A DNA stretch of 38,637 nt, taken from contig JAAWBG010000046.1 of assembly GCA_022792535.1 (NCBI GenBank), positions 1 to 38,637 of the forward strand. The letters run 5' to 3'. Source of the stretch: Lachnospiraceae bacterium. Its GTDB lineage: Bacteria > Bacillota > Clostridia > Lachnospirales > Lachnospiraceae. The position numbers and the translations under genes are program-made. Below the pieces are notes generated by a model. It saw only the letters and a program-made list of their open reading frames with translations, was not told the DNA's origin and ran no database searches. Each line of letters starts with the position of its first letter. The first letter of the stretch is position 1. Of the stretch, positions 1-38,637 are shown one piece after another.

Positions 1-64
1 CAGATGCATCCACTAACTGATGGTCATATGCCTTCAGTGTGATTCTCATTACTTGACTTGCCAT
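1..64 (-). CDS. rpsJ: 30S ribosomal protein S10, 5' end only (runs off the window)
   Basis: The first 21 codons on the minus strand read MASQVMRITLKAYDHQLVDA followed by S, the conserved N-terminus of ribosomal protein S10. S10 is a small-subunit head protein and a NusB partner in antitermination; in most bacteria it opens the S10 ribosomal protein operon. The ATG is at 64 and a strong AAGGAGG lies 11 bases upstream. The gene continues beyond position 1, so the rest of the operon should lie to the left. The start is preceded by a leader of about 220 nt with its own promoter. Identity is certain from the peptide; completeness cannot be judged. Confidence 0.95.
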   Translation of the reverse strand, partial: MASQVMRITLKAYDHQLVDAS

Positions 65-287
65 AAAAAAAGTCGCCTCCTTTTCGCACTTTACCTCAGT
101 ACGACAAGCGGTGACTGTACACTTCTCCGTGTGTGTCATAACCGTTACACACGACGTTCTGCTTTCCTGCAGATTCCTGGTTGTGATACAGTGACTTGTC
201 GCCAGTTTCCTAACTTGACATTCGCTCCACGGAAAACCTGCCATTACCGGCAGCAACCTCACGCTTCATCGCTATCATGCCACAGCA
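65..287 (-). promoter_or_regulatory. Structured 5' leader of the S10 operon
   Basis: About 220 untranslated bases lie between the predicted transcription start and the rpsJ ATG. The minus strand holds several possible helices: CTGCC/GGCAG, CTGC/GCAG and GTGTGT/ACACAC hairpins, the last two enclosed by CGACAAG...CTTGTCG. Long structured leaders of S10 operons are known autoregulatory sites (L4 in E. coli), and S10 leader motifs are described in other bacteria. That this one binds a ribosomal protein is inference. No tRNA-like or classical riboswitch core was recognised. Confidence 0.6.
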
Positions 288-293
288 GGTATC

Positions 294-322
294 ATTATAA
301 AGCAAAACTCCCCAAAAATCAA
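294..322 (-). promoter_or_regulatory. Vegetative promoter of the S10 operon
   Basis: On the minus strand TTGATT (322-317) and TATAAT (299-294) are separated by exactly 17 bases. The -10 is perfect and the -35 differs from TTGACA at two bases. Transcription would begin near 287. Confidence 0.8.
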
Positions 323-340
323 GAGTTTTTTTCGGAAAAG

Positions 341-477
341 CTACAAGCCCAGCAAAAAAAGGTAACCATAACCGGAGGAAAATTTATTTTCCGAAAGTTA
401 TGGTTATCTTTTTTTATTGGGCGACAGCCAGCGAGCTCAAAGCTCGTAGAGCTTTGAGCTTCGCTCTGGGCTTGTAG
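341..477. repeat. Nested inverted-repeat block with bidirectional terminator-like hairpin
   Basis: An outer pair CTACAAGCCCAG (341-352) and CTGGGCTTGTAG (466-477 within one base) encloses two structures. The first is a 12-bp hairpin, arms 361-372 and 397-408, flanked by seven A's on the left and seven T's on the right, so it could terminate transcription in either direction. The second is AGCTCAAAGCT/AGCTTTGAGCT around 434-460. No gene is seen here. It sits between the rpsJ promoter and the rightward yxeA-like gene, where it could insulate the two. It could equally be a member of a dispersed hairpin family. Confidence 0.7.
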
Positions 478-604
478 TCTCCCGTCTTCTTCTAACCTTG
501 CAAAATTGTAAGGATAGAGGGAAAAATGTAAGCCATATCTATGGAAGCAAAACTGTGCTTCCTCTACAATAATTACAAATCAAGTGAAAGGAGACTAATC
601 ATTT

Positions 605-943
605 ATGAAAGGAAAATTATTTGCAGCTATCATAACCGTATTAATTCTGGGCGTATGTTTCGCAGGAGGCCTGTACTACATGGAAAACTATGACGAGTTT
701 TTCTATGGGAAGGTCGATAACAGCAGAATGGAAAAATTATCTTCGAACGACGAGATGAAATACGAGTACACTTTAGACTGCTATAACAAAAAGGGAAAAA
801 AGCGGGAGCTGGTCTTTAAAACTTCTCGAAAACTTAAGGAAGGGGCTTACATATCCTTAGAGGTAAAATTTTCTGGTGTTCACAAATGGGAGGAAGTTCA
901 ATATAAAGAACTGCCCCAAAAGGTGCAGGACAAAATCGAATAA
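605..943 (+). CDS. YxeA-like (DUF1093) small exported or membrane-anchored protein
   Basis: The 112-residue protein has a short charged N-terminus and one hydrophobic segment (about residues 5-24), which may be a signal peptide or an anchor. The rest is a small soluble domain with the pattern of the Bacillus YxeA family: YEYTLDCYNKKGKKRELVF, then a Lys-Leu-Lys-Glu turn, a beta strand, and WEEVQYKELPQKVQ at the end. Length fits the family (about 110-115). The function of YxeA proteins is not established. AAGGAG lies 11 bases before the ATG. A GGAAGCA/TGCTTCC hairpin (543-562) lies in the leader. The next gene starts 72 bases downstream. No lipobox is present. Confidence 0.7.
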   Translation: MKGKLFAAIITVLILGVCFAGGLYYMENYDEFFYGKVDNSRMEKLSSNDEMKYEYTLDCYNKKGKKRELVFKTSRKLKEGAYISLEVKFSGVHKWEEVQYKELPQKVQDKIE

Positions 944-1015
944 GACAATGAGTGGAAATATAAGTGCGATTGTGGTATTCTGTTAGAAATACAAACGGAA
1001 AGCTGGGAAAATCAA

Positions 1016-1633
1016 ATGAAAAATCCCTGGGAAGAAATTTCTTTAACCGATTATGAAAATCACATGAAACTTGATTCTGTTAAGCAGCTGCAGGCTATGA
1101 ACGAAATGATGAAAGCTCAATTTAACGATTATCCTGTTTCAAATATAATGATATTGGGTATCGCAGGCGGTAATGGTCTTGAACATATTCCAAAAGATAA
1201 ATTTAAAAGAGTATATGGGGTAGACGTCAATTCTGCTTATTTGAAAGAAGTTATTGATAGATATTCCCATTTAGATGAGATTTTAGAATGTATATGTATT
1301 AATTTGATGAATGAAAGCGATAAGCTGCCAAAAACAGACATGGTAATTGCAAATCTTCTGATCGAATATATTGGCTATGAATGTTTCCAAGAAGTAATCC
1401 AACAAACAAATCCAAAATATGTTTCATGTATGATTCAAATCAATACAGCGGATCATTGGGTATCAAATTCGCCATATTTGCATGTGTTTGACAAACTGGA
1501 AAACGTACATCATCAAATAGAAGCACATATGTTAGAAAAGATAATGCTTGAAATTGGCTATCATATCATCAAAACGGCGGAACATATGTTGCCTGATAAA
1601 AAGAAATTGGTACAGTTAGATTTTGAGAAATAA
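1016..1633 (+). CDS. Class I SAM-dependent methyltransferase, substrate unknown
   Basis: The 205-residue protein has a Rossmann methyltransferase core. Motif I is ILGIAGGNGLEHI (about residues 46-58), followed by VYGVDVNSAYL with the acidic residue that would bind the SAM ribose, and a motif IV-like ADMVIANLLIEYIGY stretch (about 106-120). There is no NPPY or DPPY motif, so nucleic-acid amino-methylation is not indicated; small-molecule methylation is more likely. The gene is visibly richer in A+T than its neighbours and its ribosome-binding site is weak, both compatible with recent acquisition. It is followed by a terminator and may be co-transcribed with the yxeA-like gene. Confidence 0.75.
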   Translation: MKNPWEEISLTDYENHMKLDSVKQLQAMNEMMKAQFNDYPVSNIMILGIAGGNGLEHIPKDKFKRVYGVDVNSAYLKEVIDRYSHLDEILECICINLMNESDKLPKTDMVIANLLIEYIGYECFQEVIQQTNPKYVSCMIQINTADHWVSNSPYLHVFDKLENVHHQIEAHMLEKIMLEIGYHIIKTAEHMLPDKKKLVQLDFEK

Positions 1634-1664
1634 CTGTAAGTTTATTGAAACAAATTAATAGCGC

Positions 1665-1704
1665 AAAGGCACATGGAATAGAAATGTACACCATGTGCCT
1701 TTTG
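1665..1704 (+). terminator. Intrinsic terminator after the methyltransferase gene
   Basis: AAAGGCACATGG (1665-1676) pairs perfectly with CCATGTGCCTTT (1691-1702) around a 14-base loop and is followed by TT. The T run is short, so efficiency may be modest. Confidence 0.65.
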
Positions 1705-1888
1705 CATGTAAAAAGGGAAATCATTTATCCGCTGATCCATTCAAGGGTCTCTTTTGCCATGGTTTTTCATCCACTGCAGAATCAATATCCGCTTCCATAA
1801 TACTGATACGAAAACCTCTTAATATAAATTAACAAGTCTCCAATTTTCATAAAGCCCTTCTTTCCCTGTCAATGCTGCCAGAAGGATT
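1705..1888. other. Gene-free stretch, possibly a decayed coding remnant
   Basis: No intact gene is seen. The minus strand at about 1720-1850 gives short coding-like pieces in different frames (for example MKIGDLLIYIKRFSYQYYG, then MAKETLEWISG and a stop), which could be a frameshifted remnant. This is weak. Confidence 0.2.
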
Positions 1889-2551
1889 CTACCCTTTACA
1901 ATCTAACATTGACATCCATTCTTCTTTATAAAACTGCTCTAAAATCTCTTCCTGTTTTTCTTCCATCCTGTGTTCTGATTCTCTGTCTTCTTCCTCCACA
2001 GGGGAATTCGTCTGGAGAATCCCTGCTGGTTCTGACGCCTCTCCCTCCTGCCAAGGCTGATCATTTCCCATTGCTTTCGGTTCTTCCTTAGCCTCCTGAA
2101 TGGCCGCTTTTACCGCCTCTCCCAACAACATTCCAAACTGAGGATTTTTCTCGCTTACTTCTGAGACCTGCTGGTAAGCCTGCTGTACAATATTCTGCTG
2201 CTCTTCCTTGGAAGAGGCCTGCTGCAATGCATGTTTGATCCGCTCTCCTTCCTTTCTGGCAAGCTCTGCCATCTGAGCAAGTTTGGGATCTACCTGACGC
2301 AGCAATTGTATCTCTTCCGGCGTCACCGGCTCTCCTCTGGCAATCTTTTTGGCTATCCGCACTGCTTTCCGGGCCTTCTTTTCACTGTCATCTATTTCTT
2401 TCGGCTCTAATAATTTCTGCAGCACAGATTTTTTATTTTCCTTTACTTCTGACCCTGTAAGATTTCTCATCACCTGGCTGATGTCTACTACCAGGTCACC
2501 CTTCTTCTTCCTTATATTTTCAGTTCCTGGACTTATCAGATTTAGATTCAT
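1889..2551 (-). CDS. Hypothetical acidic coiled-coil protein
   Basis: I do not recognise this family. The protein is about 220 residues, cytosolic by appearance (no signal or membrane segment), highly charged and predicted to be helical. After an N-terminal basic patch and LVVDISQVMRNLTGSEV come repeated Lys/Glu/Gln-rich helices, then a Pro/Glu-rich linker and a short tail. The GGGAGG Shine-Dalgarno is 7 bases before the ATG at 2551 but only 1 base before the ATG at 2557, so 2551 is chosen. It lies 46 bases downstream of the MATE gene on the same strand and is probably the last gene of that group. It may be a lineage-specific protein. Confidence 0.6.
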   Translation of the reverse strand: MNLNLISPGTENIRKKKGDLVVDISQVMRNLTGSEVKENKKSVLQKLLEPKEIDDSEKKARKAVRIAKKIARGEPVTPEEIQLLRQVDPKLAQMAELARKEGERIKHALQQASSKEEQQNIVQQAYQQVSEVSEKNPQFGMLLGEAVKAAIQEAKEEPKAMGNDQPWQEGEASEPAGILQTNSPVEEEDRESEHRMEEKQEEILEQFYKEEWMSMLDCKG

Positions 2552-2597
2552 GCTCATTCCTCCCGATAATTTCTTTAAAAAATATATCGGCAGAATA

Positions 2598-3938
2598 TTA
2601 TTTTAAAAAAAGCAATTCTTGTTTTTTCTTCCTATAATATATAAGCCCTGTTATATCAGCCAAAAACCATCCAATAGGAATAGACCACCAGATTCCGGCC
2701 ACTCCAATCACCGGTATTGCCGAGAGCACATAGGCCAGCAGCACTCTGGTTCCCAGTGAGATTACCGTAAGCACCACGGACATTCCCGGCCGTCCCAAAG
2801 CCCGGTAAAGACCATACAGCAAAAAGAGACATCCGATTCCACAGTAGAACACTCCTTCAATCCGCAGGTAGCGCACCCCTTCTCTGATAATCACAGTCTC
2901 ACTGCTGTCCACAAACAATCCCATCAGCGGCTGAGCAAACATACAGACTGCCAGAGAAATCACAATACAAAACAACATAGAAGCAGCCACTGCTCCCTTC
3001 AATCCTTTGCGGATCCGCTCTTCCTCTTTGGCCCCATAATTTTGTGCAATAAAGGTAGAAAATGCGTTTCCAAAATCCTGTACCGGCATATAGGCAAAAG
3101 CATCTATTTTTACCGCTGCCGCAAAAGCCGCCATAATGGCCGGTCCAAAACTGTTGACCAGTCCTTGCACCATGAGAATTCCCAGATTCATCACCGACTG
3201 CTGGATACAGGTTAAGATGGAAAATCCCATAATCTCTTTCATACAAGACCAGCGGACCCTCCAGTACTTTCGAATATTTTGAAATTGCTCACATCGAAGC
3301 AATGCATATACTGCAATTCCGATTCCAGAAACATACTGGGCAATCACTGTAGCCATTGCCGCTCCAGCCGTTCCTTGCTTCAGTCCCAGCACAAACCACA
3401 GATCCAGTATGATATTCAAAACAGCAGACACTGCCAGAAATACCAAGGGTATCACAGAATTTCCCACCGCCCGTAAAAAAGCCGCAAAATAGTTGTAGAA
3501 AAATGAGGCTGTGATGCCGCAGAAAATCACAAAAAGATATTCCCGCATCAATCCCCAAACTTCCCCAGGCACCTGCAGAAAAACACGAATCCCATCCAGA
3601 CACAGAAAGGCCAGAATATTTAACAGAATTGTCAATCCTCCGATCAAAACAAAAGAAGCGCAAATGCTTTCCTGCAGACCAGACACATCCTTCTGTCCAA
3701 ATCGAATAGAAAACACCGCTCCGCTTCCCATACAGAGCCCCAGCAGAATAGAGGTCAAAAAAGTCATCAGCGTGAAAGACGACCCCACTGCCGCCAGCGC
3801 ATTACTTCCTAAAAACTTTCCCACAATCAAAGTATCTGCCACATTATAACATTGCTGCAGCAGATTTCCCAGAATCATAGGCACCGCAAAGCGAAACATA
3901 GATCCCATAACGGAGCCTTTTGTTAAATCTTTGTCCAT
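2598..3938 (-). CDS. MATE family multidrug/cation antiporter
   Basis: The 446-residue protein is almost entirely hydrophobic with about 12 membrane helices, the usual size for MATE exporters. The start is typical of clostridial MATE proteins: GSVMGSMFRFAVPMILGNLL, then QQCYNVADTLIVGKFLG, the conserved helix 1-2 region. MATE proteins export drugs or metabolites across the inner membrane against Na+ or H+. It starts 2 bases after the lgt stop codon, and its Shine-Dalgarno (AAGGA) lies within the end of lgt, so the two are translationally coupled. The substrate cannot be inferred. Confidence 0.93.
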   Translation of the reverse strand: MDKDLTKGSVMGSMFRFAVPMILGNLLQQCYNVADTLIVGKFLGSNALAAVGSSFTLMTFLTSILLGLCMGSGAVFSIRFGQKDVSGLQESICASFVLIGGLTILLNILAFLCLDGIRVFLQVPGEVWGLMREYLFVIFCGITASFFYNYFAAFLRAVGNSVIPLVFLAVSAVLNIILDLWFVLGLKQGTAGAAMATVIAQYVSGIGIAVYALLRCEQFQNIRKYWRVRWSCMKEIMGFSILTCIQQSVMNLGILMVQGLVNSFGPAIMAAFAAAVKIDAFAYMPVQDFGNAFSTFIAQNYGAKEEERIRKGLKGAVAASMLFCIVISLAVCMFAQPLMGLFVDSSETVIIREGVRYLRIEGVFYCGIGCLFLLYGLYRALGRPGMSVVLTVISLGTRVLLAYVLSAIPVIGVAGIWWSIPIGWFLADITGLIYYRKKKQELLFLK

Positions 3939-3940
3939 TT

Positions 3941-4696
3941 CTATTCATTTCCTTCCAAATGTTTTCCAGCCCACAGAAACATTCCAATTCCAAGTATCAA
4001 AATAAAAATAGAAATTAACTGTGATGTGGACAGGAATCCAAAGGCTCCCCGATAATCATTTCGAAGCATCTCAATTCCAAATCTTCCAATACTATAAAGA
4101 ATACAATATCCTGCCGCCACTTTTCCTTTTTTCGGCTTTCTCTTGGCATATGCCATCAAAAGAAATGCGATGGCAAAATCCCCGATACTGGAATAGATCT
4201 GAGTGGGGATCAATTTCACTCCGTTGGGCGCATAATTTGACTGCCAGTACTGGATACTCAAAGCCGAATCTGTCTCTCTTCCATAACAGCACCCTGCAAA
4301 AAAGCATCCGATCCGTCCGCAGCCCTGGGCAAAAGCCACAGCCGGAAGCACCAGATCCAGATAAGCCAGGAAATCGGCCTTTTTATAATGGCAGTATCCC
4401 CATCCTGCCAAAACTCCGCCAATAATTCCGCCATATACCACCCACCCATTTTGAAAGTTCAAAAGAATGGAAGGGTCTCTTAAAATATCTTTGATACTGA
4501 CAGTATAGTAAAGAATTTTGCTTCCCACAGCGCCGCCGATCACAGCGCACCAGAAAATGCCAAAGAGAATATCTGGGTCTAACCCTTGTTTTTTTGCACG
4601 TTTCTCACTGATTAGAAACGCGCTCAAGTAGCCGATAGCTATCATCACCCCATACATATGCAGGGTAACGGGTCCGATGTGTATATCATTAATCAT
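3941..4696 (-). CDS. lgt: Prolipoprotein diacylglyceryl transferase family protein, atypical signature
   Basis: Lgt moves diacylglycerol from phosphatidylglycerol to the lipobox cysteine of prelipoproteins in the membrane. The 251-residue protein has about seven membrane helices, an N-terminal LHMYGVMIAIGY helix and a C-terminal GRFGIEMLRNDYRG loop as in Lgt. The Lgt signature loop, however, reads GRIGCFFAGCCYGRETDS. The Arg is kept, but the Asn and Glu that are usually invariant are both Cys. This is an Lgt-like subclass, and its substrate may differ. The ATG at 4696 is chosen because GGAGG is 5 bases upstream; a TTG at 4708 lies inside that Shine-Dalgarno. It is the first gene of the lgt-MATE group. 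Confidence 0.82.
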   Translation of the reverse strand: MINDIHIGPVTLHMYGVMIAIGYLSAFLISEKRAKKQGLDPDILFGIFWCAVIGGAVGSKILYYTVSIKDILRDPSILLNFQNGWVVYGGIIGGVLAGWGYCHYKKADFLAYLDLVLPAVAFAQGCGRIGCFFAGCCYGRETDSALSIQYWQSNYAPNGVKLIPTQIYSSIGDFAIAFLLMAYAKRKPKKGKVAAGYCILYSIGRFGIEMLRNDYRGAFGFLSTSQLISIFILILGIGMFLWAGKHLEGNE

Positions 4697-4738
4697 AATT
4701 TCCTCCAATTATATTTTTTGTCTTTCGATCCTTGCATT

Positions 4739-4767
4739 ATTATACGGAATTCTTTTCTACTTTGCAA
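4739..4767 (-). promoter_or_regulatory. Promoter of the lgt-MATE group
   Basis: On the minus strand TTGCAA (4767-4762) and TATAAT (4744-4739) are 17 bases apart. The perfect -10 lies about 43 bases before the lgt start. Confidence 0.75.
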
Positions 4768-4776
4768 GAGAAGCAG

Positions 4777-4805
4777 TTGCCACTTTTCTTTAAATCGGCT
4801 ATACT
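4777..4805 (+). promoter_or_regulatory. Promoter of the rRNA-type methyltransferase
   Basis: TTGCCA (4777-4782), 17 bases, TATACT (4800-4805). It is back to back with the lgt promoter. A small CCTTA/TAAGG hairpin lies in the leader near 4838-4854. Confidence 0.7.
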
Positions 4806-4897
4806 ACTATAAAAAATAGGGTAATTGAGATGGAGCATTCCTTATTGGCTGTAAGGGATATTAACCATAAATATATTGTAATAGAAAGGAAACACAA

Positions 4898-5758
4898 ATG
4901 TGGATTGCAGATAATTGGAAAGATTATGAAGTCATTGACTGCTCCAGCGGTGAGAAATTAGAGCGCTGGGCAGATTATATTCTGGTCAGGCCAGATCCTC
5001 AGGTGATCTGGGATACCCCTAAGACCCATAAAGGATGGAAGCAGCGAAATGGCCATTACCACCGCAGCAAAAAAGGCGGCGGCGAATGGGAGTTTTTTGA
5101 TCTGCCCCAGCAATGGGATCTGCACTATGGCAGTCTTACTTTCCATCTAAAACCTTTTCGTTTTAAACATACGGGATTATTCCCAGAGCAGGCAGTAAAC
5201 TGGGACTGGTTCGGCCCTAAAATTCGAACTGCGGGCCGCCCTGTGAAGGTCTTAAACCTCTTTGCCTACACTGGCGGCGCTACCCTTGCGGCCGCCTCTG
5301 CCGGAGCCAGCGTTACTCATGTGGACGCCTCTAAGGGAATGGTCACCTGGGCTAAGGAAAACGCCATTGCCTCCGGTCTGGCAGACGCTCCTATCCGCTG
5401 GATCGTAGACGACTGTGTCAAATTTGTAGAGCGGGAACTCCGGCGGGGCAACCGCTATGACGCTGTTATCATGGACCCTCCTTCTTATGGAAGGGGGCCA
5501 AAAGGCGAGATCTGGAAGATTGAGGACGCCGTCTATCCGCTGGTAAAATTGTGCGCTCAGCTTTTATCAGAACATCCCTTATTCTTTCTGATCAATTCCT
5601 ACACCACAGGGCTGCAGCCTGCGGTGCTTACTTATATGCTGGGTACAGAATTAAACAACAAAAAAGGCCGGATAGAGGCTCAGGAAATCGGTCTTCCTGT
5701 GTCCTCTAACGGCCTGATCCTTCCCTGCGGCGCAAGCGGAAGATGGGAAGGGCTATAA
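4898..5758 (+). CDS. Class I SAM-dependent rRNA methyltransferase (RlmI/RlmK-like core)
   Basis: The 286-residue protein has the core of RlmI/RlmK-type 23S rRNA methyltransferases but no PUA domain. Visible motifs are VLNLFAYTGGATLAAASAGA (motif I, about residue 118), VTHVDASKGMVTWAKENA (motif II), IRWIVDDCVKFVERE (motif III) and VIMDPPSYGRGPKGEIWKIE (motif IV, about residue 197). The DPPSYGRG sequence is typical of this family. Lachnospiraceae often carry this short form; the exact target base is unknown. AGGA lies before the ATG, and its own promoter is at 4777-4805. It converges with the pyruvate kinase gene, and only 25 bases separate the stop codons. Confidence 0.85.
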   Translation: MWIADNWKDYEVIDCSSGEKLERWADYILVRPDPQVIWDTPKTHKGWKQRNGHYHRSKKGGGEWEFFDLPQQWDLHYGSLTFHLKPFRFKHTGLFPEQAVNWDWFGPKIRTAGRPVKVLNLFAYTGGATLAAASAGASVTHVDASKGMVTWAKENAIASGLADAPIRWIVDDCVKFVERELRRGNRYDAVIMDPPSYGRGPKGEIWKIEDAVYPLVKLCAQLLSEHPLFFLINSYTTGLQPAVLTYMLGTELNNKKGRIEAQEIGLPVSSNGLILPCGASGRWEGL

Positions 5759-5783
5759 ACTCAATCGAAGTCTACGGTATTTT

Positions 5784-6851
5784 TCAACTGGATGAATGCA
5801 GTGCAAGATACCCTTCCCCGGCTTCCACTGTCTTTACAAGGTACTCCATCACCTGAGTTGGATATTTTCCCACTGCAGTTTCTCCTGTCACCATCACACT
5901 GGCGGCTCCCTCCGCCACTGCCCGGAAAATATCTGACACCTCAGCCCTGGTGGGAACTGGATGGGTCTCCATAGAAGCCAGCATCTGGGTTACCACCATA
6001 AAAGGCATCTTTGCCTGGCGGCACTTCCTAGCAATTTCTGCCTGTACCAGGGGCAGTTCCCACAGGGGCATACTGTTTCCTAAATCTCCTCTTGCAATCA
6101 CGATCTGATCTGCATAGGGAAACAGTTCTTCCAAATGCTCCACTCCTTCCATATTTTCTATCTTTGCAAAAATCTCTAACTCTTCTGCCTCCGCTTTTCT
6201 TAATTCCTGTTTTAATTTTATCAGATCTTTGCTGTTTCGCACAAAGGGCAGCATCACTCCAGTAACGCCATGAGACTTGGCCGCCCGAATATTTCTCTTA
6301 TCACTTTCTGTTAAGACTGGCAATTCTAGGGAAATTCCTGGCAGCGCAATACTTTTTCTGGACTGCAGGCAGCCGCCCCGATTCACTCTGCACCTTAGGA
6401 CTTCCTGTTTTGTCTCTGCAATCTCAAGCTGAATCTTCCCATCATCCAGGAGAATTTCCTGTCCTTTTTTCACGTGGCCAAAAATAACCTCCGGCACAGG
6501 AATAAAATCTTCCTTATATTTCCGACAGCTATCTGTTTTCTGTGCTTCCTGCCGATTTTCTTCTGATTCTATCTGTTTTAGATTTACATTGGCGCCTTCT
6601 GTCAATTTTATGGGCTCTTTCAGCTCCCCGATTCGAAGTTCCGGTCCCCGCAGGTCAATCAGCAGCTTCGGCTGTTTTCCGGCAGAAAAAGCACAAGATT
6701 GAATTTTCTCTGTCCATTCCCGGCAGCTATCTAATTCCGTGTGAGACAAGTTCAGCCGCACTCCAGTCATTCCCTGCCGAAACATTTCTGTAAGGACTGT
6801 CTGGTCTGCACATGCCGGGCCAATAGTCCCATATACGTCTATTTTTTTCAT
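5784..6851 (-). CDS. pyk: Pyruvate kinase, short form lacking the C-terminal domain
   Basis: Pyruvate kinase makes pyruvate and ATP from phosphoenolpyruvate and ADP. Catalytic features are all present: VYGTIGPAC, R32-N34-S36-H37 in VRLNLSHTE, D66/R68 in LIDLRGPELRIG, the B domain (about 80-165), K230 and E232 in FAKIENMEGV, D256 in ARGDLG, and T288 in VTQM. The K-D-T spacing (26, then 32) equals that of rabbit muscle enzyme. The protein stops at residue 355, just after the barrel motif VTGETAVGKYP, whereas normal enzymes are about 470-590. The C-terminal allosteric domain is thus missing. The end looks clean rather than frameshifted. It is 22 bases downstream of the L,D-transpeptidase gene. 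Confidence 0.85.
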   Translation of the reverse strand: MKKIDVYGTIGPACADQTVLTEMFRQGMTGVRLNLSHTELDSCREWTEKIQSCAFSAGKQPKLLIDLRGPELRIGELKEPIKLTEGANVNLKQIESEENRQEAQKTDSCRKYKEDFIPVPEVIFGHVKKGQEILLDDGKIQLEIAETKQEVLRCRVNRGGCLQSRKSIALPGISLELPVLTESDKRNIRAAKSHGVTGVMLPFVRNSKDLIKLKQELRKAEAEELEIFAKIENMEGVEHLEELFPYADQIVIARGDLGNSMPLWELPLVQAEIARKCRQAKMPFMVVTQMLASMETHPVPTRAEVSDIFRAVAEGAASVMVTGETAVGKYPTQVMEYLVKTVEAGEGYLALHSSS

Positions 6852-6873
6852 AGCCCTTTCTCTTTCCTGCTTG

Positions 6874-8355
6874 TCACTCTTGTTCTTTTTTTTCTTTTTC
6901 AGGATCTACATAAGAAAATGCATTGGAGATTTTGGCGTTTTCTGCCGACAATTCTACCGGTTCCCGATAGTAGGCGATCACCGGCGTTCCCACTTTCACT
7001 TTCTCATAGAGCACTGTCGCCACTTCCAAAGGTGCATTGATACATCCATGAGACCCGCTGCTCTTATAGATATCTCCGCCAAATTTTCCATTCCGCCAAG
7101 AGGCGTCATGGATTCCCACATTATAGGCAAAGGGCATGAAATATTCTACATTCGACTCATAGTCTTCCCCTTTTAATACAGCCGGGCTATCTTTGTATAC
7201 AATCTTAAATACGCCATCTGGAGACCCGTTATTCCGGCTGATATTTCCAGTCACCACATCTGTCTCAATCACCAACGCTCCCTCTTCATAATACCAAAGG
7301 TGCTGTTTCGTGTAATCAATCTCAATATATGTCTTTCCAATATCGTCTTTTCCTTCCACAAAAGGACGCTGAGCATACACAGGCTCCCGGCTCACTGGTT
7401 TTCCAGCCTCCAAATCTGCTTTGATCTGTTCTGCTTCCCCTGGCTTGTTTACGATCCAGCCATAGTCTCCCCCTCCGATCTCTATGGTATCACCGGAAGA
7501 GGTCTGGAAAGAACGCACATCGGCATATGTATTATAAGTGCTGGCAAGAGTCTGTACATATTTCTCAATCTCTTCCTCTTTCAAAGCGACGCTGTAATCT
7601 TCTCCCACCTGAATAAAACTGCGGATCTTTTCCTTCTCTAATTTTTCCTCATAGTCTTTGATTTCATAGGTGATTTCTGCCTTTTCATATTTCTCAATCC
7701 GCTCCATGGCGTCTGTAACAAGGGAACTTTTCTGAGTAACTTCTGGATTGACATAGTCTTCCTCTGACAAAGTGACCTCCACGTCCCCGGCAGAAACCGC
7801 CTGTTTCACCTTTTCTAAAACCTTTTCAAAGATCATATGGCTTCCCATTTTCTCTGGTTCCACATAATATCCATCATCCCCCAGCTCGATCTTCGCATTT
7901 TCCGGCTCCGCAATATTTTCCTTCTGAAAACAGTCCATTCCTTTTACTGCCTCAGAAATCAGTCCTTCCTCATACTCCATAGTTACCGGAACCTCATGTT
8001 CTCCCGGCCGGAAAACTGCCAGGATCCATCGAAAACCACTCTGTTCTTTCAGCAATTTTTCCACAGAACCGTCCGGCACATACTTACAGGCAATATCATG
8101 GCCATAAATATGATGTTTTTCCCCATCCCGGTCAAACACTGTCAGCAGATAGTCCTCCACCCCGTCTCCTACTTTTTCCTCTGCTTTTTCCAGATTCCTT
8201 CCTCCTACTTTCCATCCATTGATCTTGGTCCGAAAGAAGAAATGGCTGTTAAAGTAAAATGCCATGCCAAAGTAAATTGCTGCCAGAAGAACAACGATTC
8301 CTGTCACACTTCCTATGATGATCCTTTGTTTTCTTTTCCGTTCTCTTTCCCACAT
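6874..8355 (-). CDS. L,D-transpeptidase with N-terminal anchor and PG-binding domains
   Basis: L,D-transpeptidases (YkuD fold) form 3-3 cross-links in peptidoglycan outside the membrane. The protein has about 493 residues: a basic cytosolic start (WERERKRKQR), one membrane helix (about 15-35), a long extracytoplasmic region resembling the PG_binding_4 domains that precede many clostridial YkuD domains, and a C-terminal YkuD domain. The catalytic motif is SGSHGCINAP with the Cys about 438 residues in, preceded by YNVGIHDASWRNGKFGG. GAGGA is 6 bases before the ATG at 8355 and directly abuts the ATG at 8361, so 8355 is preferred. It lies 28 bases after the PAS-like gene. Confidence 0.92.
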   Translation of the reverse strand: MWERERKRKQRIIIGSVTGIVVLLAAIYFGMAFYFNSHFFFRTKINGWKVGGRNLEKAEEKVGDGVEDYLLTVFDRDGEKHHIYGHDIACKYVPDGSVEKLLKEQSGFRWILAVFRPGEHEVPVTMEYEEGLISEAVKGMDCFQKENIAEPENAKIELGDDGYYVEPEKMGSHMIFEKVLEKVKQAVSAGDVEVTLSEEDYVNPEVTQKSSLVTDAMERIEKYEKAEITYEIKDYEEKLEKEKIRSFIQVGEDYSVALKEEEIEKYVQTLASTYNTYADVRSFQTSSGDTIEIGGGDYGWIVNKPGEAEQIKADLEAGKPVSREPVYAQRPFVEGKDDIGKTYIEIDYTKQHLWYYEEGALVIETDVVTGNISRNNGSPDGVFKIVYKDSPAVLKGEDYESNVEYFMPFAYNVGIHDASWRNGKFGGDIYKSSGSHGCINAPLEVATVLYEKVKVGTPVIAYYREPVELSAENAKISNAFSYVDPEKEKKEQE

Positions 8356-8383
8356 TTGCATTCCTCATTTCTATCTGTTCAAG

Positions 8384-8776
8384 TCATTTTCTCGTTGTAA
8401 CATACACCATAAACTCCTCCAGCTCCTCTCCATTTTTGGCTCTCGGATACACTCTTGTATCGGCCATCTTCAATTCTCCCTCAATATTTCTCATATAGGA
8501 ATATTCGATTACAGATTTTCCCTTTTGAAATTCTCTCTTTATATTTTCCAGAGAAAATACAAAACGGAATTCTTTCTGATATTCCTTTTGTACCATTTCT
8601 GCTGCAAGCAATTGAATCATCTTTTCATATCGTGTAGAATTGTGATCACTTTGAAGAATACCAGCCAGACATTTCTCTTCCTCCGGCCCCTTAATGACTC
8701 CATATTCATCTGATGGGATTTTTACCACAATGACTTTAAAATATCTTACTTCTCCTTTTCCGGCATTATACTCCAT
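8384..8776 (-). CDS. Hypothetical 130-residue protein resembling a PAS sensory fragment
   Basis: I do not recognise a named family. The protein is soluble. Its C-terminal half (SVIEYSYMRNIEGELKMADT, then RVYPRAKNGEELEEFMVYVT) has the strand pattern and ending of PAS-type input domains found before GGDEF or kinase domains, but it stops right after MVYVTTRK with no output domain. It may be a stand-alone regulator or the remnant of a larger signalling protein. The 121 bases upstream (8777-8897) hold a further open stretch ending in a TAG stop (VESLFIERLGIIKENLIEFL), which would fit a broken longer gene. GAGGG precedes the start. It leads the transpeptidase-pyruvate kinase group. Confidence 0.5.
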   Translation of the reverse strand: MEYNAGKGEVRYFKVIVVKIPSDEYGVIKGPEEEKCLAGILQSDHNSTRYEKMIQLLAAEMVQKEYQKEFRFVFSLENIKREFQKGKSVIEYSYMRNIEGELKMADTRVYPRAKNGEELEEFMVYVTTRK

Positions 8777-8897
8777 GATTCATATCACCCTCTATTCTAT
8801 TTTCCACATCGCTAAAATGTCTTTCTTCCTCTGCAAAAATTCTATTAAATTTTCTTTAATAATTCCTAATCTTTCTATAAACAGCGATTCTACACTG

Positions 8898-9422
8898 TTA
8901 TACAAGGTCCAGACAAATGATTCCCCTTTCCCGGCCGCTTTTTTTCAGATCTATCACTCTTTGGTTCTCAGAACCTCGGAAGCGCAGTGATATATTTTTC
9001 CGTTCTTGAACAAATTCTCCATCTACCAGCACATCTATCAAAGACAGCATTTCATCCGTGTACTGGCATCTAGCCCTGCTGTCTTTCCACAATTCCTGGT
9101 CCAGCAAATACCCTGTATAGCACCAGATGGTTTTCTGAGGATACTGCTTTCGCACCCGCTGGAAAAAGGGCAGCAGCGCTTTCTGATTCTCTGGTTCAAA
9201 AGGCTCTCCTCCCAAAACCGTCAGCCCTGCAATATAAGAAGGGCTTAAAGCCTGCAGCAGTTCCTCCTCTGTTTCCCTGGTAAATTCCTCTCCATATCCA
9301 AAGTCCCAGGTCTCCTGATTAAAACAGCCTTTGCAATGATGGGTACAGCCAGAGACGAACAAAGAAACCCTGACACCTGTTCCATTTGCAACATCTGTCC
9401 TCTTAATTTCTCCGTAATTCAT
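8898..9422 (-). CDS. nrdG: Anaerobic ribonucleotide reductase activating enzyme (radical SAM)
   Basis: NrdG uses a 4Fe-4S cluster and SAM to create the glycyl radical of NrdD. The 174-residue protein has the radical SAM motif CTHHCKGC (C26, C30, C33), the NrdG-type start MNYGEIKRTDVANGTGVRVS, TVLGGEPFEPEN, and DVLVDGEFV near the end. Length fits the family (about 155-180). The ATG at 9422 has AGGAG 6 bases upstream; a longer frame to 9536 overlaps nrdD and lacks homology-like sequence, so it is rejected. It starts 62 bases after the nrdD stop and is surely co-transcribed. Confidence 0.95.
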   Translation of the reverse strand: MNYGEIKRTDVANGTGVRVSLFVSGCTHHCKGCFNQETWDFGYGEEFTRETEEELLQALSPSYIAGLTVLGGEPFEPENQKALLPFFQRVRKQYPQKTIWCYTGYLLDQELWKDSRARCQYTDEMLSLIDVLVDGEFVQERKNISLRFRGSENQRVIDLKKSGRERGIICLDLV

Positions 9423-9484
9423 ACTATTCTCCTGCTCATAAATCAAATCCATTTCTGCAGAAATACCGGGGAACATTCTCCGAT

Positions 9485-11647
9485 CTATAAATGCAGTACC
9501 CGCTCTTGAATCTCCTGGGTTCTTCCCTGGTTCCAAAACTGAGTTCCGATATAGCCGCAGGTTCTGCGGGCAACGTTCATCGTATCCTCATCCTGATTCT
9601 GACAATTTGGACACTCCCACACCAGTTTGCCATGATCGTCTGACACGATCCTGATCTCACCCTCATAGCCGCATTTTTGGCAATAATCACTTTTCGTATT
9701 TAATTCTCCGTACATAATATTATGATAAATATGCTGCATCACACTTAACACTGCTTCCACATTTCCCTGCATATCCGGCACTTCCACATAGCTCACTGCG
9801 CCGCCGGGAGATAATTTTTGGAACTGAGACTCAAAGGTCAGTTTACTGAATGCGTCAATCTGCTCTGTCACATGAATGTGGTAGCTGTTGGTAATATATT
9901 TTTTGTCTGTCACCCCTTCAATCACGCCGAAACGTCTCTGAAGACAGGTGGCAAATTTATAGGTGGTAGACTCTAAAGGAGTTCCGTAGAGGCTGAAGGC
10001 AATATCTGTCTCTTCCTGCCACTTTTTACATGCTTGGTTCATGCGCTGCATCACTTCTAAGGCAAAGGGAGTCGCCGCTGGATCTGTATGGGATTTTCCA
10101 GTCATATAGCGGGTGCATTCGCAGAGTCCTGCATACCCCAGAGATATGGTGGAATATCCTCCATAGAGAAGTTTGTCAATCACTTCTCCCTTCTTCAGCC
10201 GGGCCAGCGCTCCATACTGCCACAAAATCGGCGCCACATCAGATAGAGTTCCCTTCAGCCGGTTATGGCGGAGCATCAGCGCCTCTTTACACAGCTCCAG
10301 GCGTTCCTCCAAAATCTCCCAGAACTTGTCCGGATCCTTCTCCGAAGAGCAGGCTGCATCCACCAGATTGATGGTCACCACTCCCTGATTAAACCTTCCA
10401 TAAAATTTAGGCTTATTCTTTTCGTCCCTGTAAACCGTCAGGAAAGAACGGCATCCCATACAGGGATAACAATTTCCTTCCTTATTTTCCTTCATGACTT
10501 TTTCTGAAATATAGTCCGGCACCATTCGCTTTGCAGTACATTTTGCCGCAAGTTTTGTCAGATTCCAATATCTGCTGCCTTCTTGAATATTGTCCTCCTC
10601 CAACACATAGATCAACTTGGGAAAAGCTGGAGTGATATAGACGCCTTTTTCATTTTTCACTCCCTGCATCCTCTGCAGAAGCATCTCTTTGATCACCAGC
10701 GCCAAATCATCTCTGAGCCTTCCTTCCTCCACTTCGTTCAGATACATGAACACTGTTACAAAGGGAGCTTGTCCATTGGTTGTCATCAAAGTGATCACCT
10801 GGTACTGGATCATCTGAACCCCCCGCCGGATCTCCTCTTTCACCCGCAGTTCCGCCACCTCGTTGATCTTCTTTTCTTCCAGAGGGACGCCTGCCGTCAT
10901 AAATTCCCGCCGCACGATCCTTCTTAATTTCTGGCGGCTGATCTCCACAAAAGGAGCCAGATGAGACAAGGTAATACTCTGTCCCCCATACTGTGAGCTG
11001 GCAATCTGGGCGATGGCCTGAGTCGCCACATTACAGGCTGTAGAAAAACTTTTCGGCCGCTCGATCATAGTCTCGCTGATCACAGTTCCATGCTGCAGCA
11101 TGTCCTCTAAATTCACCAGACAGCAATTGTGCATATGCTGGGCAAAATAATCCGCATCGTGAAAATGAATGATCCCTTCCTCGTGAGCCCGAACAATTTT
11201 TTCCGGCAGAAGAAACCGTTTGGTGATATCTTTGCTGACCTCCCCTGCCATATAATCCCGCTGAACACTGTTTACAATAGGGTTCTTATTAGAATTTTCC
11301 TGCTTAATCTCCTCATTGTTACATTCGATCAGACTTAAGATCTGTTGATCCGTAGAATTAGATTTCCGCACCAAGGCCCGTTTATAACGATAAGTGATAT
11401 ATTTTCTGGCAACCTCAAAGGCCTGATAACGCATAATCTCATTTTCCACCATATCCTGAATCTCTTCCACATTATAGATTCGTTCCATGTTCTCACAAAC
11501 CTCTGAGATCCGCTCTGCAATGGCATGGATCTGCTCCTGAGAGAGTCTCTCGCTTTCTGCCACTTCCTGATTTGCCTTTGCAACCGCATCTATAATCTTA
11601 CCGGCGTCAAATCCTGTTTCTTTCCCGCTTCTTTTTATAATTTTCAT
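9485..11647 (-). CDS. nrdD: Anaerobic ribonucleoside-triphosphate reductase (class III)
   Basis: NrdD reduces NTPs to dNTPs under anoxia with a glycyl radical. The 720-residue protein has an N-terminal ATP-cone (IIKRSGKETGFDAGKIIDAV, about 3-95) for allosteric control, the barrel with conserved ITNSYHIHV, a zinc ribbon near the end (YCQKCGYEG ... WECPNCQNQ), and the glycyl radical loop RRTCGYIGTQFW with the radical Gly at about 698. GGAGG is 7 bases before the ATG. Upstream lie a strong promoter and a paired NrdR-type operator, consistent with NrdR control of dNTP supply. nrdG follows. Confidence 0.97.
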   Translation of the reverse strand: MKIIKRSGKETGFDAGKIIDAVAKANQEVAESERLSQEQIHAIAERISEVCENMERIYNVEEIQDMVENEIMRYQAFEVARKYITYRYKRALVRKSNSTDQQILSLIECNNEEIKQENSNKNPIVNSVQRDYMAGEVSKDITKRFLLPEKIVRAHEEGIIHFHDADYFAQHMHNCCLVNLEDMLQHGTVISETMIERPKSFSTACNVATQAIAQIASSQYGGQSITLSHLAPFVEISRQKLRRIVRREFMTAGVPLEEKKINEVAELRVKEEIRRGVQMIQYQVITLMTTNGQAPFVTVFMYLNEVEEGRLRDDLALVIKEMLLQRMQGVKNEKGVYITPAFPKLIYVLEEDNIQEGSRYWNLTKLAAKCTAKRMVPDYISEKVMKENKEGNCYPCMGCRSFLTVYRDEKNKPKFYGRFNQGVVTINLVDAACSSEKDPDKFWEILEERLELCKEALMLRHNRLKGTLSDVAPILWQYGALARLKKGEVIDKLLYGGYSTISLGYAGLCECTRYMTGKSHTDPAATPFALEVMQRMNQACKKWQEETDIAFSLYGTPLESTTYKFATCLQRRFGVIEGVTDKKYITNSYHIHVTEQIDAFSKLTFESQFQKLSPGGAVSYVEVPDMQGNVEAVLSVMQHIYHNIMYGELNTKSDYCQKCGYEGEIRIVSDDHGKLVWECPNCQNQDEDTMNVARRTCGYIGTQFWNQGRTQEIQERVLHL

Positions 11648-11662
11648 TCTGTTTCCTCCAAA

Positions 11663-11709
11663 GCACTAAATATGGTGTCTATTTTATACGCACATACTAT
11701 ATATGCCTA
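11663..11709. promoter_or_regulatory. Tandem NrdR-type boxes upstream of nrdD
   Basis: Two 16-bp sites resemble the NrdR consensus ACACTATATATAGTGT. The first, 11663-11678, reads ACACCATATTTAGTGC on the minus strand. The second, 11694-11709, has ATACTATATAT on the plus strand and matches at 10 of 16 positions. Their starts are 31 bp apart, the three-turn spacing typical of NrdR box pairs. They lie between the -10 and the nrdD start, so binding would block transcription. No nrdR gene is in the window. Confidence 0.75.
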
Positions 11710-11712
11710 ACT

Positions 11713-11741
11713 ATTATAGTATTATCCCTTCAAAAAAGCAA
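11713..11741 (-). promoter_or_regulatory. Promoter of nrdDG
   Basis: On the minus strand TTGCTT (11741-11736) and TATAAT (11718-11713) are 17 bases apart. The start point near 11706 falls inside the distal NrdR-type box. Confidence 0.78.
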
Positions 11742-11786
11742 GATGAAAAACGTAGGATTTTGTCGTTGAGCTGTCAGAAAATAAGT

Positions 11787-12446
11787 TTAATTTTCTTCTG
11801 GTAATGTTTTGCTCCCCTCCTTCTGCACCATTTCCGATTTCCTCTCACGTTCTGAATCCCTCTGCAGCTCTTCTGGTTCCTTCTCTATTTCTTTCTGGTA
11901 GGCCCTTGTCCTAAAATTCAGATACAAAATATTGACAATCTCTGCCACTCCATCTGCCAGCATCACATATGCGGTATAATTTTGATAAAATTTCACATTT
12001 TGAAAAGGATTTAAAATAACAGAGACACTGCATCCCAGCAGCAAAATCGTCACCAGAAAAAATCCAAGCCAGGCCTGGTCCTCCATGCATTTCAGATCCA
12101 GCGCATATTGCAGTTTAATCACACCGGATAATAGCAGTAAAATTCCCAGGGCAGTTAAAAAAGACATGGCGATCCGATCTGCACTGACTAATCCGCAGAT
12201 CCCCAACAGCACAAACAGGACTCCTTCTGAAAATCCATACTCATTCAGCCTCTCATATCCAGAGGTCATAAAGTAACGGACGATCATGTAAATCCCCAGC
12301 ACCACCACAAGCCCGCAGATAAAATAACAGATATCTTTCACTCCCACCTGAGGCACAAAGAGGATCAGCACTGACACCACCATAAAAATAGACGCCATCA
12401 CAGATACCACGACAGTGCTGAATAATGTCTTCTTTTTTTCCTTCAT
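11787..12446 (-). CDS. DUF308/HdeD-like membrane protein
   Basis: The 219-residue protein has about six membrane helices in three hairpins, as in HdeD/DUF308 proteins. Visible segments include LFSTVVVSVMASIFMVVSVL, VVVLGIYMIVRYFM, GVLFVLLGICGLV, ALGILLLLSGVIKLQYAL and FFLVTILLLGCSVSVIL. After that comes a charged Glu/Arg/Lys-rich cytosolic tail of about 35 residues. HdeD proteins are linked to acid resistance in enterobacteria, but the function in clostridia is unknown. The ATG at 12446 has AAGGAG 9 bases upstream; the frame open further upstream to 12548 crosses the promoter and is not used. Its promoter overlaps that of the divergent wall hydrolase. Confidence 0.78.
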   Translation of the reverse strand: MKEKKKTLFSTVVVSVMASIFMVVSVLILFVPQVGVKDICYFICGLVVVLGIYMIVRYFMTSGYERLNEYGFSEGVLFVLLGICGLVSADRIAMSFLTALGILLLLSGVIKLQYALDLKCMEDQAWLGFFLVTILLLGCSVSVILNPFQNVKFYQNYTAYVMLADGVAEIVNILYLNFRTRAYQKEIEKEPEELQRDSERERKSEMVQKEGSKTLPEEN

Positions 12447-12519
12447 TTTTACACACTCCTTCCAACTCTTTAAAAAAATCTGCTCTCCTATCTTGAAACT
12501 CCCTGAAAAAGAGATTATT

Positions 12520-12560
12520 ATTATATCTGGAAATACAATTTTCGACAATTACTGTATAAT
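12520..12560. promoter_or_regulatory. Overlapping divergent promoters (DUF308-like gene and wall hydrolase)
   Basis: Minus strand: TTGTCG (12548-12543), 17 bases, TATAAT (12525-12520) for the DUF308-like gene. Plus strand: TATAAT (12555-12560) with a poor -35 (about 12532-12537) for the gene at 12602. The two footprints overlap, so RNA polymerase probably cannot occupy both at once. Confidence 0.6.
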
Positions 12561-12601
12561 CAGTTTAACCTTTATCTTATTATTTAGGAGGCATTTTACC
12601 A

Positions 12602-14455
12602 ATGAAATTCCAAAAAACTTTTACCTTTGCCCTAAGCTGCCTGCTTGTATTGGAAACTCCCTTTACTGCAATGGCAGCTTCTGTTCCAGAAACTCCCGCT
12701 GCAATGTCCTCTGTCAGACATGAAATTTCTTCAGTGGAAACGATCAGGAAGGCAGACCCGGCTGTCCACCTAAATTATACCACATCTTCCGCCGCTATTG
12801 GCGATAAATTACAGCCATCCAGCTCTTTCAAGGCCGGCAGCAAAAAGTCTTCGGTTAAACTAAAACGAAAATCCCTGACGCTGTATACTGAAAATACATA
12901 TAAATTAAAAGTTTCCGCCAAACCATCCAGTGATAAAGTGCGCTGGACTTCTTCTGACCCGAAGGTGGCCAAGGTGGATGCTTCTGGCACCATTACCGGA
13001 ATGAAAGCAGGATCTGCCACCATCACCTCCTCTATCCCAGGGGCGAAAGATTCCTGCCAGGTAACGGTTCTAAAAGATGAACACAAATTAAATCGAAGTT
13101 CACAGATATTGATGGAAGGCAGCAGCGCCACCCTTGTTTTAGGCCATGTGTCCTCTTCCGATTCTGTTTCCTTTACATTAGAGGACCCATCCTCAAATGT
13201 GGTAAAAATCTCTCCTTCTGGAAATCGCTGCAAAATAACGGCCAAACGTTCCGGAACCGCCACTGTAAAGGCTGTCTGCTCCAGAACTGTAAAGGATCAG
13301 ACTGTGACCAGCACACGTTTCTGTAAAATCACAGTCCTCCACAACGGCATTAGACAGCAGCAGCTTGCCCTTGCTGTCAATTGCCAGAAAGCCCTGAAAT
13401 TAGAAAATGCAGAAAAGCCCAATACCCAGATTACAAAGACAGTCTGGTCTTCCTCCCACCCTGACATTGCCAGCGTAGATCCCCGCACTGGAACAGTTAC
13501 TGGAAAAAAACCAGGAAGTACCAGGATCACAGCAGCGGTAAGTTACTCTGACGGTACTTCCAATGATTTTACGACCCAGATAAAGATTTCAGATCCTAAA
13601 ACAAAATCTTCTTACACCGTCTTATCTCTGGGAAAAAATACAACCATTAAATTAACTGGAAAAAATTCCTTCAGCACAGTGAAATGGCAGGTAAAGGATT
13701 CCTCCCTTGCTTCCATCACCCAGGATGGAGTTGTCACCGCCAAAAAAACTACTGGCAAAACCACAGTTCTTATCAAAGTGGACGGAAAGACCATCAAGCA
13801 CCAATTGATTATTACAAACCCTCGGCTCACTTCCTCCTATGCCACTTTGGCTGTGGGCAAAAAAATGAGTGTACCTGTGAAAGGCGCCTCCTCTAAAAGT
13901 AAAATCACTTGTAAATCAAAAAAGAACTCTGTGGCAAAAATAGACAAGTCCGGCAAGATTGTTGGCCGGGCTCCTGGAAATGCAGAGATCATCGTCACTG
14001 TGGACGGCACCCCTTTGAAACTCCAAGTCACCGTTGCCGCCAAAGGCGCCCTGAACGCATGTAAAAGAGGATATAAGCTAATCAACAGTTCCCGTTACAG
14101 CCAGGCCCGCCGTATGTCCCGCGGTTACTACGATTGCAGTTCTCTGGTCTTCCGCTCCTACAACTGTAACTCTGGTCTATTAGGAGGCACGCCCTCCTGG
14201 GCTCCTACCGCCGCCTCTATGGCTGCCTATCTGGAACGAACTGGAAAAGTAATCTCTTACCGAGGGATCAATTCTTCCAAATTAGTTCCTGGAGACTTGA
14301 TTTTTTACCGCAAGCCCCGGGGCAGCAACGGCAGATATAAGAACATTTACCACGTCTCCATGTACTATGGCAGCGGCTACCGTCTGGAAAAACCACTACG
14401 TGTTTATGGAAAAGAACGAAATATCGTTATGATCGCCCGGCCCCTAAAAAAATAG
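12602..14455 (+). CDS. Secreted Big2-repeat protein with C-terminal NlpC/P60-type domain
   Basis: The 617-residue protein begins with a signal peptide (MKFQKTFTFALSCLLVLETP, cleavage near AMA-AS, about residue 25). It then has a Ser/Lys-rich stretch and about five bacterial Ig-like (Big2) repeats between 80 and 480, with typical strings such as WTSSDPKVAKVDASGTITGM and GTVTGKKPGSTRITAAV. The C-terminus (about 480-617) is a papain-like NlpC/P60 domain: C512 in YYDCSSLVFRSY, GDLIFYRK, and H584 in YHVSMYYGSG. Such enzymes cut peptidoglycan stem peptides. AGGAGG lies 10-11 bases upstream of the ATG. No sortase motif or SLH domain is seen, so retention on the wall is probably through the repeats. 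Confidence 0.88.
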   Translation: MKFQKTFTFALSCLLVLETPFTAMAASVPETPAAMSSVRHEISSVETIRKADPAVHLNYTTSSAAIGDKLQPSSSFKAGSKKSSVKLKRKSLTLYTENTYKLKVSAKPSSDKVRWTSSDPKVAKVDASGTITGMKAGSATITSSIPGAKDSCQVTVLKDEHKLNRSSQILMEGSSATLVLGHVSSSDSVSFTLEDPSSNVVKISPSGNRCKITAKRSGTATVKAVCSRTVKDQTVTSTRFCKITVLHNGIRQQQLALAVNCQKALKLENAEKPNTQITKTVWSSSHPDIASVDPRTGTVTGKKPGSTRITAAVSYSDGTSNDFTTQIKISDPKTKSSYTVLSLGKNTTIKLTGKNSFSTVKWQVKDSSLASITQDGVVTAKKTTGKTTVLIKVDGKTIKHQLIITNPRLTSSYATLAVGKKMSVPVKGASSKSKITCKSKKNSVAKIDKSGKIVGRAPGNAEIIVTVDGTPLKLQVTVAAKGALNACKRGYKLINSSRYSQARRMSRGYYDCSSLVFRSYNCNSGLLGGTPSWAPTAASMAAYLERTGKVISYRGINSSKLVPGDLIFYRKPRGSNGRYKNIYHVSMYYGSGYRLEKPLRVYGKERNIVMIARPLKK

Positions 14456-14460
14456 GGGCC
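14439..14460 (+). terminator. Hairpin overlapping the stop codon of the wall hydrolase gene
   Basis: GGCCCCT (14439-14445) pairs with AGGGGCC (14454-14460) around an A-rich loop that contains the first base of the TAG stop. Only a loose pyrimidine stretch follows, so it is a weak terminator candidate. Confidence 0.4.
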
Positions 14461-14539
14461 AGGGCTGCTCTTTCAAAGATTCTCCCTTTCCCCTATCCGT
14501 TTTCTTTTACTGTAATCTAGTATTTCCTGCAAGGTCTTC

Positions 14540-15511
14540 TTATGGCGAAGACTCTTCCGCCGTCTTAACCTGAACCCCAAAATCCTTTCCAAGGAGAATT
14601 CCAATTCGAATATCATCTTCTCCCTGATATCTTCCATCCTCTTGCAGATAGGAATAAAAAGATATCACATTGGGCTTTATGACAGAGGGGGACAAATAGA
14701 ATCCCATAGGACTTTGGCCAATATCTATCCCTAAGATCTCTTTGGCATAATCTGCAAAACTACGTCCGTCCAGCACCTGTGTCCAGTAAACCAAAAAGGC
14801 TTCTGTTATTTTCAACAATTCTCCTTCCAGAGATTTCAGATAGGATACCGCCTTCTCCAACAGCTCAAACACTTTCTTTCGGTGTTCCTCTTTATCGAAA
14901 AAAATCTTCTGAAGTCTCCATTTTTCCTCATCCGGCAGATCCATCTTCATCAAATAAGAAATGACGTCAAAGGGTTCTTCTATTTTCACCTTAACTGCAT
15001 TCTGAATAAAAGCACAGTAGCACTGCAGACATTCTCCGTATTTTTCACAGTACTCCTTCTCTGACATTCTCTCCAAATACTCCCTATAAGAACTAATGTT
15101 TTGAAACCGACAGTTCATACAGCTGTTCCACAAAAGTACCACTGCTCCTGCACAGCCAAAGTCTCCTTCTCCCGATAGTTGAAAATAATATTCTATCTCT
15201 TTCCTCTCTTTTTGAAAGATTTCCTTTGCACCCTGTTCGATTCGTTCCAACAATTCAAATTTCTGTAATCCCTCCTGAAAGGAGTCTGCATATTTCTGGT
15301 TCAACGTTTCTCTTAAATCAGTATATTGGCTCCCATTGCCCAAATGCTGCAGCAGCGCAATGCTTTCTGCAATATAATCTACTTTGGCGCTGATCTTTTT
15401 TTCCGACCCACACTCTGTTTTCTGATCGTTCCTTTTTCCTATTTTATGATCTGTTTTTTGATTAATCTTTTTTCCCACAGTATGATTTTTTCGGTTATTT
15501 TTTCTTCCCAC
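14540..15511 (-). CDS. Hypothetical protein downstream of the ROK kinase
   Basis: I do not recognise the family. The 323-residue protein appears cytosolic. The first 45 residues are a Lys/Asn-rich, low-complexity basic tail. The rest is helical and acidic, with a cysteine-containing middle (WNSCMNCRFQ, CEKYGECLQCYCAF) and a C-terminus reading GFYLSPSVIKPNVISFYSYL followed by GEDDIRIGILLG, reminiscent of the effector part of some ArsR-like regulators; this likeness is only visual. It begins with GTG at 15511, supported by GGAGG 7 bases upstream. It is 55 bases after the ROK gene and likely shares its promoter. Confidence 0.55.
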   Translation of the reverse strand: MGRKNNRKNHTVGKKINQKTDHKIGKRNDQKTECGSEKKISAKVDYIAESIALLQHLGNGSQYTDLRETLNQKYADSFQEGLQKFELLERIEQGAKEIFQKERKEIEYYFQLSGEGDFGCAGAVVLLWNSCMNCRFQNISSYREYLERMSEKEYCEKYGECLQCYCAFIQNAVKVKIEEPFDVISYLMKMDLPDEEKWRLQKIFFDKEEHRKKVFELLEKAVSYLKSLEGELLKITEAFLVYWTQVLDGRSFADYAKEILGIDIGQSPMGFYLSPSVIKPNVISFYSYLQEDGRYQGEDDIRIGILLGKDFGVQVKTAEESSP

Positions 15512-15566
15512 GTCTGTTCCTCCATACCAGGACTTTCTTGACCAGCGTCCTATCGCAAAAGACTTT

Positions 15567-16508
15567 CTACTCTAAGATCAACCGGACGCATCCGTACATG
15601 CCGGCATCATTTCCCAGAGAAGCCAGGGCAAATCTGGTGTCTGCGCAGGAGGGAAATGCCTTTTCCCGGAAAGGCTGTTCCACTGCCTTCAACAATACTT
15701 CTCCTGCTTTGGAGACGCCTCCGCCAAGTACAAATATTTCTGGATCTGCCACACAGGCAATATTGCTCAACGCCTGTCCCAAAATCCGGGCAAATTTTTC
15801 CACGATCTCCCCTGCAGTCTTATCCTGTTTCTTATATGCGTCAAATACATCTTTTGCCGTAACATTTTCCACCTGATCCAGCAGAGATTCTTCATGTTCC
15901 TGTTCTAACCTCTCTCTGGCCAGACGCGCGAGTCCTGTAGCGGAACAATACTGTTCCAGGCATCCCTTTCTTTTGCAGTTACAGGAAATATTTTCATGAG
16001 GATTCACTGTAATATGGCCAATCTCTCCCCCTGCTCCATGAGCGCCTGCCACAATCTTTTCATCAATAATGATTCCGCCGCCTACGCCTGTGCCAAGAGT
16101 CACCATCACCAGACTTTTACAGCCTTTTCCGCCGCCCTGCCACATCTCTCCCAAGGCGGCCACATTGGCGTCATTTCCGGCCTTCACTAAAATTCCGTCC
16201 ATCAACTTTCCCAATTCTTCCGGTATATTTCTATTTTTCCAGCCCAGATTTACACATACTGACACACTTCCATCTGGCTTCACTGGTCCAGGGATTCCTA
16301 CGCCGATTCCCTCTATCTCGTCTTTTCCAATTTTTCGTTCCGCCATTTTCTCACTCAGGGAAGCTGCAATATCTGCGAGAATATTCTTCCCTTCTTCCCT
16401 GGTATCTGTGGGAATCTCCCACTTTTCCACAATCTGTCCCGCAGTCTCAAAAAGTCCTATTTTACAAGTCGTTCCTCCGATATCTACACCAAAACCATAT
16501 TTTTTCAT
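15567..16508 (-). CDS. glcK: ROK family sugar kinase, probable glucokinase
   Basis: The 313-residue protein has the ROK kinase layout: phosphate loop VDIGGTTCKIGLF (about 7-19), GIGVGIPGPV, a sugar-binding KAGNDANVAALGE stretch, TLGTGVGGGIIID, then GGEIGHITVNP and the zinc motif CNCKRKGCLEQYCSATG. The C-terminus contains FVLGGGVSKAGE. Length matches Gram-positive glucokinases, which make glucose-6-phosphate with ATP. The ATG at 16508 has GGAG about 9-10 bases upstream and starts the conserved domain directly. No DNA-binding domain is present, so it is not a ROK repressor. Glucose as substrate is inferred from the family. Confidence 0.9.
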   Translation of the reverse strand: MKKYGFGVDIGGTTCKIGLFETAGQIVEKWEIPTDTREEGKNILADIAASLSEKMAERKIGKDEIEGIGVGIPGPVKPDGSVSVCVNLGWKNRNIPEELGKLMDGILVKAGNDANVAALGEMWQGGGKGCKSLVMVTLGTGVGGGIIIDEKIVAGAHGAGGEIGHITVNPHENISCNCKRKGCLEQYCSATGLARLARERLEQEHEESLLDQVENVTAKDVFDAYKKQDKTAGEIVEKFARILGQALSNIACVADPEIFVLGGGVSKAGEVLLKAVEQPFREKAFPSCADTRFALASLGNDAGMYGCVRLILE

Positions 16509-16549
16509 TGGGCGCCTCTCCTTTTCCATCTCTCATTTTGAATGATTTC

Positions 16550-16578
16550 ATGGTATCACAGTTGCTGTTTACTGGCAA
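16550..16578 (-). promoter_or_regulatory. Promoter of the ROK kinase gene
   Basis: On the minus strand TTGCCA (16578-16573), 17 bases, TACCAT (16555-16550). An AGTTGC/GCAACT inverted repeat overlaps the spacer and -35 region (about 16560-16580) and could be an operator. Confidence 0.6.
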
Positions 16579-16592
16579 CTTCTATTTTTCTT

Positions 16593-16621
16593 TTGATTTT
16601 TCACCCTCCAGGCATTATACT
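16593..16621 (+). promoter_or_regulatory. Promoter of module 1 (PepSY lipoprotein and two-component genes)
   Basis: TTGATT (16593-16598), 17 bases, TATACT (16616-16621), 75 bases before the lipoprotein start. It is back to back with the ROK promoter. Confidence 0.72.
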
Positions 16622-16695
16622 GATATCTATAAGGTAAAATAAATAGATAACTTTAGGAATATAATAAATAAAACGCAAGCAGAAAGGAGCACTTT

Positions 16696-17310
16696 ATGAA
16701 AACAAAAAAATATCTCGCAACGGCCCTTATTTCTATCACTCTTTTGGAAACGGTAACAGGATGCGGTGAAAAAAAAGATATCGGCAAGGATAGAGCCTCC
16801 GAGATCGCCTTAAAAGACGCCAATCTGGAAAAAGCGGACGTCACACGTCTTCGGGTATCTAAGGACAAAGAAGATGGAGATTCTATTTATGAAGTAACTT
16901 TTGCCAGCAGCGACACCGAATACGATTATGAGATCCTGGCTTCCAACGGAGAAATTCTCAGCACAGATTATGAGCAGCTGCCTGCACAGAATACACCGCA
17001 AAGCCAGCCAAACCAACAGAATCCAGCTAATCAGCAAGAGCCAGACAGTCTCCAAGGGCAAGACAGCCTCCAAGGGCAGACGAACCAGCAAGAGCAGCCC
17101 AATCAAGATGTGAAAATCACAATGGAAGAAGCATCACAGCTGGCCTTGGATCGTGTTCCGGGGGCCTCTTCACAGGACTTGAAAATTGAGCTGGATTATG
17201 ACGACGGCATTTACAAATATGAAGGCGATATCATTTATAATCAGAAAGAATATGAATTTGAGATAGACGCTGGCACCGGAGAGTTTCTGGAATGGAAGGA
17301 AGAGCGCTGA
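16696..17310 (+). CDS. Lipoprotein with two PepSY domains and a Gln-rich linker
   Basis: The 204-residue protein has a lipoprotein signal peptide with the lipobox TVTGC (Cys 23), so it should be lipidated and face outward. Domain 1 (about 30-95; RASEIALKDANLEKADVTRL ... YDYEILASNGEIL) and domain 2 (about 140-203; TMEEASQLALDRVPGASSQD ... YEFEIDAGTGEFLEW) are PepSY domains, which often regulate peptidases or accompany sensors. They are joined by a Gln/Asn/Pro linker containing an 18-bp tandem repeat coding DSLQGQ twice. AAGGAG lies before the ATG. The response regulator gene starts 22 bases downstream, so it is probably an accessory to the sensor. That role is inference. Confidence 0.85.
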   Translation: MKTKKYLATALISITLLETVTGCGEKKDIGKDRASEIALKDANLEKADVTRLRVSKDKEDGDSIYEVTFASSDTEYDYEILASNGEILSTDYEQLPAQNTPQSQPNQQNPANQQEPDSLQGQDSLQGQTNQQEQPNQDVKITMEEASQLALDRVPGASSQDLKIELDYDDGIYKYEGDIIYNQKEYEFEIDAGTGEFLEWKEER

Positions 17311-17332
17311 TCCTAAAGCGGGGGTTTAACAT

Positions 17333-18010
17333 ATGACGCATATTTTACTGGTAGAAGACGACAAAAGCATTGTTACAAATTTAACAGAATTTCTCCAGAA
17401 GGAAGGATTTGCCATTACTGCAGTGGATGGCCAGGCAAAAGCCCTGGATCTTTTAGAAACTTCCTCTTCAGAATTCGACTTACTGCTGCTGGATGTTTCC
17501 CTGGCAGATGGAAACGGATTTTCTGTCTGCCGGGCCGCCAAGGCCACCACCAGCCTTCCGGTTATCTTTCTGACCGCTTCCGGAGACGAATACAGTGTAG
17601 TAACTGGACTGGATCTGGGAGCGGACGACTACATTGCCAAACCTTTCCGCCCCAGAGAATTGGTCTCCCGCATCCACAACATTATGCGGCGCTATGGAAA
17701 AGCCAATACGCTGCTGGAACATAAAGATCTGGCTGTGGATGTGATCCGGGGAACAGTCTCTAAAAATGGCCAGGAGATTATTCTGTCCGCCTTGGAATAC
17801 CGGCTCCTTTTATATTTTATCAATAACAAAGGTATTGTCCTGTCACGTTCCCGTCTTCTGGAGGCTCTTTGGGATATTGCCGGAGAGTTTGTCAATGACA
17901 ACACACTGACGGTATACATCAAACGTCTGCGGGAGAAAATCGAAGATGATCCCCAGAATCCCCTCTTAATCACAACCATACGAGGTATGGGATATAAGAT
18001 GGGAGATTAG
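17333..18010 (+). CDS. OmpR/PhoB-family response regulator (module 1)
   Basis: The 225-residue protein has an N-terminal receiver domain with acidic pocket E8-D9-D10, phosphoacceptor D54 (LLLLDVSLADG), T81 and K103 (YIAKPF). The C-terminal winged helix (about 125-225) includes LSALEYRLLLYFINNKG and the recognition-helix region DNTLTVYIKRLREKI, ending TTIRGMGYKMGD. It should bind DNA as a dimer to direct repeats. It lies between the PepSY lipoprotein and its kinase. Its likely target is the 11-bp-spaced repeat upstream of the ABC ATPase gene (19110-19136). RBS: the upstream AAGCGGGGG is imperfect. Confidence 0.95.
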   Translation: MTHILLVEDDKSIVTNLTEFLQKEGFAITAVDGQAKALDLLETSSSEFDLLLLDVSLADGNGFSVCRAAKATTSLPVIFLTASGDEYSVVTGLDLGADDYIAKPFRPRELVSRIHNIMRRYGKANTLLEHKDLAVDVIRGTVSKNGQEIILSALEYRLLLYFINNKGIVLSRSRLLEALWDIAGEFVNDNTLTVYIKRLREKIEDDPQNPLLITTIRGMGYKMGD

Positions 18011-18051
18011 CTTTTAACCACAGATTTTTCATCTGGTAGGAGGACAACCCT

Positions 18052-19050
18052 ATGGAATTTTTTCGCAACCCTGAGATCAGAGCCAGTCTGCTCTGGCACA
18101 CTTTTCTCTTGATTCTCTTTTCCAGTCTGGGATTTTTCCATGACCCCTGGACAGGAACTCTAATAGCCTTCGTTTCCTTTTTATACTTATTTTCTCACTA
18201 TCTGATTACCTGGCGCAGATACCGAAAATTAGCTCAGCTCAGCCATGAAATCGACAACATGCTTCACAATCAGATCCCCATTCATTTTGAAAAATACAGA
18301 GAAGGAGAATTGTCTATTTTAGAAAGCGAGCTGTCTAAAATGACCCTGCGCTTAAAGGAACAAGCCGCCGCCCTGGCCAATGATAAAAAACTTCTGGCAG
18401 ATTCTATGGCGGATATTTCCCATCAGATCCGCTCCCCTTTGACCTCCTCCAATTTAATCTTGTCTCTTCTGACAGATCCAGATCTGATGCCTGAGCGAAG
18501 ACAGCAGCTCCTGCAGGAACTGACTCAGCTTTTGTCCCGGATTGACTGGCTGGTGGAGGCCCTTTTAAAAATATCAAAAATGGACGCCGGAACGGTCCAT
18601 ATGCAGCAAAACCCTATCCTGGCAAAAACTTTAGTCCAGCGTGCCGCAGAACCTTTGATCATCCCTATGGAACTCCGGGAACAGACACTTCTAATCCGCG
18701 GGCCAGAAAACGCCTCTTTTATAGGAGATCTCTCCTGGTCCACAGAAGCTGTTTTGAATATTTTAAAAAACTGTATGGAACATACGCCTTTTGGAGGCCG
18801 CATCTCCATTACTTTTTCTGAAAATGCCATTTTCACAGAATTTGTCATTGAAGATAATGGCCCTGGCTTCGACAAAGAAGATCTTCCTCATTTATTTGAA
18901 CGGTTTTACAAAGGAAAACATGCCTCGGAACAGAGCGTAGGCATCGGCCTTGCTCTGGCCCGTATGATTATCTCTCAGCAGAATGGAACATTGAAAGCGG
19001 AAAACCGTCCCGAAGGCGGCGCTAGATTTACGATAAAATTTTATCGGTGA
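18052..19050 (+). CDS. Sensor histidine kinase with two short-loop membrane helices (module 1)
   Basis: The 332-residue kinase has two membrane helices (about 12-29 and 34-52) separated by only a few residues, so there is almost no extracellular sensor domain. This is the intramembrane-sensing layout, in which a partner transporter or lipoprotein usually does the sensing. The H-box is MADISHQIRSPLTSSN with H124. The ATPase part has an N-box (ILKNCMEHTPFGG), G1 (IEDNGPGF), F-box (LFERFYKG) and G2 (GIGLALARMI). AGGAGG lies before the ATG. It follows the regulator by 41 bases and precedes the ABC pair, which has its own promoter. Confidence 0.93.
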   Translation: MEFFRNPEIRASLLWHTFLLILFSSLGFFHDPWTGTLIAFVSFLYLFSHYLITWRRYRKLAQLSHEIDNMLHNQIPIHFEKYREGELSILESELSKMTLRLKEQAAALANDKKLLADSMADISHQIRSPLTSSNLILSLLTDPDLMPERRQQLLQELTQLLSRIDWLVEALLKISKMDAGTVHMQQNPILAKTLVQRAAEPLIIPMELREQTLLIRGPENASFIGDLSWSTEAVLNILKNCMEHTPFGGRISITFSENAIFTEFVIEDNGPGFDKEDLPHLFERFYKGKHASEQSVGIGLALARMIISQQNGTLKAENRPEGGARFTIKFYR

Positions 19051-19100
19051 TTTCTGCTGACAATAAATTCTCTCTAACCTTTTATCCTAATCTCTTTTGG

Positions 19101-19153
19101 TGACAATTTTGTCACAGAGAAGTCACTGCTCTGTCATTCTGCCTGGTTACAAT
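19101..19153 (+). promoter_or_regulatory. Operator and promoter of the module 1 ABC transporter
   Basis: TGTCA (19110-19114), AGTCA (19121-19125) and TGTCA (19132-19136) are spaced exactly 11 bp apart. The first belongs to the palindrome TGACA-ATTT-TGTCA (19101-19114). A -10 TACAAT (19148-19153) begins 16 bp after the start of the last repeat, and no good -35 is present. This is the layout of an OmpR/PhoB-type activator site replacing the -35. The cognate regulator is presumably the one at 17333. Confidence 0.7.
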
Positions 19154-19190
19154 AATAAATAACATAATAAGAAAAGAGGATGATATTTAT

Positions 19191-19874
19191 ATGGAAATTT
19201 TACGAGCAGAACATCTCACAAAAATTTATGGTTCTGGTGAAAATCAAGTAAAGGCATTAGACGATATCTCTTTTTCTGTGGAAAAAGGAGAATTTCTGGC
19301 TATTATCGGCCCTTCTGGTTCTGGAAAATCTACGCTGCTGCATGTGCTGGGAGGCGTAGACATTCCAACCTCCGGCAAAGTATTTATGGAAGAAACGGAC
19401 GTCTATGCCCAAAATGAAAGTCAGCTTGCTGTATTCCGCAGACGTCAGGTGGGATTGATTTATCAATTCTACAATTTGATCCCTGTTTTAAATGTGACGG
19501 AAAACATGACCCTTCCCGTTCTGATGGACAGCCGGGAAGTGAACCAGCAGCGTTTAGAAGAACTGCTGGAGATTTTATCTCTAAAGGGACGGGAAAACCA
19601 CCTGCCTAACCAATTATCCGGCGGCCAGCAGCAGCGTGTTTCCATCGGCCGGGCTCTCATGAACGCTCCGGCAGTGGTTCTCGCCGACGAGCCTACTGGA
19701 AACCTGGATTCTAAAAACAGCCAGGAAATTGTGGAACTGCTAAAATATTCCAATGAAAAATATAAACAGACGCTGATCGTCATCACGCATGATGAAAATA
19801 TCGCCTTGCAGGCTAACCGGGTGATCGCCCTGGAAGATGGAAAAATCATAAGAGACGAGGTGATCCGTTCATGA
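19191..19874 (+). CDS. ABC transporter ATP-binding protein (module 1, MacB/LolD-like)
   Basis: The 227-residue protein is a complete nucleotide-binding subunit: Walker [10 protein letters not shown] (40-48), Q-loop [16 protein letters not shown], signature [15 protein letters not shown], Walker [14 protein letters not shown] and H-loop VITHD. It is of the class that pairs with FtsX-type permeases, which act by mechanotransmission or export rather than import. The stop overlaps the permease start by ATGA, so the two are translationally coupled. AGAGGATG lies before the start. It has its own regulated promoter just upstream. Confidence 0.95.
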
Positions 19875-22765
19875 ATATTTTTCAAAAAGTCACTTTAAAA
19901 AATTTAAAAGAAAACCGTACCCGGACGCTGGTTACCATTGTGGGGATTATCCTTTCCTCCGCTATGTTTACCGCCACCATTGTCAGCATTTCCTCTCTCC
20001 GGCACTGGTTGATTCAGTCTACGCTTTATGAAAATGGAGACTGGTACGGAGCAGTCTACAATATCTCAGCCTCTTCCTCCGATACTATTCGTTCTGACGA
20101 CCGCCTTCAAGAGACCGTCTCCATGGAACTTCTTGGCTATTCTGAACTGAAAGACTGCGTCAACGAATATAAGCCTTATCTGTGCGTCTATGGCATCCAG
20201 CAGGACTTTACCAATATGATGCCGATTCATCTCACCCAGGGACGGATGCCGGAAAACAGCAAGGAACTTCTGCTTCCTGATCACCTGGCCTCCAATGGAA
20301 ACGTACAATATGATCTGAAAGAGACTTTGACTCTCCATCTGTCCGATCGTCTGGATAGCTTTGGAAACTTCCTGAACAATCAGACTCCTTATCTGGATAA
20401 AAACGCAGGCTATGTAAAACAGGATAATTCCTATTATAGAAAAGGAGAAGAAGATTCTTCCCAGGAAAACACCTCTGTCACAGAACATCTCCAAGAAAAG
20501 GAGACAAAGACTTATACTATCGTAGGTTTTTATGAGCGGCCCTCCTACGAAGATTATTCCGCTCCTGGCTACACAGCTCTGACTGTGGGAGATAACAGCA
20601 AAGAACACTTCTATGATCTGTACGTGCGCACAAAGTCTGGAAAATATGCTGTTCCTCAGATCAACAGCATGTTCTCAGAACTAGAAGAAGACGGCGTTAC
20701 CTGGAAATTGAATTATGATCTGCTGCGTCTCTATGGCTATTCAGGAGAAAGCCGCTACAATCAGGTTTTATTCAGCCTTGGAATTATATTGATTCTGATT
20801 ATCATGTTCGGCTCTATCTCTCTGATTTATAATGCCTTTTCCATTTCTGTCAGTGAACGCACCCGTCAATTCGGACTGTTGTCCTCTATTGGCGCCACTC
20901 GGAAGCAATTGACCAAAAGCGTGTTGTTTGAAGCTTCCTTTTTAGGCTGTATCGGCATTCCTCTGGGACTTTTATCTGGTTTTCTAGGGATTGGAGTCAC
21001 TTTCTTCCTGACAAAAGATATGATTATCAGCGTCCTTGGCCTTCCTGGAACCTTTCATGGCCCTGGCCAAAAACTGCTGGGAGGCTATGAATCAGCCAGA
21101 ATGGCCCAGGCTTTCGGCCCTATTGATCAGATTTCCATGAGTCCTCATCTTTCTCTGCCTGCGCTGTTTTTAGCCATCGCTATCTCTTTGCTGACCATTC
21201 TGATCTCTGCTTACATTCCGGTAAAACGGGCATTGAAAAAGTCAGCCATTGACGCCATCCGTCAGACCAATGATATTGCCATCCGGCCTGGAAAAGTGAA
21301 AACTTCTCATTTTACGGAAAAAGTATTTGGCTTTGAAGGAATGATCGCCACAAAAAATTACAAAAGAAACCGCAGAAAATACCGGGCAACAGTGATCTCT
21401 CTGTTCTTAAGTATTGTACTGTTTATTTCTACCAGCAGCTGGTGTTCCTACTTGACAAAATCTATGGGAGAAGTTTTGGACGATCATGGATACGATATCT
21501 TTTATCTCAAACATTCTGACGTCAATTATTCTACAGATACCCTGCGTTCTGAATTGGCTCAGACAGAAGGAATTACAGCCTCTACCTATTTTTCCAACCT
21601 ATACTTATCCGGCTCTGTGAACACTGCTGCAACCAGTTCCCAATACCTGGGTTATCAAAAAACTCTGGCACAGCAGTTAGATGAAGTATATCAAAAATAT
21701 GATAAAGCCACTATGGATGTTCGTTTGATCTTCCTGGAAGATCACAGCTTCCGCCGCTATCTAAAAGAACAGAATCTGCCGGAATCTGTATTTTTCAATC
21801 ATGAAAAACCTGCTGCAGTTCTTGTAAATTCTCTGCAGTCCTACAATGGCAATAATGGAAAATACTATGCATACCCGCTGCTTTCCGATACGGAAGCTGC
21901 CGATATGAAACTATACGTAACCCGTCAAATGAACTTCGACTATGGCGGTTATGTGGGTACAGACGAAGAGACTGGAGAACTTTGCTACAATTATTGGGAT
22001 TCCTCGGATAAAGAGTTAAAGATGCCCCTGGAAGAAGCCTGCCAGGAAATTCCCATTTCCATTGGCGCAGCCCAGACAGAAGCCCCTGATTTCTTTTCCA
22101 ACAGCTCTTCCTATACGCAGTTGTTTTATCCTTACAGCCTGATGGACGACGTATTTTCTGATCTGGACCCTGAGACGGAATACCAGGAAATTTACCAATT
22201 GCCCTACAGCAAAATAGCCTCGGACCAATTGCTGTTCCAATGTGAGAACCACACAAAAGTAACGGCTGATCTGACAAAACTACTGATGGAAAAGGGTCTT
22301 CCTTCCGAAAATCTCCATGATTACGCCGCCAGCATCGAAAGCGACCGGGCCATGATAACAGTTGTCAACGTATTTGCCTTTGGATTTATTACTTTAATCT
22401 CATTGATTGCAGCGGCAAATGTATTTAACACCATTTCCACCAATGTCAATCTCCGCCGCAGAGAATTTGCCATGCTAAAATCCATCGGCATGACCCCCAA
22501 AGGGTTTCAGAAAATGATGAATTTTGAATGCCTGCTCTATGGATTCAAGGGCCTGCTGTACGGAATCCCCGTATCCTTCCTGATCACTTGGCTGATCTAC
22601 CGTTCCATCTCTGCAGGATTAGAAGCAGGATTCTTCATTCCCTGGCACAGTATCGCTATTGCAGTGGGCAGCGTATTTCTGGTAGTATTTGCCACCATGG
22701 TCTATTCCATGAAGAAAATCCAGAAAGAAAACACCATTGACGTACTGAAAAATGAAAATCTATAA
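19871..22765 (+). CDS. FtsX-type ABC transporter permease, 964 residues (module 1)
   Basis: The protein has two FtsX units. Helix 1 (about 18-40) is followed by a large extracellular domain (about 42-295), then three helices (about 300-450) with the FtsX signature region [20 protein letters not shown]. Another helix at about 510-530 precedes a second extracellular domain (530-820), and three C-terminal helices end the protein, with [20 protein letters not shown]. It is longer than BceB-type permeases (about 650) and has two big outer domains rather than one. Proteins of this type handle antimicrobial peptides, lipoproteins or signals. The substrate here is unknown; an envelope-stress or peptide-detoxification role is inferred from the kinase and operon. 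Confidence 0.9.
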
Positions 22766-22811
22766 CTATCATTTTGTATCTGTACAAAGCCATTAAGAAC
22801 AAAGCGGACAG

Positions 22812-22860
22812 GTCCACTTCAACTCCCTGAATCCCTCATTCATGAGGGATCTGGACGTTT
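22812..22860 (+). terminator. Terminator candidate after the module 1 permease
   Basis: ATCCCTCAT/ATGAGGGAT (22831-22850), a 9-bp stem, is nested in GTCCA/TGGAC (22812-22816 and 22852-22856) and followed by GTTTT. Confidence 0.6.
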
Positions 22861-23053
22861 TGCTGCGCCGAGCAGAATTGCGAAGCAATATTTTACCTCT
22901 TGTGCGAGCGCGCATATTATTTTTATCTTATAGGAATATACTTTCACGCTTTAGCGGGACAAGGTCTTTCTTATAAGACAAGAAAGAATCCTGCTTCGCA
23001 GGATTCTCCGCCTGCGGCGGGCCGCTCTTGCGGTTCATTTCCTTTCCGCCGCA
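22861..23053. repeat. Multi-hairpin intergenic repeat, copy A (81-bp core 22973-23053)
   Basis: A run of small palindromes fills the gap between the converging permease and PBP genes: ATTGC-GAA-GCAAT, GTGCGAGCGC (22902-22911), a longer imperfect stem (22927-22977), AGAATCCTGC/GCAGGATTCT, CCGCC/GGCGG and CCGC/GCGG. The 81-bp core matches copy B (38391-38471) at 77 of 81 positions. It ends 6 bases from the PBP stop codon. TGCGGCGG inside the core can pair either with the adjacent CCGCC or with CCGCCGCA at the end of the core, giving two alternative folds. Confidence 0.85.
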
Positions 23054-23059
23054 ATTTCT

Positions 23060-25099
23060 TTATTCCTGTTCCTTCTGCAGTCCCTCCAAATATTCCTCGT
23101 CATCCAAAGGAGCTTTATTCTCATCAATATAAGGCAGGAAATTCACAGGTTCCAGTCCCTGATGAATCTGTTCCATAAAAGTCTTCCAAATACTTCCAGG
23201 ATAACTGGATCCCGTCAAGCCTGGAATCTCTCTTGGCATATCATAGCCTACCCAGACGCTGGTGGTATAGTAGCCGGTATATCCTACAAACCATCCATCT
23301 TTGTTGTCGTTGGTAGTTCCCGTCTTTCCGGCGCAGGGCATATTGCCAAAAGCAAGCCCCCGTCCAGTTCCTTCCTGGATTACCGACACCATCATGTCTG
23401 TCATCATCCGGGCTGCGTTCATTTTATAAACATCTACTTCTTCATTTTTAGTCTCCAGAATCACATTTTCCTCTGAATCAGTAATCTTCACAATGCAGGT
23501 AGGCTCCCGGTACTTTCCATCATTTACAATGGTCGTATAGCCAGCGGCCATCTCCACCGCCGAGACGCCATTGGTAAATCCCCCCAGAGCGCTGGTGGGA
23601 CGTTCGTCTCTGGAATCCAGTCTGGAAAATTTCATTGCTTTCAGATAAGACAGTCCCGTCTTGGGGGTCAGTTCCTCCAACAGATTCCAGGCTACCGTGT
23701 TTTTAGACTTCTGGACTGCATACCGCAGGGTAATATCCCCTTCATAATAATCCCCGGCATTGGAAGGTCCTTCTTCTGTTTTCACATCCTGCACAATAGT
23801 ATCCGGGGTATATTTTTCTTCCAGAGCAGGCGTGTACACAATCAATGGCTTGATACTGCTGCCTGGCTGGCGAAAACTCTGATATGCCCGATTCAAGGTA
23901 TAACCAGGAAGATTCTGGTTTCTTCCTCCTACAATTGCCTTCACGTATCCAGTGTGATTGTCAATACACACAGCCGAACTCTGCAGAGCATAAACCCCTT
24001 CTTCATTCTGCTCTGTAAATTCTGCCAGGTTTTGATCCACCGCATTCTGCAGAAGCTGCTGCATATCCAAATTGATGGAAGTATAGATTCTGTACCCTTC
24101 TGTATAAAGGCTCTTCTGGCATTCTCCGTACAATTCCTCATAATCTTCTTCGTATTTTTGTTTTTCCTCTTCTGAAGAGAACTCTGTCTTAAACTTGAAG
24201 CCCTGCTGCTGCATCAATGCCCGGACGGCACAATAATAAGTATAGGTCTCCACATAGTCATTTTTTGTCTTCTCTGGACGGTTCAATGTGATGGTCTCTG
24301 ATTTTGCCTGCTCGCAAGTAGTCTGATTGATTTTGCCGTCCTCTAACATCTGATATAAGATGCGGTCCCGCCGCTTGAGGGTATGATCCATCTTTGTCAC
24401 CGGATCATAGAGACTGGGATTATTAGGGATCGCACACAGAAATGCAATCTGGGACAGCGTCAGATTTTTGGCGTCTGTATTAAAATATCCCTTGCTTGCC
24501 GCCTGAATTCCGTAATACCCATTTCCAAAATACACATTATTCAGATAAAACTCCATAATCTTATCTTTGCTGTAGATCTTTTCCAAACCAACCGCAATAA
24601 ACATCTCTTCAATCTTGCGCTGCCAGGTACGTTCCTGGGTCAAAAAGGTGATCTTGGCAAGCTGCTGGGTAATTGTGCTTCCTCCCTGGGTCACCTCTCC
24701 ATTTTCAGCCATTGCCTTGGCGGCCCGGAGAATCGCTTTCACGTCAATTCCATTGTGACGGTAAAACTTTTTATCTTCAATACTGATCATGGCTGCAACC
24801 GCATAGGCCGGAATATCCTTGTACTCCAGATAATATACGTCTTTCTCCCCTTTCAGGGTAGAGATCAATTTTCCATCTGCATCATACACCAGACTGGTCT
24901 GAACAGAGCGGAAGGTTTCCTCGCTGGATTTTTGTACCAGCACTCTTGCCTCCTGCTGCAAAGCGCTCACTTCCTGAGCATAACCTCCGAAATAATACCA
25001 GCCCAGCCCAGCGGCCACTACCAGCAGCAAAAAAATCTGTAGTTTTGCAAAAAACCAAAAGACGCGATATTTTTTCTTCTTCTTTTTCTTCTTACTCAT
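23060..25099 (-). CDS. Class A penicillin-binding protein (PBP1A-type, bifunctional)
   Basis: The 679-residue enzyme polymerises glycan and cross-links peptides at the outer face of the membrane. It has a very basic cytosolic start (eight Lys in a row), a membrane helix (about 20-38), a GT51 transglycosylase domain (about 65-245; catalytic E108 in SIEDKKFYRHNG, then GGSTITQQLAK and YLNNVYFGNGYYG), a linker, and a transpeptidase domain with SSIK (S414-K417), SKN (465-467) and KTG (592-594). Length is normal. AGGA precedes the ATG. It is 25 bases downstream of the YhaN-like gene, an unusual partner for a PBP, and ends in a hairpin repeat. Confidence 0.95.
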   Translation of the reverse strand: MSKKKKKKKKYRVFWFFAKLQIFLLLVVAAGLGWYYFGGYAQEVSALQQEARVLVQKSSEETFRSVQTSLVYDADGKLISTLKGEKDVYYLEYKDIPAYAVAAMISIEDKKFYRHNGIDVKAILRAAKAMAENGEVTQGGSTITQQLAKITFLTQERTWQRKIEEMFIAVGLEKIYSKDKIMEFYLNNVYFGNGYYGIQAASKGYFNTDAKNLTLSQIAFLCAIPNNPSLYDPVTKMDHTLKRRDRILYQMLEDGKINQTTCEQAKSETITLNRPEKTKNDYVETYTYYCAVRALMQQQGFKFKTEFSSEEEKQKYEEDYEELYGECQKSLYTEGYRIYTSINLDMQQLLQNAVDQNLAEFTEQNEEGVYALQSSAVCIDNHTGYVKAIVGGRNQNLPGYTLNRAYQSFRQPGSSIKPLIVYTPALEEKYTPDTIVQDVKTEEGPSNAGDYYEGDITLRYAVQKSKNTVAWNLLEELTPKTGLSYLKAMKFSRLDSRDERPTSALGGFTNGVSAVEMAAGYTTIVNDGKYREPTCIVKITDSEENVILETKNEEVDVYKMNAARMMTDMMVSVIQEGTGRGLAFGNMPCAGKTGTTNDNKDGWFVGYTGYYTTSVWVGYDMPREIPGLTGSSYPGSIWKTFMEQIHQGLEPVNFLPYIDENKAPLDDEEYLEGLQKEQE

Positions 25100-25124
25100 A
25101 ATTTATCCTGTTATATTCGTCCTG

Positions 25125-26774
25125 CTATCTGCTCAGCATAATCTTTCCAAAAGGAATCCCGTTTCGTTCCAGGATCTCCATTTCCCGTTTCTGGCATGTA
25201 AACAGAAAGATCTGCTGTTTTTGTTTTCCGAGCCACTGCAGTGCGCCTTCCAATCGTTTCTCATCGAAAGATACAAACACCTCGTCCAATAAGATGGGCA
25301 TAGATTCTTCCCTGGTAAAAAAGCCGCCTGCTCCCATGCGCAGCGCCATATACATCTGCTCCATGGTTCCCTGGCTTAACTGCCAGGGATGGAGCCTTCG
25401 TTTCCCTTCTGTGGTCACAAGATTCATTTGGGCATCCAAGCCAATCTTTGTATACTTTCCATTGGTCAGTTCCGACAGAATCCGGGAGATTTCCTGTTCC
25501 ATCTGAGCCCTGGTATCTTGATAGGCTTCCTGGGACAGCTGTTCCAAGGTGTGATATGCTAACTCATAGGCTCTGACCTGGTGTTCATACTCCAATTCCT
25601 CTGGAGTAAGTACCCTGCACTCTTCTAATTCTTCCCGCAGATTCATCAATTCTGCCTGTTTTTCCAAAAGCTGAATCTGCAGCATCTCTTCCACTGCCCG
25701 TTGTCTGGCCTGCTTCTCCTGTTGTTCTTTATATCTCTGCTGTTCTCTCTCTCTGGAGGTATACTGCATCAGTTCCTTTGTCTCTTCCTCCTGCTTCCTG
25801 CGAAGAATCTTCAGTTGTTTTGACCTGCGGTGCCAATAATACACTCCTCCTATTCCAACCAGACACAAGATCACTGTAAATACTTCCAGCCCGATCCAGC
25901 CTGGCGCCGGATTCGAGAAAAGATGTGCCGCGCAATTCCAGATTCCCAAAAGCAGCCCAACCGTCATAAAAAACAGGGAGATTCCAAATCTCCTGTCATA
26001 CTTCTGCTGTTCTCTCTGTTGACGGATATTCCGCAGATATTCTGCCATTTGATTGATATCCGGCTCTGGAGGAATAAGATTCTGATTCTTTTCCAGGAAG
26101 GACTTGTATCCATCCTTCTGCTGCTTTTTCAACTGCTCGATATCCTTTTTTAATAATTTTTCCTCCAGCAGAAGCCTTTCCTCCTCTTCTTTCCGCTCCT
26201 GAACCTTTTCCCTGTATTTCTGGTCCGCCGCCTTCTGTCCTTCCTTTAACCGTCTCCGGGCTCCGCTTAAATTTACGCCTCCGTCTCCTCCAAGAGAAGC
26301 ATTGACAAAGTAATTCTGCAAAACATCTGCAAATTCTTTTTTGGTCTCCACGCAGGCCTGACTGATACAGAAGGTATTTTCATAAGTCTCTTTGCTCATG
26401 CCTCCCAGCAGCATTTCCAGATCTCCATGCTCCACTGAAAGCTCTTCTAAATCCTTTTCGTTGACCAATTTCACTGATTTTTCTTTGTGATAAAAATTCC
26501 GCTCCAGCAAAAAAGGTTTCCCATCTACCGTAAACCTCAAACCTCCGGCATAATAAGAATTGCTGTTCCAAGGCTCATACTGCTGGTAACTGTCATTCTT
26601 GCCAGCCCTTCCCCGCTGTTTCTCAATCCCAAAAAGCATCCCCCGAATAAACTGCTGTAAGGTGGATTTTCCTGTCTCGTTCTCTCCATAGATCACATTG
26701 ATTCCCGGAAGAGGACGGATATTGATATTGTGAAGTTTTCCAAAATTTTTTATCTGAATCTCTGTAATTTTCAT
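25125..26774 (-). CDS. AAA ATPase of the SMC/SbcC class, short YhaN-like
   Basis: The 549-residue protein has Walker A GENETGKST (30-38) near the N-terminus and the ABC signature LSQGTMEQMYMAL and Walker B MPILLDEVFVSFDE near the C-terminus, split by coiled coils, as in SbcC/Rad50/YhaN. The middle has two hydrophobic helices (about 265-285 and 300-320) flanked by Lys/Glu/Gln coils, a feature of Bacillus YhaN. It lacks a zinc hook and is far shorter than YhaN or SbcC (about 950-1050). Its ATG overlaps the stop of the nuclease gene (ATGA), so they form one complex in all likelihood, acting on DNA ends. The membrane helices suggest membrane tethering. Confidence 0.85.
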   Translation of the reverse strand: MKITEIQIKNFGKLHNINIRPLPGINVIYGENETGKSTLQQFIRGMLFGIEKQRGRAGKNDSYQQYEPWNSNSYYAGGLRFTVDGKPFLLERNFYHKEKSVKLVNEKDLEELSVEHGDLEMLLGGMSKETYENTFCISQACVETKKEFADVLQNYFVNASLGGDGGVNLSGARRRLKEGQKAADQKYREKVQERKEEEERLLLEEKLLKKDIEQLKKQQKDGYKSFLEKNQNLIPPEPDINQMAEYLRNIRQQREQQKYDRRFGISLFFMTVGLLLGIWNCAAHLFSNPAPGWIGLEVFTVILCLVGIGGVYYWHRRSKQLKILRRKQEEETKELMQYTSREREQQRYKEQQEKQARQRAVEEMLQIQLLEKQAELMNLREELEECRVLTPEELEYEHQVRAYELAYHTLEQLSQEAYQDTRAQMEQEISRILSELTNGKYTKIGLDAQMNLVTTEGKRRLHPWQLSQGTMEQMYMALRMGAGGFFTREESMPILLDEVFVSFDEKRLEGALQWLGKQKQQIFLFTCQKREMEILERNGIPFGKIMLSR

Positions 26775-27817
26775 TCTGCCAACAGTGCCTCCACACCATA
26801 GTATAATGCTCTCTTGGTAATTTCATTCTGGGGCAGCTTTTCCAACGCTGCAATATACCGCCCTATGATCTGCTGGTCAAACTGAGCTTGTAATTTCTCC
26901 AGATCATAATCTGGCCGGCAGTTGTCAATTACCTGTACCACTCGCTCCATCCCTGTCAGCGCTTCCAGATCGAGAGGCGCCTCCGGGTCGCTGAATCCTG
27001 TCAGGTTCACCTTAAAAAGCTGATAAGCAGGCGATTTCTTAATCTGCTCTGCAATCACCTCTTTTAATTCCCCTGTGGCAACATCCTTACTTACTTTCAA
27101 ATTCAGAGAAACATACTCACAGTAACGAAGAGGGTAAAATTTCACGTTGCAGACATGCCCTTCCAGCTCTCCCATAAAATATCCGTGTTCCCCTGTGTCA
27201 TTGCAATCTACCGGCTGCAATGCTCCTGCCATAATCACTTTATCCGCCGCCAGCTCCATAGGCTTATGGATATGTCCCATGGCCACATAATCAAACCCCT
27301 TCATCTCCAGTTCACTGGTGCGGAAGGGAATATGTTTCTCATCTCCCCCATGTCCCAGAAGGATATTGGCATATTCATCCCTTTTCACCTGCAGATTGTC
27401 ATACAGATGTTCCCGCAGCTCCCGATGCCAGTAGCTCAGTCCATATACTCTAACCCTAAGGCTTTGAAGTTCTACCGTATCCATCCGTTCTTCCTTTAAA
27501 AAATGTACATTTTCTCCCCAGGAAAACGTGCGAAAATAAGAATTGGGGCTCAGATGGTCGTGGTTTCCCGCAATCATTACCACCTGTGTCTTAGGAATCC
27601 TGGAAAATTGATAATTCACCTCTTTCAGATCCCGCAAAAGCGGCTGTCTGTGGAACAAATCGCCTGCAATCAGAAGAAGCTGCACCTGCTCTTCTCTGGC
27701 CTTGGTGATCACTTCCGTAAAAGCCTTCCAGCTATGGGTCTCCCGTTCCTTTCCCCAAGGCTTGTCTTTATCCGGTTTTACCCCTAAGTGTATATCTGCA
27801 ATATGAATAAATTTCAT
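26771..27817 (-). CDS. Metallophosphoesterase DNA repair nuclease, YhaO/SbcD-like
   Basis: The 348-residue protein carries the two-metal phosphoesterase motifs of SbcD/Mre11/YhaO: IADIHLG (8-12 region), LLIAGDLFHR, MIAGNHDHLSP, LLGHGGDE and AMGHIHKP. These bind two metal ions, usually Mn2+. Partnered with an SMC-class ATPase it would process DNA ends or hairpins, as the SbcCD complex does. The ATG at 27817 has AAGGAG 8 bases upstream; the 31 extra codons upstream of it overlap the -10 region and are rejected. Downstream are the ATPase gene (4-base overlap) and the PBP gene. Confidence 0.92.
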   Translation of the reverse strand: MKFIHIADIHLGVKPDKDKPWGKERETHSWKAFTEVITKAREEQVQLLLIAGDLFHRQPLLRDLKEVNYQFSRIPKTQVVMIAGNHDHLSPNSYFRTFSWGENVHFLKEERMDTVELQSLRVRVYGLSYWHRELREHLYDNLQVKRDEYANILLGHGGDEKHIPFRTSELEMKGFDYVAMGHIHKPMELAADKVIMAGALQPVDCNDTGEHGYFMGELEGHVCNVKFYPLRYCEYVSLNLKVSKDVATGELKEVIAEQIKKSPAYQLFKVNLTGFSDPEAPLDLEALTGMERVVQVIDNCRPDYDLEKLQAQFDQQIIGRYIAALEKLPQNEITKRALYYGVEALLAE

Positions 27818-27881
27818 TGCGGTTTCTCCTTGTTCATAAAATTCTGTCTCTTTTCTCCGCCCGTTAAAACATTTCCCTTTT

Positions 27882-27910
27882 ATTTTACACGTTTCAGCTG
27901 GAATATACAA
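27882..27910 (-). promoter_or_regulatory. Promoter of the nuclease-ATPase-PBP group
   Basis: On the minus strand TTGTAT (27910-27905), 17 bases, TAAAAT (27887-27882), 65 bases before the nuclease start. Confidence 0.65.
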
Positions 27911-28008
27911 GCAGTGGGGCTCATTTCTTTTCCACTCCGGCGGGATAAATTATTTCATCTGACAGGAACCTCAAAGGAATTTTCTAGTATAAGAGAAGTA
28001 CAAAATAA

Positions 28009-28055
28009 GAAAAAACAGATATCCGCCCTGACTTCCCCGTCACAGCAGATACCTG
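28009..28055 (-). terminator. Intrinsic terminator after the SGNH/MBOAT operon
   Basis: On the minus strand an 11-bp stem (CAGGTATCTGC with GCGGATATCTG, two wobble pairs) holds an inner TGAC-GGGGAA-GTCA hairpin and is followed by six T's. It is just downstream of the SGNH stop at 28072 and is a strong terminator. Confidence 0.85.
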
Positions 28056-28071
28056 CTTCTTTTTGAATCAC

Positions 28072-29427
28072 TCAATAAGATATCTTGATCTCATTTGTCA
28101 TATTTTTTCCCTCTTCATCGCTGAAAATGCGGATCATCAGTTTTCCCTCTTCTTCTGCCGGAAGCGCAACCTCCTGTAAAGTTCCCAAAGACTGTATTTC
28201 CTCATACTGATCGGCGCCTTTTACTTTCTTCGATACCGATGCATAGTAATCAAACTCTCGGTTCTGAATCGGGTCAAAGGTCATCTTTCTGCCCTCCTCA
28301 TTATTTTCTACATGATAGAACAGACCGTAAAAATGATCGTCGATAGAATTCATCTTTTCCTCATAAGAATCATAGAATAAATCTTCTTCTGAAATCTCTC
28401 CTGTAAAAAATTCAGAAAAGAGTTTACTAAATTCTTCCGCTCCTGCTGCATTCAGATGATCTCCATCTTTAAACAGACTGCTGTCGTATGAAAAATAAGA
28501 TTCTCTGCAAAGATTAAAATCGTAATAGGGAAGGTCATACTCCGCCAGAAATTCTTTCACATGCTGTATATAGTAATCATAATTCCCGATCTCCGCCAGC
28601 CTGAAATCCGGCATGGGAGCTGAGAAAAACACCAGCTCAATCTCATGTTTTTTACAATATTGAATTATTTTCTTCAGGGATCGGATATCATCTTCAGAAA
28701 ATGTTCTCTCTGCCGACTCAAAGGGCTCGTCATGGGCAAAATTCCCATTTTCCTTGGTTTTGATATTGGCCACATATCCTTTTCCCACATAGTACTCTTC
28801 TTCTGTTTCCGGATCTCCCACATAGTCATAATTTTTATAGCTGTCCTGGCTCTTTTCTGCAATCAGATCTGAAACATACTGTCTTTGAAAAAGTTTTTTC
28901 CAATTTCTTCTTGCAGGGAAAAAACCATTGATCCAATAATCCCAGCTGCTGGCGTTCAGCAGATAAGAGACCCGGTTGACGGAAGGCTTCATATAATCGC
29001 TGATAATATAAGTCTGGGTCATCTGGGTACGCTCTTTATAATTCTCGCCTGCCACATCATAGTACATTTCAAGATAGACTTTCTTCAGATCATGATGTTT
29101 CCCGGCCTCCACCAAAAGAGCATAACTGCCATCCCATGCTTGAGAGGAAGTTCCCCCATTAAAAGTATTCGTCTCAAATATTTCATCTGTAATTCCTGGG
29201 TCCAGAGACCGGTAGGTATGAGAAGAGCCCAGAAACAGAACATCCACATTTTTCTCCTGATGATATAATTCATGTAATGTCACTCTGGTATAAGAACTTG
29301 TATCATTCACTAATAGATACCATAACAGACGGTTACACAAAAATAAGATAACCAAAAATGCAATTACTTTTAGAATCGCCTTCCAATACTTTTTAAAATT
29401 GGAAGTAAATAAATTGGCTCGTGTCAT
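28072..29427 (-). CDS. Membrane-anchored SGNH-hydrolase-like partner of an MBOAT acyltransferase
   Basis: The 451-residue protein has one N-terminal membrane helix (about 18-38) and an extracellular domain like those of AlgJ/AlgX, DltD and related proteins. The nucleophile block is VLFLGSSHTYRS (S68/S69), and the C-terminal block is FKDGDHLNAAGAEEF, a D-x-x-H arrangement. Such partners take acyl groups passed across the membrane by the MBOAT protein and put them on polysaccharide or teichoic acid. Its ATG lies 35 bases inside the MBOAT gene, in another frame, with GGAG 6 bases upstream, so expression is coupled. The acceptor is unknown. Confidence 0.83.
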   Translation of the reverse strand: MTRANLFTSNFKKYWKAILKVIAFLVILFLCNRLLWYLLVNDTSSYTRVTLHELYHQEKNVDVLFLGSSHTYRSLDPGITDEIFETNTFNGGTSSQAWDGSYALLVEAGKHHDLKKVYLEMYYDVAGENYKERTQMTQTYIISDYMKPSVNRVSYLLNASSWDYWINGFFPARRNWKKLFQRQYVSDLIAEKSQDSYKNYDYVGDPETEEEYYVGKGYVANIKTKENGNFAHDEPFESAERTFSEDDIRSLKKIIQYCKKHEIELVFFSAPMPDFRLAEIGNYDYYIQHVKEFLAEYDLPYYDFNLCRESYFSYDSSLFKDGDHLNAAGAEEFSKLFSEFFTGEISEEDLFYDSYEEKMNSIDDHFYGLFYHVENNEEGRKMTFDPIQNREFDYYASVSKKVKGADQYEEIQSLGTLQEVALPAEEEGKLMIRIFSDEEGKNMTNEIKISY

Positions 29428-30853
29428 AATCTACTCCATATATTCCAAACATTAAAATACACCAGAAAGCCGCCAGGTAAATCAGCCACCGGAACCACAG
29501 CTTCTCTTGATAGATCCATTCTCTGATTCGAATTCCTCTCTCATGCAGAATATCCACAACAAAGACAGTCAGGATAGAAAGGATCACCAGCAGCCAGTCA
29601 TACCATTGAAAACCTAGTTCCAGCAATGATACATTCTGATAAGAGGTAAACATCTGCCGGAAATACCACAATGCCTCCCTGCAGCTTGGCGCCCGGAAGA
29701 AAACCCATGCGATATCTGTCAGAATAAAAACTCCTGCTGTCCGTACCACTCTGGTACTGAAGATCATTTTTTTCGTGTCGATCTTCCATTTCTTTTTCAG
29801 CTCCCGGATGGCTGTCTCGATATTCTGGTAAGCTCCATGGAGAACGCCCCATGCCACATAGTGCCAGCTTGCCCCATGCCATAATCCACTGACAAAAAAC
29901 ACGATCATGGTGTTGACCATCTTGCGGAAAGATCCTTTTCTGCTGCCGCCCAAAGGAATATACAGATAATCCGTAAACCAGCTGGTAAGGGAAATATGCC
30001 ATCTTCTCCAGAATTCCCTGATGGAAACAGCAAGGTAGGGCTGTCGGAAATTATCCATAAGTTTTATGCCAAGCATACAGGCGCTTCCTTTGGCAATGGT
30101 AGTATATCCATTAAAATCACACAAAATCTGTATGGCAAAAAGCCCGGCGCCAACAGCCAATTCCACAAATCCATATTCTGTATAATGATCAAATATGGTA
30201 TCCACTACAATGGCAACTCTGTCCGACACCACTATTTTTAAGAAAAATCCATATAAGATCAGACAAAGTCCGTCTCGAATCTCATCCAGATCAATCCCTT
30301 TTTTGTCCACATCCCGAAGCTGCAGCAGCAGGTTTTTGGAGCGTTCAATAGGCCCGGCCACCAACTGCGGAAAAAAGGATACGAACAGCGCGTACCTCAG
30401 AATATTTTTCTCAGCCTTTATCTCTTTCCGGTATACGTCCACCGTATAGCCCAAAGCCTGAAAAGTATAAAATGAAATTCCCACCGGCAGAATGAAACTA
30501 AAGGGAGAGGTGATCTGAATATGGAACACTTGGTTGATATTATTTAAAATCCAATCAAAATACTTGAAAAAGACCAGAATCCCCAAGTTGCTGACAAAGC
30601 TGACAGCTACCACCATCTTGGCCCCGGCTTTGGCATTGCTCATCTTTTCCCTGCAAAGCTCAATTCCAATACCGCTCAAGAATGTAATCACCGTGGAAAG
30701 GGCGATCAAAACTGCATATTTCGGATTCCAGCACATATAGAAGTAATAGCTGACCACCAGCAGCCAGATATAACGTATCTTCTTTGGAATTACATAATAT
30801 ACAATCGTTACCAATGGCAAAAATATCAAAAAATGCATCGAATTAAATATCAT
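29393..30853 (-). CDS. MBOAT family membrane-bound O-acyltransferase (AlgI/DltB-like)
   Basis: The 486-residue protein has about eleven membrane helices and typical MBOAT motifs: FNSMHFLIFLPLVTIVYYVI at the start, GISFYTFQALGYTVDVYR, LVAGPIERSKNLL, REFWRRWHISLTSWFTDYLY, IPLGGSRKG and VSGLWHGASWHYVAWGVLHG, with the catalytic His in the last. It should move an acyl (probably acetyl) group from the cytosol to the outer face, to be used by the SGNH partner. The ATG at 30853 has AAAGGA 7 bases upstream. A possible promoter TTGAGT-17-TAAATA lies at about 30908-30869 on the minus strand. Confidence 0.92.
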   Translation of the reverse strand: MIFNSMHFLIFLPLVTIVYYVIPKKIRYIWLLVVSYYFYMCWNPKYAVLIALSTVITFLSGIGIELCREKMSNAKAGAKMVVAVSFVSNLGILVFFKYFDWILNNINQVFHIQITSPFSFILPVGISFYTFQALGYTVDVYRKEIKAEKNILRYALFVSFFPQLVAGPIERSKNLLLQLRDVDKKGIDLDEIRDGLCLILYGFFLKIVVSDRVAIVVDTIFDHYTEYGFVELAVGAGLFAIQILCDFNGYTTIAKGSACMLGIKLMDNFRQPYLAVSIREFWRRWHISLTSWFTDYLYIPLGGSRKGSFRKMVNTMIVFFVSGLWHGASWHYVAWGVLHGAYQNIETAIRELKKKWKIDTKKMIFSTRVVRTAGVFILTDIAWVFFRAPSCREALWYFRQMFTSYQNVSLLELGFQWYDWLLVILSILTVFVVDILHERGIRIREWIYQEKLWFRWLIYLAAFWCILMFGIYGVDYDTSQFIYFQF

Positions 30854-30899
30854 ATCATTATCCTTTAAGTCAAAATTATATTTAAGATATGTAGCCTTA

Positions 30900-30974
30900 T
30901 TACTCAAAAGGTGTACTTTTTGAGACCGCTAAAGGGCCATCTTTTGCTTCTGCAAAAAGTACGCTTTTTGACAT
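30900..30974 (-). other. Hairpin repeat with a 24-codon open frame
   Basis: GTACTTTTTG (30913-30922) and CAAAAAGTAC (30953-30962) form a 10-bp stem. The minus strand is open from an ATG (30974) to TAA (30900), reading MSKSVLFAEAKDGPLAVSKS and four more residues. There is no Shine-Dalgarno, and the Ser-Lys-Ser halves mirror the inverted repeat, so a repeat element is more likely than a peptide gene. Confidence 0.4.
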
Positions 30975-31218
30975 TTTTTTAACAATCATTTCTTTACTGA
31001 CATAAAGTGATTCTTTTTCTCCATTTATGTCGAGGACATTTTACTACAATTTGATATCCAATGCAAGAATTTTTATCTTTCATAACAGCAGAACCCTTTG
31101 ACATACTGCTCAGATCGTAACGAACTATGACAAATTATCATAGATTTCAGAAACAGAATCTGGAATTTTTCGCCATTTTATGATATTGTAAGAAGGAATT
31201 TTACAAAGGAGAATGATC
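30975..31218. other. Gene-free stretch before the polysaccharide deacetylase gene
   Basis: No coding sequence is seen. GACATAAA/TTTATGTC (30999-31006 and 31024-31031) forms a hairpin. TTGACA occurs near 31098, but no -10 at proper spacing was found, so the deacetylase promoter is not assigned. Confidence 0.4.
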
Positions 31219-32208
31219 ATGAAAAAATTACCATTTATTTCCGCATTGATCTGCGCCGCTGTTTTTCTCTGTGGCTGTGGATTCCTCTGTCTGCAATATT
31301 GGAATCTGGACAAACATTACCGAACGCTGGAAACAGAGGCCTTGCATTTACAGGAAAACAATTCTGAATTAAATGAAAAATTAGAGGAAAATACCACGCA
31401 GTTAGAAGACAAAGAAAATTACATTGAAGGCCAGAAAGATTACATTTCTGAATTATCAGATCAAATACAAGATTTGGAAAAGGGAGAAGATTCTGACTCA
31501 GATTCCTCTGACAGCAGCGCTTATTCCAAAAGTAATTCTAAAAATGATCCCTATCCAAATCTATACGCCGATAAAGACAACCTGCCGGTTCAGTCGGGAC
31601 AGAAATATGTCTATCTGACTTTTGACGACGGTCCTTCCAGCCTGACGCCCAAAGTCTTGGATCTGCTGGACGAATATGATGCACATGCCACCTTCTTTGT
31701 AGTGCAGAAAAATAACGAAAAATACGCTGAGTACTTATCTGAGATCGTAGAGCGGGGACACACCCTGGCCCTTCACTCCTACAGCCACGACTATAACCAG
31801 ATTTACCGCTCCGTAGACGCTTTTCTAACTGATTATGAAAAAGTCTATGATTGGGTTTACGAGGAAACAGGCTACTCTCCATCTCTGTTTCGTTTCCCAG
31901 GCGGGAGCACCAACGGCTCCTCTTATGTAGTCAGCAATATCATTGAGGAAATGGAACGCCGGGGATTTATCTACTATGACTGGAATGTAAGTTCTGGTGA
32001 TGGCAGTAATCTGACCACCACTCAGAACATTATTGACAATGTATGCACAACGGTTGGAAACGTAGACACTCCTGTTGTGCTGATGCACGATGGTTCTGGA
32101 AAAGACGCTACCCTTGCGGCCCTGCCTGCAGTGCTGAAGAATCTTTCGGAAGCCGGGTATGAATTCCGCTCCCTTGACAAAACCTTAGAGCCTGTTCAAT
32201 ACCGGTAA
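31219..32208 (+). CDS. Membrane-anchored polysaccharide deacetylase (NodB domain)
   Basis: The 329-residue protein removes N- or O-acetyl groups from cell-wall or surface polysaccharides. It has a hydrophobic N-terminus (about 5-25, with LCGC that might be a poor lipobox), a coiled coil (32-90), a Ser/Asp linker (91-108) and a NodB domain with all five motifs: TFDDGP (135-140), HSYSH, RFPGG, YDWNVSSGDG and VVLMHDGSG. The first motif's second Asp and the HSYSH histidines bind the metal. AAAGGAG is 7 bases before the ATG at 31219 and 1 base before that at 31213, so 31219 is used. The stop lies in a 16-bp perfect palindrome (32202-32217). Confidence 0.92.
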   Translation: MKKLPFISALICAAVFLCGCGFLCLQYWNLDKHYRTLETEALHLQENNSELNEKLEENTTQLEDKENYIEGQKDYISELSDQIQDLEKGEDSDSDSSDSSAYSKSNSKNDPYPNLYADKDNLPVQSGQKYVYLTFDDGPSSLTPKVLDLLDEYDAHATFFVVQKNNEKYAEYLSEIVERGHTLALHSYSHDYNQIYRSVDAFLTDYEKVYDWVYEETGYSPSLFRFPGGSTNGSSYVVSNIIEEMERRGFIYYDWNVSSGDGSNLTTTQNIIDNVCTTVGNVDTPVVLMHDGSGKDATLAALPAVLKNLSEAGYEFRSLDKTLEPVQYR

Positions 32209-32236
32209 ATTTACCGGCGCAGATCACTGTTTTTCC

Positions 32237-32785
32237 CTACTGCTCCATCTGCTTTCCCAAAAAACCTGCCGCCACCTTTGCCAGCTTGCTCTCTGTCTCT
32301 CCCATTCCGCTGTCTGCTTCCCGGTTGTACATCACGACAGAGCCGATGGCGTCTCCTTCTGAAATAATCGTAGACACCACTTGAGACTGAAAATCTCCAG
32401 TATCATCCAGGGTGATCTTCACGAATCCCTTTTCATCCTTTTTCGCGCAGAAAGTCTCCCGGTCTGTGATCACGTGCTCTAACTGTTTGCTGATGGGCTT
32501 TCCGTCAAATTCTTTTTTTCCTGCGCCTGCCGCCGCGATCACATGATCCTTATCTGTAATGCAGACCAGACATCCGCTGGTCTGTGCAAGGCTCTCTGCA
32601 TACAAGCCGGCAAACTGCCCCAGCTCGCCGATGGGAGAATATTTTTTCAAAATAATTTCTCCTTCCCGGTCTGTAAAAATTTCCAGAGGATCTCCCTCCC
32701 GTATCCTTAAAGTACGCCGAATTTCTTTTGGAACTACCACCCTTCCCAGATCATCTATTCTCCGAACAATTCCCGTTGCTTTCAT
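32237..32785 (-). CDS. spoVT: Stage V sporulation protein T (AbrB-type regulator)
   Basis: SpoVT controls late forespore genes in endospore formers. The 182-residue protein starts with an AbrB swapped-hairpin DNA-binding domain, MKATGIVRRIDDLGRVVVPK then EIRRTLRIREGDPLEIFTD (1-50), and continues with a GAF-like domain (about 55-180; SGCLVCITDKDHVIAAAG, DTGDFQSQVVSTIISEGDAI). Length and sequence fit SpoVT rather than AbrB, which has no GAF domain. The ATG at 32785 has GGAGG 8 bases upstream. The neighbouring MazG/Mfd-type genes seen in some genomes are not present. A sigma-G promoter was looked for but not found with confidence. Confidence 0.93.
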   Translation of the reverse strand: MKATGIVRRIDDLGRVVVPKEIRRTLRIREGDPLEIFTDREGEIILKKYSPIGELGQFAGLYAESLAQTSGCLVCITDKDHVIAAAGAGKKEFDGKPISKQLEHVITDRETFCAKKDEKGFVKITLDDTGDFQSQVVSTIISEGDAIGSVVMYNREADSGMGETESKLAKVAAGFLGKQMEQ

Positions 32786-32786
32786 A

Positions 32787-32911
32787 ATAAAATCCTCCAT
32801 TTACAAATCTTATCATTTTCTATACCATATTTTGCAGAACGGTTCGACTGCGGCTACAAATCTTACCGCCGGCAATTATGGTACTATTATCTGTAAATGG
32901 AGGCATTTTAT
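32787..32911. repeat. Inverted repeat copying the spoVT ribosome-binding region
   Basis: ATAAAATCCTCCATTTACA (32787-32805) is mirrored by TGTAAATGGAGGCATTTTAT (32892-32911), with one inserted base. A second inner pair is TACCATA (32823-32829) and TATGGTA (32877-32883). The left arm holds the spoVT Shine-Dalgarno. The right arm faces the other way but has no start codon at proper distance. Confidence 0.75.
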
Positions 32912-33020
32912 ACCTTAAATTTATTTTTCATTTGTATATAGATTAAAGTGCTTTTGACACCCTGACTATATATGAAAAAATCAGAAACAATCATCAAAAC
33001 GGAAACCCTGTTTTTATACA

Positions 33021-33049
33021 TTGCCCATTTCCTATCCACATATTATAAT
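33021..33049 (+). promoter_or_regulatory. Probable original promoter of the module 2 regulator gene
   Basis: TTGCCC (33021-33026), 17 bases, TATAAT (33044-33049). The -10 and following bases TATAATCATTG occur again at 33341-33351, next to the regulator's Shine-Dalgarno. Without the 286-bp insertion and one copy of the 11-bp repeat, the promoter would sit directly before the gene. Confidence 0.68.
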
Positions 33050-33054
33050 CATTG

Positions 33055-33340
33055 TAGACAATTGCGAAACTGCCTAATGATCAAAATTTCATGTACAATT
33101 ATCACAGTTTCTCTCAAATATTTTCTTCATACAAAAGGCCGAAATGCTGGACGCACCAAACATTCCAGCGAGCCTCTGAATACAAAGAATCATACTCAGC
33201 AAAGGCTTCCATGCTTCTTTGAGTCTCGCTTCCATGGTGCTGGAATGCATTTCTCACCTTTTGTATGAGAAAATATTTATACTCAAATTTTTTGAATTGT
33301 ACATGAAATTTGGAAAAATATTGAGTTTCGCAATTACTTA
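33055..33340. mobile_element. 286-bp fold-back (MITE-like) element with 11-bp target duplication
   Basis: Direct repeats TATAATCATTG (33044-33054 and 33341-33351) flank a near-palindrome with no gene. Terminal inverted repeats are ATTGCGAAACT (33061-33071) and AGTTTCGCAAT (33324-33334). Inner pairs are AAATTTCATGTACAATT (33084-33100 with 33295-33311) and a 22-23 base pair at 33116-33138 with 33257-33278, with weaker pairing to the centre near 33197. No transposase is encoded, so movement would need one in trans. It lies in the 5' UTR of module 2. Confidence 0.8.
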
Positions 33341-33348
33341 TATAATCA

Positions 33349-34035
33349 TTGGTAGAAAAGGAGGAATGTCTTATCAATACAATCCTTGTACTGGAAGATG
33401 ATCTGGAATTAAATCATACAATCTGCACCTCTCTGGAAAAAGAAAATTACCGTGTCTTTTCCGCCGATACCTGTAAAAAAGGACAGGCTCTGGCCAGAAG
33501 CAGCACCTTTGACCTGGCCATACTGGATATCAATCTGCCGGATGGCGATGGATTTGGATTCTGCCAATGGCTCAAAGCCAGAAGCAGCGCTTCTGTGCTG
33601 TTTCTCTCAGCGCGGGACCTGGAAGAGGACGTTTTAACCGGGTATGACATGGGCGCAGAGGACTATGTGACAAAACCTTTTTCCATGAAGATCCTGTTAA
33701 AAAAAATCTCAATCATCTTATCCAGAGAAATTCCAAATCAAAATATTTATGACGACGGCTTTTTGAGAATTGATTTTGAACTTGGACTGGTACAGACTGG
33801 ACAAGAAAATTGTCCCATCACGCCTACGGAATACCGTATTTTAAAAAAACTGGTGGAACACAAAGGGCAGCTTTTGACTTATTCCCTCCTGTTGGATTCT
33901 CTATGGGAAGAGGGAGTACAGCTTTTCGATAAACACGCTCTGGCTGTGAACATCAATCGGCTGAGGAAAAAAATTGAAACAGAGGAACACGTTTATATTT
34001 CAAATGTATACGGAATGGGGTATCTATGGAAATAA
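33349..34035 (+). CDS. OmpR/PhoB-family response regulator (module 2), start codon uncertain
   Basis: The protein has a receiver domain (LEDD pocket, phosphoacceptor Asp in LAILDINLPDGDGFGF, Lys in YVTKPFS) and a winged helix (TPTEYRILKKLVEHKGQLLT ... HALAVNINRLRKKI ... VYGMGYLWK). The interval given begins at a TTG (33349) that has no Shine-Dalgarno. The only strong one, AAAAGGAGG (33356-33364), lies after it, 8 bases before an in-frame ATC at 33373, and the protein would then read (M)NTILVLEDD, a usual family start. An ATG at 33366 is in another frame and stops after 11 codons. Start at 33373 is my preferred reading. The gene ends 10 bases inside the kinase gene. Confidence 0.9.
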   Translation: MVEKEECLINTILVLEDDLELNHTICTSLEKENYRVFSADTCKKGQALARSSTFDLAILDINLPDGDGFGFCQWLKARSSASVLFLSARDLEEDVLTGYDMGAEDYVTKPFSMKILLKKISIILSREIPNQNIYDDGFLRIDFELGLVQTGQENCPITPTEYRILKKLVEHKGQLLTYSLLLDSLWEEGVQLFDKHALAVNINRLRKKIETEEHVYISNVYGMGYLWK

Positions 34036-34952
34036 CATTGCTTTGTATATTTTTTCTCACGGGAATCATTTCCTGGCTGCTTTGGAAAAACTACTGTCTG
34101 AAACGGGATATTTACGACTTCACCCAAAAGCTGGATCAAAGTCTGAACCAGCTTCTAAACAATGAACAATTAAGTAAAACCATTGATCAGAAAGACGATC
34201 TATGGGGCATGGTATCAGAAAGACTAAATCGGATCTCTCATCTTTACGCCCGGAAAAATCAAGAAATTTCTGAAGAAAAAGAAAACTTAAAAGAACTGGT
34301 GTCAGACATCTCACATCAGACCAAAACCCCTCTTGCCAACATAAAATTGTACCTGGAACTCCTTTTAGAGGCGAAGGATGGAACATCTCCCCAGGAATCT
34401 CTGGAAAAAATAAACAGCCAGGTGGAAAAACTGGATTTCCTGCTTCAGAGCATGGTCAAACTATCTCGTCTGGAAACAGGAACCATAAAAATACAAAAAT
34501 CTGAAGTTCCCATTGCAGACACCCTTGCAGAGGCCATTGGAGGGGCGATTCCCAAAGCAGATCAGAAACACATTTCCATCCAGGTTTCCTATGATGAAAA
34601 TCTGCGGTTACATCACGATAAAAAATGGACGGCAGAAGCTATTTTTAATCTGCTGGATAATGCTGTCAAATACACAGAAGAGGCAGGGAAAATCCATATT
34701 TCCGTAAAGAAAGAAACCATTTTTACAAAGATCAGTATCTCAGATACGGGAAAGGGAATTCCCCTAGAAAGACATGGGACTATTTTTACCCGTTTTTACC
34801 GAGAACCTGAAATCCACGATAACGAGGGAATCGGCATCGGCCTGTATCTGGCCAGAAAAATCATATCTATGCAGAACGGATATATTAAGGTGGATTCCGA
34901 GGTTGGTAAGGGCAGTTCCTTTCACATTTATCTGCCAAATAAAATGGAATAA
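34026..34952 (+). CDS. Sensor histidine kinase with one membrane helix (module 2)
   Basis: The 308-residue kinase has a single N-terminal membrane helix (about 4-20) and no extracellular domain, so it probably senses through another protein such as the co-encoded transporter. The H-box is VSDISHQTKTPLANIKLYLE with H97. ATPase motifs are the N-box LLDNAVKYTEEAG, G1 ISDTGKGI, F-box IFTRFYRE and G2 GIGIGLYLARKI. Its start overlaps the regulator stop by 10 bases, so translation is coupled. Compared with the module 1 kinase, it lacks the second helix. Confidence 0.93.
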   Translation: MEITLLCIFFLTGIISWLLWKNYCLKRDIYDFTQKLDQSLNQLLNNEQLSKTIDQKDDLWGMVSERLNRISHLYARKNQEISEEKENLKELVSDISHQTKTPLANIKLYLELLLEAKDGTSPQESLEKINSQVEKLDFLLQSMVKLSRLETGTIKIQKSEVPIADTLAEAIGGAIPKADQKHISIQVSYDENLRLHHDKKWTAEAIFNLLDNAVKYTEEAGKIHISVKKETIFTKISISDTGKGIPLERHGTIFTRFYREPEIHDNEGIGIGLYLARKIISMQNGYIKVDSEVGKGSSFHIYLPNKME

Positions 34953-34957
34953 CATTT

Positions 34958-35015
34958 TCACAGTTTTGTGATTTTTTCCTTTTGTGATCAGTTTGTGATT
35001 TTTCTCTTCTATCAT
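34958..35015 (+). promoter_or_regulatory. Operator and promoter of the module 2 ABC transporter
   Basis: TCACA-GTTT-TGTGA (34958-34971) is followed by TGTGA at 34983-34987 and 34994-34998, which are 11 bp apart. A -10 TATCAT (35010-35015) begins 16 bp after the start of the last repeat, the same geometry as in module 1 with a different half-site (TGTGA instead of TGTCA). The regulator at 33349 is the likely activator. Confidence 0.68.
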
Positions 35016-35068
35016 AAAGATCAGGATAAACATTTATAACTTGATCTCACAAGAATGGAGGAACCGCC

Positions 35069-35746
35069 ATGGAAAATATCATTGTAAAAACAGAATCCCT
35101 AAAAAAATATTATGAAATAGGCCCGCACACCGTAAAAGCTTTGGATGGCGTAGATCTGGAAATAAGGGAACGGGAATTTATCTCGATTATCGGCAAATCA
35201 GGCTGCGGAAAAAGTACCCTTCTTCATATGATCGGGGGATTAGATTCTCCCACCAGCGGAACCGTCATCGTGGACGGTATGAATCTTTCCAAGATGAATC
35301 AGGAACAGCTGGCACTTTTCAGAAGAAGAAAGGCAAGCTTCATTTTCCAGCAATACAACCTGATTCCAGATCTGAATGTCTATGACAATATTATTTTTCC
35401 CCTGGAACTGGACGGAGGGCACATTGATACCTCTCTGATCCAGGAACTTTTAACAGCGCTTCATCTGGAAGACAAAGCCGGCATGTTTCCTTCCATGCTT
35501 TCCGGAGGCGAACAGCAGCGGACTGCCATTGCAAGAGCGCTGGCAGTCAAACCGGCCATCCTTCTGGCCGACGAACCCACCGGGAATCTGGACACTTCTG
35601 CCAGCCACGAGGTCATCGGGCTTTTAAAAGTCATTGCCAAAAAGTACCGGCAGACTTTGATTGTGATCACCCACGATCTGGACATTGCACAGATGGCAGA
35701 CCGAACGATCCAATTACAAAATGGAAAAATATGGAGAGGGGAGTGA
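35069..35746 (+). CDS. ABC transporter ATP-binding protein (module 2, MacB/LolD-like)
   Basis: The 225-residue protein has Walker A GKSGCGKST (42-50), Q-loop IFQQYNLIPDLNVYDN, signature LSGGEQQRTAIARAL, Walker [14 protein letters not shown] and H-loop VITHD. It is the same class as the module 1 ATPase and clearly related to it, but diverged across its length. The permease gene starts 5 bases after the stop, with its Shine-Dalgarno inside the end of this gene. GGAGGAACCGCC precedes the ATG. Confidence 0.95.
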   Translation: MENIIVKTESLKKYYEIGPHTVKALDGVDLEIREREFISIIGKSGCGKSTLLHMIGGLDSPTSGTVIVDGMNLSKMNQEQLALFRRRKASFIFQQYNLIPDLNVYDNIIFPLELDGGHIDTSLIQELLTALHLEDKAGMFPSMLSGGEQQRTAIARALAVKPAILLADEPTGNLDTSASHEVIGLLKVIAKKYRQTLIVITHDLDIAQMADRTIQLQNGKIWRGE

Positions 35747-35751
35747 TTTCT

Positions 35752-38283
35752 ATGCTGGCAAACAACAATAAACCTATTGTAAACAAATTGGCGAAAAACA
35801 CGATCCGGTCAAACAAACGCCAGTTTGTCATTCTCTTTTTCACCATAGCTCTGTCTGCCTTCCTTCTGTTTTCCATTTTTACCATCGGACTGACCTACCT
35901 GAACCTAAGCAGGCTGCAAAATACCCGTTTGTACGGTTCTGAATGCGATATTGCTCTTATCAATGGATTTACAGAAGGACAAAAGGATCTTATAAAAAAA
36001 CATCCCAAGATACAGAGTATCGGAACCCAGGCCTACTCTGGCCATGTCAAGAGCACCGATGCAGATCCCACGGTAAATGCCGGACTGTTATGGTGCGACG
36101 AGACTTTCTGGGAAGTCCAGAAAGCTCCGGCGAGAACTCAAATGAAAGGAGATTATCCTCAGGATGAACATGAACTTCTGGCCACCAGAGAAGTTCTGGA
36201 AGCATGCGGTAAAAATGATCTGTCTGTGGGCAGCCATTTCTCCATGACTTACGAGGACAATACAGGCATTCACACCAAAGAGTTTACCATCAGCGGAATC
36301 TGGTCCGGCTATGGCAAAGATAAATCTAACTTCTATGTCTCCGAAGACTTTTATAACCAATCTGGTTATCAATTGGAATCAAACGGGATTCTGCAGATCA
36401 AATTCAAGAACAATTATGTTACAGGCAGGACCATAAAAGAATTAGAAGACAGTCTTACGCTTTCCCCTCAGCAGGTTTTTCAGCCTTCTGATTATATTGA
36501 AAGATCTCTGACAATCCTGATGGCTGTATGGGGCTTATGCCTTATGATCTGCCTCAGCGCTTATCTGCTGATCTATAACATTCTCTACTTGTCCGTTTCT
36601 GGAAAAGTGCGCTATTATGGCCTGCTGCAGACTTTGGGAATGACAAAAAAACAGTTAACGCTGTTAATACGAAGGCAAACCTTTCTGGTGGGAATCTCTG
36701 GGATGGCCGCCGGTATTCTGCTGGCCTTGTTTATTTCTCTGTTTTTGACGCCCTATATTCTGAATCTTCTGGGAATCTCTTTTACCTCTGAAGAAATACA
36801 ATTTCACCCATTGGTATTATTTTTGAGTATTCTAACCACAGGAACCGCTGTCTTATGGGGAATACAAACACCTCTTCACATTGCCGCAGATGTAACGCCT
36901 GTGGAGGCTGCAAAATACCGCCTGCACAGACTGGCTCCCTGTAGGAATAGATTTTTCAGATTAAAAAAAATATCCAAAACTGCGCAGCTGAATACGCCTG
37001 GCCCAAAGAAAAACCTGTACTGGAGCATGGCAAAAGACCAACTCCAAAAAGACAAAAAGAAAACCTCTGTGATCTATCTGTCCCTGGCCTTCAGTCTCAT
37101 TGTCTTTTACTGTCTGACTGCCATCATAGACAGTTATGGAAAACGAACCGTCTATCCCAACTACTGGAATGCAGACATGATCCTAAATAACAATACCCAG
37201 ACCACAGAAGATATGGCTTCTCTCCAGTCTGCTATGGATGATTCCTTTTTATCTGATCTGGAAAAAATCGAAGGAATTGACGACTTTCATGTTCTTCGGG
37301 GATTTCCTGTTATTTTCCCTTATGACAGGTATGGATTCTCAGACTTTTGGATCAAGGGGTATACCAGCTTAAAGCCTTATCTGTCATCCGCCAAGACCCT
37401 TTTAGACTATCAGAACCACCCACAGAAGTATTATGGCATGATAAAGGGAATTGACGAGGCCGAATTTGACTATCTCAACGAATCTCTGGGAAACCCCATA
37501 GACAAACAAGACTTCTTGCAGGGAAATACCGCCATTGTGCAATACGCAGGATTTGAGATTCCAGAAGAATGGATCGGGCGCACCGTCTCATTTACCACTG
37601 AAAATCTGACACAGGACATCCAAATTGGAGCAGTCAGTTACGAGAGCTACTATGGCGCCTCTGTGAACGCAGGTCCAAATCTGGTGGTCAGCGAGGACTA
37701 TCTTAAAACCATAAGATCCGAAGAACCTGACATTCTAAGTCTTATTATAAAATACCAGCAGCCCTACAGTGAAAAAACCGAACAGGAGGTAAAAAGCCTG
37801 CTGAAGAAAAGCCCTCGCTGCAGCGATCTATCTTATCTCTCAAAATATGATGAAATGAAACAGATCCAGGATTCTCAGGGCTCTATGTTCCAAATCGGCA
37901 CAGTAATCTCTCTTCTTCTGCTGTCTGTCGGCATGCTGAACTATGGAAACACCATGGCAGGCAGCATCCAGCATCGAAGGCTGTCCTTCTCCATTATGGA
38001 AAGTGTGGGAATGTCTGGAAAACAGATTGTAAAATTACTGATACGGGAGGGAATCTTATATGCGGCCGGCTCTGTCTTTCTCACACTGACAGTGGGAACC
38101 GGTATCACCTATCTTGTTTTTCAGTCCATGAATTATATGAAAATACCATTTGCCATTCCTGTTCTTCCCCTGCTGTGTGCAGTTATTTTAGTCACGATCT
38201 TATGCATGGCAGTACCAGTCATTACTTACCGAAAAATAGTGGGAAACCGCCCTATGGCAGAACGGCTGCGGGAATATGAATAA
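35752..38283 (+). CDS. FtsX-type ABC transporter permease, 843 residues (module 2)
   Basis: The protein has an N-terminal helix (about 25-45) after a basic start (NTIRSNKRQF), a first extracellular domain (about 50-250), three helices (about 255-370) with VRYYGLLQTLGMTKKQLTLL, a helix at about 440-460, a second extracellular domain (460-710) and three C-terminal helices with LSFSIMESVGMSGKQIVKLL. This is the same two-unit FtsX layout as in module 1 but with smaller outer domains. The ATG at 35752 has GGGGAG 8 bases upstream, so the ATG at 35731, inside the ATPase gene, is not used. The substrate is unknown. A hairpin block follows the stop. Confidence 0.9.
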   Translation: MLANNNKPIVNKLAKNTIRSNKRQFVILFFTIALSAFLLFSIFTIGLTYLNLSRLQNTRLYGSECDIALINGFTEGQKDLIKKHPKIQSIGTQAYSGHVKSTDADPTVNAGLLWCDETFWEVQKAPARTQMKGDYPQDEHELLATREVLEACGKNDLSVGSHFSMTYEDNTGIHTKEFTISGIWSGYGKDKSNFYVSEDFYNQSGYQLESNGILQIKFKNNYVTGRTIKELEDSLTLSPQQVFQPSDYIERSLTILMAVWGLCLMICLSAYLLIYNILYLSVSGKVRYYGLLQTLGMTKKQLTLLIRRQTFLVGISGMAAGILLALFISLFLTPYILNLLGISFTSEEIQFHPLVLFLSILTTGTAVLWGIQTPLHIAADVTPVEAAKYRLHRLAPCRNRFFRLKKISKTAQLNTPGPKKNLYWSMAKDQLQKDKKKTSVIYLSLAFSLIVFYCLTAIIDSYGKRTVYPNYWNADMILNNNTQTTEDMASLQSAMDDSFLSDLEKIEGIDDFHVLRGFPVIFPYDRYGFSDFWIKGYTSLKPYLSSAKTLLDYQNHPQKYYGMIKGIDEAEFDYLNESLGNPIDKQDFLQGNTAIVQYAGFEIPEEWIGRTVSFTTENLTQDIQIGAVSYESYYGASVNAGPNLVVSEDYLKTIRSEEPDILSLIIKYQQPYSEKTEQEVKSLLKKSPRCSDLSYLSKYDEMKQIQDSQGSMFQIGTVISLLLLSVGMLNYGNTMAGSIQHRRLSFSIMESVGMSGKQIVKLLIREGILYAAGSVFLTLTVGTGITYLVFQSMNYMKIPFAIPVLPLLCAVILVTILCMAVPVITYRKIVGNRPMAERLREYE

Positions 38284-38525
38284 TTGGTTTTATCTTATAG
38301 AACAAAGTGGGCAGTCGCTTCAGCGACATATTCCTTTTGCACGAGTGCGCATATTATTTTTCTCTTATAGGAAATTCGAAGGAATTTCCTATAAGACAAG
38401 AAAGAATCCTGCTCCGCAGGATTCTCCGCCTGCGGCGGACCGCTCCAGCGGTTCATTTCCTTTCCGCCGCAGTGCGATAATTTTATTTTCTTATAGGAAA
38501 TCCGAAGGAATTTCCTATAAGGATT
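38284..38525. repeat. Multi-hairpin intergenic repeat, copy B (81-bp core 38391-38471)
   Basis: After the permease stop come GTCGCT/AGCGAC (38314-38327), GCACGAGTGC (38339-38348), a perfect 14-bp palindrome with loop GAAG (38364-38395), the 81-bp core shared with copy A, and a second 32-base palindrome with one mismatch (38490-38521), which is a near copy of the first. No gene is seen. The short frames crossing this block are judged non-coding. Confidence 0.85.
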
Positions 38526-38526
38526 C

Positions 38527-38637
38527 GGGTGTCAAAAGGGTGCGACGCACCCACTCTATACCATATATTGATGTGCAAGCAAGCTTGCAATAGCAATATA
38601 TGGTATGAGTGCAGCGCCAAAGGCGCTTTTGACACCC
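38527..38637. repeat. Cloverleaf-like inverted repeat at the window edge
   Basis: GGGTGTCAAAAG (38527-38538) pairs with CTTTTGACACCC (38626-38637). Enclosed are GGGTGC-GAC-GCACCC (38538-38552), a 17-bp stem with one bulge (38553-38570 with 38594-38610) that contains GCAAGC/GCTTGC, and GCGCC-AAA-GGCGC (38613-38625). The 13-bp end GCTTTTGACACCC also occurs alone at 32950-32962. Confidence 0.75.

Follow-up and report, generated by a model that had tools for sequence, protein, structure and literature searches.

The window, by which we mean the whole stretch of 38,637 nucleotides analysed here, carries four consecutive plus-strand genes that we call module 2: a response regulator (33373-34035; PF00072, PF00486), a sensor histidine kinase (34026-34952; PF00512, PF02518), an ABC transporter ATPase (35069-35746; PF00005) and an FtsX-type permease (35731-38283; PF02687). 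This succession of regulator, kinase, ATPase and FtsX permease is a feature of the BceRSAB-type module, which we take module 2 to be. A repeat made up of 93 bp at 92% identity and pieces of 41-45 bp lies 3′ of the permease gene in both transporter modules of the window (22896-23053 and 38333-38521). Upstream of the regulator, a 286-bp fold-back element occupies 33055-33340 on the plus strand, between two exact copies of the 11-bp direct repeat TATAATCATTG at 33044-33054 and 33341-33351, an arrangement described in the earlier note and here given its exact repeat coordinates; these are the two plus-strand occurrences of the repeat in the window, and the minus strand has none. The element is bounded by the terminal inverted repeats TAGACAATTGCGAAACT (33055-33071, plus strand; two differences from the family consensus TAGGTAATTGCGAAACT) and TAAGTAATTGCGAAACT (33324-33340, in minus-strand reading; one difference), and a repeat search aligned its hairpin arms at 33060-33138 and 33257-33335 (79 nt, 72% complementary without gaps). 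Two listed ORFs overlap it, of 98 and 87 aa, both extending past the element, which thus has no transposase coding capacity. The left duplication overlaps the TATAAT of a candidate sigma-70 promoter (TTGCCC-17-TATAAT, 33021-33049, plus strand, 10/12 matches). Downstream of the element, 16 nt from its end and 5 nt from the right duplication, the plus strand reads AAAGGAG at 33357-33363, continued as AAAGGAGG at 33357-33364; this is the Shine-Dalgarno sequence of the regulator and, by comparison with the family copies, the putative target motif.

The regulator frame holds no ATG, GTG or TTG at the usual distance 3′ of the Shine-Dalgarno sequence (33365-33378), and an in-frame TTG at 33349 precedes that sequence, within the right duplication. 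From the aligned starts of orthologues, the likely start codon is a non-canonical ATC at 33373-33375 on the plus strand, 32 nt from the element end and 8 nt 3′ of GGAGG. Five orthologous regulators share 77-83% identity across their aligned portion; the codons they have in place of this one are ATC (genome G010), ATT (G002, G025 and G028) and GTG (G023), and three orthologues have an in-frame stop two codons ahead of the aligned start, which together suggests that the start codon is non-canonical and conserved. An out-of-frame ATG overlaps the aligned start in five of the six regulators.

A search of the host draft genome (3.19 Mb, 150 contigs, 92.7% complete) with the element returned 76 matching pieces, some of them almost full-length with 75-96% identity and others short forms consisting of an arm only, and 13 of 29 genomes of the genus also gave a match. 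With an E of 1e-10, a wider search across the family matched three of 200 genomes (two belong to this genus), a weak negative at three candidates scored per genome; a plasmid search with the element gave no match. We sampled 72 loci, comprising 12 from the host including the window, 20 from G025, 20 from G013, eight from G026, six from G028 and six from four other genomes. The loci of the other genomes were the best-scoring copies among the matches listed, and the counts exclude host copies truncated by a contig end (L019-L024) or of the short form (L026-L040). Both terminal inverted repeats could be mapped in 68 of the 72 loci, and 55 of these 68 copies lie between target duplications of 9-13 bp with at most one mismatch (41 perfect), compared with 95/3400 (2.8%) when the right flanks were shuffled among copies with the same freedom of end position. 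Seven G026 copies occupy the same sites as G025 copies, six recognized by the duplication and the seventh by one matching flank, and some insertions therefore appear to be inherited. Moreover, a genus-wide search with the joined flanks of four host insertions gave uninterrupted matches for three: L015 (in G001, G010, G025, G026 and others), L014 (in G002, G001, G004, G009, G016 and others) and L012 (in G025 and G026), while no genus match crossed the junction of L011.

The claim of the earlier note that the element is mobile and made an 11-bp target duplication is borne out by differing duplications elsewhere in the genome and the genus and by the three other empty sites. An empty site was sought at module 2 as well; no empty counterpart was found among the genus genomes searched, and the 3.65-kb loci of the five regulator orthologues gave no spoVT match and no element end within about 1500 nt upstream. 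Covarying arms at a single locus shared by all relatives, without empty sites, had been named as speaking against mobility; the arms do covary, as described below, but the copies lie at differing sites and empty sites exist elsewhere. Taken together, the multi-copy family, the target duplications and the strong fold (z -9.8) indicate that the 286-bp element is, by its sequence features, a MITE, that is, a gene-less non-autonomous transposon. A string like AAAGTGC(CAAAGGCGC)TTTTGACACCC was also seen by eye to recur near MITEs (window 32945-32965, L009, L017 and L154), and is perhaps another small repeat.

The flanks of the copies share a motif at a nearly fixed distance. Among the 68 end-mapped copies, 61 have AAAGGAG, matched at six or more of its seven positions, beginning 13-19 nt outward of one of the two ends (56/61 without the G026 duplicates), and all seven positions match in 39; random positions in these loci give 2.1% per side. 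Of the 61 copies, 41 have the motif on the left side of the element and 20 on the right. A sequence logo shows a [G/A]AAAGGAG motif beside an AT-rich duplication free of consensus, and of the copies that fail the motif search, these seven being counted together with the eight insertion-sequence misses described below, most have another G-rich stretch as judged by eye. In a search limited to starts 2-15 nt after the motif, 55 of the 61 motif-bearing copies proved to have a start codon 26-35 nt from the element; the window copy is not among them because its likely start is ATC. We also measured the distance from duplication to start, free of the 2-15-nt limit, in intergenic regions reconstructed with a simple ORF script. 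In regions of at least 100 bp, 23 of 31 copies fell at 16-24 nt against 1.83 expected if insertion were uniform, or 20 of 27 against 1.63 without G026. AAAGGAG is rarer at other gene starts, with 11/29 in the window and 12/58 in the MITE loci. Random positions, other gene starts and the uniform insertion model served as the controls; another insertion-sequence family and canonical IS1182 gave three and five matches, too few copies for this use. The -10 box, where the earlier note had placed the insertion, was rejected as a target, with the gene-side AAAGGAG constant and the AT-rich duplications devoid of a -10 consensus, and the duplicated -10 at module 2 looks incidental.

In G025, a genome that is nearly complete, TIR-like hits without a MITE partner led to a candidate parent, an insertion sequence of 1756-1759 bp with the ends TAGGTAATTGCGAAACA and CGTTTCGCAAACGCCTA. 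Its 16 terminal bases are common to the MITE consensus, from which the window ends differ at two and one places, and its transposase has 485 aa. DUF772 (PF05598) scored above cut-off in all four transposases tested. The curated IS1182 model NF033551 matched them at E 1e-13 to 1e-18, with 67.4, 65.2, 50.5 and 55.6 bits against a cut-off of 270, and we therefore do not file the insertion sequence in IS1182; it acts like a targeted transposon. DDE_Tnp_1 was matched below cut-off, and the invariant residues D147, D288, D292 and E427 could be the DDE residues. No sequence relative of the transposase was found in the PDB, and a phage search with it gave no match.

Both ends were mapped for 14 copies of this insertion sequence in G025, and by eye 13 of them have the motif beyond the right end, on the 5′ side of the transposase gene, with its GG 18-21 nt away; the fourteenth abuts a tandem copy in the same orientation. 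No pair of ends was obtained at the G025 loci L101 and L203. At L201 and L208, tandem copies have one target duplication between them, showing that the insertion sequence also lands beside itself. In G005, all nine copies examined among 10 matches have a Shine-Dalgarno-like motif beside the same end (by eye), six with transposases at about 77-80% identity and three at about 50%. When named genomes were scanned with four transposases, 153 relatives came up, of which 80 were kept; these come from Lachnospiraceae, other Clostridia and unclassified bacteria. The named genomes may overlap the genus set, and several contribute more than one locus. A recognizable right end with 40 nt of flank was present at 65 of the 80 loci (15 lacked a recognizable end). 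At 57 of the 65 the motif stood 13-18 nt from the end, and 38 had a duplication; the eight misses, inspected by eye, were a tandem (L251), a motif-less locus (L279) and six loci where a different G-rich stretch, for example AGGAGG, was present.

MITE and transposase co-occur loosely: nine of the 13 MITE genomes gave a transposase match, many of them fragments, and four gave none, while seven genus genomes had a transposase match without the MITE. In the host draft genome (92.7% complete) no relative of the transposase was found at E 1e-20 or 1e-3, and the ORF lists of its contigs C97 and C148, read by eye, show no transposase ORF near the MITE copies. Since the MITE and the insertion sequence have 16 terminal bases, duplication length and target in common, the MITE is most likely moved in trans by a DUF772/IS1182-like insertion-sequence clade.

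We then considered what is recognized at the target. Three copies of the G025 insertion sequence, at L200, L202 and L205, interrupt ORFs at the motif, with KGEE at AAGGGAGAGGAG in L205, VLKGA at CTGAAAGGAGC in L202 and the motif on the antisense strand in L200; in all three, an open frame runs on either side of the copy and the residues at the joint are duplicated, the pieces having been read separately and unjoined. Because these copies interrupt ORFs at the motif, the DNA motif itself is probably read, and we infer that the transposase recognizes it. Purifying selection that removes insertions in genes is certain to play a part, and most copies are indeed intergenic. The pattern could even come from near-random insertion with survival just upstream of Shine-Dalgarno sequences, insertions in coding regions or promoters being harmful: 24 of the 63 copies with a computable gap lie in gaps shorter than 50 bp, where any insertion is near a Shine-Dalgarno sequence. 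We regard this as quite improbable, as it conflicts with the 23 of 31 copies at 16-24 nt in the longer intergenic regions, with the motif at the same end in 13/13 G025 insertion-sequence copies with a judgeable flank, with the three ORF-internal copies that are still at the motif, and with target motifs stricter than the other Shine-Dalgarno sequences of the same sequences. That targeting follows translation or transcription initiation, through the ribosome, RNA polymerase or promoter melting, instead of a DNA motif would agree with the start codon found in 55 of the 61 motif-bearing copies. It is no more probable than random insertion, given that GAGAGGAG or AAAGGAG is the site of the ORF-internal insertion-sequence copies L200, L202 and L205, in L200 on the strand antisense to its ORF, and that the MITE copies L018 and L172 lie at motifs with no ORF of 30 codons starting in reach, where a small gene could be missed. 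At L179, a gene start is present on the other side of the copy.

We therefore consider it highly probable that a MITE and a DUF772/IS1182-like transposase reading AAAGGAG account for the locus. On this model, the transposase would read a motif near RAAAGGAG in DNA, and the element would be joined about 16-22 bp upstream of the GG of the motif with a duplication of 9-13 bp. Insertions would come to sit just 5′ of the Shine-Dalgarno sequence because the target motif equals its consensus. Most surviving insertions would then lie some 30 nt ahead of the start codon and leave the ribosome-binding site intact, standing between the Shine-Dalgarno sequence and the promoter or, within an operon, the gene before it. 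The module 2 regulator would thereby gain a 286-nt hairpin leader, with read-through and continued translation expected.

The predicted RNA fold of the element has -94.9 kcal/mol; 200 shuffles averaged -50.5 (sd 4.5) and none of them reached its value, which gives a z of -9.8. Covariation was analysed in 40 of the 68 end-mapped copies, after removal of the long forms, the duplicates in G026 and some of the divergent copies. The consensus has 72 pairs, with 97.8% of cells paired in the same alignment from which the structure was derived. Changes on both sides occurred at 26 pairs against a shuffle mean of 13.1, and in 158 cells against 44.1, cell counts that relatedness inflates; slid controls gave 3-6 covarying pairs, and eight of the nine pairs of the inner helix 9 covary. 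The number of further pair types was not exceptional (48 against a shuffled mean of 45.4, with 52/500 shuffles as high). The inner covariation argues that conservation of the fold extends past the ends which the transposase would need, and this conservation may come about through an RNA function, cruciform DNA or arm-to-arm copying. In the inner stems (alignment columns 86-201), G-U occurs in 41 cells at nine pairs and A-C in six cells at five pairs, versus 21 cells at 11 pairs and 25 cells at 17 pairs, respectively, in the outer stems, a hint that one strand of the inner stems is selected as RNA, in counts inflated by relatedness and with mixed insertion orientation. Strong covariation that includes the inner stems would also be expected of a host regulatory RNA, such as a riboswitch-like leader, that is not a mobile element at all. 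We find this scarcely credible, since the copies stand before unrelated genes in both orientations (41 left, 20 right) and have target duplications and empty sites. In Rfam, no family was matched at the gathering cut-off; the best of three weak matches, to a microRNA family, had E 0.32, far below the cut-off.

We next asked what the insertion means for module 2 expression, which the earlier note had thought possibly silenced or brought under a new control. A scan of 32800-33450 gave three promoter-like sites against 3.4 in shuffles; the promoter that had been pointed out, TTGCCC-17-TATAAT, is thus present as described and at the same time not above chance. The suggestion that the hairpin might terminate transcription was not upheld, as no intrinsic-terminator-like site was found in the same scan. 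Proteins downstream of MITE copies were scanned at E 1e-40 for 20 of 55, and 10 of the 20 matched some family; the genes 3′ of copies named by NCBIfam were fmt, pfkB, rlmB, rsmI (16S rRNA C1402 methyltransferase), hydF and hemL (glutamate-1-semialdehyde aminomutase), and a truncated protein downstream of another copy matched cobT just below cut-off. Modelled exposure of the Shine-Dalgarno sequence averaged 0.498 over the family with the element, compared with 0.369 for the native upstream sequence (higher in 37/60, p 0.004) and 0.394 for shuffled elements (39/60 higher, p 0.002). At the window copy it was lower with the element, 0.264 versus 0.352. This drop, the very stable hairpin and the TATAAT of a 10/12 promoter within the left duplication agree with an insertion into the -10 box that silenced module 2 or put it under hairpin control. 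Against this stand the promoter score at chance level, the duplications without a -10 consensus, the lack of a terminator in the scan and the family members before housekeeping genes, and we judge such an outcome unlikely. Silencing in particular is unlikely because the insertion leaves the ribosome-binding site and start region intact and because fmt, hemL and rlmB also stand behind copies of the element. We infer, with somewhat better than even confidence, that module 2 expression continues.

Transposons directed at a short motif shared by so many genes are, to our knowledge, few. Yeast Ty3 is a targeted transposon with a defined, harmless insertion place relative to genes. The element described here has such a place too, as does Tn7 (attTn7, named in the available text of a review, PMC10969869), but its address is a short motif at many gene starts and not a single site or a protein-marked promoter. 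Correia elements, the MITEs of Neisseria, are likewise short, have terminal inverted repeats, lie mainly immediately upstream of genes and are transcribed, and promoters, an IHF site and RNase III cutting are reported for them in the same text (PMC10969869). They differ in their hosts and in that this text describes no insertion anchored at a fixed distance to the Shine-Dalgarno sequence, the words "Shine-Dalgarno" and "ribosome" being absent from it; we set them apart by description and not by their ends. BOX, RUP and SPRITE of the pneumococcus are also small Firmicute repeats with secondary structure, and BOX and RUP are presumed to be mobilized in trans; in the available text of PMC3049150, however, their proposed partners are ISSpn2 (BOX) and IS630-Spn1 (RUP), and no such target rule is given. 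The IS1182/DUF772 transposases are alike in PF05598 above cut-off and in the E values of NF033551, and the candidate parent departs from IS1182 in scoring at about 50-67 bits versus 270, in its 9-13 bp duplications and in its Shine-Dalgarno motif target. Among the titles and opening abstract lines found in the open-access literature, none described an insertion sequence or MITE targeting the Shine-Dalgarno sequence; one may have been reported elsewhere or in ISfinder.

Taken together, a MITE family and a related transposase-coding element usually stand about 30 bases before gene starts and appear to home on the DNA motif of the ribosome-binding site. More tentatively, and as a possibility that we do not hold to be the likelier one, a transposon clade found across Lachnospiraceae and other Clostridia may have evolved to read the Shine-Dalgarno sequence as its address, a safe haven at translation initiation, and the selected, self-contained RNA fold of the MITE may insulate the ribosome-binding site, so that the copies would spread as transferable 5′ leaders without disabling the genes behind them. 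If the transposase reads the Shine-Dalgarno sequence, this would explain how a compact genome can hold many insertion-sequence copies with most genes spared. It would also provide a clear target rule and a tool for placing DNA into 5′ leaders. Part of the 5′ leaders of these bacteria would then be transposon-made, which would matter for the reading of their promoters and RNA structure.
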